Shown: positions 1 to 64,000 of the stretch, one piece after another
Position numbering within the stretch: position 1 is the first letter of the stretch
Layout of the letters: each line of letters opens with the position of its first letter
DNA from: Macrocystis pyrifera
Taxonomy: Eukaryota > Sar > Phaeophyceae > Laminariales > Laminariaceae
DNA length: 64,000 nucleotides
NCBI GenBank assembly: GCA_031763025.1
Contig: JASSKH010000016.1
Coordinates: 3,782,001-3,846,000, forward strand
Direction: 5' to 3'
Made by a program: the position numbers and the translations under genes
The notes under the pieces: model-generated
Databases searched by the model: none
What the model was told of the DNA's origin: nothing
Seen by the model: only the letters and a program-made list of their open reading frames with translations

Positions 1-800
1 CCGCGCCACTATATCCTATGCCCTACGTCAGTTCTGTGGAGTGGGGGCGGTACCGTCGCTCGAAAACCATTCCGGTATTTTGCCCGCAAATCTTAAAAAA
101 AAAAAAATGAAATTAGGTCGTATGTTTCGTTTCGGTTTTTCTCGGTACGAGTATCCCAGAAGAAAAAATCGAATCCCGGTGTAAATAAACCGCCCGAAAG
201 GCCTCGGTGTGTTTTCGGTGTTCCCGGCCCATGTTCGTCCGTGCTATATTCTACCTGGTATATTATATCCTGTATCAGGTCGTGCCCTACAGTCGTACCG
301 CCTGTCAGAACGGTCGCGATTCGAGGCTCTGCCATCTCTCTCCACAGAGACAGAGCCTCGACGCATGCATTATTCTTTCGCGAACCAGTCGGTGATGCCG
401 TCTTTGTTGCTGTGGTGGACTACGCGTACGGTAGGACGTAGATGTTGTCGTATGTCATACCATGGCTTTCCACCGGGCGAGATAACATTTACCGAAACAA
501 CACCGAATTGCGGTGTATCGGCATTGCGGTGTCGGTATAATGCCCGATGCGCTGTAGTGCGCTGTTCGGCCGTAGGCATTTTTAAGTGCCGTGTAAAGGC
601 AATGTTGTAGCGGAAGGGTGAAAAAATATCGAAATACTCAACTAAAGCTTTCGGTATCGGTATCGGTATCGGTATGATACCCCGAACCCATTTTTTTTTT
701 TCCAGTTTAGGTATAGCATACCGGCATACCGACACCGTATTTACGGCTTTTTCGGTACGATACGGTTTCGGTATCCGTCACTGCAGTCTGCTTGGTGAAC
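1..800. other. Non-coding stretch with a short simple repeat
   Basis: I see no gene here. Open frames are short and lack family resemblance. A TCGGTA hexamer array lies at about 651-675, and an A-run sits near 96. Confidence 0.5.
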
Positions 801-812
801 CCTGCCCGTGGG

Positions 813-1214
813 CTATTTTGGAGGGGTCAGGGTGCGAAGTAGGAGCAGGATCGGTGAAAGCGTCGACATGTGAAATTCTCTGGCGGGCTCGTGTCTACAA
901 ATAGATGCTGTCGGCAGCAGCAGCAGCAGCAGTATCCACAGCAGCAGCACACGGGCAACAAATGCGCTTGCCTTGTCGAGCAAGCGCTGCCCCGGGTTTC
1001 CCTCGGCCTTTGCACGGTGGTATTCCTCTGCGGCCTTCCGCGACTCGTTCGCAGAGGACAACAACCAGCGGACGTGCTCGGGGTCTATCCGCGGACAGAC
1101 TCTCGACATGATCCCATCGCGACGCCTCCCCCGGCCTTTTTTTCCTTTACGGCGAGGCATGGGTGCCGAGCTGGGTGCTCTCACGCCCTTCCTTCTTTTA
1201 GGCTCGGCCGTCAC
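813..1214 (-). CDS. Small basic conserved peptide, copy A (exon or gene fragment)
   Basis: The reading frame encodes a Lys/Arg-rich N-terminus followed by 'CPRIDPEHVRWLLSSANESR' and then 'KAEGNPGQRLLDKAS'. A second locus at 47039-47240 on the other strand encodes nearly the same peptide, while the DNA differs at many codon positions. That pattern favours real coding over chance. After the conserved block the frame runs into a CAG-repeat tract (916-950 on the plus strand) that translates as Leu-rich sequence and is probably intron. I do not recognise the family. The conserved core is about 55 residues, predicted soluble and helical. It may be the first exon of a longer gene leaving the window to the left. 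The upstream start is uncertain because two Met codons precede the basic stretch. Confidence 0.45.
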   Translation of the reverse strand: MTAEPKRRKGVRAPSSAPMPRRKGKKGRGRRRDGIMSRVCPRIDPEHVRWLLSSANESRKAAEEYHRAKAEGNPGQRLLDKASAFVARVLLLWILLLLLLPTASICRHEPAREFHMSTLSPILLLLRTLTPPK

Positions 1215-1548
1215 GACTCAGTCACGCGTGCGCTCACACGCCTTCTGCGTGGGCCCGCACGTGCGCTTTTACCTCGGTTGGGTTGAGAGAGGTTGCCCCT
1301 GTGTTTCAGGGGCGGACAGGGAGGGGAGAGACACGGAGGGGAGGGGGGGGGGCAGAGGTACGTTGAAGTATTTTTATTTAAGAGAGAAAAAGGGCGAGGG
1401 ACAGAGAGCGAGAGAAAGCGCGGCGGGGGGGGGGGGGGGGGAGGAGGCAGGAAGGGCGAAGGAACGTATCAGGGGATGACGGTCACCCCAAACCCACCGT
1501 TTGAGACATCTGGCTGTCAGCAGCAGTAACGCAGCTCGACTATCAATA

Positions 1549-1795
1549 ATAGTGTTGGATGTCGCATATTGATATCGGAATCGAGTTCGATACGATGCAA
1601 GTGTACAAAAGAACAAATCGATACGACTTCGTTATGTATTACGCGATACACCAAAGCTTTCGCTCAGAAGTGTCAGCTTGAAAAATACGGGGATGCCAGG
1701 GGATCAGGGGATCGCCTGGACGGCAAAATCCACCCAAAGTACACGTTCGATACGATATTCAGTGGTAAATATCAGCCCTATCGTGATAGTGGGTT
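1549..1795. mobile_element. MITE-2 copy (GATACGAT-rich palindromic element), diverged
   Basis: It begins with AGTGTTGGATGTCG, as the copies near 51353 and 57798 do, and contains repeated TCGATACGAT words in both orientations. The right border is unclear. Confidence 0.4.
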
Positions 1796-1946
1796 AACAC
1801 AAGCAGCAGCAACATCAATATCGTATTGTATCGTTCGGGTTGAGTTGTTGAATTAACCGTCACACCGTCCCTGCGGCCGCACGACCCCGTTCGCCAAAAT
1901 GGTTGACAGTCCACACCTACAGCAGTATCAATTGTAATTGTTACCC

Positions 1947-2054
1947 TTACGGGGGGCCATAGTAAATAGGACCAATCAATTATTAGTAAAAATATGTAAA
2001 TATAGGGGCGTTTGTGTGTACCGTAGGTCCTATTAACTATGGACCCCCGTAATA
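1947..2054. mobile_element. MITE-1 copy
   Basis: About 108 bp with inverted ends TTACGGGGGNCCATAGT and its complement. The middle keeps the AT-rich AGTAAAAATA/GTAAATATA core typical of the family. Confidence 0.85.
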
Positions 2055-2651
2055 TTACTCACTATTAATACAGTAGTTACAACTCAACGGCACGGGGGGG
2101 GGGTACGACACTTTTTCTTGCCTTCTTTTCTTTTTTTTTTCCTCTTGATTTGTCTTGTTTCTTTCGTTTATTCTCTCGGTCAAACAATGGTTGTGTCGTA
2201 GTGCCTGTCGTATCAAGTACGGTGACCTGGATTGCCTAATCTGCTCAACAAACATGGAATGCGTGCGAAGTATGTCGTGCCTGTCGCATCCAGTGCGATG
2301 GGACTACGTACAGCAGCCTTGATCTGTGATCCGCTCTGCGTACTGCGCGTACTGCACATGCCATATACCAATGTACAGCAGCACTGATAGCATATCTGCG
2401 GCGTAGTTTTGTGACCACAGAGCTTGTGTCTCTCTAGGATTGAAGAATCGGCGCGGACACAGCTGGTTGTGCTGGATGTCGACGGGTAGAACGAACGGGG
2501 TGGAGTAATACTACGGTTGTAGTATCTCTTGTTTCGTAGTGTTGTGACAATAGCATACTTGAGATATATTTCTCTATTAATGGGATTGAAGAATCGGCAC
2601 GGACACTGGTTGTGCTGGATGTCGACGGGTTGAAAAAACGGTTCAATGTGA

Positions 2652-2652
<1 letters not shown>

Positions 2653-2692
<40 letters not shown>
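2653..2692. repeat. (CAA)n microsatellite
   Basis: About thirteen CAA units. A shorter one lies at 3331-3352. Confidence 0.9.
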
Positions 2693-2707
2693 CAGCAGTG
2701 TAGATAT

Positions 2708-3044
2708 CGGCGTCCCCGGTGGCTTGGTAGGTGGTCCGCGAGCCTATCAAGATCAATTTCGTGAGTTCGAGTCTCACCGGGTGCATGCTCATAGGGACTC
2801 TTTCTTGCATAAAAAATTGATAATAAGCGGAAAGCGCGAAAGCGTGAGTTGGCTACATTCGATGAAAATCGACGAGCAGTGGGAATGCTGAACCCTATGC
2901 GCGATAAAAACTAAAGGCACGTACCGGGGGGGAGAAGGGACGACACCTGTGACCACGGCTTGTCCAGAAGATCGTCGAGGGTAAAACCTCGTACGAGTGG
3001 GCCGGAAAGTAAAAGTGATGACGAAAAAAAAAAAGAAAAAAAAA
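2708..3044 (+). mobile_element. tRNA-derived SINE-1, full length, poly-A tail
   Basis: The head looks like a tRNA: an A-box-like GGTGGCTTGGTAGG and, about 45 bp on, a B-box-like GAGTTCGAGTCTCACC. A unique body of about 230 bp follows (GAAAATCGACGAGCAGTGGG, GAAGGGACGACACC, CCACGGCTTGTCCAG), then an A-rich tail. Five other copies in the window share the same body, which defines the element. It would be transcribed by RNA polymerase III and mobilised by a LINE in trans, as tRNA SINEs are. It carries no protein. Confidence 0.8.
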
Positions 3045-3943
3045 GTGTTGTGACAACAGCATACTTATATATTTCTCTATTTAATGGGATTGAAGAATCG
3101 GCACGGACACTGGTTGTTGTGCTGGATGTCTGCGGGTAGAATAAACGGTTTCATGTCAACAACATATAACATACATACAATATAATATATACGAGTATGG
3201 GTCAACGGAAGCTTTCGACACCGGCATTTGTTTCTACAAAATCCGAGGATCTTCTGTGTTCCTGCACAAAAAGTTGAGTTCCATTCACTACTGCTGCTGC
3301 TGTTGTGTTTGTTCTTCACAAAATGTGAAGAAAACAACAACAACAACAACAACACATTATTGAGCCGTTGATTCTACCCGTCGACATCCATCCACGACTA
3401 TCATCAGTGTTAGTGCCGATCCTTCGTATTAGTAGTACCACTAAACTGGCTGTGTAGTGCGCACTTTAAACCGTTGTTTCTACCCCCAACCCCCAACTAT
3501 GTGTACATCAGTAACCCACAGTAGTGTCCGTCCTGGTTATGATCCCATTAGAGAGACACCTAATTTTGTGGTCAGACTGTGAGACGAAGGTACGAGACGA
3601 TTATACACACCACACCGATGGCGTGGGGATGGAGTTTGGATGCGGCTCAGGATTCAAGAATAGAACATAAAGGGTACATATTGTCGAGACGGAGGAGGGA
3701 GCACAAGGACAGCAAATGGGGTATCGTAGATAAAGCATATCGGGAAGTAGACATGAAAGGTAGTTCCAGACCTTGTTGTGCATGCTCGTAGGTTTCCTTT
3801 GTATCCGGGGATTTCTTCTTTCAGGAATGTTTTGAGTGATCAATGTTGAAGCTCATGCTGTACGTTGTCGGATAGCAAGCACAATAGTATCAATAGTATA
3901 GTACAATAGAATTTACACACATCACTATCAACAACAAACTACT

Positions 3944-4054
3944 ATTACGGGGTACCATAGTAAATGGGACCAAATTTTGTTAGTAAAAATAGGGAAATAT
4001 ATAGATTTTTGTGTGTACCTCAGGTCCTATTTACTATGGTCCCCCGAAATAATA
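3944..4054. mobile_element. MITE-1 copy
   Basis: Ends TATTACGGGG and CCCCCGAAATAATA; the right terminus has diverged. Confidence 0.8.
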
Positions 4055-4123
4055 CGAAACCCTAACCCCCTAACCCAATCGACCGAGGAATGCGGCAAGT
4101 GCTCTTCGTCCCCTAAAAACATC

Positions 4124-4234
4124 TACTACGGGGGTCCATAGTTAATAGGACCTATGGTATACATAAAAACCTATCTATTTACCTATTTTCACGAACAATA
4201 TTTGGTCTCATCTACTATGGTCCCCCGTAAAATA
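4124..4234. mobile_element. MITE-1 copy
   Basis: Opposite internal orientation to the copy 70 bp to its left. Both inverted ends are recognisable. Confidence 0.85.
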
Positions 4235-4499
4235 GTGTTCGCCAAAACCATAGCAGTGCCGCAGAAGTTCGGTACACGTAAGAAAGTTCTTCTCGCCGGG
4301 ATACATTATTTATATTTGCATGTCATGTTGTGCGCCAGACGTACTCTTAGCAGTGCCGGGCAAAAGTTTATTTTGCTTCAGGCTTGAGATACATATTTTT
4401 ATAAAAGAGAAAATTAAAAAAATCACGCCCTGGACAATAGACAATAGCCCAATAGTATATTAATAGCTTCCTATTGCAAGTGACTGTCTATTGTGGTTC

Positions 4500-5060
4500 C
4501 TAATTCCAGTTGATTGAAAGGCGTCGAGCTCTATTATCCAGACAATTTCTATCAAGTGACCCCTACCTCCCTGGCCCTACTGTCCAGACAATTTCACTTT
4601 ATAGGTAGTCTCCGTATAATCAATGGTCCGGACAATTCCATTTAATGGACTTTCTCATAAATGAATTGTCAACCAATTGACAGACTGTTTCCTGGATCAA
4701 TTGTCCCGACAATTCCAATTGATAGTCGGCCCCCCGAAAGAGTTGTCCGGATAATTTCAAGTAGTAGCCTGACGACAAAATTATTTGTCCGGACAACTCC
4801 AACTAATAGACAGTCTCCCAGATCAATTGGCCCGACAATTCCAATTTATACACCGCGTCTCCAAAATCAATTGTCCGGACAATTTCGATTAGCAGACAGC
4901 TTTCTAAATCAATCGTACGGGCAATTCCAATTAATGGACGGTTGTGATATGAGTGGGAGATAAAAAATCAATTATCCCGACAATTTCGACTAATACAAAA
5001 CCTCCGAAACTACTTCAGACAATGCCATTGGTGGGCAGTCTCCTAAATCAACTGCCCGTA
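4500..5060 (+). repeat. Foldback array 1, left block (forward ~43-bp units)
   Basis: About a dozen degenerate units of roughly 43 bp, each with TTGTCCGGACAATTCCAA followed by a TTAATAGACAGTCTCC-like stretch and AAATCAA. The unit core TTGTCCGGACAA is itself a palindrome. Units differ by many substitutions, so the array is old. Confidence 0.75.
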
Positions 5061-5269
5061 CATTTAAAAATAACAGTACATACCAGGTAAGTACGGATTA
5101 TTTTGTTTCGTGAAACCTTTTTTTAATGATTTACATCTGAGCACATGGGCCAGGCGGTATCAAAACTTCCCGCGTGTGGACATAAAATACTAAGCTAAAG
5201 TTGAGGTTTCCCGCCCTTTTCTGTTTTTTACATGCCTTGGACAATAGACCCATCAACAGACCATTGCCC

Positions 5270-5860
5270 CTATACAGCAGAGTCACGAAGTTGTTTATTA
5301 ATTGGAATTGTCCGGGCAAGTGATGCCATAGACTGTCTATTACGGGGGTCCATAGTTAATAGGACCTATGGTATACATAAAAACCTATATATTTACCTAT
5401 TTTTACTAACAATATTTGGTCCTATTTACTATGGTCTCCCGTAATAGCAATTGAAATTGTTTAGACAATTGATCTATTAATAGGATATTATCTATTAATT
5501 GGATTTATTCGGACAAATTGTATCGGGTACTGTCTAACAATTGAAGTTGCCCTGACAATTGATTTCAGAGACTGTCCATTAATTGGAATTGTCTGAACAA
5601 TTGATGTCTGGTGCTTTTCAAAATTAGAATTGTCCAGACCAATTGAGCTCGGAAACTGCCTATCGATTGAAATTGTGCTATTTCACAGGCTATCTATTAA
5701 TTGGAATTGCTTGAACAAATGATTTCGGGCGATTAACATGAATTGAACTCGTCGGGGTAACTGCTTTGAGAGACCGTCCAATAATTGGAATTGTCCGGGC
5801 AATGGGTTTCGGAAGCGATCTACTAATCGGAATTGTCATGACTATCGAGTTTAAGAGGGT
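5270..5860 (-). repeat. Foldback array 1, middle block (inverted units)
   Basis: The same ~43-bp unit appears here as its reverse complement (ATTAATTGGAATTGTC, ACAATTGATTTCGG). A MITE-1 copy interrupts the block near its left edge. This block could pair with the forward blocks on either side. Confidence 0.75.
5338..5446. mobile_element. MITE-1 copy inserted in the foldback array
   Basis: Both ends are intact, flanked by TA on each side, and foldback units lie on both sides. Confidence 0.85.
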
Positions 5861-6114
5861 TCTGTTATTTGATAGCTACTGGCAGCTACTTGTAGAGTTA
5901 CACTTGATTTGGTCAGTACACAACAGTACCACCATGCATGCTAGTATTGCCTCTACGACAGGATCGGGAACTTCCTCTTATACGCAAATCATTTGCAGGT
6001 CCTTTATTGTGCCATATTACGAATATTATCAATTCAATGGGGAGTGTCTATCATAATACAATAACTACTGTAGGTACACGGCCATGACATTTATAGAGTA
6101 ATTGTTTTTTGCGC

Positions 6115-6670
6115 GGCATCTCAAATGAATTGTGCGGACAGTTCCAACTACTTTCCAATCGCCGAAGCCCGTTTGGACAATTCCATTAAATTGACAGCAC
6201 CCGAAATCAATTGTGCGGGCAATTTCAGTTAATACGCAGCAGCCGAAATAAAATGTTCAGACAAATCCAATTAATAGACAGCTCCCGAAATAAATTGTCT
6301 GAACAATTTTAGTTAGTGGATAACACCCGAAATCAATTGTGTGGAAGATTTCAACTATTGGATCATCACCCGAAATCAATTTGCCGAAAAATTCCAATTA
6401 ATTACAGTAGCAGTTTTTCCGCAACCGATTGTTTGCACAATTCCAATTCATAGGCAACACTCGAAACCTGTTGCTCACACAATTCCAACTAGTAAATGGT
6501 ATTCGAAATCAATTGCCTGGGCAACTCCAATTCATAGACAATCGCCGAAAACAATTATTATATTATCGCCGAAAACAATTGTCTGGCCAATTTCAATTAA
6601 TGGACAATCGCCGAAATCAATTGTATGGACAATTTCAATTGACAGACTGCAGTCGCCAAAAACAATCACA
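6115..6670 (+). repeat. Foldback array 1, right block (forward units)
   Basis: Forward units return with a slightly different spacer (CACCCGAAATCAATTGTG). About 250 bp of unrelated sequence (5861-6114) separates it from the inverted block. Confidence 0.75.
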
Positions 6671-7570
6671 TTACTGCCGTGCTTGCCATCCGACCATGTG
6701 TAGTGTTGTTCTAAAACATTGATATTAACAACAGAAAGCGAAGAACTCTCCAGAACAAAAGCGCGGCAGTATCATACGACAAATAAATCAAAACTGATGT
6801 GACGCTCATGAAGACTACTGCAACCAACCAACATCCCGCCATCTCATCAACCAAAAAAAAAAACGACCACTCCCCCCTGCCTAAGAAGCATCTACCAAAA
6901 AACCCCGCGCTGTCTATCAAAATGGTTGTTTTACAACTGAACTGCTATACGCACATATTTCGACGCGTGGAAGGTCGTGCGGTGTTGCTGGTCTACACTG
7001 CTGCTATCGGTAGTACCCCTCTGCTCTAGGAGAGAGTCCCTGCCGTCTCGCTCTCTCTGTAACTCTTCTATTGTCAAGACAAATCCAATGAACACACATC
7101 CTCCTGGATCAAAATATTAGACACAAAAGACTCTACTGAAATAGTATAATTGTCCCGCCGCGGGTGTGATTTTTTTTTTTATTTGCATGTTTTTCTCGTC
7201 ATTGTCGAACGTCAAAGAAAGGCTCTCGGGGTCGATTCATATGCTCACGTTGATAAATGATACGGTATGTATGCGGATACCTACTTCCTACCGTGGTACT
7301 TTCAAGACTTTGGCCGTGCATGTGCTGTCGTCTCAGAATCTCAAAGGCGCCCCTTCCTTTCGAAGTTCGAAGCCCACCGCACGTTTCTGATGAAAATACA
7401 AAATATGCCTCCAGGAAAGCGGGGGGTGGAGTGAGGGGGGGGGGGAGGGAGGCGCGGGGGGGGGCATTGCGGGCGGTGCAGTCGCGTGAAGGTCGCAGCG
7501 CTCGACGGTGTAGTACGTGCACACGTGCGCTACCACAAGCACGCGTACGCGTGCAGGGACTTCCGGGTAC
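6671..7570. other. Stretch without a recognised gene
   Basis: I see no family resemblance in any frame. The 7420-7470 part is a G-rich purine run. Confidence 0.4.
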
Positions 7571-7572
7571 AT

Positions 7573-7665
7573 ATTGTTAAGTCCGTTGGGCTGAAGGTAA
7601 AAAAAGGTTAACCAATCGCCTGCTACCCAATATAAGCCTCATAGCACTCTCCCCCCTCACCCTGG
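7573..7665 (-). repeat. Partial copy of a second tRNA-like repeat
   Basis: Shares AGTCCGTTGGGC, the following AAAGGTnAA region and AAGCCTCATA with the fuller copy 280 bp to the right. Confidence 0.5.
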
Positions 7666-7789
7666 AACGGACCGGATATATATAGGGTCGACGCGTGACA
7701 CCAACACGCGGTTGGTTCCAGTTTCTGGGAAGTATTTTTTCAGATTCTTGACATGAGGAAATTCACTTTTCTTTAAAAAGCGATTTTAT

Positions 7790-7960
7790 TTCATGGTGGA
7801 CGTGAGATTCGAACTCACGACCGACGACCCATGTTCTGCCGTCGTCGCCATTTGTTAAGGTCTTAGTCCGTTGGGCCAAAGGTGAAAGTGAAAGCTTAAC
7901 CAGCCGCCTATATAGCACCCAATCCAAGCCTCATAAAACAATATTCCCTCAAGTTCGTAT
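7790..7960 (-). repeat. tRNA-like sequence or second tRNA-derived SINE
   Basis: Read on the minus strand it has an A-box-like TGGCCCAACGGACTAAGACC and a perfect T-arm CGTGAGTTCGAATCTCACG, followed by TCCACCA. The 5' side offers no strand that pairs with the TCCACC 3' strand, so it does not fold as a functional tRNA. A stem CGACGAC/GTCGTCG fills the middle. The partial second copy next to it suggests a retroposed family and not a tRNA gene. Confidence 0.45.
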
Positions 7961-8256
7961 GCAATAATTACTACGTGGCAGGGCGATTAAATCAATGAAG
8001 CTGCTTTCTTGTCATCAAGCTGCTTTCTTGAGATACTTTATTATCATGCGGGGAGGAAGGAGGGGGGACGCACTCCGTCGGCATTCTTTGCTTCTTGCCT
8101 CGGGCAATATCCGAAAAATGATTATTATAATACCAGGCAGGCATGTACCACGTATCGGTGAATACCAGCCTAGACTACATTAACACAGTACGTACATAAA
8201 AAGAAAAAGAAAAAAAACAGACTACAAAACTATGCGACAGCAGCTAGCATCAGAAA

Positions 8257-8258
<2 letters not shown>

Positions 8259-8287
<29 letters not shown>

Positions 8288-8290
8288 GCA
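8259..8290. repeat. (CAG)n microsatellite
   Basis: About ten CAG units with one CAA interruption, in non-coding sequence. Confidence 0.85.
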
Positions 8291-8630
8291 CGCATCGGCA
8301 TATATACATGTACAGTAAAAAAGAGCGTTGAGTTGGCACGGCAGGGAGGGGTAAAATGCGATCGTTCTTCAGAGCTCGATTATTTTCCAGAACGGAAAAG
8401 GGTTAAGGTTGCCAAAACGCCCAAAAAAAAACGAACAAGGCGTTTTCGGTATTATAGTAAGATACGGTCGGGAGCCTCTCCCGAACATCATAAATAAATT
8501 GTCCGACTACCTTGTACATACGTAGCGCACCCTTTTGCCGTCGTCGAGAAAGCTATCGATAGCGCTGAAAAACGATCGCACCCTACCCTGTGCCAGCTCA
8601 ATCAAGGCTCTTCGCGGTACTCGATGGTAT

Positions 8631-8746
8631 TATTACGGGGGTCCATAGTAAACAGAACCTACGACACACGCACAAAAACCTATATGTTTTAATATTTTTA
8701 CTACCAACAATATTTGGTCCTATTTACTATATGGTCCCCCGTAATA
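8631..8746. mobile_element. MITE-1 copy
   Basis: Complete inverted ends; a few extra bases in the core make it about 116 bp. Confidence 0.85.
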
Positions 8747-8956
8747 GCGCCCGAATGTCCATTAGATCTGTGAGGTGTGTGCCATCTGTGAGCAGGCGTC
8801 GGACACCTTCAACTTCTGCAGCGCGTTCGCTGGCGCTGCGGGCACAATACTTGGAAATAGAGAAGGATCATCGTTGGGTGTTATTTGTGAGCTGTGAACG
8901 TTTCGAGACCCCCGGCAAAGCTTCGAACGAACGAAAAAAAACCGTTCATTAATGCC

Positions 8957-9065
8957 ATTACGGGGATCCATAGTTAATAGGACCTACGGTACACATAAAA
9001 ATCTATATCTTTACCTATTTTTACTAACAATATTTGGTCCTATTTACTATGGTCCCCCCGTAATA
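8957..9065. mobile_element. MITE-1 copy
   Basis: Complete, with its core in the same orientation as the copy 210 bp to the left. Confidence 0.85.
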
Positions 9066-9445
9066 CCACTTTAATGCTGCCCCTCACACTGCTTGTAGGG
9101 CTATGGCGAATAAAAGCGCGCGGCAACACGAAAAGGGCATCATATATGTTATACTCACCGAGCGTGCGGCGGGAGAAATAAATGTCTTTTGCTTTGTAAA
9201 GTTCGGGCACATGCCGTAGCTCACAGCAGCCAGCCCGGGGCTGCTTCCTACCAGGGTATCATCATTTAGTACATACCAGGGTACATGGTTGATGCTGCAA
9301 TAATGTAAAACCGGTGTACTGGTAATAGCGAGCAAAAACCTCCGAAATTAAGGTGCGGGATGGGTATTAATAGTAGCATGTGTGTGTTCAACTACATCGT
9401 CTCTTACTGATGTTTCAAGAAAAACAAATGGTAACTATAATAATA

Positions 9446-9790
9446 GCGCGAGAGCGTATAATAAGTTTCGCAGTAGCATTCATTCATTCGATGAAAATCG
9501 ACGAGCAGGGGGAAAGAATGCTGTGCGCGATAAAAATGAAGGTGCGTGCCGGGGGGGGAGAAGGGACGACACCTGTGACCACGGCTTGTCCAGAAGATCG
9601 CTGGAGGGTAAAACCTCCTATTACGGGGGGACCATATCATAGTAAATAGGACCAAATATCGTTAGCAAAAATAGGTAAATATATAGTTTTTATGTATACC
9701 ATAAGTCCTATATTAACTATGGACCCCCGTAATACGAGTTAATAAGCTCATTATAAAGAAGCAAGAGTGATGATGAAAAAAATAACTTTT
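9446..9790 (+). mobile_element. SINE-1 copy, head degraded, interrupted by MITE-1
   Basis: The body from GAAAATCGACGAGCAG to AAACCTCC is clear, but the tRNA-like head is not. A MITE-1 sits inside the body, after which the SINE resumes with CGAG and AGAGTGATGATGAAAA. This is a filled site: the same point in the SINE copy at 41540 reads CCTCCTACGAG without interruption. Confidence 0.75.
9619..9734. mobile_element. MITE-1 copy in SINE-1 (defines the TA target duplication)
   Basis: Flanks read CCTCC-TA before TTACGGGGG and TA-CGAG after CCCCCGTAA. Against the empty site CCTCCTACGAG this shows a duplicated TA, as in Tc1/mariner-type transposition. Confidence 0.9.
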
Positions 9791-9889
9791 TCTTTTTTTT
9801 TATCCTCCGGCGGATTGGTAAAAATAAAGCTTAAGCTTACCACACTTCCACGTTCCAATTTCGTGTCGTGTGTCAATTTAGCCCAGATG

Positions 9890-10981
9890 CCGGCGTCCCG
9901 GTGGCTTGGTAGGTGGTCCGCGTGCCGATCAAGATCAATTTCGTGGGTTCAAGTCTCACCGAGTGCATGCTCGTAGGGACTTTTCTTGCATAAAAATTGA
10001 TAAGCGGAAAGCGCGAGAGCGTGAGTTAGCTACATTCGATGAAAATCGACGAGCAGTGGGAATTGTTTCGCCTCTGCTTTGAGTTCTGTGTCTCTCTCTC
10101 CTTTAGTCTCCCTTTCAGTGGTTGTTCGCAGCGAACACCCCCTCTTCGTAGTGTTTGGGTTTTATTACGAGGTGTGGGGGGATCTATAGCCTCATTTCTT
10201 TTGTTTCGAATAGCCGCATCTTCGACCACCTTTTTCCAGGCCGTTTGGGATGAACTTTGTCATCACCCTCCGACCATCTTGTGGTCTGCATATACGAGTA
10301 TTCAGGGTGGGCTAATGTCATATGGGTGGAGTATTCATGGGCTATAGATATAGATAATACGTTGCAGTCTTGTAGTCTCACGAATACGAGAATAATCCAA
10401 AGAATGGATTAACCCGGCGGATATTCCGTTAGTCGAGAGTAACGTTCTTTAGGAATGTTCCCTAGGGCGGATAGCCCGTTAGACGAGAGTAATGTTCCTT
10501 GACGCAGATAGGACTACGAAGTGAGAAGTTCTTATATTAGCAGAAGAACGATCGGTAGCCATTGGAAAGTTCTGTAGGAGTACATCAGATAAGAGGAATT
10601 TAGGAGAGCTTGTGGCATGGGGTGGGACGAGTATATCTGGGCGTCGAGTCCCGCCCCCCTACCTCTCACTTCTCTACCAGAGCACCTCCTCAGCTCTCGC
10701 CATCAACAAGAAGATCTAAATCAGAAGAAGCGAAGCACTGCTTTCCAGCTGCCAGAACAACCTGCCTCCCTTACCACTATCCTAGAGCGGTCTCCGCTTC
10801 ACAGAATGCTGAACCTATGCGCGACAAAAAATAAAGGCACGTAATACCGGGGGGGAGAAGGGACGACACCTGTGACCACGGCTTGTCCAGAAGATCGTCG
10901 AGGGTAAAACCTTCTACGAGTGGGCTGGAGAGTAAAAGTGACGATGAAAATAAATAAATAAATATATAAAATAAAAAAAAA
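9890..10981 (+). mobile_element. SINE-1 copy, interrupted by a solo LTR
   Basis: The head is complete, with both Pol III boxes (GGTGGCTTGGTAGG and GGTTCAAGTCTCACC). The body breaks after CAGTGGGAAT and resumes with GAATGCTGAACC about 740 bp later, ending in an A-rich tail at 10944-10980. Confidence 0.75.
10064..10803. mobile_element. Solo LTR (fossil retroelement)
   Basis: About 740 bp starting TG and ending CA, flanked on both sides by GAAT, which is single-copy in other SINE-1 copies. These are the marks of an LTR left after recombination between the two LTRs of a retroelement. No internal region is present. The superfamily cannot be told from an LTR alone. A partial second copy at 11330-11827 is very similar, so the family was active fairly recently. 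Confidence 0.65.
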
Positions 10982-11080
10982 TAGCTCCCGTTGTAACATC
11001 AGAACAGGCTGTTGTTACCCCTGGAGTTTGGGCACGTTGACCCGACCTGACCCCCGAGAGGAGCAGGTGCGGTGGAGATA

Positions 11081-11106
11081 GCCACCCGGGAGTCATCGCT
11101 CCCGGG
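11081..11106. other. Perfect 9-bp stem hairpin
   Basis: ACCCGGGAG, a six-base loop and CTCCCGGGT form a GC-rich hairpin. No role is assigned. Confidence 0.5.
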
Positions 11107-11166
11107 TAGTGTGGGACTTGTGCGCGAGCTCACCCACTAACAAAAATAACAAGATAACAAAACTAC

Positions 11167-11292
11167 TATTACAGGGGTCCATAGTTAATAGGACCTATGG
11201 TAATAGGACCTATGGTACACATAAAATCTGTATATTTACCTATTTTTTACAAACAATATTTGGCCTATTTTTTACTATGGTTCCCCGTAATA
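11167..11292. mobile_element. MITE-1 copy with a small internal duplication
   Basis: GGACCTATGGTA occurs twice in tandem, making this copy about 126 bp. Confidence 0.8.
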
Positions 11293-11329
11293 GTATAACA
11301 CCTCACACCCGAGCCGAAGGGGCACATGT

Positions 11330-11827
11330 GATATGAGTAGAGTATTCATGGGCTATAGATATAGATAATACGTTGCAGTCTTGTAGTCGCACGAGTACGG
11401 GAATAATCCGAAGAATGGATTAACCCGGCGGATATTCCGTTAGTCGAGAGTAACGTTCTTTTAGGAATGTTCCCTAGGGCGGATAGCCCGTTAGACGAGA
11501 GTATTGTTCCTTGACGCAGATAGGACTACGAAGTGAGAAGTTCTTAAATTAGCAGAAGAACGATCGGTAGCCATTGGAAAGTTCTGTAGGAGTACATCAG
11601 ATAAGAGGAATTTAGGAGAGCTTGTGGCATGGGGTGGGACGAGTATATCTGGGCGTCGAGTCCCGCCCCCCTACCTCTCACTTCTCTACCAGAGCACCTC
11701 CTCAGCTCTCGCCATCAATAAGAAGATCTAAATCAGAAGAAGCGAAGCACTGCTTTCCAGCTGCCAGAACAACCTGCGTCCCTTACCACTACCCTTACCA
11801 CTACCCTAGAGCGGCCTCCGCATCACA
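11330..11827. mobile_element. Partial LTR of the same family (fossil)
   Basis: Matches the right two thirds of the 10064-10803 LTR in the same orientation. The left third is absent. A short piece of its right end is repeated just beyond, up to about 11870. Confidence 0.6.
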
Positions 11828-11879
11828 TCTGGCGTCGTCGTACCCTAGAGCGGCCTCCGCATCACACACATGCACACAG

Positions 11880-12890
11880 CCGAAAAATAGCTGTTCGTAG
11901 ACACAAACTACATACCATGTACTCCCGTATGAAAGTATCAGACGAGCAGCCACAGCCGGGTCAAGCCGCACGAGTGCGCGTGAGGGCGGGGGTGGGAGCG
12001 GCCTGTGTGATCTCGCCATAAACGGCAGCAGCGGGTCTCATGACTCATGTGAGCTAAAAAACCAGGCCCCTTGCGTATCTTTTGGCGGCTGGTCCGAGAC
12101 TGGTCAGGTTTATTACTATTACTATTAATACTAATACTAACACGGCATTGCCAGCCAGCCATTGGCAGGACGGGATCATCACAGGAGAACGGCAAACCAA
12201 CGGTCTTGCCGCGCAGGTTTCTTCACACAGCAGTTACAGTAGCAGCAGAGGTAGCACAGCCAGTAGAGAGCGTGGGCAAAGCGGAGCTCACACATCAACA
12301 AACAAACGAAAACCACTTTGAATACCGAGGTGGGTTCGTGTGTTCCTTCGAATCAAACACTACGTACTGCCTCTGTAGCAGCAGCGGCAGCAGCAGCAAC
12401 TTCGGCACGAGACTATACCCACGGCGGCAAATTCTAACGACTACACCAGTAACGGCTATAGTATACCGGATCCAGATACGGGCCGCTTACCTCTCACACG
12501 TCGGCACCACAGGGTTGCGCTCTCTGCCCGGGCAAAAGATTGTTGTGCCGAATAAATAAGACAAGCGTCGGGCCCTCGCAATTGCGAGCTCGTGTGTGTG
12601 CGTTCATGCCTCGCGTGCGCAGAAGAATTGGGTGCCGAAGAGGTCCGAGAGGTTCTTCTGTCGGTCGTCGGAATAAAAACGACCGTGTTCGGTTTTTCGG
12701 TCGCGCGTTGTTTTGGAGAAAACCGACACCGACCGTGCGATTGAATGTTGAATACTTCCCTGCCGGTTTTTGAACAATACAAGTACCAAACAGGGCTACT
12801 TGTTGTGGCACCCCCGTGGACATCACCACCAGGGACCCGGGCATCACGAGACTGTGAAGAAGGTAATAAATACCTACTGAGTGAGCTGTT
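11880..12890. other. Stretch without a recognised gene
   Basis: The longest plus-strand frame (12071-12559, 162 codons) is compositionally unlike the PPR gene and matches nothing I know. Scattered CAG runs are present near 12375-12400. Confidence 0.4.
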
Positions 12891-12931
12891 ATAGCAGTAA
12901 AAGATCGATCGATTATTACTCAGCCCAGGGG

Positions 12932-13068
12932 AATCTTAACGAAGACCGTTTTTCGGGGAGTTTTTCCAGTATTTTCGGTTTTTTTTTTTTTTTTTAGGAA
13001 TATACCAAAGTTTCGGGAAAATACACCGAAAAAAAAAAAAAAAACCGAAAAACACTCTTCGTTAAGAT
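12932..13068. mobile_element. Short inverted-repeat element (MITE-5)
   Basis: Ends ATCTTAACGAAGA and TCTTCGTTAAGAT are perfect inverted repeats. The inside is T-run, spacer, A-run with CCGAAAAA on each arm. The left flank (GTAAAAGATCGATCGA ... CCCAGG) has a diverged twin at 13317-13357 without the insert. Confidence 0.65.
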
Positions 13069-13427
13069 CGACTCTAACATTCTTCCCCCCTCTGAACGGC
13101 GGGATCTTTGGGGCGTCGGTACCGTATATAAATACGGCCGTATCATAAGCTGACATACCCGCTTCGTTTCAATACCTGGGGAACCAGGGAGACATGTTTT
13201 TAGGGACGCATGCGCAAGCGTTTCTGTGAAAGAAACGTTCGAAGCGAGATGCGAGAACCCGTGTCGTCGACGACGTCAGAGGCGAAGGTGTTATCTATAC
13301 TGAGGCACTACGTAGGGGTAAAAGATCGATCGAATACCAAGCCCAGGGCAATCCTTATAAAAATACTTCCTGCTGCTGCTGTGGCTATAATATGTGGCGC
13401 CCCCTCCTTATCATGTCATGTTACTAC

Positions 13428-13536
13428 TACTACGGGGGGGCCATAGTAAACAGGACCAAATATTGTTAGTAAAAATACCTAAATATATAGGCTTTTATGC
13501 ATGCCATAGGTCCTGTTAACTATAGACCCCCGTAAT
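13428..13536. mobile_element. MITE-1 copy
   Basis: Complete; subtype with CCTAAATATATAGG core shared with the copies at 21457 and 40555. Confidence 0.85.
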
Positions 13537-13589
13537 ACTACTGTATCATGTTCGCGCGAGCATCTTTCGGGACATCGCGTATACCTGAA

Positions 13590-13675
13590 ACCACTCTGTC
13601 CATTTTATAAGTACCGGTTTTTCACTAATTGTTAAAAAAAAAAACGGTGCTTGTTGTATTTCGGGATAGAGTGGT
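13590..13675. mobile_element. MITE-6 copy
   Basis: Ends ACCACTCTGTCC and GGATAGAGTGGT. Relatives lie at 33733, 43116, 55545, 56115 and 59006; the best-preserved right end is TATTTCGGGACAGAGTGGT. Confidence 0.6.
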
Positions 13676-14894
13676 GCATATGATAGCCGTACACTGCTAC
13701 ATACTTTATATTCGATATTCGGTGTTTTTTTTTACGGATGGCGACGACGGTAGCAGCTCACGACAGCGAACGAAGCCTGCGTTTTATCCTGAGTGTTATG
13801 ATACCGCCCTGCCGGCTGAATAGGCAGACCTGTCGATGGATACAAAGCGTCCCGCCCGCATGATCTTAACACGAGACCAAATCGGCGAGGTCATGTTTTC
13901 TGACGGTTCAGTTCTTCTTATATTATTTTAGGGGGAGAGGAACGGCACAAACTGAACGGCATACAGCAAGGTATCGTCATTGATTGGATAGCCACTCAAC
14001 ATCGTCTGCTGTGTGTGCTGTGTGCCGTGCGCTGCCAAATGTCGCTGAACAACCCACAGAACATCTTCTGTGCCGGAGGCTAAACAGTAGTACAACGGCA
14101 AAGAAACAGAGCAATGTTGGGCTTGATTTTTCATGTGAGGAAAGGTACGCCTTCTACTGTAACTAACTTTTTCTCAATACGAGGGTCCACCTTATTATTC
14201 GGTAAATAGGTGGAAGCTTCCGCTCGACTTCCAAAACGTCCATTTAGACTTCCAGTTTGATATCCAAAACTTCCAAAACTTCCGTTTTCACTTCCATAAC
14301 TTCCATTTTCACTTCCAGACGGACAAAAATGGACAAATGGACAAAAATGGACAAAAATGTCCATTTGGCAATGAAAATGGAAGTTATGGAAGTGAAACGA
14401 AGTTTTGGAAGTCAAAATGAGAGTTTTGGAAGTCAAAAGGAAAGTTTTGGAAGTTGAAGGGAAGTCGGGCGGAAGCTTCCAAATGGAAGCGTCCATGTAA
14501 GTATAATGGAAGTCCATGGCGGATAAACTTCCGTGCGTACATGCGGTAACTTTCATCTACGTCCGTAGAAGCTTCCATCTACTCCTTTGCGCAAGCATGA
14601 CTTCCACCTTCCACCTGCTTCCATTTCTTCCTATCAGCTTCCGGCACTTCCATTTGACATCTGCTTTTACGGAATATTCCGTCTACGTTCGTCAACACTT
14701 CCATTCACTCTCTTCATGCGCTCCAATAATATACGACGAACACTTCCACGCACTCCCATCGACTTTCATCCATCCATCCACTCCCTTCAAACTTCCAAAA
14801 CTTCCATTTTTCTTGTATTACAACGGAAACTTCCATCCACGTTCGTTCGCAGACACTTCCATCCACCCCCACATGGAAGCGTAGCTTCCACCTG

Positions 14895-15002
14895 TCACGG
14901 GGGACCATAGAAAAACAGGACCTACGGTACACACAAAAACCTATATATTTAGATATTTTTACTAACAATATTTGATGCTATTTACTATGGTCCCCCGTAA
15001 TA
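14895..15002. mobile_element. MITE-1 copy inside foldback array 2
   Basis: Left end CACGGGGGACCATAG has lost its TTA; the right end is intact. Confidence 0.8.
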
Positions 15003-15396
15003 ACTCCACGTACTTCCATCCACTTCCATTCAACTTCCACGAGGGCCGCTTGGCTTCCAAACCTTCCACTTGACTTCCAGCTTCACCGAAACTCTCATCT
15101 GCGTCCGCAGAAGCTTCCGTCCACCCCCACCCACATTTTTGCGTAACTCCCTCCTATTTCTACGTGCTTCCCACCCACATCCATTCAACTTCCAACGACA
15201 ACAGTTTGCTTACTTTATATCGATATACAATCAGTTGCCATGGAAACTACCACCTACGTCCGCAGACGCTCCCATCCACTCCCATACGCATACTTACCTT
15301 CCACCTAATTCCAGGCGCTTACTTTCCCTTCCCTTCCACCAACTTCCATGAAAAACATGTGACTCCTATTTACACGGAAGCTTACATCCGCGTTCG

Positions 15397-15457
<61 letters not shown>

Positions 15458-15458
15458 T

Positions 15459-15520
<62 letters not shown>

Positions 15521-15523
15521 CCC
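15397..15523. repeat. Poly-C tract, ~127 bp
   Basis: Almost pure C, broken only by TT near 15458 and one T near 15518. It is the longest homopolymer in the window; the true length is likely uncertain in any assembly. Confidence 0.9.
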
Positions 15524-17009
15524 GAAGCTTCCATACACTCCCATACGCAAGGTTAATTCCCACCTACTTCCACGTACTTCCACGCGCTTTGCATCCACTT
15601 CCATTCGAATTCCAATAGAGATATTATACTTCTATCACCACGGAAATCTTCCATCTGCGTCCGTCCGCAGACGCTTCTATTGATTGAGAGCTTAAAGGAA
15701 GTGGATGCAAGTACGTGGAAGTACGTGGAAGTATGTTGAAGTTATGCTTGCAAATGATAGTGCGTGGAGAAGCTTCGGCGAAACGCTAATGCAAGTTTTT
15801 TTTTGCAGATAGGGGGGTAACACGTAAGTTTGGAAGTTGGATATTTGGCAGCGGATGTAAGTGCGTGGGATTGGGTGGAAGGTAAGCTTGCAGATGGGGG
15901 TGGAGATGGAAGCGTCTGCGGACGTAGGTGGAAGTTTCCATTGGTTAAATGGAAGTTAAATAGAAGATAAATAGGTGAGCGGTAGCCATTGGAAGTTGAA
16001 AGGAAGTGCGTGGGAAGTACGTACAACTAGGTTGAAGTTGCTCTTGAATATTGGAGGAGTGGACAGAAGGTTCTGCGTAATCAGATGCGAGTTTCGTTGA
16101 AACTAAAAGTAAAATGGAAGTTATGGAACCCAAGCGTAAGCTGTGGAAGCTGAATGGAAGCGGATGCGAGTAGGTTGGAGCACATAAGTCGATATTACGG
16201 TTGAGTGTGGGAGGAGTAGACGGAGGATTCTGCGGACGCCGATGGAAGTTTTCTTGAAGGTAGAAGTCAAATGGAGTTTCTAGACGCGAATTGGAAGTTC
16301 TAGACGTGAAAGTGGAAGTGGGTGCCAGTAGGTGGAAGCATATCAAGGTGTATGGAAGCTTAGTGGAAGCTGGACAAATCTTCTGCCGGGCATGGCCGTG
16401 GAAGCTTCCACTTCGCTTCCACTTGCTTCCCCACTTCGGAAACTTCCACTGGCTAGCACTAGCTTCCAAAATGGAAAATTCCCATGGAAGTGCATGGAAG
16501 TTTCCACTCGACTTCCCAAACTTCCATTTTGACTTCCAAAACTTCCAAAACTTCGGTTTTGACTTCCAAAACTTATTTTTGACTTACTTCCACAACTTCT
16601 ATTTCGACTTCCAAAAACTTCCATTTCTTTTTTTACTTCTACAACTTCCATGCTGACTTCCAAAACTTCCTTTAGGAAGCCAAAATCAAAATTTTGACTC
16701 CCAAAAACTTCCATTGCCTGTTGGACTTCCACAACTTCCATTTTTGAACTTCCAAATGGTCAAAATAGAAGTTGTGGAAGTCAAAAAGGAAGTTTTGGAA
16801 GTCCAAAAGGAAGTTTTGGATGTCGAGTGGAAGCTTCCACCCATTTGCCAAAGAATGAGGAACACCGTACCGGCAGGACGCCAACAGCCCCATCATGCAA
16901 ACCACGCACAGTTTGTTTGTTGTCGGTCACGATGTGGGGACTACTGGCGGTAACGTGGTGGAGGATGGTGCACAAGGATCCCCCCTGTGTTTTTTACAAC
17001 TTGGGGTGG

Positions 17010-17440
17010 GGGTGTACTCGACAGGAGATATGTACTCGATATCATGCATGGCCGTAGTCGTACTACCATAGACCCTCGCATCCATACAATGCCGGGACGG
17101 AGCGTGTCGGGTTTTCACCAACCAGGCAGACATTGCTTGCACCAAGCGCGAAGCGCCGTGAGGTGTCCAGCGATTGGGGGGGGGGGGGGTGTACTCATTG
17201 TCATGCATGGCCGCAGTCGTATGACCATAAACCCTCGCATCCCTACAATGCCGGCAGGGAGAGCGTTGTCTTTTCACTGGCGAGGCAGATATTGCTTGCA
17301 CCAAGCGCGGAGCGAAACGCGAGGTGTTGGGCGAGTCGCATGAAGGGTTAGGTGCGTCCTACTACTAAGAATCGCTTTTGAGGCGGATTTTCTTGCATAA
17401 GGATGACAGCGGCAATGAATTGATACATTTTCTGGTGTGG
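17010..17440 (-). mobile_element. Two tandem poly-C-tailed retroposon ends (minus strand)
   Basis: Two copies of GCATGGCCGTAGTCGTA ... CCCTCGCATCC ... AATGCCGG lie head to tail, at about 17015-17172 and 17189-17440, each with a G-run (C-run on the sense strand) directly before GTACTC. The second copy extends further to CAAGCGCGG and GGCGGATTTTC. Confidence 0.7.
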
Positions 17441-17639
17441 CTACTACATTTTTTTTAATTGTTTATTTTTTCTATCCTCCGGCGGATTGGTAAATATAAA
17501 GCATAACCTCCCCTACAACTTTGCGGGGGGGGGGGTATGCCCCCTCAACTCCACTACCAGGTAGTACATTTGTTTACATTACCTGGTGTGTAACATGTAC
17601 CCCTTGTTGACTATCAATTCCACGTCTTGCATATACCTA

Positions 17640-18060
17640 GCTAGGCAAATATAGTATAGGATTGCGAGTGTCGCGTTCGAAAGGGGGGATCCTTGTGCAC
17701 CCTCGACATGGTGCCGTCAGCCTCAAGAACGTGGCAGAAGAAAAAGGAGAGAGTGTCCGTGTCCTGCATGGATGAACCAGCGTATCATAATTAAAATTAT
17801 TAGAGGAAGGTTGGGGCACGCGCGGGCCACCTCTGGTAGACGTGCTTTCTCTACCTCCCTCATTTGGCTGAAAAATTCCGGGAGTATACCCCCGTTTGAA
17901 CGTTTCTCGCTCAAAAATAAAACGCTGGCGAGACACACCAGGATACCGGCCAGGAGCGTCCGGAAAAGTCTTTCTTCGACTCATCACATGAACAAAGGTC
18001 CACAAGAAACACACACCACGGAGCACTGCTGTGATCGCAGGACGATTTACGCCACTCGAG
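17640..18060. repeat. Interspersed repeat F copy
   Basis: Shares GGTTGGGGCACGCGCGG-like, AGACGTG and TATACCCCCGTTTGA with copies at 44320-44700 (same orientation) and 42690-42990 (opposite). The 129-codon minus frame across it is repeat sequence. Confidence 0.5.
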
Positions 18061-18061
18061 T

Positions 18062-18245
18062 TATTTTTTTTCTTTTTTTTTTTTTCTAATTTTTTTGGAG
18101 TACTTGGTATTAGACACCACCCCTCCCCCTAGACAGGGGGGGGGGGGGAGGGTGGGGGGGGGGGGTCTCTGAAACCAAGTGATCCAAATCAAATTTTGGG
18201 GGGGGAAAGAGCAAGTGATCCAAAATTGGGGGGAAAAAAAGAGAG
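18062..18245. repeat. Homopurine/homopyrimidine mixed tract
   Basis: T-runs, then a C-run and G-runs up to 13 long, then GGGG/AAAA mixtures. No gene is seen. Confidence 0.6.
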
Positions 18246-18521
18246 AAAAAAGTTTCATCGCAAAATCGTCCTGTGATCACAGCGCTCCGTTTTTTTTTTT
18301 CATTTTGATCTTTTTTCTTTTTTTTTCCATGTGAGGTGCCGAAAAAAGACTGTTCCAGGCGCGCCTAAAAAGCAAACCTCTTCCTGTTCCACTTGGCTCC
18401 TGCGCCCCGGGGGTTTTCCTCATCCCTTCCCCCCCCCCCCAGTCTTCTGATTTCGCTGAGGCGCACACCCCTCACAGCATTGTCGGCGTTGAGAGAAGCT
18501 CCGCTGTGAAAAGTAGGGTTC

Positions 18522-18705
18522 TTCACGGGTCATGACCCGAACCCGTGGGCCGGGTCAGGAAGGTTTCCAAACTTCACGGGCCGGGTTGGGTCGGGTCGGG
18601 CCGCCCGGGTCAGGAGTTGTTTTTAAATTATCGCCGATCGGGTCCGGTCACCGTTTCCCGAACCGACCCGACCTGACGCGCGAGGTTTGACCCGACACCC
18701 GTGAA
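18522..18705. mobile_element. Palindromic GGGTCGGGT element (MITE-7)
   Basis: Ends TTCACGGGT and ACCCGTGAA. The left arm is rich in GGGTCGGGTC and the right in GACCCGACC, so the 184 bp could form one large GC-rich hairpin. Only this copy was noted. Confidence 0.55.
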
Positions 18706-20390
18706 TACCCCCGGTAAAAAGCACTGCTGCACAAACAGCAGTAGATCGTCGGACAGCAGTGGAACAAGCGCATACACAAATCATAAACGCTTACACAGCA
18801 GTACCAGTTACATACTGCCGAAGGAAGACCTTGCTTGCTCGCTGAAGAAATACATACATCCGAACACTCCTGCCGTCCTCTAACCGCTAGAGCAATACCA
18901 AGTACTCATTTCTCTATGATATGCTCGCATCTCGTCGAAGAACTGGCTAATCAATTGCCACAAGCGAAAGCTTTCTCTCGGTGGCGTTCCGCGAAGCGAG
19001 ATATAACAAAAAGCGCAGTCGGCAGATAAGCAGACTTCGATGGGCAGAGAAAAATCCTGCTTGATTCGTGGCGACGAAGTCGACGAGGCAAAAAACACGG
19101 AAGTGTAGCACACGGACGGGCTCTGTAAAAGCGGATGCCCTTTTCCTCCTCGCGAAACATGCAAACGCACGTCTCGAAACCCGTCTCAAAAAAGTGTCGT
19201 TTCTCTCGCCTCTCCCAGAGTATCTTCCCGTTTCGCAAGCGACACGCGGGTGGACAGACCCCAGACATACGCTCGCATACCATCAGTCCGCGACCAAAGC
19301 TGCTATACCTACGAGAGGAAGCCGGCAACTAAACTCGATATTTAGTACGGGGGACCATAGAAAAAAGGACCAAATATTGCTAGTAAAAAAAGGTAAGTAT
19401 ATAGGTTTCTATGTATACCATAGGTCCTATTAACTATGGACCCCCGTAATAGTTGACCCGCGCCGCCGTTCGGATTGCGCGAGCTTGCGCTCGTCTCGTA
19501 TCGTATCGGGGATACTCGTACATGCGAACCACCCATGACGAGCGGAGCAGCCGTCATACTCATTTCGTGTCTCCGGAGTCGGAAAATAATGGAATGGCAA
19601 CTCCTCAGTATGAAGTACTTAAAAATTTACATACGTAGTGTCAACCAATTCACCTATTATACGCTTCTCAAGTGCGGCGTCAAGCGAGAGCCCACGAGTA
19701 ACTGCAGCAGCAGCAGCAGCAAGCAGGAGTAACGAGAAGCGAAGGGGGACGGTGAAGGATAAACCTCGGTGATAACGGGTGGAATGGTGGCCGCCCCATG
19801 AAGTCGGTGCCCGTGAGGAAGAAAACAAGCAACGCCGCAGCAGGAACAGCTGCACGGTAAGTACCGTGCGGAGCTTGTGATGGGTATAGTAGAGAGTACG
19901 GTACCCCTACACTATAACCTAGATACTAAGAAAACGAATACCAAGAAAGCCAGGTTGATGTTCAAGGCAACTATGTATATAATCCGGGAATCGTTGTACT
20001 GAAGCTAGTGTGGAATGCACGCACTCTCAGATAATAAATCCAGCCAAGACCAGCTTTCCTGTTTCTTCCTACCGCAAGGGTGGCCTGTGCTGTGTGCTCG
20101 AAGCCCGCCGAACGAAAAAGACACACAACGTGAGCGGTGCCAACAGAAACGGGCGTCCATCGTTGCACGCACGCCGACCACATGAGGGATATAACTACAA
20201 GCAGACGCGACACGACAACATCTCGGTGCCGTGAGATTGCTCGAACAAAACCGACGGTTGTGCAAAGCAGGGGGGGGGGTAGCGGGGTTGACGTTCGTTG
20301 CACCCTTCCGAGGTCCCTACCGAACTACCGAAATAACAAAAAAGTAAAAGCGTAGAAAACACATATACGGTATTGGCGCCGTGTTGAAAA
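18706..20390. other. Stretch without a recognised gene (one MITE inside)
   Basis: Many short overlapping frames on both strands at 18880-19330, none with a recognisable family. A short CAG run lies near 19703-19725. Confidence 0.4.
19344..19451. mobile_element. MITE-1 copy
   Basis: Complete apart from a GTACGGGGG left end. Confidence 0.8.
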
Positions 20391-20398
20391 CATCTACG

Positions 20399-21012
20399 AC
20401 AGGAAAACATTTTTTTTCGCAGGATTTAGATCTTGACGAGATCTGCTGAAGCCCATATCCCGAGAAAACCTGCGCCTTTCACGAGGGGCAGGTGTCAGGA
20501 AAACATGTTCTTTTTTTTTACAGTTTTGGATGTTGACAATAATATCTGCTGAGCCCATATCCCGACAAAACCTGCGCCTTTCACGACGGGCAGGTGTCAG
20601 GAAAACATGTTTTTTTTTTTTTACAGTTTTGGATCTTGACAATAATATCTGCTGAGCCCATATCCCGACAAAACCTGCGCCTTTCACGACGGGCAGGTGT
20701 CAGGAAAACATGTTTTTTTTTTTTTTACAGTTTTGGATCTTGACAATAATATCTGCTGAGCCCATATCCCGAAAAAACGTGCGCCTTTCACAAGGGGCAG
20801 GTGTCAGGAAAACATGTTTTTTTTTTCATTGTTTTGGATCTTGACAATAATATCTGCTGAGCCCATATCCCGAAAAAACCTGCGCCTTTCACGAGGGGCA
20901 GGTGTCAGGAAAACATTTTTTTTTTCTTTTTACAGTTCTGGATCTTGACAATACTATCTGCTGAGCCCATACCCCGAAAAAAAAACTGCGCCTTTCACGA
21001 GGGGCAGGTGTC
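20399..21012. repeat. ~105-bp tandem repeat, six copies
   Basis: Each unit holds CAGGAAAACATG, a T-run of variable length, GTTTTGGATCTTGACAATAA, TATCTGCTGAGCCCATA, CCCGA and CCTTTCACGAGGGGCAGGTGT. The units are nearly identical except for the T-run, so the array is young. A degenerate relative continues to about 21170. The minus frames are repeat artefacts. Confidence 0.85.
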
Positions 21013-21456
21013 ACACGCACCACAGACCATAACATCCGCGGGGCCTCGTGCACCAGGCATGTCGTGTTGAAAACATCGATACGATAGGAAAGCACGTTTA
21101 AATGTCGATCTTCAAACAAGATCTGTCGAGCCCGCATCCACAACACCCGCGTGCCTCCACGAACCATGAAACAATCAACACCCGAAGGCCTCGTGCAGCA
21201 GGGGTATTGCAGCAGCAACAATCGCGGGTTTTAGCGCATACGGCCCGACCCCGCGGAACAGCTCATGCTAGCCTCTCGCGTCCAGACCAAAAATAACCAG
21301 GTGGTTTCTACTTAGAACGTAATTTCAAGCGCAATCTGTGCTGCTGCTTACAGACGTAGGAGGTACGTCAGAGTTTGACAAGCAAAAACAAAAATAAAAT
21401 AGACGCTCGCCTCGACCCTGAACATCAGTCATTGTTCGAAGCACCCTCGAGACGAC

Positions 21457-21565
21457 TATTACGGGGGACCATAGTAAACAGGACCAAATATTGTTAGTAA
21501 AAATACCTAAATGTATAGGTTTTTATGTATGCAATAGGTCCTGTTAACTATAGACCCCCGTAATA
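21457..21565. mobile_element. MITE-1 copy
   Basis: Complete, both flanking TA bases present. Confidence 0.88.
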
Positions 21566-21827
21566 ACAAAACGCCAAGGCGATGTCAAGGTGCATGCTCC
21601 TGTTGAACAAGGGAGAAAAATCGATTCCGATCCGATACGAGCCTAAAAAAACGATATTCATGTCCGATATACAACTCGATATGTATCGGATCGAATCGCT
21701 AAAAACACCGATGCCGACACAACAGGCGGAAATTTCAGAAACACAGGCCATGGTCGGTAACGCCGAGAGCATGCATTTTGTTTTCTTTTGACACCTCACG
21801 TCGAACTACTCAACTACAGTAGAAGAC

Positions 21828-21995
21828 TCTCGATAGGGGGGGGGGGTGTACTCGATAGGAGAGATGCACTCCATCTCATGCATGGCCGTAGTCGTATGAC
21901 CATAGGCCCTCGCATCCCCACAATGCCGGGACGGAGCATGTCGGGTTTTCACCGACCAGGCAGACATTGCTTGCACCAAGGGAGGGGGGGCAGTA
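21828..21995 (-). mobile_element. Poly-C-tailed retroposon end (minus strand)
   Basis: G-run at 21837-21847, then GTACTCGATAGGAGAG and CATGCATGGCCGTAGTCG, ending near GCTTGCACCAAG, as in the 17- and 52-kb copies. Confidence 0.65.
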
Positions 21996-22339
21996 AAGCG
22001 ACACCCCCTCCCCGCTAAAAGAAAGGTGTTTTTATCGGATATCGGAACATCGTATTTTCCGATTGATAACCGACACGGTTTCCGATTTATCGGAACTTCC
22101 GATACGACACCTGCCACTAACGCTGTAATGCACACACACCAAAAATAAAATAAAAAAACGTTGACGATCAAAACCTATACATTCTACGCCCGTCAAACGT
22201 TGAAGGCGTATCACACGTACACACCACAAAGCAAAAAATCAAAACGGAGCTGAAAGAAAGAAAAAAAATGCTGCTAAACTACTGTATCGTCACTCCCTCG
22301 CTCCGCTCGCCTTCCCTCGAAAATACATCAGCATGCGGC

Positions 22340-22735
22340 CACAATCTTAAATCCCCTTTCCAATTGCACCCACGTCTCGGGCACACAAACTACTTGACAT
22401 TAGGGCTGGGTCAATGTTGAAGTTTGCAAAAGGCTTACAACTCTCGAACGATGGAATTGGCCCCGACACAGATAGGTCGGTCGGTGACCCACTAGACTGC
22501 AAGCGCGGCGGGGGGCGCAACGCTACCAACAACGTGCAATCGCTTCGAAAATACGCCTCCGCGGGAAAAAACGTGGGAAGGGGAATGAGGCTCAAACAGC
22601 CTAGCGATTCAAGCACTACCCACGTCTGTGGCTCAGTAATATTTTGATTGTGTGTTGGGTTCGGGGGGGGGGGGGGGGGGGGGGGGGGGGACAACAACAA
22701 CCTCCTTCTCCACGCCAAGAAAAAGTCACCCATTT
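22340..22735. other. Unidentified open segment with poly-G tract
   Basis: Both strands are open (128 codons minus, 77 codons plus). The minus frame has a Pro run that is only the poly-G tract at 22663-22690. I recognise neither product; it lies about 400 bp beyond the 3' end of the PPR gene. Confidence 0.25.
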
Positions 22736-23115
22736 GATGCGCCTCAGAGACTAAGGTAGGGGGGGAAGGGGGGAGGTAGCGTCACCGTCATTGAGCTGCC
22801 TGAACGCTATCCGACACGGCTGGGGACAAAATAATATTACCGAGGCCCGCACTAGACTATCGAACCCCTCCCTCGGAAAAAAAAAGAGGGAAAAAAACAT
22901 ACCAGGTACATGGCACACTTCCATCCAAACGCGAGCCACGAGTGCGGCTCCTCCATCTCCTTTCTCTCAGGCTGCTGACGGATGCGCAAAACTTCACTCC
23001 TGCCTTTCGTCGTCCACCTGCCCCAGCCCCGCCCTCTCCCCACCCCACAAAAAAAAAAGAAAAGCTTCCACCGAAAACTCCTCCGCGCTCTCGATAGCAC
23101 CCTTCCACACCACGG

Positions 23116-25832
23116 TCAACCACCTACGGCTCTGATAGCCGCTGTGTAAGTCGCCATGTCTACCGCCATCCCCTTCGCCCGCATCTGGTCAAGCAGGTCT
23201 AGCGCTTCCCGTTGCCGTCCAGCCTTGGCGCAAGCCGATATCGCGGCATTGTAAGTGATCACGTTGGGTTCCTCCACCCCCCCCCCCCCCCCCCCCTCCC
23301 CGGTACCGCCTGCGCCGCCGACTCCAGCATCTCCTCCAGCAGGTCTAGTGCTGTCCTCCACTGCCCGCCGTTACCGCACGCGGTGATCGCGGCGCTGTAC
23401 GTGATGTTGCCCAGCTCTATCCCCGCCGCCTGCATCTCTCGCAGGAGTTCCAGTGCCTTCTCCCACCGACTCGAGTTGGCGCACGCCGTGATCGCCGTGT
23501 TGTACGATATTGCTTCCAGCGCACCCCCCTGGCTCCGGATCTCCTCGAACACCGCCAGCGCCCTCTCCAACTGATCGCCGTTTCCGAAAGCTCTCATGGC
23601 GGAGTTGTGGGTGATCGCGTTCGGCCTCAGCCCGTCCGCCTGCATCTCCCCCAGCAGCTCCCATGCTCGGTCCGGCTGGCCGTGGTTTCCGCAGGCGGCG
23701 ATGGCGGCGTTGTATGAGACGACGTCGGGCTGCAGGCCTACGGCGCGCATGTCTTCCAGCAGCCCGAGCGCTAGCTCCCACTGCCCCCCCCGGTCGCACG
23801 CTGTGATGGCGGCGCTGTAGGGGAACACTTGCCGAATCCCGGCCGCCCGCGCCTCCCCCAGCAGCTGCAACGCCTTCTCCCACCGCCCCGCGTTGCCGCA
23901 GGCCGTGATAGCCGTGCTGTACGTTACCACGTCGGGAGTGAGGCCTTCCGCCCGCATCGTGGTCAACAGCCCCAACCCCTTCGCCAACTGCCCGGCGTTA
24001 GAGTAGGCCTTGATGGCGGCGTTACAGGTCACCACGTTCGGCATCAGCCCCACCTCGCGCATCTCGTAAAACAGCCGCAGCGCCGCCTCCCAGTTGCCCC
24101 CCCTATCGCAGGCCGTGATCGCGGCGTTGTATGTGACCACGTTCGGCACCACCCCCGCCTCCGTCTGCATGGTCCGCAGCAGCTCCAAGGCCTTCTCCCA
24201 CTGCCCGCCGTTACCGCACGCGCTGATGGCGGCGCTGAACACGAACACATGCGGCACCACCCCTGTCGCCGTGAGGTCTTCCAGCAGGGCTAAGGACTCC
24301 CGCCAGCGCCCGGTGTTCCCGCAGGCAGATATCGCCGCGCTGTAGGCGGGCATGTCCGCGACGATCCCCGCCCTCTTCATGTCCGCCAGCAGCTCCATCG
24401 CCCTCTCCCACTGCCCCCCTCTGTCGCACGCGTTGATGGCCGTCCCGTATGTGATGGTGTTCGGTCTCAGCCCGGCCGCTCGCATGTCGTCAATCAGGCT
24501 CAGGGCCTCCTCCCACCGGCCCGCGTTACCGCAGGCGTTCATCGCGGCGTTGAAGGAAATCACGTTCGGGGCAACCCCGGGGGTCTCCTTCATTTCGCCG
24601 AGAAGTTTCAGGCCCTTCTCCCACTGCCCTCCCTTCCCGCACGCCGTGATGGCGGAGTTAAAGGTGATCGAGTTCGGCACCATCCCCGCCTCCCTCATCT
24701 CGCTCACGAGCCGCAGCGACTCCTCCCACTGGCCGCCGTTCCCGCAAGCTTTGATGGCGGCGCTGTAGGTGATCACGTCCATCTCCACCCCGTCCGCCCG
24801 CATCTGCTTCATGAGCGAGAGGGCCGCTCTCCACTGTCCTCCTCTGTCGCAAGCCGTCATTGCGGTGTTGTAGGTGATCGTGTTCGGCTCCACCAGCCCG
24901 GCGGTCTGGCGCATCTCGCGGAGCAGCTCAAGCGCCTTCATCCACTGCCCTTCCTTGCCGCACGCGGCGATGACAGAGTTGTAGGTGATGACATTCGGGG
25001 TGAGCCCGGCCGCACGCATCTGACTCAGGACTCTCAGGGCCTCGTCCCACCTCCCCCCCCGGTTGCAAGCCGCGATCGTAGCGGCGTAGGTGACCACATC
25101 GAGCACCGCCCCAGCGTCCGCCACAGTTTGGAGCAGTTTCAGCGCCTTCTCCCACTTTCCCCCAGTTGCACAAGCCCTAATCGCGGCCTTGGCGCAGTAT
25201 TCATCCGGAGCTACCCCTGCCGCCTGCATCCTGTCGAGCACGCCCAAGGCCAGTTGCCAGCGCTTGCATCGGGTCAGGTGGACAATGCAAGCGCAGTACA
25301 TGTGGGTCGTGACCAAGCGCTGCTCGTGCTGCTCCCGGTGCTGCTGGTGCCTGGGAACAGAAGCCGCGCACCCCAGGTCCGACGACGACTTATGGGCGTC
25401 TCTCCGCGCCTGCTCCAGCCTAGCGCGACGCTCAGCCTCGTCCAGCTCTCGGAGTACGTCCTGCCAGGCCTCCGGCGGCATGCTCTTGATCCTCTTGACG
25501 AACAACTTCGAGCTTGCGGCGTTGTCCGAAGCGGAAGCATCTCCGCCTCGGGCTTGCCAATCGACAGCGCCCACCGTTCTCGAGGGTGTCGGGTTCGAGC
25601 GGCGGCCGGCTCGGATGTGCGAGATCTGCTTCCGGGCCTCCGCGGCGGCCCTGTCATCATAGGGTATGCTTTCGACCGCCGTCGGGCTGGTAGCGCCGTC
25701 TCTGAGCATCATGGGAGGGGCATTCTTACACGCTGCCTTCAACGTGGTGAGGCAAGCATTCGGCCATCCGTGATGACGACTGCTGCTGTACAGGATTCGG
25801 GCGGTGGAGGCCTGGCTCACGACAAACGCCAT
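23116..25832 (-). CDS. P-type pentatricopeptide repeat protein, organelle-directed
   Basis: PPR proteins bind organellar RNA in a sequence-specific way and act in its processing, stability or translation. From residue ~175 the protein is an almost unbroken row of about 19 repeats of 35-36 residues, typified by 'AITACGNGGQWEKALELL' followed by xEMxxxGxxPNVITYN. There is no E, DYW or SMR domain. The N-terminus ('MAFVVSQASTARILYSSSR') is rich in Ser/Arg and lacks acids for ~40 residues, as in a mitochondrial or plastid transit peptide. The intronless frame of 857 codons runs from ATG at 25832 to about 23259, where a C20 tract (23277-23296 on the plus strand) encodes a Gly run. The next PPR ('VITYNAAISACAKAGRQREA') and a final partial one continue in another frame to 23116, so the tract is off by one or two bases, either in the assembly or in the cell. 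The gene is much richer in GC than its surroundings. Confidence 0.92.
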
Positions 25833-26583
25833 CGCTTCGACGGTGTGCCCACCTATGGTGCGGATGAGGCAGTTGAAAGGCGAGGCATTACGACATCACG
25901 CCCTCAAACCGTCAGCGAAGCCTGCCGTGGTGCTGAGTGCGTCATGATGACGGTGACCCTGCCTGCTGCCTGCTGCTCGAGGTGCGGCGGGATTAGAGAA
26001 ATCGTCGAACTCGGGGAAATATTGTCGGTGTAATTTATACCAATAAAAATCAACCAATAGTCGGTGGAATTTTCACCAATCAGTGAAGTATGAAGATGAA
26101 GAGCTTTGATCTCGTGGGTAATCCCACGAGAGCGCAGAACGCACAAGGCCACTACCGCTTCTGCACAGCCTCGCCAAGAAGGGGAGTGCAACGCTATTGC
26201 TAGCGAGCGAGAGGTGAGCGGAGTCTATCTGGATCTGGTACCCGTTGCAGTTATATTTTCATCTCAAAGTTGACACGCGCTGCCTCGTTTGGCACGGAAG
26301 AAAGACGAACCAGCTCTATTTTCAAATTTCCGTGTCGGGTGTACTCCATACCAGGCAGGTAACTGATAAGATATCATGAGCTCTGCTTGCCTACACAACT
26401 GCTGCAATTTGTTGTTGCGTGTCGAAGCCTGTGCCGAGAGACCCTTGTTCTATTCTCCTGATTGCGTGTGCTCCCAAGATGGCTATAGCCGGCAATCCCG
26501 CGGTGATAGTACGTGACCACAGCTCTGCTGTCGTTCATAGATTGGTATCACGTGTTTTGAGTCGTATTTTCTTCTACAGCAGT

Positions 26584-26903
26584 ACGTCCCCGGTGGCTTG
26601 GTCCGCGTGCCTATCAAGATCAATTTCGTGGGTTCAAGTCTCACCGAGTGCGTGCTCGCAGAGGCTTTTTCTTGCATAAAAGATATTGATTAGCGGAAAG
26701 CGCGAGAGCGTGAGTTAGCTACATTCGATGAAAATCGACGAGCGGTGGGAATGCTGAACCCTATGCGCGATAAAAAATAAAGGCACGTACCGGGGGGGAG
26801 AAGGGAAGACACCTGTGACCACGGCTTGTCCAGAAGGTCGTCGAGGGTAAAACCTCTTACGAATTAGGATGGAAAGTGAAAGTGATGAGTAAAAAAAAAA
26901 AGG
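26584..26903 (+). mobile_element. SINE-1 copy with shortened A-box region
   Basis: The head reads GGTGGCTTGGTCCGCG, missing TAGGTGG between the two Pol III boxes relative to other copies. The body and A-rich tail (26890-26901) are intact. Confidence 0.75.
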
Positions 26904-27473
26904 TACCTGGTACGTATTCTTGCTCCAAGACGTACGTGTAGTTTTGCCACCACATGCAGAGCTTTTGTACGAGTATCTCTCTCTCCTCGAGCAGGTGAAA
27001 AATCAGCACGGGCATTGGGTGTGCTGGATGTCGACGAGCAGAAGAAGAACGGTTTATAACCCCCTCGGGACTTCAGAGGCAAGAATGACGATGAAAATTG
27101 ACGATTACAGCCCGTGGGACACTGCCGCCGCGTGTTTGGGGGGTGACACCGATTGGTGTCCCGAGTATACAATACAATACAACGAGTCGTGCTGCACTCT
27201 TTACGGGGGATCATATTAATAGTAAATAGGACCAAATACGTACGTATTAATTGTTATTAATAGTAAAAATAGCGAAATACAAGGCTTTCCTTCGGAGTGG
27301 GTATTCCGTCGTTTCGTGTACATATAATTGCAATTAATTGGCGACATAGCCCAAAGCCAACCAAACTAAATGTATTTGTGTAAGAAACGGTGAAGGATGT
27401 AATGATCGCGTTTATTTATGAATGTAATGTGAAACGTAAGATCGGGTGACGCAAGAGTAAGAATGACATTCGT

Positions 27474-27986
27474 CTAATAAGAAGAAGAACATTTCATCAG
27501 TGTGGGGAGAGAGTGGAGTAGTGCTTGGCATGTATGTGGATGATATACAACATACAGGCTGTTGTTTAAAGGAAGGTCTGGGACAGGAGAGAAAGCAGCA
27601 GTGCCGGCAACGACAACGGTTATGGAAATGTTGTATAGTTGCTGGGCGGCCGCGATTTCGATGTAGCCAGCATAGGAGTTTGGATGAGACATGATATGTA
27701 AATAGTCTTCCAGGATGCTGTAGTAACGAGGCGGGAGGCCCAGAATGTGGATCTGTTCGCTGTTGAACCCGTTGGATATGTGTGTGAAGAAATAATCGTG
27801 ATTTTGGGAAATGTGGGAAACAATTTGTTTCCTTTCGTTCGTCCTGGATGGCGACAATCTGCCTGGCGTACTGCTTCGGAATTCCGCGAAGCCCTGGAGC
27901 AGGCGAAATGGAAGGGAGTCTTTTTGCGCTTGATGATGATGTCTCGGTCTTTGATGGTGGAGTCCGTCAGGCGGCAGTTGTAGCAC
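27474..27986 (-). CDS. OTU-like cysteine protease, C-terminal part, unit 1 copy
   Basis: OTU proteases cleave ubiquitin or similar chains. The frame contains the OTU second half: a Tyr-rich stretch, then 'YAGYIEIAAAQQLYNISI' (matching the family's G-x-x-E-L-x-A-L-A-x-x-Y-N-V-x-I) and 'NNSLYVVYHP'. Compared with unit 2, a 4-base duplication (ATGT, near 27530) shifts the frame just before the catalytic-His motif, so this copy ends 'CQALLHSLP' without HYS. The N-terminal half with the Asp-Gly-Asn-Cys motif is not visible in frame. Upstream on the same strand another frame holds a zinc-knuckle-like CYNC...HFAC block. This copy is probably non-functional. Confidence 0.55.
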   Translation of the reverse strand: MLQLPPDGLHHQRPRHHHQAQKDSLPFRLLQGFAEFRSSTPGRLSPSRTNERKQIVSHISQNHDYFFTHISNGFNSEQIHILGLPPRYYSILEDYLHIMSHPNSYAGYIEIAAAQQLYNISITVVVAGTAAFSPVPDLPLNNSLYVVYHPHTCQALLHSLPTLMKCSSSY

Positions 27987-28052
27987 TTGCCACGGACCTG
28001 GTCGAAGTAAACATATAGGGTGCGCGGGGCGGGAGTGGCGTGCAGGGAATGG

Positions 28053-28053
<1 letters not shown>

Positions 28054-28088
<35 letters not shown>
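28054..28088. repeat. Poly-G tract in unit 1 (twin at 31191-31226)
   Basis: 35 G here and 36 in unit 2. On the gene strand it is a poly-C tract some 60 bp upstream of the likely start of the CYNC/OTU block. Confidence 0.85.
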
Positions 28089-28091
<3 letters not shown>

Positions 28092-28094
28092 AGT

Positions 28095-29730
28095 TCATTA
28101 TTTGTACTACTCTACAGCGGCACAAGAGCAGTACGTAATCGCTTGCTGTACGACGGCAGCAGCAGCAGCAGCAGCAGCAGAAGCAGCAAGTACGTAATTT
28201 CCTTGACGATACAGAAATATGTACACACACAAGTGTAGTACAGTACACACACAAATCACGTGCAGCATGATGTACGGCAACAACGCAGCAGCGCCACAAG
28301 AAAAATCATTGACGATACAGAAATATGTACACACGCACAAGTTTAAGTGTAATAGACACACAAATCATGTCCAGCATGATGTACGGCAACAACGCAGCAG
28401 CGCCACAAAACGACCAGGAAACACAATTATCCGAGTACATCGTACAAACATTCAGTGAATATTGCGGCAGCACTGAAAGCAGAGCAGCAGCAGCAGCAGC
28501 AGCAGAAGCAGCAACGGATCGCCACAGCGTTGGCAGCAGCAGCATAGCAACGATATGAAAAGAAGGGAGAGAAAAGTATGTACCCCGAGGCCGTCCGAAA
28601 AGTATTTTTGGTACCTCACTATAGACCCACCTCCGCATGATGTACGGCAACAACGCAGCAGCAGCATAGCAACAATACGAAATACGAGAAAAAGTAGTAC
28701 GTACGCAAAATGCAGGAGCAAAACGACCAAAATATTTTTTTTACGTATAAAAAAAAACATTTGGGTACAAAAACGGCCAATAAAAACAATAATCCGCGTT
28801 GGCAGCAGCAGCATAGCAACGATATGAAAATAAGGAAGAAAAAAAGTATGTACCCTGGTATGCCGCAATCGCAAAACCTACGGAATTTCATTGACGATAC
28901 CGAAATATGTACATACACAAGTGCAGCATGATGTACGGCAACAACGCAGCAGCACCACAGCAGCAGCATAGCAACGATATATATGAAAATAACCAAGCCA
29001 AAAACGAGAAATTGCAGTACGTACGCAAAATGCAGGAGCAAAACGACAAAAATGTTTTTTCACGTATCAAAAGGAACCATTTGGGTACAAAAACGACCAA
29101 GAAAAAAAGTAATCCGAACACATACGAACATTCAGTGGATATTGCGGCAGCATTAGCAGCAGCAGCAGCAGAAGCAGCTACAACAGCATTAGCAGCAACA
29201 GAAGCTGCAACGAATCGCCGCAGCGTTGGTAGTAGCAGCAGCAGCAGCAGCAGCATAGCAACGATATGAAAATAAAGAAGAAAAAAAGCATGTACCCTGG
29301 TATGCCGCCATCGCAAAACCTACGGAATTGACGATCCGAAAATATGTACGCTTCCAGCATGATGCACGGCAACAACGCAGCAGCACTACATACAGCAGCA
29401 GCAAGTGCACAGGAGCAGCAGGTGCACAGCACGGCAACAACGCAGCAGCACTACAGCAGCATCGAGTGCACAGGAGAAGAAGCAGGTGCACAGCAGCAAG
29501 CAGCAGCACTCATCGCGTGGCGCTGACAGCAGCAGCAGCAGCAGCGGCAGCCGAAAACGAGCAAAATGAGTACGTGGGGTCACCAAAACATGTACACACA
29601 GAAATCGTGTGCTTCACGTCCCGCAAACAGTTGTGCATGTGCGCGTTCGCGTGCACTGTGTCTAAGACGAGCCGAGCCAACGCACGTAGGGGAAAGAACG
29701 AGCATGGATGAGTAAAAAAAAAAAAAAACG
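28095..29730. repeat. CAG-rich sub-repeat array, presumed intron of the unit 1 gene
   Basis: A ~110-bp motif (ATTGACGATACnGAAATATG, CATGATGTACGGCAACAACG, CAGCAGCACCACA) recurs five or six times, alternating with pure (CAG)n and a GAAAA/AGTATGTACCC segment. The same array fills 31255-32930 in unit 2. Ala, Gln, Ser or Cys-rich frames here come from the CAG runs. Confidence 0.7.
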
Positions 29731-29824
29731 CTTTGACGTATGTTTGTATGCTAAAAGGCAATTGAAAACCCCAAAAAAACGTACTGGCAACATACAACAT
29801 AGACAATAGACATTAGACACTCAC

Positions 29825-30195
29825 CACTGTCAGCAGTCTCGAGGGAGTACGAGACAGTCCCTTCCTTGATCGGGCGAGCACAGATCTCGCAGTCGGTTGC
29901 CCTGTCAGGATGATCCCGCCACGACGCAGGTGAGATCCTTGCAGGTGGCGAAGGCCACGTTTTTGCCACCAGGCGCGGAGTTCTTGACCAAGTGCTGGTC
30001 CGTGCACCGGTCGCAAACAACAGCCGGCACCAGGTCGGGTCTTTGTCGTTGCCGCTCTCTTGCCAGAGGGCGAGGACCACGCGCCTCTCGACGAGGGGGA
30101 GGTGAGCTTGGGGGGCGTGGAGAAGGGAGAGGCGAGGGTTGCAGCACCAGCAGGTTCGCCACCGACAGCAGCAGCTTGGCCGCCGACAGCTGCAC
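29825..30195 (-). CDS. Cys-rich 5' exon of the duplicated gene, unit 1
   Basis: One frame gives 'VVCDRCTDQHLVKNSAPGGK' with a following ATCKDLTC, and an overlapping frame gives 'DCEICARPIKEGTVSYSLE'. Both look like C-x2-C zinc sites. The latter frame ends at a consensus donor, ACAGTG/GTGAGT, at 29825/29824. The frame change between the two motifs leaves the exon structure open. An Ala/Leu/Pro-rich start (MQLSAAKLLL at 30195) precedes it. I do not recognise a named family. Confidence 0.4.
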
Positions 30196-30637
30196 CTATC
30201 TATGCCGTTCGTCGAAGGCGGGACGCCTCTTTTAGGCGCCGTGCGAAGAGCTGTCTATTGGTTGGCAGTTTGCGGAAGAAGAAAGAGAAAGAAAGGTTGT
30301 TTGGCTGTTTGGCGAAGAAGAAAGAAGAAAGGTTTTTTGGCTGTTCGGCTGTTTCAAAGAAGGAAGAAAGGTTGTTTGGCTGTTCGGCTGTTTCAAAGAA
30401 GAAGGGCTGGTCGGTCTGTCTGCCAAGAGCTAGGCTTTCCTTCGGAGTGGGTATTCCGTCGTTTCGTGTACATATAACTGCGACATAGCCCAAAGCCAAC
30501 CAAACTAAATGTATTTGTGTAAGAAACGGTGAAGGATGTAATAATCGCGTTTATTTATGAATGTAATGTGAAACGTAAGATCGGGTGACGCAAGAGTAAG
30601 AATTACATTCGTCTAATAATAAGAATAACATATTTCA

Positions 30638-31140
30638 TCAGTGTGGGGAGAGAGTGGAGTAGTGCTTGGCATGTGGATGATATACAACATGCAGGCTGTT
30701 GTTTAAAGGAAGGTTTGGGACAGGAGAGAAAGCAGCAGTGCCGGCAACGACAACTGTTATGGAAATGTTGTATAGTTGCTGGGCGGCCGCGATTTCGATG
30801 TAGCCAGCATAGGAGTTTGGATGAGACATGATATGTAAATAGTCTTCCAGGATGCTGTAGTAACGAGGCGGGAGGCCCAGAATGTGGATCTGTTCGCTGT
30901 TGAACCCGTTGGATATGTGTAGGAAGAAATAATCGTGATTTTGGGAAATGTGGGAAACAATTTGTTTCCTTTCGTTCGTCCTGGATAGCGACAATCTGCT
31001 TGGCGTACTGCTTCGGAATTCCGCGAAGCCCTGGAGCAGGCGAAATGGAAGGGAGTCTTTTTGCGCTTGATGATGATGTCTCCGTCATTGATGGTGGAGT
31101 CCGACAGGCGGCAGTTGTAGCACTTGCCACGGACCTGGTC
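30638..31140 (-). CDS. OTU-like cysteine protease, C-terminal part, unit 2 copy
   Basis: The same OTU second half as unit 1, but here the frame keeps 'YHPHAKHYSTLSPH', the family's catalytic HY-S/D motif, close to the stop. Around 31050-31135 another frame reads 'GKCYNCRLSDSTIND' and 'KTPFHFACSRA', a likely Zn-binding knuckle. The frame changes between that part and the OTU part in both units, by an intron I cannot place or by an old indel. The usual Cys nucleophile motif is not seen, so activity is uncertain. The first PPT-like sequence upstream is the poly-C tract at 31191-31226 (G on the plus strand), followed by TTTACTTCGACCAG, a possible 3' splice site. Confidence 0.6.
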
Positions 31141-31189
31141 GAAGTAAACATATAGGGTGCGCGGGGCGGGAGTGGCGTGCAGGGAATGG

Positions 31190-31229
<40 letters not shown>

Positions 31230-33037
31230 AGTTCACTATTTGTACTACTCTACAGCGGCACAAGAGCAGTACGTAATCGCTTGCTATATACGACGGGCAG
31301 CAGCAGCAGCAGCAGAAGCAGCAAGTACGTAATTTCATTGACGATACGGAAATATGTAGACACACAAGTGTAGTACAGTACACACACAAATCACGTCCAG
31401 CATGATGTACGGCAACAACGCCGCAGCACCACAAAAAAAATCATTGACGATACAGAAATATGTACACACGCACAAGTTTAAGTGTAATAGACACACAAAT
31501 CATGTCCAGCATGATGTACGGCAACAACGCAGCAGCGCCACAAAACGACCAGGAAACACAATTATCCGAGTACATACAAACATTCAGTGAATATTGCGGC
31601 AGCACTAAAAGCAGAGCAGCAGCAGCAGCAGAGGCAGCAACGGATCGCCACAGCGTTGGCAGCAGCAGCATAGCAACGATATGAAAAGAAGGGAGAAAAA
31701 AAGTATGTACCCCCGAGGCCGTCCGAAAAGTATTTTTGGTACCTCACTATAGACCCACCTCCGCATGCTGTACGGCAACAACGCAGCAGCAGCATAGCAA
31801 CAATACGAAATACGAGAAAAAGTAGTACGTACGCAAAATGCAGGAGCAAAACGACCAAAATATATATTTTTTTACGTATCAAAAAAACCATTTGGGTACA
31901 AAAATGGCCAATAAAAACAAAAGTCCGCGTTGGCAGCAGCGGCATAGCAACGATATGAAAAGAAGGGAGAAAAAAAGTATGTACCCTGGTATGCCGCAAT
32001 CGCAAAACCTACGGAATTTCATTGACGATACCGAAATATGTACACACACAAGTGCAGGATGATGTACGGCAACAACGCAGCAGCACCACAGCAGCAGCAT
32101 AGCAACGATATATATGAAAATAACCAAGCCAAAAACGAGAAATTGCAGTACGTACGCAAAATGCAGGAGCTAAACGACAAAAATATTTTTTCACGTATCA
32201 AAAGGAACCATTTGAGTGCAAAAACGACGAAGAAAAACAGTAATCCGAGTACATACGAACATTCAGTGGATATTGCGGCAGCACATTAGCAGCAGCAGCA
32301 GCAGAAGCAGCTACAGCATTAGCAGAAGCAGCAGCAGCAACGAATCGCCGCAGCGTTGGTAGCAGCGTTGGCAGCAGCAGCAGCAGCATAGCAACGATAT
32401 GAAAATAAGGAAGAAAAAAAGCATGTACCCTGGTATGAGCCCATCGCAAAACCTACGGAATTGACGATCCGAAAATATGTACGCTCCCAGCATGATGCAC
32501 GGCAACAACGCAACAGCACTACATACAGCAGCAGCAAGTGCACAGGAGCAGCAGGTGCACAGCACGGCAACAACGCAGCAGCACTACAGCAGCAGCGAGT
32601 GCACAGGAGAAGCAGGTGCACAGCAGCAGCAGCACTCATGGCGTGGCGCTGACAGCAGCAGCAGCAGCAGCGGCAGCCGAAAACGAGCAAAATGAGCATG
32701 TGGGGTCACCCAAACATGCACACACAGAAATCGTGAGCATGCACCGAAAATGCACCACAGTAGCAGCAGCACTCACGTCGTTCGGTGCAGCGGTGACGGC
32801 GACAGCTGAATCCTACGTTCCTTCGTTCACGTCCCGCAAACAATTGTGCATGTGCGCGTTCGCGTGCACTGTGTGCAAGAGGAGCCGACGCAACGCACGA
32901 AGGAGAAAGAACGAGCATGGATGAGTAAAAAACAAAACAAACGCTTTGACGTAAGTTTGTATGCTAAAAGGCAACGGAAAACCCCAACAAAACGCACTGG
33001 CAACATACAGCATGCACAATAGACATAAGACACTCAC

Positions 33038-33407
33038 CACTGTCAGCAGTCTCGAGGGAGTACGAGACAGTCCCTTCCTTGATCGGGCGAGCACAGAACT
33101 CGCAGTCGGTTGCCCTGTCAGGATGATCCCGCCACCACGCACGTGAGATCCTTGCAGGTGGCGAAGGCCACGTTTTTGCCACCAGGCGCGGAGTTCTTGA
33201 CCAAGTGCTGGTCCGTGCACTGGTCGCAAACAACAGCCGGCACCAGGTCGGTCTTTGTCGTTGCCGCTCTCTTGCCAGAGGGCGAGGACCACGCGCCTCT
33301 CGACGAGGGGGAGGTGAGCTTAGGGCGCGTGGAGAAGGGAGAGGCGAGGGTTGCAGCACCAGCAGGTTCGCCACCGACAGCAGCAGCTTGGCCGCCGACA
33401 GCTGCAC
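33038..33407 (-). CDS. Cys-rich 5' exon of the duplicated gene, unit 2
   Basis: Continuous from MQLSAAKLLL to 'DCEFCARPIKEGTVSYSLE' and the donor GTGAGT at 33037. It has one G fewer than unit 1 near 33250, so the CDRC motif of unit 1 is out of frame here. Which arrangement is ancestral cannot be told from two copies. Confidence 0.4.
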
Positions 33408-33732
33408 CTATCTATGCCGTTCGTCGAAGGCGAGACGCCTCTTTTAGGCGCCGTGCGAAGAGCTGTCTATTGGTTGGCAGTTTGCGGAAGAAGAAAGAAG
33501 AAAGGTTGTTTGGCTGTTCGGCTGTTTCAAAGAAGAAGGGCTGTTTGCGAAGAGCTGTCTATCAGTCGGTCTGTCCGCCAAGAGCTAGCAAGTGACAACG
33601 ACCTCAAAAATCGTAATTATAGTTGTATCTATATAGGTTTCTTACTTTGTGTACCGTAGGTCCTATTTGATATGGTCCCCCGTAAAGTAGCAGGGGCACA
33701 CATGTTCCTACAGAGTAGGACCTGCCCCTACC

Positions 33733-33823
33733 ACCACTCTGTCGCTAAATAGAAGAACCATTTATATTGAATAATATTGAATATTAATAGATAAATGGAC
33801 CTTATATTTCGGGACAGAGTGGT
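33733..33823. mobile_element. MITE-6 copy
   Basis: ACCACTCTGTC at the left and GGGACAGAGTGGT at the right with an AT-rich centre. Confidence 0.65.
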
Positions 33824-34019
33824 TCGTAGATGGTTGATTACGCCAAAACGCGCAAACGCCAAAACTACCAACCATTGTTTGGTCGATATCTCGGGGGCCC
33901 GAAGGGGTTACAGCGACAGCAGTAGTGTGAAGAATACACACAATCCGGAGTGGATTTGGAGCCGGCCCTGCTGTCCTGCGACCACTGACCACGGACTACC
34001 ACCGTATACGGTATACGTC

Positions 34020-36490
34020 GGCAACAAGGTGACACACCCCCCTGTGGGACGACTTTTAGAGCCGGTTTCCTCGAAAACATGCCTTGAGGGGGGCACACAC
34101 GACGAAAATGGTGGCTTTGGAAAAAAATCGTCGAGAAGGTTGCGTAACGTCGTGTAACACTTAATACAACAACACCCCCTCGGACGATTTTCAAAGCTGG
34201 GTTTCTCAACGTACTGAATACGACCAGCGATGCGTCAATATGCAACCTTCTCGACGAAGTATTTCACACTTCGGATAACGTAACACTCGGATAACACTTA
34301 ACTACGTTATGGACCTAACAGAGGAACGTGGTAACGTACTAACATAGTGTTAGCACTGGAGAAGCGATCACGGTAACGCATTAACACAGTGTTAACTGGA
34401 AATCCACGAACGTGCACGCGCCTTGACGTTATGTCGCTGCTCGGTCTCGTCCAGCTCTGGTACAGTAACATTATGTTATGCCGTGATCCGTCCTTGAACA
34501 TACACCGTAACACAGACAGCAGTGTTAGGCTTTGACCAAACACGTATGTTGTCACTCTAACATGCCCAGATCGATATCCATCCGCATATTTACTGACATG
34601 ATAACATGATGTTGTTGTCGACGCAGCGTTAGACCTGACACACTAACATTTTGTTACCCTCAGGAGGAGTATTATACGTAACACCCTAACATAACGTTAC
34701 CATGTTCGCCAGCACTACTAGCACATAACATTGTGTTACAGATAAACAGACTAACGTAACATAACGCAATGGCCAGCACTACTATTACGGGGGTCCATAG
34801 TTAACAGGACCAAATTCTGTTAGTAAAAATAGGTAAATATATAGGTTTTTATGCATACCATAGGTCCTATTAACTATGTACCCCCGTAATAACACTACGT
34901 TTTCTGGACCCCCCATCTGATTGCCTTAGGGTCGGATAACGTCACACTTAACGTACGTTGGATACGTTACAGTCTTAGCCGGCCCATACGTAACATTATG
35001 TTAGGATGTTAGCCTAAATGCGGAAGTCTCTGTAATATTATGTTAAAACTGTTGCCGTCAGCTAAGATCTGATGGTATCATTCCGTTACCTTACTACCAT
35101 AAAAACCAATCCGGGTCTAACTTTATGCTAATGAGCTCCCGTTGGGGCCGAAGTAGTTCTAACGTAATGTTACTACGTTATCCTTTGGATCTTCCCGAGA
35201 TCTAACATGTGTTACCTGTGTTAGTGGTAAAGCGGGCGTGTGGGAGTAACATAGCGTAGCCGTGTTATCCAATTTCGCCGACATCCTAGTAGGGGATACC
35301 TACAAAAATATCCCCTGGGGGGAGGATATCATGGCATCCCCGGTAAAAAAACGCCTCCATATTTTAAAACCCCAAAACAGGGGATATTTACGAGGGATCC
35401 CCGCAAAAAACGCATCATTTGTTTTGTGGAAACCCCGCCAGTACGTTATCCATCTACAACGTAATATGCACACTCGCACGTACGAGTTATAACACGGCAG
35501 AAACATACTGTTGATGTTGGATGGGGGGTGTACGTTATCTACTAACTTGTGTCACTAGATACATTGCATACGAGTTACCAACATTAACGTAATGTTATTA
35601 ATAGTGTTTTATCGATCATATACGTTATCCGTTTGACGTATGTCATGTTATGGTAGCGAGACTTCCGTAATACCCTCACATAACGTCGCTCGAAACGGAC
35701 TGCTGCTGCGGCCGATACGGTAACATGATGTTAACGTTGTATTGACCATATACGTCATCCCTCTAACGTGTGTTGCGATAGCCCCTAGGAATTTCACTAA
35801 CACACTAACATAGTGTTATGTACGCGTTCATTTGGCCGTGTACGTTATCCGTCGAAAGGGTGTTACGGTAGCAAGAAGAATCCCGCTGACACACTAACAT
35901 AGCGTTACTCGCTACGGGCTGATGTCGCTAACACGGTAACATAATGTTAACATTTAATTGACCATGTACGTTATCCCTTCAACGTGTGCTACGATAGCCA
36001 CCAGGAATTCCGCTAACACGCTGACATAGTGTTACTCGCTATGGGCTGCATACGCTAACACCGTAACACACATACTGCGGTCAGTACGAGATCAAGGTAA
36101 CACTCTAACATAATGTTACGCGATCGCCCGCCAATATCATGACACACTAACACTATGTTATCACAAAATCCAGAAAGTAGCTAACGTACCAGGTAGTAAC
36201 GTAGTGTTTCGTTTTTTTTTTTTTCGCTGACGCCTAACATTAACCTGAAACGTGAAGTGTTACGTCATCCGAGTTGTGAAATATTTCCAAAGCGAGCCTT
36301 TTCCTTGTGTGTGCCCCCCCATGTTTTGGAGGAAACCGGGTCTGCTATTCGTCCCAGGGGGTGTGTTATCTTGAGTGTTGCATGTAGACGCATCGCTGGT
36401 CGTAGTCAGTACGCCCTCCCCGTTGTCGAGAAACCCATCTTTGAAAATTGTCCGAGGGGTTGTGTTATCTTGCGCGTCACGCGGCGTTAA
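34020..36490. repeat. Foldback array 3 (TAACAT..ATGTTA palindromes with modular ends)
   Basis: Both ends carry pairs of ~100-bp modules in opposite orientation (about 34030-34250 and 36275-36475), sharing CCCCTCGGACGATTTTCAAAG, CTGGGTTTCTC and CCAGCGATGCGTC. Between them some 30-40 short palindromes such as TAACATAGTGTTA, TAACATAATGTTA and TAACACAGTGTTA recur every 30-60 bp with unrelated spacers. Isolated end modules occur at 41110-41166, 47990-48118 and 48432-48515. Confidence 0.75.
34783..34891. mobile_element. MITE-1 copy inside foldback array 3
   Basis: Complete, with palindromes of the array on both sides. Confidence 0.88.
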
Positions 36491-39140
36491 TAGATTTGCG
36501 GCGCGAAGAACAGCGTGGACATAAACGACGGAGATACGCAGCAAGAGTCCTACAGGCAGGGATAATCTCGAGACCCCGCCGCTGCTGTCGGGGGGCGGGG
36601 GGTTACACCCGCCCCCGCCCCCGACTCCCCCCCCCCCCCCCCTTATCCCTCTCGCTTGCAGCTTGGCCGTTTTTTTTTGTCTATCAATAGCTCGGCTGTT
36701 TGTCGTCTCCTCTGCTGTCGGGTAGGGGGTAGGCTTGCTTCGATATCCCTGTCGGATCGGCCGCACGAACCATGATATCATAGCCCAAGGTCCTTCTAAT
36801 AGGGATGTGTCCGAATTGAGCCCCTTAAGGACTGTAGCCCCGTTTGGGGACAATCTACTTACGAATTGAGTGGTTTGCCCCCCCAACGGTTCTTCACCAT
36901 GTGCGTGTTCTGCACATGAAACCGCTATTTCTATCTACCCGTCGACATCCAGCAAACACAGCAAGCACACTCAGTGTCCTTGCCGATCCCTCAATCCTAA
37001 GGGCCCGTCTCAACGACAAAACCTTTTTCATGATAATCGAATAGGAAAAAAAAAATGAATTTTGTTTTGATTTGAATAGAATTTCGTGAAAAAAATATGC
37101 CTTGGGGTCCTATCGAGGAATAGCGTATTTTTTAAAAAAAAGGATTAGCGCACAAGGGCCAACGAACACTCGAGAGCAACCAACGAGGCGAGCGACGGCC
37201 CTCGTCCTCCCCGGGGCGCCGCGGTCAGCGGCCGATTGTTTCTGCCGGCACCGCCGAAGAGTCTATCGCCCTTGGGATGTCTTGGGTGGCTGGCGCAGTC
37301 CCGAAGCCCCACGCAGGCAGCAGCGACGGGGATACAGCGATCGTACTTCTGAGCGGAGTCGTGACCTGGTCGGTGCTCGTGTGGTTTCGCGAGGCAAAGG
37401 GGGACGAAAAATTGGGTTTGCGACGGCCTTGTAATTTTTGAGGCGGCGCGGATGGTCTACTCTGTGCTAGGGAGCGTCGGACCTCGCTGCTGCGGCTAGT
37501 CCGGTGGTCCTGTCTCTCGGGAATGGTGGATCTCACCTGTGAAGCAGTCGACAGCACGGCTCAAGTTTGCGTGGCTTGCTTCGGTTTCAGGAACATGCCA
37601 CGTCGAGTTGGACAAACTCCCCAAATTGAATGACACGAAGCAGAGCAAAAAAAGTCCCTAAAGACTTCGTTTTGTTCGAACCAAAATTCAAGATTCCTGC
37701 TTGGTGATTTCACGTTTCGACCAATCAGATGCAAATCAAACCAAACAAAAAAAAAACTGGCGGAGTATTATAAGAAACGTTTCTCGTTAAGATGGGTCCC
37801 AAGAGAGTTACGAGCTCAGTGGTCACAAAATCACGACACATGAGACACCACCTGGTACGTTGTGATGCTCGTGAGCAGAGTAGGTAATGCAAATGCCACG
37901 TCATCGTACTGGGTACGCCACGTACGATTAGAAGAGAGAAACACGGAATAAGCAAAGAAGAAAAGAAGAGAAAAAAAAAAAGTCGTGTCCCCCCGGAGAA
38001 CAATACATATCAAAGGAAGGAAACAAGGGTGTGTGCTGTCTTCACATCAAGTTGTTTTTTCTACCCAGCTTCGTCAGGACACCCAATGTCCGTCCTGATT
38101 CAGTATCCTAGAGAGTTACAATACAACAGTTACTGCTGTGATACCAGATACCAGGTAGACATACATGCCCGGGAATGCGTCCAGAGTTAATGGCCCGTCT
38201 CTTACGGAAAGTTTTTGGATAAACCGAAAAAATGGTGATTTTTTCGGGCCTCACAAACCAAACGCGCGGAATTGACCGACAACCTTATCGTGTCCCAGAA
38301 TGTTTCAGACTGTATTTGGACGGTGAAGTTCTCACGTATACTTGTACACAGGTATTCAGCAGCCGACAGCGAGAGGAAAACAGCCGCCGCAGCATGCGGT
38401 ACGCAAACGCGCCTCCGACAGAGTCTCGCGTACTCCCTCGACCTACATGTGGTTCGCCGCGCGGGAGTATCTCAGATCACGCACAAACATGGTACCTGGT
38501 ACTCGCGATGAGGGAAAGACGACACGTGCGCTTCACTACTAGGAGGGTTGTCTCGAGAAGTCACATCTGTCTCCCCGCTACCTTTGTTGCTCTCGTTCAT
38601 CGCATTTATCTCCCAGACGACGACTACCATCTTCCTCGAGCAGCCAGACAAGTTGTGGTTTTCAACATCGCGACTGCTAGGAGAGAGTGGCAAGGCTCTC
38701 GTAGTCGACACCCTCACAATCCGATCCCATCGGCTCGTTGGTGATGCCTGTGGGGCGCGCGGGGGTGGGTGGCGGGACACGCCAAGCAGCACAGGTACTG
38801 CTGCTGTTTTCGGCACATTCGGACGCTTGTGGCCTCCCAAGATGTGTGGAAACCTGTCGCGATGCAAACCCGGGCGAAAGTTTCGGACGCGCATGTTGAC
38901 CGAAAATGGAGCCCCATTCCCGGTTGGAGGACGTCCCGAAAAAAAAACGGTTTCGGGTCCTTAAGCTTTGATAATTGACTCGAAAACGTTTTATTTTTCG
39001 GTTGTCAAAAACCTTCCGTAAGATATGACCTCAGGACTAAGAACGAAAGGAAAGGACAGGAAAACGGAAGCACAACAAAAACATCCTCCAGGCGGCCCCG
39101 GCAGTTTGTGGTACGAGTAGCATTAGACAGGTTCTATCTA
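36491..39140. other. Mostly featureless stretch
   Basis: Holds a short poly-C run (36627-36642), a diverged MITE-3-like piece (36820-36890) and two inverted copies of the GTCGACATCC repeat. A GC-rich block at 37140-37560 is open in several frames; one ends 'VVTWSVLVWFREAKGDEK', but I cannot support a gene. Frames at 38232-38894 are unassigned. Confidence 0.4.
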
Positions 39141-39144
39141 CTGT

Positions 39145-39256
39145 TTCAGGGGACCATAGTAAATAGGACCAAATATTGCTAGTAAAAATAGGTAACATAT
39201 GTTTTTTTTATGTATACCATACCTGGTAGGTCCTATTAACTATGGACCCCCGTAAT
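39145..39256. mobile_element. MITE-1 copy
   Basis: The left end is worn (TTCAGGGGACCATAG) and ACCTGGTA lies within the right core. Confidence 0.8.
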
Positions 39257-39357
39257 AGTCGGTCTGGTACCGTACTACCCTGTCTGCCGTCTCCCTCCTG
39301 CAAACCTACGACCGTCCTCCCCCCCCGCTCCCCATCCCCTTAAAACGCCATCATATC

Positions 39358-40023
39358 ATGCCGGATGTGTGTTGCGCTTCCAACTCAATTTTGCCTCGTG
39401 TTCGTGCCAAACACGAAAGACACACAACGAAAGAAAAGAAGAAGAACAAACATAAGCGACCAAATACGAACACGCTTACCAAAGCAGATGAAGAAAACGT
39501 AAGCAGTGTACGGAAGGTTCAAAGCCTCTCCGCTCTTTGTCCGAAAGTCACGACAAGTTCTTTACATCGAGCGCCATCCCCACAAGTACATACACGGCAT
39601 GACGCAACTCTCCAGGGGCTTATTTTCCAGCCCCCACGCCCCCGAGCGCGCGCGAGACCAAGGAGCCGGCTTTGTTGTGGGAGTGGCGTCGGGATGTGCG
39701 GGTTTGCGGACTGCGGAGGACTGGTCACTTGGCGGACGGGCACCGTCGCTGGCTGCGACAACTACAGGACGAACGGTTGTAGGTTCAAGCTTACCGACCT
39801 ATTGGGACCAGTGAACTGCAAGGCCTGCGCTGCCGAGATCACTCCTGACCTGCCGTGCTGCTCGGCGGACGGCCACCGTCGCTGGGTGCGATACCTACAA
39901 GACGAGCGGTGTGGAATCATGCATACTTACCTGCTGGGGCCGGTGGGCTGCAAGGCCTGCGCCGCTGAAACGAGCCCAAGCCTGCCGTGCTTGCCTGACG
40001 CGCAGGCCCGGCAGGTTAGGTAG
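39358..40023 (+). CDS. Cys-rich repeat protein with LLGPVxCKAC motif
   Basis: A 221-codon frame. The N-terminal half is basic (Lys-rich near residue 25-40) and may not be coding. The C-terminal half carries two repeats: 'MCGFADCGGLVTWRT...GC' with 'LLGPVNCKACAAEI' and then 'LLGPVGCKACAAET', each with Cys pairs that could bind zinc. The first part of repeat 2 is out of register with repeat 1 at the protein level although the DNA aligns, so this copy may carry a small indel. A third repeat lies inverted immediately downstream. I recognise no named family. It may be one exon of a larger gene family. Confidence 0.4.
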   Translation: MPDVCCASNSILPRVRAKHERHTTKEKKKNKHKRPNTNTLTKADEENVSSVRKVQSLSALCPKVTTSSLHRAPSPQVHTRHDATLQGLIFQPPRPRARARPRSRLCCGSGVGMCGFADCGGLVTWRTGTVAGCDNYRTNGCRFKLTDLLGPVNCKACAAEITPDLPCCSADGHRRWVRYLQDERCGIMHTYLLGPVGCKACAAETSPSLPCLPDAQARQVR

Positions 40024-40024
40024 T

Positions 40025-40208
40025 GATGTTAGCGGCGCAGTCCTTTGCAGTCCACCGGCCCCAGTAGGTAGGTATACCTGAACCTACCACTGTTTGTCTT
40101 GTAGTTATTGCACCCAGCGATGGTGGCCGTCCGCCGGGTGACCAGTCCTCCACAGTCCGTGCACTCGCACGTCTCGCCGACGTCTCCCACAACAAAAGCT
40201 GGCTACTC
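40025..40208 (-). pseudogene. Inverted copy of the Cys-rich repeat
   Basis: On the minus strand it reads 'CTDCGGLVTRRTATIAGC', then 'TYLLGPVDCK', clearly homologous to the plus-strand repeats that end at about 40000. The two arms (39862-40000 and 40038-40208, also 39665-39830) could form a long hairpin around a ~40-bp loop if transcribed. Confidence 0.6.
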
Positions 40209-40554
40209 CGCGTCGCACTAAGCAGAGCTAAACGCGATACGCATTCTCGGCAACCTCAAAAAGAGTCATAAATGGAATTAAAGAATTTTCTATGTCGCTG
40301 CTCGCGGCGGTACTTTTTTTTTCTTTTTTTTTTTTGCGGTCGATTGCGCATGGTGAAAGTTAACTTTTGGCGGGAACGTTTTTTTTTTTTTTACATTCTT
40401 GTGCTGGAGAAATCGATCATGGTTTTGAGGATATCAGCATGATAAGACACACTAACTTATACCAGGTATATATCAATCCGACCAATCCTCCCGGTTGACA
40501 ATGGCCTTGGGATGGCTTCCATTTCAGCGATGCGCCATCAGGCGCGAAAGCCTT

Positions 40555-40670
40555 GTATTGCGGGGGATCATAGTAAACAGGACCAAAAATTGTTAGTAAA
40601 AATACCTAAATATATAGGTTTTTATGTATGCCATAGGTCCTGTTAATGTTAACTATGGACCCCCGTAATA
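40555..40670. mobile_element. MITE-1 copy
   Basis: TATTGCGGGGG left end; GTTAAT duplicated near the right end. Confidence 0.8.
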
Positions 40671-41231
40671 GTATATACCTGGTATGGTATATTCAATGTG
40701 AAGAATATCCACATCCATAAATCATATATAAGAACGCACTGAATATATGGAGCTATTCGTGGGTCCCGAAAGGGTTTGCTGTTTTGTTACGGTGTGCGTG
40801 TCGGAGATTCTCCTCGCGCTGCTGTTGAGTAGCTGGGCTACACACCCTCTTACCTCACTGGTGCGGCTGACGAAGTGTTCGTCACTTATTTGGACACTTT
40901 TTTTTTCCCCCCTTGGAGTGCATTCGGCTCCGGGGGGGGGGGAACACCGTCAACAAAAACCTCCTGCGAGTTACCGTACGACCCGCAAGACAGCGCACCC
41001 CTCTGGGGTTGTTTTCATCGCCGGTCCTATCGACAATAGTAGTGGGTGTGGAAAGATTACCGTCCAGGTCTTGCCATTTTCGGCGTCGCTCGGAGCCTGC
41101 CCCTTTTCCCCATTGTCGAGAGCAAACCAGCTTCGAAATTCGTCGAAGAGGGTGTGTTGTGTCATCTTATGACTCTCGTGTGCTATGTCAATGATGTTAA
41201 TCGGTCAATGACGCGTTCTAGGATAAAGAGG

Positions 41232-41676
41232 TATTTACGGGGCTCCATAGTTAATAGGACCTACCGGCGTCCCCGGTGGCTTGGTAGGTGGTCCGCGAGC
41301 CTATCAAGATCAATTTCGTGAGTTCGAGTCTCACCGAGTGCATGCTCATAGGGACTTTTTCTTGCATAAAATTGATTAGCGGAAAGCGCGAGAGCGTGAG
41401 TTAGCTGTACATTCGATGAAAATCGACGAGCAGTGGGAATGCTGAACCCTATGCGCGATAAAAACTAAAGGCACGTACCGGGGGGGAGAAGGGACGACAC
41501 CTGTGACCACGGCTTGTCCAGAAGATCGTCGAGGGTAAAACCTCCTACGAGTGGGCTGGAAAGTAAAAGTGATGATGAAAAAAAAAAAAAAAAAAAAATG
41601 GTATACATAAAAAACTATATATTTACCTATTTTTACTAACAAAATTTGGTACCGTTAACTATGGACCCCCGTAATA
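41232..41676. mobile_element. MITE-1 copy interrupted by a SINE
   Basis: Left part TTTACGGGGCTCCATAG to GGACCTA (41263) and right part TGGTATACATAAAA to CCCCCGTAATA are one MITE-1 split by the SINE, in the reverse nesting order to that at 9446-9790. Confidence 0.85.
41264..41599 (+). mobile_element. SINE-1 copy, full length, inside MITE-1
   Basis: Both Pol III boxes, full body and a 21-base A tail (41578-41599). Its uninterrupted CCTCCTACGAG supplies the empty site used to define MITE-1 insertion. Confidence 0.85.
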
Positions 41677-41678
41677 GC

Positions 41679-41985
41679 ACATTTCCGCTGATTTTTTTTT
41701 CGCGGAATGACGGAGCTCCTTAGCCCTTTTCGTACCGCAGTCCCGTTTTTGGGACAAATGACTTGGAATTAGACTGGTTTGTCCCCTAATCGGGACTGCG
41801 GTACTAGAGGGGTTAACCCAAAACCGTCGGATTGCCAGCCTTGTTCCGAAAAATGACGTTTTTTTGTATACTTGGGCCATGGGATTATTCATCGGGATGC
41901 AGTTTTGGTTTTGCTGGAGTCAGTTGTTCGGTGGAGAAGCCTCAGAAAATTTAGGGCGAACCTCTATCGTAGAACGCCTCCAATA
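41679..41985. mobile_element. MITE-4 copy with a nested TTAA element
   Basis: Begins TAGCACATTTCC, then TGACGGAGCTCCTTA; after the nested element it resumes CCCAAAACCGTCGG, and it ends near GAAGCCTCAGAAAA ... GAACGCC. The copy at 60283 shows GGCTCCTTAACCCAAAATCG without the insert. Confidence 0.55.
41720..41816. mobile_element. MITE-3 (piggyBac-like, TTAA target) nested in MITE-4
   Basis: A ~90-bp palindromic element: CCCTTTTCGTACCGCAGTCC at one end and GGGACTGCGGTACTAGAGGGG at the other. It is flanked by TTAG and TTAA where the empty site has a single TTAA. TTAA duplication and CCC ends fit piggyBac-type transposition. Confidence 0.7.
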
Positions 41986-42089
41986 TATAAAAACACGAAA
42001 ACCCTAAAACCTGGAAATGGATAAAAGGATGGGGGCCGGTGTACCTCTAGGGCTCGTGCAGTGCACTAAAGGTCTGGACCACTTGTGGT

Positions 42090-42351
42090 GCTGGGTGTCG
42101 AAGGAGAATCGATTTCGATATGTGCGATACCGATAAACGAAAAAAAACGTACTCGATACGATTTCGATGTTTGATACATTGAAGCTTTCGTTCGGTATCT
42201 GTTTCAAAAACACGGGATGGCGGGGGGTGGAGGGCAAAACACAGAACACGTTCGAAAACGATATCATATGTCGAAAGTTCGATGTTTTCGATTTATCGAA
42301 AGATTTTTCGATCGATCGAAGCTCTCTCGATACGATGTCCATCACACCTTT
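42090..42351. mobile_element. MITE-2 copy
   Basis: GTGCTGGGTGTCGAAG at the left, CGATACGATGTCCATCACAC at the right, many TCGAT palindromes between. Confidence 0.55.
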
Positions 42352-42689
42352 GGTCTGCCCCCACAGAGCCACCGAAGGCCCGTCTTGTCGGCAGTTTTCA
42401 CTGGCCAAGGCACCTCTGTACCATGGTTGACCGCAAGGGCTAGGCTCAGGGTTGTACCTATCTGCTAGGCTGATAGGATGTCTGTCCTGCGTCACACGCC
42501 GTTTATACTAGGTATGTGTTACTCACCTCCCGTCAGTCTCGCCTCTCCCACATAGCCTCCCCGCCATCACTTGTTTTCTGCTGCTGTGGTGTGAGGTGAT
42601 GGCACCATTCACAGCTTTTTTAGTTATTTTTTCTCAATTGAAAAAGGTTCCTCCGGGCAAGGACACAGACAGCATATATATGCTTTCCG

Positions 42690-42990
42690 GCTTTTTATTT
42701 CCATTTCTAGAACGGAAAATGGAACGGGAGTGTTTATACCCCCCGCCTTTTTCAGCCAAACCGGGGTGGTGTGTACGTGTATACAGGGAAAACACGTCCG
42801 CGAAAGGTGCCACCGCCCACGCTTTTGCCCCGACCCGTCGCCAACCTCAAATCCCGACGCGTTGGCAAAGGACGCCCGCAGCCCACGCAGCGTGCGCACA
42901 CCGCTTAGTTATTTTTGCTTCCGGCACGCTATTGAGGCTGACTGACGGACGCCGCCGCGGCGCAGGAGGGTGCTCAAGGATCCCCGAGTT
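42690..42990. repeat. Interspersed repeat F copy, inverted
   Basis: Contains TTTATACCCCCCGCC, ACACGTCCGCG, GCCCCGACCCGTCGCCAACC and CCCACGCAGCGTGCGCAC, the complement of the 44.3-kb copy. Confidence 0.5.
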
Positions 42991-43115
42991 AACCCTTTCT
43001 TTTTTTTTTTTTACTTTTAGGACCGCAGCCCCGTTTGGGGGACGGACTCCTATACTCGTAATTTGACTGGTTTGTGCCCACACTAAAAGTGCGTTGCTAG
43101 AGGGGTCAAAGGCAT

Positions 43116-43265
43116 ACCGCTCTGTCCCCGAACATAGGGACCGTTGTCCCCGAACATAGGGACCGTTGTCCCCGAACATAGGGACCGTTGTCTCTAAATA
43201 TAGGAACCGTTTTATTTGAATATTTTGTGAACAAAAACTGTGCTTACGTTTAGGAACAGAGTGGT
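43116..43265. mobile_element. MITE-6 copy with a 22-bp internal tandem repeat
   Basis: ACCGCTCTGTCCCCG on the left and GGAACAGAGTGGTAC on the right. Between them GTTGTCCCCGAACATAGGGA repeats three times and then decays. Confidence 0.65.
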
Positions 43266-43326
43266 ACCGGAGAAGGGCGTTGAGTTGGTACGGGAGTGAT
43301 GCGATCGTTTTTCAGCGCCAGTTACC

Positions 43327-43434
43327 ATTACGGAGGGCCATAGTAAACGGGACCAAATTTTGTTAGCTATAATAGGGAAATATATAGGTTTTTGTGTGCA
43401 CCGCAGGTGTTATTTACTATGGTAATCCGTGATA
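43327..43434. mobile_element. MITE-1 copy, diverged right end
   Basis: CATTACGGAGGGCCATAG ... TATGGTAATCCGTGATA. Confidence 0.75.
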
Positions 43435-43516
43435 GTTTTCTCTCGACAACGGTAACAAGGTTGCTGTACATCATGACGTCGAAAAAAAAACTCTATTTTC
43501 GGAAAAAAAAAAAAAG

Positions 43517-43544
43517 GCTCTCTCTGTCTCTCTCTCTCTCTCTC
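43517..43544. repeat. (CT)n microsatellite; twin at 43792-43813
   Basis: Both lie in a duplicated ~100-bp segment (TCCGnnAACACC and TCAGATAGAT words follow each). Confidence 0.75.
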
Positions 43545-43933
43545 AATCAGATAGATTTTTCCGAAAACACCTTTATCGTTCGGCGTTTACCGGCAAAAAT
43601 CATTTTCCCGTTCTGGAAAAATAGAGCGCCAAAAAAAAAACTTTCGCGTTACCCTCTGTGCGGTACCAACGCTCTTTTACGGTATAGTAAAAACGAACGA
43701 TAAGGCATGCCTTGTGTGAGGTATGTGTGCCTTACACAACGGTGATACGGGTGCTAATAAAGCCGAACGTCACAACTTTCGGAAAAAAAGGCTCTCTCTC
43801 TCTCTCTCTCTCGACCAGATAGATCTTTCCGCGAACACCATGGTTGTTATTCAGTGTTTATTGGCAAAACCTTCTCTCGTTCTGAAAAAAACGAGCGCAT
43901 TACCCCTTTGTGCGGACGAACACTCAATGCTCC

Positions 43934-44030
43934 TTAACCCCTTTAGTACCGCAGTCCCGATTTGGGGACAAACCAGTCTAATTCCAAGTGATTTGTCCCA
44001 AAAACGGGACTGCGGTACTGAAAGGGTTAA
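43934..44030. mobile_element. MITE-3 copy with TTAA on both sides
   Basis: TTAA-CCCCTTTAGTACCGCAG at the left and CTGCGGTACTGAAAGGG-TTAA at the right. The ~20-bp ends are near-perfect inverted repeats. Worn relatives lie at 43010-43115, 47290-47345 and 55636-55690. Confidence 0.75.
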
Positions 44031-44182
44031 GGTGTGTTCAGCATCACCACTTTTGTCATACTTGGTTTTCACGACGAAAAAAGCCATAAGGGGCATATTT
44101 TTCGGTCAAAACCGGGTAAAATACCTAAAACGTTGGTAGAATTGCGGCGTCATATGTTTATATCCCCTCTATATAACCTGTG

Positions 44183-44293
44183 TCACGGGGGACGACCATA
44201 CAGTAGCGATCAGGGCCCATCGTATCCACAACAACCTATGTGTTGCAGTATTTTTACCCGGAATATTTGGTCCTGACCACTATTATATGATCC
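44183..44293. mobile_element. Decayed MITE-1 copy
   Basis: CACGGGGGACGACCATA, AACAACCTATGTG and AATATTTGGTCCTG remain in order. Confidence 0.5.
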
Positions 44294-44319
44294 TTGTGCT
44301 CCCTGCACAACGGCTGTGC

Positions 44320-44700
44320 CGTCAGCCCTGGTAATGTGCCAGGTAAAAAAAAAATGGTGTGCGTGCGCTGCATGGGCTGTGGGCATCTTGCCAATGCGTC
44401 GGGATTTTAGGTTGCAGACAGGTTGCGGCACGCGCGGGGCATCTCGTGTGGACGTGTTTTTGCCTTCCTCCCCCCGGGGTAGCTAAAAAACGGCGGGCCG
44501 TTTTCCCCTCTTTGCGATTTATCACCAAAAAAAACTCTGTTTGGTCCCCTCTTTGCGATTTATCACAAAAAAAAACTCTGTCTGAGAAAGCACGTATACA
44601 CGCGCCACCCGACGATTGGCTAAAAGAGGCAGGGGGTATATATACCCCCGTTTGACCTTTTTTCCCGTTTTGTCAAAACGAACCAGTGTACGTACGAGTA
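44320..44700. repeat. Interspersed repeat F copy
   Basis: Includes GGTTGCGGCACGCGCGGGGC and TATATACCCCCGTTTGAC, plus a ~40-bp internal duplication (CCCCTCTTTGCGATTTATCA). Confidence 0.5.
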
Positions 44701-44867
44701 TACCTCACACAAAAACTGAATTTTGAGAAAATGTGGTACGTAGGCAGTTTTTGGTTTTGTAACATAAACAGAGGCGTGCTACGGTAGAGGCGCACCTGTA
44801 AATTTCTGATAATTTTCTGAGGATTTTCCTCACTTGAGGAGCTGCATAGTACTACTAAGTCGTTAAG

Positions 44868-44976
44868 TACTACGGGGGACCATAGTAAATAGGACCAGAA
44901 ATTGTTAGCAAAAATGGGTAAATATATAGGTTTTTGTGTGTACCGTAGGTCCTGTTAACTATGGTCCCCCGTAATA
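44868..44976. mobile_element. MITE-1 copy
   Basis: Complete inverted ends. Confidence 0.85.
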
Positions 44977-45237
44977 GTAAGTCACCCTAAAACCGTCTGT
45001 TGAGAACAAATGCACACTTGAAACCCGATGAGAAGTCAGTCCTATGGCCTATATAGTGCTGAAGTTGAGAAGCCCCATCGGGCAAAAAAATGCTACCGTA
45101 AAACGTTTGGGACTTTAGAGCGAAATATTGACCCATGAAACCTTGACGATCACAGCAAATACATTTGCGCAGTTTTTTCAGCAGTTGGTGAGAGCCCCTT
45201 CAGCCAGACAAGGTTGGGCCCAAAACATACAAGAGTT

Positions 45238-45616
45238 CCCCCCCCCCCCCCCCCCCCCCCCCCCTGCCTGTAGGAAAATGTGAAATATACAAGGAGGAAC
45301 GGGATGCGTTAGAAGAGGAGATGAGGGAAATAGACGAATGTGACATGGAGGAGTTTGATACAATGAATAGCAGCGAGAAAACGATCGCTATCCTAGGAGA
45401 TAGATGGTCGCCACAGGCGGCCAGACAGGAAGGGGATAAGATTAGCAAAACGTTTCTATGTACTGTATGGAAACAACGTAAGGAGCGCCCAATTGTTGGA
45501 GGTGTCTCTGTTAGGAGTAGGAACGGGGCTCCGTCTCGAAAGGGATGCGTGGTCAATGGTCAAATGACTAAGGCAAGCAACAGGTGAGTACGCGCCCCCC
45601 CCCCCCCCCCCCCCCC
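45238..45616 (+). mobile_element. LINE 3' end with poly-C tail
   Basis: Between two C-runs (45238-45264 and 45595-45616) lies an open frame ending at TGA 45585-45587. It reads 'KCEIYKEERDALEEEMREI', 'EKTIAILGDRW', then 'ISKTFLCTVWKQRKERP' and ends 'QMTKASNR'. The C-x2-Y-x3-R-x-x-L pattern and following helices look like the tail of a non-LTR retrotransposon reverse-transcriptase protein, after the Cys/His knuckle. The stop codon is followed by GTACGCG and the C-run, so there is almost no 3' UTR. The 5' side is truncated at a C-run and TGCCTGTAG. The same last ~60 bp occurs in several tail-only copies at 63.5 kb and inverted at 52.6 kb. Confidence 0.6.
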
Positions 45617-45859
45617 TGCCTGCCGCCTTTCGACGACCTCTCAACCATGGTGGGGTTAGTGGTAGTGTTACGGCCTCCTCCAGCAATAGTGTTTACGACT
45701 CGGTCCAGCTTCCGCAAAATGATTGATCGCCCGCACGGTAGCTCTCCAGTATATCTTCATTACGAGAAAATTCCCGGTCGATCAAGTAGGCTTTAAAAGT
45801 CAAGTGTGTGCTTTGACCAATTTATGGAAAATCGGCCAAGTTCTGTGCAGCCTCCGAGT

Positions 45860-46151
45860 TTAAACTGGCTTCCGCCCCGATACCACATCCTTCGCCTCCT
45901 CCCCAATCCCTACACTTTTCCTACCCCCCTTCTCTACCCCCCTCTCCCCCGAAAAAAACACGCCCAACCTCGAAACCCGGCAAAAATAATGCGCGCTCGC
46001 GGAGATGCCGTGCACAACCCGTCGATTTCTCACTTTCGGTGGCTATTTCCTGCCGCGGCGGCTGGTGACCTCTCTAATGATGGCTTTAATGTTTGCTTCA
46101 CACCCCCTTGCTGCTACTTTCGCCTCCCTCTACCCCCCCCCCCCCCCTCCC

Positions 46152-46192
<41 letters not shown>

Positions 46193-46731
46193 CGCCGCCT
46201 CAAAAACGCACACCCAACCTCTCAAAACCCGGCTAAAAAAATGAAGCGTGTTTTTGGCGGTGCCGCTCCCAGCCCGCCATTTCCTTTACACTCGTTGAAT
46301 CTTCCCTGCCTGCTTCGATGACCTCCCAAGCGGTAGGTTGAGGGTTTGCTCCTCCCCTTGACCACCTATTTTACCTCCCTCTGACCTCTCCCTCCTTCCT
46401 ACTCTTCCTCTACCCGAAACCAAGGCTGTCCTTCCCGGCGTTGTGGGGATGCGAGGTTAATGGTCATAGTACTACGGCCGTGCATGGCATGAGTACACCA
46501 CCTTCCCTCCCCCCCCCTCCCTCCCCCTAACCACCTCTTTCTCACTCCCACCTTGGGGCGGGAACCTAAGGACCATTTGGTCTTCATGTTAGCGACTGAA
46601 CATTCCTCAAATCTCTGTCCAGAGCCTCTCTCAACCCGGCTAAAAAAACACAGCCACCCCCTGATCACTTCCTTGACCCCCCCTCTATCCTACCCCTCTC
46701 CCTCCCCCCCCCCCCCCCCCCCCCCCCCCCC

Positions 46732-46768
<37 letters not shown>

Positions 46769-46830
46769 CGCGCGCCTAAAAACTGCGTCCAACCTCTCCT
46801 GAACCCAGCAAAAGAGAGAAACGCACGCGT
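45860..46830. repeat. Poly-C cluster with a CAACCTCTCAAAACCCGGC unit
   Basis: Three or four copies of CCAACCTC-AAACCCGGCTAAAAA (near 45963, 46205, 46618, 46789) alternate with C-runs at 46133-46190 and 46704-46767. A GGGATGCGAGGTTAATGGTC ... GGCATGAGTAC retroposon end lies at 46447-46497. Pro-rich frames are artefacts of the C-runs. Confidence 0.6.
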
Positions 46831-47038
46831 GCGTGCGGTCACGCCGAAGCCGGGGCCTAGCCAGGGGATTACATTTCAAGATTTACCCCTTTCGAGCACT
46901 GCATCCTCGTTTTTTGGGAAAACCTCTACCGGGAATTAGTTTCAGGGTCCTATTTTGCAGCGTGGGAAAATAGTTTTTATACGAAGACTACCCGGCTGTC
47001 AGCAGAAACAGAAGCGGAAAGCGAAAAAGTTGCACACT

Positions 47039-47240
47039 ATGGCACGCCACAGGGGAAAAAATCGCCGGAGGAGGTGGAGCGGTGGCGGGGTTATCTCGAG
47101 ACAGCTCTGTCCGCGGATAGACCCCGAGCACACCCGCTGGGTGCTGGCCTCGGCGGAGGAGTCGCGGAATGCTGAGGAGAAATACCGCCGAGGGAAGGCC
47201 GAGGGTAGCCCGGGGCAGCGCTTGCACGACGAGGCTAGTA
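47039..47240 (+). CDS. Small basic conserved peptide, copy B (likely first exon)
   Basis: Begins 'MARHRGKNRRRRWSGGG', then 'CPRIDPEHTRWVLASAEESR' and 'KAEGSPGQRLHDEAS', matching copy A at 813-1214. The conserved block ends at AGTA/GTACGT, a consensus donor (47240/47241) leaving phase 1. It lies 2.6 kb upstream of the first RdRP-like exon on the same strand. That exon starts in phase 0, so the two cannot be joined directly without another exon. The peptide has no family I recognise. Confidence 0.5.
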
Positions 47241-47548
47241 GTACGTTTCTTTCTCGTGTGCGTGTATACATCTCTTGAGAACCGCGGTCCCATTTCCGCA
47301 GTCCCATCTTGGGGGACAAAGTGCTCGAAATTAGAGTCGAGTGTATGTTTCTGCACGGTAATGCTGCACGTACCACAAGGGGTTGGTTGTGAGGGCCACA
47401 TGCTGCTGTGCTTTTTCTTGTCAAGGGCTTTTTCTTTTGTTTTCTTTTGTTTTCCGTGTGGTGTTAAGAGCCGTATGCTTGGTTTTTTTCCCGTTTTCTT
47501 TTCCTTCTGTCGGGACGTTTTTCGTAGTAGTAGTAGTCGTAGTAGTAG

Positions 47549-47656
47549 TATTACGGGGGACCATAGTAAATAGGATGTACGGTACACACGAAAACCTATA
47601 TATTTCCCTATTTTTACTTACAATATTTGGTCCTATTTACTATGGTCCCCCGTAAT
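47549..47656. mobile_element. MITE-1 copy
   Basis: Complete; preceded by a short GTA array. Confidence 0.85.
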
Positions 47657-47884
47657 AGTAGCTTGTTTCTATGACCACGGGCTAGATTTTCTCCCAAAGA
47701 GAGATGGGCTAATGTGAAAACACCGTCATCATTCATCGTCATCTGCAGGGGGGGTGCCATTGTGATGACTGACGACGGGTGGCTTCTGTCATAAAAACGA
47801 GGACAAATTGTAATAATTGTTTTTTGCGAGTGCTCTTCTCGCGTGTGCTGTGATACCGCTAATCACACCTAAGATTTAACATAC

Positions 47885-48118
47885 CCAGCCGCTGGGACGA
47901 GTTTCGGAACCCTATTTTTCTCCCAAGACATGGCTTAAGGCCTTAGGGCACAACACAACGAAAACATACTATTAATAGTGGCTTTGGAAATATCTCGTAC
48001 ATACCTTTTCCATCAAATAGTTAAGACGCCATCGCTCGTCGTACTCCGTACGCCCTCCCCGTTGTCGAGAAAACCAGCTTTGGAAAAATCGTCCGAGGGT
48101 AGGGGTTGTGTTATCTTA
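47885..48118. repeat. Isolated end module of foldback array 3
   Basis: GTGGCTTTGGAAATAT, CGCCCTCCCCGTTGTCGAG and CCAGCTTTGGAAAAATCGTC match the modules at 34.1 and 36.4 kb. Confidence 0.55.
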
Positions 48119-48164
48119 TCACCCTATTGATAGTATCACAGTGTTTTTTTTGTTTTCTTGTTTA

Positions 48165-48321
48165 TCCTCCGGCGGGTTGGTAAAAAATTGGTAAAAATAA
48201 AGCTTAAGGTCACCACGCTTTCCACGTTCCAATTTCGTGTCGTGTGTCGATTTAGCCCGTAGCTCCCCTTGTAACATGAGAACAGGCTGTTGTTACTTAC
48301 CCCTGGAGTTTGGGCACGTTG
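48165..48321 (+). repeat. Repeat X, uninterrupted copy
   Basis: TATCCTCCGGCGGGTTGGTA through TTTAGCCCGTAGCTCCCC to TTTGGGCACGTTG without a SINE. It is the empty form of the 9.8-11.0 kb locus. Confidence 0.7.
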
Positions 48322-48322
48322 G

Positions 48323-48431
48323 TATTACGGGGGTCCATAGTTAACGGGACCAAATTTTATTAGTAAAAATAGATAAATACATAGGTTTTTATGTACACCA
48401 TAGGTCCTGTTAACTATGGACCCCCGTAATA
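48323..48431. mobile_element. MITE-1 copy
   Basis: Abuts the end of repeat X directly. Confidence 0.88.
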
Positions 48432-48519
48432 GTGTTGTACGGTAGATGCGTCGCTGGGCGTGTTCAGTACGCCCTCCCCGTTTTCGAGAAAACCAGCTTT
48501 TGATTAATCGTCCAAGGGC

Positions 48520-48590
48520 GGGGGGGGGGGGGGGGGGGGGGGGGGGTGTACTCATTATCATGCGTGGCCGTAGTCGTATGTTCAGAGGGC
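48520..48590 (-). mobile_element. Very short poly-C-tailed retroposon end (minus)
   Basis: 27 G, then GTACTCATTATCATGCGTGG and CGTAGTCGTATG. The body is only about 40 bp. Confidence 0.55.
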
Positions 48591-48735
48591 GGGGGGGTGG
48601 TATCGCTAGTCTGTTACAGGGTATAACGGGATATGTATATAAAACGTGGGCCTTTGGAACCTTGAAGAATACTGCAAAATTATTGTGTCGCACTAGTTCC
48701 AAGTAATTTGTCCCCCAAAATGTGGGTACAGAGTG

Positions 48736-49028
48736 GTAAGGAGGCGTGCTGTGCTAGGGGTGTATGGAGGCGTGCTGTGATAGGGATGTAAGCGGGCGTG
48801 CTACGGTAGGAATGTAAGGGGGCGTGCTACGGTAGGGATGTAAGGAGGCATGCTACGATAGGGGTGTAAGGAGGCATGCTACGATAGGGGTGTAAGGAGG
48901 CATGCTTCGATAGGGGTGTAAGGAGGCATGCACGATGGGGGAGTGTAAGGAGGCGTGCCACGATAGGGGTGTAAGGAGGCGTGCCACGGTAGGGATGTAA
49001 GGAGGCGTGCTACGATAGGGTCGTAAGG
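48736..49028. repeat. ~26-bp minisatellite, about eleven units
   Basis: GTAAGGAGGCATGCTACGAT + AGGGGT, with G/A and CG/CA variants. The minus frame of repeated 'YRSMPPYTPIVACLLTPL' is only this repeat. Confidence 0.85.
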
Positions 49029-49390
49029 AGCACTTTTCTGGGGCCAAAATATTTGTGACTGACGGAGCTCCTCAGCTGAGGAAGCACCCAACGAGGCATG
49101 CCTTTTGAGGCGTGTGCCATTATCACCCAAGAAAGCATGCCTTATCACCACACATGGCATGCCTTATCAACCAGTAAGGCATGCTTCAATATCGCTGGAA
49201 ATCCCGTTCGAGTTTTACACTATATTTGGATACATACCTACAATAGTATAGTAGCCCATGGCATTTGTTCATCGGGTTGCGCTTCAACTAGCTTTCGCAA
49301 GGTCAGGTTTTTGGTGGGGTATAAGGCTCCTATACTACAATCAAGATGATCAAGTGAGGAGGAGCCTCAGAAGGCAAAAGTAGGTGCTAC
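49028..49390. mobile_element. MITE-4 copy
   Basis: Ends GGAGCACTTTTCTGGGGCC and GGCAAAAGTAGGTGCTAC are imperfect inverted repeats. It contains TGACGGAGCTCCTCAG and GGAGGAGCCTCAG near the two ends. Confidence 0.55.
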
Positions 49391-49614
49391 AGTACTACCT
49401 AGTCTTACCGTAGCATACCTCGGGGGTAATAGTAGAGTAGGAAGGGCAACCTTTGCAGAAGGCCGTTGCAGCATCGACCACACAAGAGAAGCAATTTAGC
49501 TGATAGGGTAGAGGGAATGGTGCGCTCCGTAACCTGAGAAGTCGAGACTTGGTGTTTGTGGTCGTTTTCCATGTGTCTCAATTCTGTTTCAATCCCCCCT
49601 CCCTCCCCCCGCCT

Positions 49615-49750
49615 GCCTGGTCGGTGAAAACCCGACATGCTCCGTCCCGGCATTGTAGGGATGCGAGGGTCTATGTTCATACGACTACGGCCATGCATGA
49701 GATCGAGTACATCTCTCCTATCGAGTACACGCCCCCCCCCCCCCCCCCCC
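49615..49750 (+). mobile_element. Poly-C-tailed retroposon end
   Basis: TGGTCGGTGAAAACCCGAC to GATCGAGTACATC and TCGAGTACACG, then C19. It lies in the intron just upstream of the first RdRP-like exon, and the C-run merges into that exon's polypyrimidine tract. Confidence 0.7.
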
Positions 49751-49839
49751 GCCCCCCCTACCTTCCCGGCTCCCCTTCCTCCCCTCACCTTGCCCCCTCC
49801 CCCTCTCCCCATCCTCGTCTCCTCATCATCCCGCGTCAG

Positions 49840-49983
49840 GCCCAGAGGGACGCCGTGGAGATCTTCTTCGGCAACGTCCCCGTGGGGACGACGCCCGGCC
49901 AGCTTGCTCGCTATGTGCGCAGCTTCTTGGAACGCAGAGACTTCAGGGAGGGCGCGACGGAGTCGCCCGTCTTGAAGTGCACG
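49840..49983 (+). CDS. RdRP-like gene, exon a (RRM-like beta1-alpha1)
   Basis: Acceptor CATCATCCCGCGTCAG/GCC after ~100 bp of C/T; donor GTGCACG/GTACGC. It gives 48 codons in frame. The long minus frame 49405-50151 is its shadow. Confidence 0.6.
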
Positions 49984-50681
49984 GTACGCGGCAAGTCGAA
50001 TTCGCTCAAAACTTCGAACAAAACTTACGGCTTTCGTGGTGGTCCGCTCCAGAGAAATATCCGACGCCATACTCAGCGCGAGCCACAGTTTCCGGGGCAG
50101 GAGCCTCCGTCCGCGGCCGGCGAAGCAATCCAGGAGGCAACGCGTGGGCACCTCCCCGGGGTTCGAATGCTGCTCCTTTCAGCTGTGCGCGGAGTGGCCC
50201 CCCGGGGAGCTGACATGTCTGTGGGAGGTGTCCTCGTGTGTGTCGTTTCAGGTAAAGCCCGTGGGAGCTACCGCTGCCGTTTCGCTCCTCAAGCGCGCGC
50301 GGGGGGCGCTGGCATGCTAGCTTTTAGGCGCCATCCGCGGTTGTGCGTGTGTCTAAAAATCCAGAGGGGGGGGGATGGATATGAAACAGCCCCTGGGTAA
50401 GGTCTAAAATAATAAAAACGCCATAGACCATGATGCCTCCATAGGCGTTCTACGAAGGTTTGAAAAAAAAAGAGACACTTGGTGCCGGGGTTTCAACGAT
50501 TTTTACACGGATTCAGCGGAAAATCTGCCGACATGCACAACGAACCCGGGGATGGTGCCGAAAATCCCCGTGTTTGAAAACTTCGCCAATCGAGCTGTAA
50601 ATTTTTAGTGTGCGGTAATGTAATCTTGGGGTGGAGATCACGAATCCGTCGTCAGATTTTGATCCAATTGGTTTTGTTACC

Positions 50682-50715
<34 letters not shown>

Positions 50716-52585
50716 CATCACTTTTACTTTCCAGCCCACTCGTAGAGGAGGTTTTACCCTCGACGATCTTCTGGACAAGCCGTGGTCACAGGTGTCGTCC
50801 CTTCTCCCCCCCCGGTACGTGCCTTGAGTTACAGACCCGTAAAAAGGCTGATACATCAAGTAAATATTTCTTGGTTACCACTATAAATGTACACCGCCCT
50901 CGAGGTGCTATTCTAACCACCAGGTATAAGAGAAAAGAAGCACGACACAAATAAAACGCCTTCTAAACACCGAACACCGGAGCTCGCCTCCCAGCTCAGC
51001 TCACCCAATTTCCGCCCTCGAAGCGTATCCCACAACGCTTTAAGCCTCTGCCTGCTGGCTCTCCACCCACTTCGTTCGAGCCTCTGCGCGGCCGAGTGTT
51101 GCTCCGATCACTGATTTGCAGAGCTCTACTACCCCTAAATCGACCACGTCGAGTCGATTGGCGAGGCGTGCAGAAAGAGGCAACTTCAGCAAATGCGGCT
51201 AAACAAAAAATCGAGGCCTTCTGCAACGTTTGTTGATTGCACACTATTTTAAACGCTGTTTTTTTTACGTTTCAGATCGATCCGCAGCGTCAATTTTTTC
51301 ATGCACTTTTTTTCAGTTGCGAGGGCGAAACACGATCTACCGCGGATGCCGCCACTAGTGTTGGATGTCGTATCGAAGTTTCGATATATCTTATCGAAGT
51401 GTCGATACATCGTATCGAAGTTTCGATATATCGTACCGAATGTAATTTTCTCTGCAATCCCCCGGCATCCCCGTGTGTTTTTTTTGCAGGCACTGAACGA
51501 AAGCTTCGATGTACGTGGTATCAAACATCGAAATCGTACATATCGATTAGCTTTCGTGTTTTATCGGTATCGTATCGAACTCGACTATCGTTTATCGGGG
51601 TATCGTATCGAACTGGATTGTCGTTCATCGGAGTATCGTATCGAACTGGATTTTCGTTATGATCGGTATCTTATCGAACTCGAGTCCGATATCGATACGA
51701 AGCACTATTTACGGGGGACCATACACAGTAACTAGGACCAAATATTGTTAGTAAAAATAGGTAAATATCTAGGTATTTATGTATACCACAGGTCCTATTA
51801 ACTATGGACCCCCGTAATAGCTAGCGTGCGCCCGACGCGAGGCCCGGTGTTTTTTTGTTTGTTTGTTTGTTTGCCCCCTTGTTCGTTTGTCTCCCAAGCA
51901 CCCGCGGACACGTCCTTGTTATCTGTGCGAAAAGACCGTGTGATACACCACGCAACATGTGACGCTAACTATTACGGGGGTCTGTAGTAAATAGGACCAA
52001 ATATTTTCAGTAACAATAGGTAAATGGATATAGGTTTTTAACGTATACCATAGGTCCTACCTACTAACTGTGGACCCCCGTAATACTGTACCGCGGTATA
52101 TAGCAATGTTTTTTTACGCGCGCCGTGATGGTGGTGTATAGCACTTTTTTGGATACGTTGTTTCTGATCGGTCGGGCTCCTCAGCCGTTTTCAGCGCCGC
52201 GCTTGAACAGAAACCAAAATACCATTCCATTTTCAAAATGTTTTGTCTCCACGAGCGGTGTGAGTGAAGTGTCGAAAAGGAGTTATATCATAACCCAATG
52301 TCGTTGGGATAAGCAATTAAAATAAATAAATAGTGTTTTACAATATTTTGCCGTGATATACTCGTACTTGTATGCATAGAGGCTTTGGGGTTGCTCGGCG
52401 GGGTGTGGTTTTGTTTCAGCCTTTCTCACAGACAGTTTTTGAATGGCTTACTGATGACTTCTTTACAGTATAGAGCTCAAGTGAGGAGCCTCAGGAGGCA
52501 AGAGTAGGTGGGCACCCCTCTATGAGGCAAACAGGCGCCGTTTGCTCCATTAATACGTCGGTAGTGGTGGCGGAGGGGCTGGCGG

Positions 52586-52633
<48 letters not shown>

Positions 52634-54124
52634 ACTCATATTTTTGCTTGCCTTAGTCATTTAAACCGTTGACCACGCGTCCCTGTCGAGACTGAGAGGG
52701 GGGGGGGGGGGGGGGGGGGGGGCGTACTCGATCTCATGCATGGCCGTAGTCGTGTGGCCATAGACCCTCGCATCCCTACAGTGCCGGGACGGAGCGCGTC
52801 GGGTTTTCACCGACCAGGCAGACGTTGCTTGCACCAAGCGCGAAGCGCCGTGAGGTGTTCGGCGAGTCGCATGAAAGGTGAGCTGCATCCTACTACTAAT
52901 AGTGCCAAGAGCCGCTTGTGAGGCGGACCTACATATGGATGACAGCGTCAATGAGTTGAATATATTTTCCGGTGTGGCCACGTCCAGAGACAGCAGAGGG
53001 GGCACTATCTAACCGCCTCGTGGGCGCCTTACCATGAACACTACTGTACGTGATACGATCCTTCTCCTGGTGCGGAATAAAGGTTCTCCACCCCGCACGA
53101 ATGATCTATATGCCTCGATCGGGGTGGGGGGGACACAGCCGTAATACATTCCCCGCGGGAGCAATATGTACTAAGAACCAAGTGAAGCTTCACACATTGT
53201 CACCCATCAGCACGAGACACCTTACGGGAAGGTCACAATGTTATCGAGCGCCTACCCGTATGGCGCACATTGTCGCATTCGCGACACCCCCTCTTGAGCC
53301 GAAAATTTCTGGATGAGGCGCATATGCCACGGGGAGAATACAGGTGCAAACGCAGAGCGATGCAACTCTTGCCGCTTCGGCAACGCTCTCTCGTCAAGCA
53401 GCGCAGGGACACAAGAGACCTCAACGCGGACATTGTACAAGAGAACGTATTTTGGAGCAGACCGACCCGCCGCCACCGTCGCCGCCGCCTGTGCTGTGGT
53501 GCCCGCGACCTTACGTGTCTCCGCCCTGGTCGGCTAAGGTCGTTGCCTGTCTCGCCTCAACGCACGGCCCGTCCTCACGCTGGCCCCTGCCCCCAATCTC
53601 CGCCCCCGCCTCCCCACCCTGTGATGTCGGTAGGACTGGTTGCCTCAAGTCGGCGCCCCGCTCGCAACGTTCCACTTCCCACCCCCTCCCTCACCCCCGC
53701 CCCTCCCTTTCGCCTTCCCCCGCCCCTGGCTCCGCAAATCACCCCCTCGATTTTTTGGTATAGGGCGCTCTTGCCTTTAGACCGTGCCCCCACCTCCTAG
53801 TGCCCCCGCCCCACCCCTGCCGCTTCTCTTGCCCGCCCTCCCCGCTCGTTCGGTCTGCCGCGCTAGTGCGCTACGCCGTGACCCCCCCCCCCCCCCTTGT
53901 TTGATCGGTCAGTGTCATAAATTCCCACCTGGGACCCCCATCATAGAATAACAGCCGGGAACGGAAATATGACGGTCCTCGAATCAATCTCTGTACATCG
54001 TCGGCAGTTACATAAAACATCAGACGTATGAGGCAATGGTACGATTATGGCCGACACCCCCCTCGTGTCGGCGCCCCCGCCGCTTCGCTTGTTCGGTGAT
54101 GCCGCGCTCTTGCGTTACGCCGTG

Positions 54125-54160
<36 letters not shown>

Positions 54161-54666
54161 ACGCGGACGGCCCCCGCCCCCACCCCACTCCAAACCCCGT
54201 TGCTTGCTCGGTCTGCCGCGCGTGCTCTTGTGTTGCACCGTGCGCGCCCGGGTGTCCAGATAACGGGGCCCACGTCGTTTGCCTGCCTCATGTTTGAGGA
54301 CGACAATTTCAACAAGTGCCAGGCGGACTTCAAGAGGCGCCACATCGACGGAGAGGTTATACCATACGCCAAGTGCTACCTCTTATCCATTAAATTTTAG
54401 GGAACTTATGAAATATCGATCAAATTGCACGCTGCCCTTCTATTTTACGAGGAGATAGTGGCGCACAGTAGTGCCGGCTATCGGCTATATATACTAGTGC
54501 CGGATAAATAATCGCTTGCCAATACAGATGGGATTACTGTAACCAGTGTGGTAGTGTGGTAGTGTGGTAGTGTGGTAGTGTGTTAGTGTGGTAGTGTTAG
54601 AGGGAGTAGTTACTAATAGTGCCGGTTGCCGCCTTAATAGTGCCGGTACTGCTGCTGCCTGCCGCA

Positions 54667-54698
<32 letters not shown>

Positions 54699-57600
54699 GG
54701 GACCGGCACTATAGAGGGACCGGCACTACTCTATTGTGATAGGGTGACTCTCGCTAGACGAGCTATTGTTTGCGCAGCAGCATATCTGTAACTGCTGTCC
54801 CTCAAGTTGCACGCCTTGCTTGATTTGGAGTACTTGGGAGAATCTTGGAACGTTTTTTTAGCCAACCCGAAAGGGGTCCCCCTATTCTTCGGCTACGTGT
54901 CAATAAGAAACTCTCCCTCGTGATACACTTTAGGACGAAAACATAAGGACGGTTTAGTGTTCCATGTTAATACGTACACGTTCCTTTTATTTCCGCCCAC
55001 AGTGGAATTCATACGTTAGAATAACAAATCCGAGTTGTTTCTTCTTCCTTGCCCCCCCCCCCCGCTCCCCTAGTCCGCCCCCGCCTCCTTCCTCGCGACA
55101 AGAAGCAGATGTCACAACTCATGATATGTGGTTTTGTATGGCTTGTAGACAGGAAGCAAGTGTCACAACTCATGGAAACGTGGTTTGGATGGGTGCTGTA
55201 ATCGATATATAGTGGTAGCACTTTTTTTGCCTTGCCAAGGCAAAACATTTCTGGCTGACGGGGCTCCTCCTTAAGGCAGTGAGCAACCAACCACTATCGG
55301 CTGTTTTTTTTTTTTTTCCAGCAGTTGTCGATGTAAATAAAACCCAGTCTCTGGCATTTGCCCGTCGGGTTGAGCATATACTTATACCTCGTACGAGTCT
55401 GCTCCTAAACATAAGGGAGAATTATATGGTATCTAAATGTCCCATTGTGCCTTATATTTCTGATCAGTGCCTTACATTTTTTTTTTTCCCTTGGGGGGTT
55501 GTTTTTGGTACGATGTAAGGGTTGGGCGGGAGGGGGTTGAAAGTCACCGCTATGTCCCCCAATATTGCAAACGCTTGTGTATAGGTATTAAGTCCAATCG
55601 GCCCTTGTATTTCTGGACAGAGTGATGTGTTTGTAACCCCCTCCAGGACTGCTTTTTTTTCCCGTTTCTGAGACAAATTACTTGGAATTAGGGTTCATGA
55701 CTTGAGTTGTAGTAATATTGATATCAATACCTGGTAGTGTTTATTGCTCAGCTGTCATGAGAGCTCAAGTAGAGGAGCCTCAGGAAAAAAAATGAATGGG
55801 CCACCATTCTACATACCGTGAGCAAAAGCTTGAGCTTTTTTGGGGAGGGAGGCGCGTGCTTCGATAGCCCATTTTTCTTCTAATCGACGGGCTAAGGAAC
55901 TATATACCCGAAGTCCGGATGCACGTTTTCTGGCTCTCGTGGTAAAAACCTGGGCCGCGAGATTTTTTTTTTCGGATTATTAATGTTTTTTCTTTTTTTT
56001 ATCTCAAAATCAAGTTTTGGGCGAAATAAATGCCTACGTATAATTCCTTAAGCTAGGAGTCTTCAGAGAATAAAGTAGGTTCAGCACTACCGTCATAGCG
56101 CGAGTAGTTCGTGTACCACTCTGTCCCGAAATATAGTTTTCGTTTATAGACCTTATTTTTAGGGACATATTGGTATATAGTTCGTGCCGGTCAGGACACC
56201 ATGCGGAGGTAGAGATGACGCACCGTTGTTTTTCAGTCGCATGGGGTTCCTGACTTAAGGAGCTCTGTACTAAAAGAGCTGAGTAATTTTTTACGAAAAA
56301 CGCAGTTGCAACCCGATGGCCTACTGCGGGGGGCCATAGTAAATAGGACCTACGGTACACACAAAAACCTATATATTTCGCTATTTTTACTATTAGGGGG
56401 GTCCATAGTTAACGGGACCAAATATTGTTAATTTTTTACCTAAATATATAGGTTTTTATGTATGCCATAGGTCCTGTTAACTATAGACCCCCGTAATAAC
56501 AACATTTTGGTCCTGTTTACTATGGTCCCCCGCAATGCTGTTGTTCCACGCGTTTTTCCCGTCGCGAGGCCGGTTTATTCGATTTTGGCCACGATTATGT
56601 CCAACCCCGCCTTTCTTTTTAAGATTGCTTCCACGATTAGGAATCATCGTCATCGGTGCGGGGCTCCAAAGTACGCAGCGTGCCCGCGAACGTCTCCCGC
56701 CCTACCCGCGGGTGCTCCCACCGCAGTAAGCAACCTCCGCAGCAGTGTCACCAGCGTATGTTTATAGGGTGAACGAAGAAAAAAGACACATTCGAACCGC
56801 ACCCGTTTTTTTTTTTCCGGCATTCCGACGATTTTGGGGCCAAGGAGCCCCGTCATTCGGAAAAATATACAAGCAAAAAAAAGGTACAGTAGTACCCCTA
56901 TCGTGCCACGCGCCCTGTACTGTCACGGGGGGCCATAGTTAATAGGACCTACGGTACACACAAAAACCTTTCTATTTCCATGTTTTTACTATTCACGGGG
57001 GTCCATAGTTAACAAGACCTATGGTGCACATAAAAACCCATTTATTTGCCTATTTTTACTAACAAAATTTGGTCCCGTTAACTATGGACCCCCCGTAAAT
57101 AACAATAGTTGGTCCTATTTACTATGGTCCCCCGTAATACCGTACAATCAAATGTGTTTGCTTCTTGTTTTTTTTATGGTTTGCATGTAAGTAGACGCGA
57201 CGCAGACACCGTTGTATGCGAGGCGGCTTGTAACTTGTGGTTTCGTAGCACGGTTGGTCGACAGAAAGCAAACACCAACTCATGAGAGATGGATTTTCGT
57301 ATGGTTCTTGTAGTCTGTACACAATAATCAAGCACTTTTTTTTTTTTCTTTTCTTTTTTTCCAAAGTGGGTTGGTTTGTGGACAGGGTCGTCGTTTTTTT
57401 TTTTTTTTTGTTTTTCTCAACCCCCAGGGTTCGGATTTTTTTTCCAAAACATGATCCTTTTTTTTTCCGAGGTCTATGTAGACAGTAGCGGTTGTGTTGT
57501 CTTCGCATCAAACCATTACCTCTACCTAACTACATCACTACACCCAGTGCCCGTCCTGATTACGTTATCCTATAGAGGTAGTGAGAGGGGGGGAGCAATA

Positions 57601-60600
57601 CTAAAACGGAAGCTAAAACGTTAAAAACAACAAAAAAAAAACTCGTTTGTTTTCGGTTCGTTCATACATAAATTCCAATCCGCTTGTTTTTTTTTTTTTT
57701 TTTTTTTTCTTCTTCATTCTGATCCCCCCCTTCTTTTTTTTTGTTTTTTCAAGAATGTGGATGCCGTTTTAGTTTTTTTGTTTGTCTACATATACGTAGT
57801 GTTGGATATCGTATCCTGTCGAAGGTTTCAATATATCGCAATATCAAACTTCCGATTATCATGTCGAACGTGTTTTGCCCCTCCACCCCCTGACATCTCT
57901 CCGTGTTTTTCATGCTCATCTGGACGGAAGCTTCGATATGATCAGATATCGAAATCGTATCGATCACGTTTTTTTGGTATGTAGTCCATGTACCCCCGTC
58001 GCCCAACCCTCTTTTTTTCCGCCGTGAACGGCCAGGTAATGCTTGAGGAGGACAACGAGGGCAAGACGTGGCTGGTGTTCAGGCTTCGGCGCCCTCCTTT
58101 CCTCCAAGGAGAACCGGCCGCCGCTGACCCGGTACGTAATGCCCTACATACGCAGGCGCCGTCCGCCTTGTGAAAAAGGTCTTGCATGCGCACACGCCCG
58201 CATCCTTTCCAAAGAAGAACACGGTGGCAACCAATACTCGTAGATAAGCCAACTGTAGGCACTACGGGGGTCCATAGTTAATAAGACCTATGGTATACAT
58301 AAAAACCTATATATTTACCTATTTTTACTGACAATATTTGGTCCTATTTACTATGGACCCCGGTAATAGGTAGGTACGTACGACGGAAGCGTACCCACGT
58401 TACGATGAAAAAAAAGCACACGACGGTACGGTAGCAGTGCGGATTTTTTGTTTTTGATTTCCGTACGATGCGGGCGCGGTGCGATTTTGAAACCGTACGG
58501 TGGTATTACGGGGGTCCATAGTAAATAGGACGTACGGTACACACAAAAACCTGTATACTTCCCTATTTTTACTGTTGCGGGGGACCATAGTAAACAGGAC
58601 CAAATATTGTTAGTAAAATTACCTAAATATATAGGTTTTTATGTATGCAATAGGTCCTGTTAACTATGGACCCCCGTGATAACAATATTTGGTCCTATTT
58701 ACTATGGTCCCCCGTAAATAGTGTGGTTCGGTAAAACAGCGTTAAACCAAAACCCACCACCGAAGCAAATTTTACTTGATTTTAAAAACCCTAAGGACTG
58801 ACCGCGGTTTCAACCATGTGGAATTCAAACGGTGCGGTTCGGCGCGGGTTTTTTTTGTGTGTTTTGAGGTTACCTACAATGCCGTGCGGTGCGCTGCCGC
58901 GCGGTGCGGTTTTGTCAAAAATAATAAAACCACACGGTGCGGTGCGGTTCGGTAAAAGCGCACCGAAATGAAAAACCGGACCGTGATAAGCGCCGGATAT
59001 GTAATGCGACTCTGTCCCTTATTATAAAGGCCTTTTTTAAGCTAATATTCAATGAAAACGTTTCTCATGTTGAGGGACAAGAGTGCTAACATCGATCGGC
59101 TCTGCGTACCACTATTACGGGGGTCCATAGTAAATAGGACCTACGGTACACACAAAGACCTATATATTTCCCTATTTTTCTAACAGTATTTGATCCTATT
59201 TACTATGGTCCCCCGTAATACAGTACAACACCTGTTTTCACTATTACGGGGGACCATAGGACCTACGGTACACACAAAAACCTATACATTTCCCTATTTT
59301 TTCTAACAATATTTGGTTCTATTTCGTGTGCCCGAAGACGGAAAATAAATAATTGACTCTATTTCCAGTACGAATTAATTACATTGAAATTGGGGTCAAT
59401 TTATTTAATTGTTTTGGTCAGATAGCATTTCCGAATCGAAAAAATAAATAATTAACGAAAGGTTCCTCGAAGATTTTATATACCAGGTACCGGTATTTTT
59501 TTTATAAAATTTGAAATACGTCAGCTGTGAGTTCGACTGATTAAATAGTTGATAACTCAACTTTGCAAGCTGCGTAATACGCCTCGTCTATATTCCATTT
59601 TTACCGAATTTTACAAGTATTGTGATAAACCGAGCTACGTATATATTTGAAACGCAGGGTTTCATGCGGGTCAATACATGCAAAAACCGTTTCGCGAAGC
59701 GAATCCAACAACAGCATGCAAAAGAGTACTGTGATTTGTCATATAAAAGAAGCGGGTGTGAATCAGGCCGTGCGTTGGAGTTATTAATAGTACCAAGATG
59801 CAAGCTTATTTATTACACGCACGTCAAAGAGTCGATATAGAATAATACCAGGTGTTACATACTATTACTGCCGTGCTTGTACGAGAGAGTGAAAAGCGGG
59901 CGAATCCACTACAGCATGCAAAACAGTACTGTAGATTGTCATGTAAATTTACCTTGGTCCCCCGTGATAAAAGAGTATTGTTGGCACTCTCGACAGGACT
60001 CCGAGGAGGCCGTACGCACGCTTCTCCATGGCAGGCTTGTCGTTGGAACGGCTCTAAGGTGTCGATCCGACGCAGTTATGCACGCGGCAGTGCATTGCGT
60101 TCGTTCACTGCCTATTTTTTTTTTTTCTTTTGTCTGCGCACGATCGACGCTCACGCCGCCATCATTTATTTGTACCGCCCGTTTTCGACGACACGTGAAT
60201 ACAGCAGTACTAGTTGTATTGTACCGACGCGCGCTGCGGCAAAGGTATGGCACATTTTCTGCGATTTTTTTTTTTTTTCTGAATGACGGGGCTCCTCAAC
60301 CCAAAATCGTCGGAAATCATATTCTTATTTTTTTTTGCCAAAATGGTTTCTGAAAAGACGAGGCTCCTTATGTATGACCCAAAATCGTCGGAATGTATGT
60401 TTTCTGCTGACATGGTTTCCAAATGACGAGGCTCCTTATATATAAAACCCAAAATCGTCGGAATGCATGTTTTCTGCTTCGATGGTTTCTGAATGACGAG
60501 GCTCCTTAACCCAAAATCATCGGAATGCACATTTTCTGTTGCTGAGTGACGAGGCTTAACTCCGAATCATCGGAATGCATATTATCTGCCAAAATTGTTT

Positions 60601-61435
60601 CTCAACGACGGGGTTCCATAGCCCACAATCGCCAGAATGCCATTCTTGTTTCGCAAAACGACCTTTTTTGTATACATGGGCAATGGGATTATTGATCGGA
60701 TTGCTCTTTTGTTTTTTGGGTGACTTACTGACAGTACTATTGCGGGGACCATAGTAAACAGGACCTACGGTACACAAAAAAAACTGTATACTTACTTACC
60801 TATTGTTTTCTAACAATATTTGGTCGTTGTTTGCTATGGCCCACCGTAATTGTGACGTGCTGCTAGCACTCTGATAATGACTTACGGTTAATAATAGTAC
60901 TAATAATATGATAGTTACTAACTAAGAGTACTATTACGGGGGGGGACCATAGTAAACAGGACCAAATATTGTTAATAAAAATAGATAAATATATAGGTTT
61001 TTTTATGTGTACCATAGGTCCTATTAACTACGGACCCCCGTAACGATGATTTTGCTAGTAGTACCCATGACTTATTACTAGTACAGAGCTCCTCAATCTC
61101 AGAAAACAAATGGTGGCACCTCTCTCGTACCCCTGTACGTAGCATGCGTGTACCGTGTACGTCTACGTGGCACATACAGCTTAAAGTGCATATTTTTCCC
61201 ATTTGGTGAACGAAGCGTTAGGGCAGGTAGTGCTGATTTCGACCAAACTTTTCCGTCATTCATTTGTTTACTTGTTTCTGTGTATTTTTGCGACATGTAT
61301 TTGTTGGCGTTATTATTTGGTCAACCCTTCAAGTGCTACACTTGTACACACGACGCACAAATGAGTCTATTCGCAAGTACTTCGACTCCCCTAACGGGAT
61401 AGCAGCCCTGAAAAGGGGGGGGGGGGGGGGGGCGG

Positions 61436-61475
<40 letters not shown>

Positions 61476-61511
61476 CGGGTGAAAAACCTTCGTGGGCAGG
61501 TTTACGGATTC

Positions 61512-61548
<37 letters not shown>

Positions 61549-62091
61549 CCTTTTGTTTTTGGTTTGGCCATTTTTTGTTTTTTGGTTTTTTTTTTTTCGC
61601 GCTGCTTGTGCTTTTGTTAATAAATGACGTCGCGGTCACGATATTTTCCCACCTCTCGACAGGACACCCCCGACGATACTTCGGGCTTTAAGAATTTTTT
61701 CACAGCAGAATTGACCGGACTTTTACGGGAGTTGGGCGACACCCTCGACACGTGGCAGCTGGGCGAGCTAGAAGACCTGAAGAAGCGCCCCAGGATGGAG
61801 CGCCTCGGGGACTTGTCCCGAAACGGCGCCTTCGGGCGGTGCCTCGTGTACCGCGTGGATGTTTCCGGGCTTTCCCCCCAAGAAATGACTCGGGCGTGCA
61901 AGGAGCTGCACGCGTTCCGCCTCTGCAGATTCGAGAGTCAGGCTAGGCTCATGCGCCGGCCCGTGCCCGTCCACAAGATCAATTCTCGCGCGGCGCTCAA
62001 CGGGTGGGAGGCGACGCACGGGGCCCGAGCCTTGTACCGCGGGCTGTCGTACGAGGTCAAATTTCTGATCGAGGTGTGCTTTCAAGATAGG
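49840..62091 (+). CDS. Eukaryotic RNA-dependent RNA polymerase (RDR family), N-terminal half, multi-exon
   Basis: Cellular RdRPs copy RNA into dsRNA for Dicer in RNA silencing. Five exons are supported: 49840-49983, 50183-50251, 54260-54319, 58036-58131 and 61663-62091. A sixth (56624-56725) is possible. All begin after a CAG or AAG with a pyrimidine tract and end before GT, and all are in phase 0. Exons 1-3 form an RRM-like N-terminal domain ('IFFGNVPVGTTPGQLARY', then 'TSFACLMFEDDNFNKC'). The 58-kb exon has 'LVFRLRRPPFLQGE', matching the family's L-x-L-R-x-P-P-x-I. The last has 'AFGRCLVYRVDVSGL' and 'SYEVKFLIEVCFQD', matching the G-R-x-x-V-Y-R and F-E-V-L-F-x-x-N-x-L-V stretches before the catalytic double-psi barrel. 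The catalytic DxDGD lies beyond the window. Introns are 199 bp to 4.0 kb and full of MITEs. The true start is not seen. Family assignment is from motif memory, not a search. Confidence 0.6.
50183..50251 (+). CDS. RdRP-like gene, exon b
   Basis: Acceptor TGCTGCTCCTTTCAG/CTG and donor TTTCAG/GTAAAG. It gives 23 codons ('LCAEWPPGELTCLWEVSSCV'). Confidence 0.6.
50684..50826 (-). mobile_element. SINE-1 copy, 5'-truncated, minus strand
   Basis: A T33 run (the A tail) followed by CATCACTTTTACTTTCCAGC and the complement of the last ~110 bp of the body. It lies antisense inside an RdRP-like intron. Confidence 0.75.
50900..51250. other. Intronic stretch, nothing recognised
   Basis: GC-moderate, no frame with family resemblance, no repeat matched elsewhere in the window. 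Confidence 0.35.
51353..51705. mobile_element. MITE-2 copy, fullest
   Basis: AGTGTTGGATGTCGTATCGA at the left and ATATCGATACGAAGCACT at the right are imperfect inverted ends. The inside is dominated by TATCGAA/TTCGATA words. Confidence 0.65.
51706..51819. mobile_element. MITE-1 copy abutting MITE-2
   Basis: TATTTACGGGGGACCATA, extra ACACAG near the left end, intact right end. Confidence 0.85.
51970..52085. mobile_element. MITE-1 copy
   Basis: Complete with small core insertions. Confidence 0.85.
52138..52514. mobile_element. MITE-4 copy
   Basis: ATAGCACTTTTTTGG at the left, GGAGGCAAGAGTAGGTGGGC at the right; GGGCTCCTCAG and GAGGAGCCTCAG inside. Confidence 0.55.
52587..53000 (-). mobile_element. 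LINE tail joined to a related retroposon end (minus strand)
   Basis: On the sense (minus) strand: a ~275-bp retroposon body (52723-53000), C25 (52698-52722), a ~65-bp LINE 3' end (52633-52697, with complement of GACTAAGGCAAGC) and a C46 tail (52587-52632). The LINE end thus sits at the tail of the other element. Confidence 0.65.
53001..53800. other. Intronic stretch, nothing firmly recognised
   Basis: Open plus frames at 53270-53800 are long because the sequence is C-rich; I see no splice-bounded exon. Confidence 0.35.
53815..54258. repeat. C-rich repeat with poly-C tracts upstream of an exon
   Basis: A unit CGCTTCGCTTGTTCGGT-like, GCCGCGCTCTTG and CGCCGTGAC(C)n occurs three times (53820-53896, 54070-54158, 54195-54245). 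The C-runs are 16 and 33 long. Exon c follows 14 bp later. Confidence 0.6.
54260..54319 (+). CDS. RdRP-like gene, exon c (RRM-like beta3-alpha2); 3' limit uncertain
   Basis: Acceptor GGGTGTCCAG/ATA. The frame 'ITGPTSFACLMFEDDNFNKC' runs on as 'QADFKRRHIDGEVIPYAKCY' to a TAG at 54398-54400. The only phase-0 donor I see is GGAGAG/GTTATA at 54355/54356, so the exon probably extends to 54355; the end given here marks only the firmest part. Confidence 0.5.
54541..54598. repeat. (GTAGTGTG)n microsatellite; (CATA)n at 54663-54697
   Basis: Seven GTAGTGTG-type units, then nine CATA units 65 bp on. Confidence 0.85.
55213..55806. mobile_element. MITE-4 copy, enlarged, with a MITE-6 and MITE-3 remnant inside
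   Basis: GGTAGCACTTTTTTTGCC and TGACGGGGCTCCTCC at the left; GAGGAGCCTCAGG at the right. A MITE-6 (55545-55628) and half a MITE-3 (55636-55690) account for the extra length. Confidence 0.45.
56115..56174. mobile_element. MITE-6 copy, short
   Basis: ACCACTCTGTCCCGAAATAT ... AGGGACATATTGGT. Confidence 0.5.
56322..56536. mobile_element. MITE-1 carrying a nested MITE-1 (inner 56391-56498)
   Basis: The outer copy is interrupted at TTTTTAC-TA-ACAACATTT. The inner copy is complete and inverted relative to the outer, with TA on each side. Confidence 0.85.
56624..56725 (+). CDS. Possible extra RdRP-like exon
   Basis: Acceptor CCCGCCTTTCTTTTTAAG/ATT and donor CACCGCA/GTAAGC enclose 34 codons, phase 0 at both sides like the confirmed exons. 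The peptide (His/Arg/Pro-rich) has no visible family match, so this rests on splice signals alone. Confidence 0.3.
56922..57139. mobile_element. MITE-1 carrying a nested MITE-1 (inner 56990-57102)
   Basis: Interrupted at the same internal TA as the 56322 and 58504 pairs; here the inner copy lies in the same orientation as the outer. Confidence 0.85.
57340..57730. repeat. T-rich intronic tracts
   Basis: Several T-runs of 10-23 bases with TTTTC interruptions; nothing coding. Confidence 0.7.
57798..57968. mobile_element. MITE-2 copy, short
   Basis: AGTGTTGGATATCGTATC at the left, GAAATCGTATCGATCACG at the right; it also shares GACATCTCTCCGTGTTTTTC with the 51-kb copy. Confidence 0.5.
58036..58131 (+). 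CDS. RdRP-like gene, exon d
   Basis: Acceptor after CTCTTTTTTTCCGCCGTGAA and GGCCAG; donor GACCCG/GTACGT. It gives 32 codons with the R-P-P motif. Confidence 0.6.
58262..58368. mobile_element. MITE-1 copy
   Basis: Complete; right end CCCCGGTAATA. Confidence 0.85.
58504..58721. mobile_element. MITE-1 carrying a nested MITE-1 (inner 58573-58681)
   Basis: The third nest at the same internal position, with the inner copy inverted. The left target dinucleotide is now TG. Confidence 0.85.
58740..59005. repeat. Low-complexity GGTGCGGTTCGG stretch
   Basis: GTGCGGT words recur (CGGTGCGGTTCGG, GCGCGGTGCGG, CGGTGCGGTGCGG), with inverted CCGCAC-type matches absent; nothing coding. Confidence 0.4.
59006..59095. 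mobile_element. MITE-6 copy, diverged
   Basis: GCGACTCTGTCCC ... GAGGGACAAGAGTGC. Confidence 0.45.
59113..59220. mobile_element. MITE-1 copy
   Basis: Complete. Confidence 0.85.
59242..59326. mobile_element. MITE-1 copy, right end lost
   Basis: TATTACGGGGGACCATAGG, lacking the AATA stretch, stops at GGTTCTATTT. Confidence 0.75.
59330..60240. other. AT-rich intronic stretch with a small local duplication
   Basis: GCATGCAAAA-AGTACTGT-ATTTGTCAT occurs at about 59714-59745 and 59912-59943. A stray MITE-1 end lies at 59953-59968. Frames at 59852-60353 are not supported as genes. Confidence 0.4.
60248..60700. mobile_element. MITE-4 with its end module amplified in tandem
   Basis: The ~60-70 bp end module (TTTCTGAATGACGAGGCTCC, TTAACCCAAAATCGTCGGAA, TGCATnTTTTCTGC) is repeated about six times. 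The right flank TTTTTTGTATACATGGGC and GGGATTATTGATCGG matches the 41.86-kb copy. Confidence 0.6.
60738..60850. mobile_element. MITE-1 copy
   Basis: TATTGCGGGGACCATAG ... GCCCACCGTAAT; both ends slightly worn. Confidence 0.75.
60932..61044. mobile_element. MITE-1 copy
   Basis: TATTACGGGGGGGGACCATA ... CGGACCCCCGTAA. Confidence 0.85.
61415..61475. repeat. Poly-G tract, ~61 bp
   Basis: Broken only by two C. A (GTT)n microsatellite follows at 61512-61548. Both lie in the intron before exon e. Confidence 0.9.
61663..62091 (+). CDS. RdRP-like gene, exon e (143 codons)
   Basis: Acceptor TTTTCCCACCTCTCGACAG/GAC; the frame stays open to GATAGG/GTGTAG, where the intronic donor supplies the apparent stop. 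It is rich in GC against an AT-rich, T-tract flank. No following exon was found before 64000. Confidence 0.6.
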
Positions 62092-62099
62092 GTGTAGTA

Positions 62100-62880
62100 T
62101 TTATCATTTATTACGTTTTTTTTTTTTTTTTTTTTTTGGTTTTTTTTTTGTCGTAGGGCTGTTTTTTTAATCTTATATAGGGTTTATACACTAAATACGG
62201 GGAAATTTAGCCAACGTGAGACAATCAATCAATCATGATCCTTACTGTGAAAAAAACACAACGACAGCCACCGACGTGACTCATGGTCTTCTTTACAGCG
62301 TCAGTTTTCCTGGCCTTTGTTTTTCTTCGTTGACGACCACCGGGACACGTGTTTTTCCCGATTTTTTTTTGCGTTCGAAGGTTATCCGGTACCGCACTCT
62401 AACCGTACCTACCCATGGCGGCTTAAGAGTCCGAGAGAAGCAGATGAACATTTTTGTCGTGAATAACAGTGATTTTTTTTTTTTTGTCGTGATTTTGGTG
62501 CCGAAAAGCTTCGACAGAGTATCGCTGTGTGCGGCGCGTATGAGAACAAGCGCACTGTTCATTAATTCCACTTCGATGTCTTCTCCTACCGTCCTCCATG
62601 TATGACACGCGTACTTCATCCCCACCCCATCCCCGTCATACGACTACGGCCATGCATGATACGCGTGCACCCCCCCCCCCTCTCTATGGGTTGGGTTGGC
62701 GTCGGTTGGCAGCGACACTGTAAACATGCCGCTCACTACGTGAGCTAGACATCCAGGGTACCGTTTTTTTTTTCTTCTTTCTTTCTTTTTTATTTTGGCA
62801 GTCGCCCACAGCCGGTCGTCTAGTTAGATCATTTGTGCGAAGTAAAGAACCTTTACTCTGCACAAGGGAACTGATCGTAT
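62100..62880. other. Intronic stretch, nothing recognised
   Basis: T-runs at 62117-62150. The frame at 62216-62605 has no family resemblance, and I see no acceptor-donor pair with RdRP-like coding. Confidence 0.35.
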
Positions 62881-62899
62881 CACGTAGTGTTCAAGGTAC

Positions 62900-63239
62900 G
62901 GCACCCAAGAGGCAGTTACATACAGTAGTACTCCCATTTCTGTCTCTGGAAGTGGCCACACCGGAAATTAAACTAACTCATTGGAGCTGTCATCCATATG
63001 CAAGTCCGCCTCACAAGCGGTTCTTAGTAGGATGCAGCTCACCCTTCATGCGACTCGCCGGACACCTCACGGCGCTTCGCGCTTGGTGCAAGCGATGTCT
63101 GCCTGGTCGGTGAAAACCCGAAATGCTCCGTCCCGGCATTGTAGGGATGCGAGGGTCTATGGTCATACGACTACGGCCATGCATGAGATCGAGTACATTT
63201 CTCCTATCGAGTACCCCCCCCCCCCCCCCCCCCCCCCCC
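62900..63239 (+). mobile_element. Longest poly-C-tailed retroposon end
   Basis: The body includes GTGGCCACACCGGAAATTAA, AAGTCCGCCTCACAAGCGG, GGACACCTCACGGCGCTTCG, CATTGTAGGGATGCGAGGGT and GATCGAGTAC twice, then C26. It matches the minus-strand copy at 52723-53000 over its whole length. Confidence 0.7.
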
Positions 63240-63384
63240 ATCGGGATGGTTGAACGAAGTAGACCTCTCGCGCACCTCCCTAGTCTCCATGGGCATGTCT
63301 GAACGAAAGAGAACTTCACGGTGAGAGATTATCGCGTATTATTCGAAACCTTCCCCCGACAGTCCTCCTTCCCCTCCCCCCGAT

Positions 63385-63501
63385 GCTGGTCGGTGACCCG
63401 ACGTACTCCGTCCCGGCATTGTAGGGATGCGAGGGTCTATGGTCATATGATTTCGGCCTTGCGTGATAATGAGTACCCCTCCCCCCCCCCCCCCCCCCCC
63501 C
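63385..63501 (+). mobile_element. Poly-C-tailed retroposon end, truncated
   Basis: GGTCGGTGACCCGACGTACT to GATAATGAGTACCCC then C21. Confidence 0.65.
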
Positions 63502-63830
63502 TCAGTCAAATGACTAAGGCAAGCAACAAATGAGTACGCCCTCCCCCCCCGCTCTCCGTCTCGAAAGAGATGCGTGTGGTCAATGGTCAAATGACTAAGG
63601 CAAGCAACAAATGAGTACCCCCCCCCCCCCCCCCCCCCCCCTCTCCGTCTCGAAAGAGATGCGTGTGTGGTCAATGGTCAAACGACTAAGGCAAGCAACA
63701 AATGAGTACGCCCCCCTCTCCGCCTCGAAAGGGATGCGTGGTCAATGGTCGAATGACTAACGCAAGCAACAGATGAGACAGATGAGTACGTCCCCCCCCC
63801 CCCCTGCCTGCCGCCTTTCCTCGGTTGGAC
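63502..63830 (+). mobile_element. Tandem LINE 3' ends separated by poly-C
   Basis: Four LINE tails follow one another: a ~35-bp one (63503-63540) and three of ~70 bp (63552-63617, 63642-63710, 63720-63790). Each ends CAAATGAGTACnCCC. The C-runs between are 6 to 24 long. The last is followed by TGCCTGCCGCCTTTC, the same sequence that follows the C-run at 45616. Confidence 0.7.
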
Positions 63831-64000
63831 TGACTCACTATTATTAGAGCCTGGTTGTAAAATATCCATTCGTACTATTCGAAGTCTTCCCCAACCGTCC
63901 TCCCCCTCCCCCCACTATTCTCCCTCCATCGCATGACTGGACGAAACAGAGCCCTTCACTCCACAGTCCCTCTCCCCACCCCATCCCCATGACCATTTTG

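Follow-up and report, generated by a model that had tools for sequence, protein, structure and literature searches.

Does this part of the giant kelp genome hold a gene for a cellular RNA-dependent RNA polymerase (RDR), and how much of such a gene does it hold? The window, by which we mean the whole stretch of 64,000 nucleotides that was analysed (C196:3782001-3846000, Macrocystis pyrifera), belongs to an assembly of 537 Mb in 223 contigs with an N50 of 13,669,674; its description gives a haploid female gametophyte as the source of the DNA, Canu for the assembly and Racon for the polishing (PMC10498591). Genome-wide searches covered 537,376,219 bases in the 223 contigs, and the local region examined around the window comprises 204 kb. 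The fine scan with Pfam was carried out on L003, L004 and L005 of the plus strand and on L012:3301-9932 and L011:1-3332 of the minus strand; L006 was screened partly, by codon score, and L007-L010 by motifs only. A cellular RDR gene, here called gene B, has its 5' half in the window. It is a genuine RDR gene of a known kind, longer than first described and duplicated.

Exons of gene B inside the window

The features discussed below are, in window positions:

47039 to 47236, plus strand: 5' exon of gene B, containing the probable start codon (MARHRGKN...SRQLCPRIDPEHTRW...); 3' border uncertain
49840 to 50251, plus strand: gene B RRM-like exon (VEIFFGNV...CLWEVSSCVSFQ), a single block of 412 nt with AG/GT borders
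50736 to 50790, plus strand: exon-like block (GFTLDDLLDKPWSQ), a dispersed repeat and not an exon of the gene
54260 to 54355, plus strand: gene B exon (ITGPTSFACLMF...HIDGE), AG/GT borders, phase 0
58036 to 58131, plus strand: gene B exon with R-x-P-P (WLVFRLRRPPFLQ), AG/GT borders, phase 0
61663 to 62073, plus strand: gene B exon (GRCLVYR..., YEVKFLIE), AG/GT borders
972 to 1160, minus strand: 5' exon of a second gene, gene A, containing the probable start codon (MPRRKGKK...SRVCPRIDPEHVRW...); 3' border uncertain

The first-pass annotation had proposed five short exons, all in phase 0. Four open blocks bordered by AG and GT stand (49840-50251, which includes a frame break, 54260-54355, 58036-58131 and 61663-62073), whereas the common phase does not, the length of the first block not being a multiple of three. 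This RRM-like exon, previously ended at 49983, reaches 50251 across a frame break of one base near window 50028, beyond which the homologous frame continues. The last exon most likely ends at 62073 and not at 62091 as annotated, because the next exon (SLVSNLKV...) would join well at that point, and the 5' exon had been missed. Two of the reported motifs were recovered, R-x-P-P as RRPP in the 58036 exon and G-R-x-x-V-Y-R as GRCLVYR in the 61663 exon, whereas the supposed F-E-V-x-F stretch actually reads Y-E-V-K-F. The block at 50736-50790 was excluded as an exon of gene B, being a dispersed repeat with nine copies in the 204 kb (the eight others with up to 6 edits) on both strands; three minus-strand copies were seen in translation.

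The introns are rich in transposons. A TIR pattern allowing up to 4 edits, counted without a shuffled control, detects 59 ends in the whole window, of which 21 fall in 49840-62091; these 21 correspond to about ten elements of one MITE family. The introns are thus MITE-rich as described, whereas a number of more than a dozen is plausible only with other families included.

Taken alone, the window exons match nothing in Pfam above cut-off, so that the identity of the gene is proved from outside the window; the HMM search suggested for the exon peptides finds RdRP with the downstream exons and stays below cut-off with those of the window. At E 1 or below, the 5' exon matches nothing in Pfam, and the RRM-like exon, labelled by eye, has no match to RRM in Pfam. 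The 61663 exon weakly matches the RDR6_2nd family (PF24577; E 0.014, 15.5 bits, under the cut-off of 27.5), and its four genome-wide matches are the two RDR loci and two others at E 0.43 and 4.9. A joined query of 358 aa from the window exons, compared with solved structures to E 10, retrieved no RDR, and an AlphaFold model of the 61663 exon (two sequences) reached a mean pLDDT of 40.6, too low for the model to be of use. The window exons are not a product of chance, because all four have counterparts in the minus-strand gene A. The second part of the RRM-like exon matches it at 51.7% over 89 aa (E 5e-23), the 54260 exon is 72.7% identical to its counterpart over 33 aa (E 8e-17), the 58036 exon pairs at E 1.8e-12 and the 61663 exon at 65% over 112 aa (E 1.1e-47). 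The 5' exons of the two genes match at 65.5% over 58 aa (blastp, E 1.4e-22).

The RdRP domain and the mirrored gene A

In a six-frame search of the whole genome, the Pfam RdRP family (PF05183) has two matches only, both flanking the window, and no RDR locus besides A and B was found in the 537 Mb assembly. The match of gene B lies at C196:3861693-3861854 on the plus strand (profile 89-145, E 3.3e-5, 30.5 bits) and that of gene A at C196:3768313-3768600 on the minus strand (profile 449-544, E 3e-18, 73.6 bits). Both genes exceed the family cut-off of 23.8 bits with joined as well as single exons. Their extent is as follows:

Window 47039 (ATG) to C196:3876931 (...SFPWV), plus strand: gene B, with 16 exon blocks identified over about 48 kb
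Window 1160 (ATG) to C196:3759990 (...SFPWV), minus strand: gene A, with 13 exon blocks identified over about 23 kb
About C196:3781070-3780673, minus strand: gene A RRM exon, counterpart of 49840-50251 of gene B

The RdRP domain of gene B starts about 11 kb beyond the window end on the plus strand, inside the 20-30 kb in which the first-pass annotation expected it. In the right flank (L004, plus strand), profile positions 51-79, 89-149 and 159-176 of PF05183 are matched in order, the first and the last of them weakly when taken singly (E 0.077 and 0.095). Joined with one more exon, which ends in ...DEDVPSAFQ, these exons right of the window match profile 57-193 with E 7.2e-24 and 84.8 bits, a value flattered by the choice of exons by hand from motif and splice border. 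Gene B is colinear from its N-terminal region through the RdRP domain to its C-terminal landmarks (PDFM..., SAWY...SFPWV). The identification as an RdRP gene is therefore borne out, with exons of the same strand matching PF05183 in order and this order repeated in the paralogue; the extent of more than 12 kb given for it was an understatement.

Apart from its 5' exon, gene A is situated outside the window, on its left side, and extends to C196:3759990. That exon has a single, sub-threshold match in Pfam (AtTam9, E 0.011), the joined exons upstream of the RdRP part have no counterpart in Pfam up to E 10, and the exons of gene A show no match to PF24577. Its joined C-terminal exons match PF05183 at positions 481-581 (E 1.1e-26, 94.1 bits), and the order of landmarks is kept as in gene B, without the core. 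The two genes stand head to head with their 5' ends about 46 kb apart and the ORF of a PPR protein of 878 residues between these ends, so that no shared promoter is implied.

The exons of A and B pair in mirrored order, both by blastp of ORFs and by DNA comparison. The blastp pairing comprised 629 rows, ORFs with more than three matches being removed as repeats; many of the rows kept are pieces of repeats, and the colinear ones were picked by hand. Twelve pairs were obtained: the 5', RRM, 54260, 58036 and 61663 exons, two that precede the RdRP domain and five beyond the gap described below. The C196:3875250 pair is absent from blastp and was added by codon score and DNA comparison, and for the 3846449 pair blastp shows another frame only, the proper one coming from the other comparisons. 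Over the 12 pairs (485 codons), A and B share 69% amino acid identity, with dS 0.58, dN 0.22 and dN/dS 0.37 (bootstrap 0.29-0.49), indicating net constraint since the duplication for the two copies taken together. They are not alleles, because the sample is haploid. Very probably, an inverted duplication gave the two head-to-head RDR genes, the window holding the 5' half of B and the first exon of A. It would have occurred in giant kelp or its recent ancestors; its date, the splicing as drawn and the transcription of A and B are predictions from sequence.

Active-site exons and the state of the two copies

Domain homology is present on either side of the active site. Neither A nor B showed the active-site exons themselves, which would span profile positions of about 194-448 and carry DxDGD. 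The DxDGD motif, which was to be looked for to the right of the window, was not found there, and its expected place is a scaffold gap of 100 N at C196:3867954-3868053, between the exon ...DEDVPSAFQ, which ends 51 bases ahead of the gap, and the exon LPDFMRK.... By their position, the active-site exons of gene B, DxDGD included, would lie in this gap. In gene A, about 4 kb, mostly repeats, separate the exon ending at C196:3772601 from that starting at 3768501, and this gene yielded no exons resembling profile 51-193 of gene B and nothing further up to about 449.

A typed core query of 67 residues gave one match in the whole assembly (locus L017, E 0.745), which was read and discarded as noise, and a control query taken from the conserved segment that follows recovered gene A at E 4.1e-17. 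A degenerate DxDGD pattern had 67 matches against 89 for the reversed pattern (54 of the 67 read), and an I/M variant had 9 against 16 (all nine read), with none of those read in an RDR context. Motif scans of both strands of the 204 kb, judged by eye, and of C196:3846000-3880000 (+) and 3758000-3784000 (-) also revealed no core motif in such a context; these core searches are blind to a motif split by an intron. Besides the break in the RRM exon of gene B, two frame breaks were met in the stretches read of gene A, one in its RRM exon and one in a C-terminal exon (T run). These breaks may be consensus errors or real. Two long ORFs, of 878 and 1182 residues, are uninterrupted within the same 204 kb, so assembly errors are not everywhere.

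Several other explanations can be weighed against an inverted duplication. The repeat-filled region, with one exon-like block that proved to be a repeat, would suit a chance series of ORFs, but this reading is refuted by the mirrored, constrained paralogous exons and by the RdRP domain in order downstream, and its probability is close to nil. Scarcely more credible is one gene split by an inversion or by a mis-oriented contig. Genome-wide, the matches to the front part and to the rear part of the domain do lie on opposite strands; however, the 12 exon pairs occur in both copies at the identity given above, and no run of N lies between the two RdRP matches. A single inversion of one gene was rejected, both copies holding the same exons.

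More weight, although it is still unlikely, must be given to the possibility that both copies are decaying pseudogenes, the core of A having been lost by deletion, and that kelp lacks a working RDR of this type. Decay would agree with the frame breaks, which affect the RRM exon of each copy and a T run of A, with the lack of core exons in A between C196:3772601 and 3768501 and with the failure to find a DxDGD exon in the assembly. On the other hand, dN/dS is 0.37 with a bootstrap upper bound of 0.49, the majority of the exon blocks that were read are open and have usable borders, the core of gene B coincides with a gap, and the one-base breaks may be consensus errors in a long-read assembly for which Racon was apparently the only polish. 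As a refinement of the inverted duplication, B may be a working gene and A a dead or core-less copy, for which we see about an even chance: A is without exons like profile 51-193 or up to about 449 and has two of the frame breaks read against one in B, whereas its homology-free 4 kb could be a misjoin between repeats and its C-terminal exons remain open and well conserved. Less probable than decay of both is a split of roles, with one copy coreless for good and selected as a non-catalytic RDR-like protein, or with both copies coreless, in which case kelp silencing would run without an RDR of this type.

Relatives and possible silencing partners

The gene A exon EITDFCVNYLVNDNLG...HADQ...AVDF matches solved RDR chains with E 4e-17 to 7e-17. 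Two of them (7eu0 and 7roz) are named RNA-dependent RNA polymerase 2 and two (7w82/7w84) are listed as RNA-dependent RNA polymerase; we take all four to be plant enzymes. Despite this likeness to plant RDR2, the kelp gene differs from it in that gene B is spread over about 48 kb with introns filled by transposable elements and an unassembled core, and no sequence match links the N-terminal parts. The chains 2j7n and 5fsw, presumably Neurospora QDE-1, are of the same superfamily and were matched by the typed core query, but they are not among the chains matching the kelp exon up to E 1.

Cellular RDR genes are known from another brown alga, as in kelp: a table for Ectocarpus gives Esi0100_0017 as best to Arabidopsis RDR6 (4E-88) and Esi0512_0001 as best to RDR1 (4E-30) (PMC4513859). 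In kelp, one window exon matches RDR6_2nd (PF24577) weakly, below its cut-off. Compared with Esi0100_0017 and Esi0512_0001, the kelp pair is probably younger than the RDR1/RDR6 split, because its dS is only 0.58. A Fucus study identified no RDR genes, with the reservation that their expression may be too low for them to be seen (PMC6085071). Within the excerpts of the kelp and brown-algal literature found, the Ectocarpus table and the Fucus remark are the only direct mentions of RDR.

Elsewhere in the kelp genome, Argonaute exons at a single locus account for five Piwi matches in order, of which one has an internal TGA, and one RNase III-domain match may or may not represent Dicer; from these matches, the partners of RDR seem present in the same genome. 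RDR function is established in plants and fungi, and by analogy a similar function may be expected in kelp. As known from the family, a working RDR would convert single-stranded into double-stranded RNA, from which Dicer would produce small RNAs to be loaded into Argonaute. A part of the gene that is essential for judging whether kelp amplifies its silencing RNAs is missing from the reference assembly; the duplicated, possibly partly broken RDR pair makes this amplification testable in giant kelp.

Coding and coding-like sequence around the RDR genes

An open reading frame located between the head-to-head RNA-dependent RNA polymerase (RDR) genes A and B codes for a pentatricopeptide-repeat (PPR) protein (PPR_2, E 7.9e-122). 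Coding-like blocks beyond the left end of the window, in stretch L014 of the contig (C196), resemble a KRR1-type ribosome-assembly factor, and the long ORFs beyond its right end, in stretches L006 and L007, look by eye like an LTR retrotransposon polyprotein.

Window 23262-25895, minus strand: PPR protein ORF, 878 residues in a single open frame
C196:3744322-3747305, minus strand: coding-like blocks (L014)
C196:3884370-3894020, minus strand: long ORFs of 1182, 453, 327 and 380 aa (L006, L007)

Homopolymers and repeated elements

Very long single-base runs of C or G, reaching 118 bases at most, occur at C196:3847954-3848071 and at many further sites, some of them adjoined by a repeated element containing CGTAGTCGTATGACCATAGACCC, a string found in seven copies within the window by pattern search.

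Window 51566-51680, gene B intron: four GTATCGTATCGAACT-like units spaced by about 33 bases
Window 50746, 2933, 9559, 10856, 26799 and 41487, and three sites left of the window: dispersed repeat that reads like a short exon (GFTLDDLLDKPWSQ)

The GFTLDDLLDKPWSQ repeat is flanked by splice-like borders and passes convincingly for a short exon, representing a trap for gene finding.
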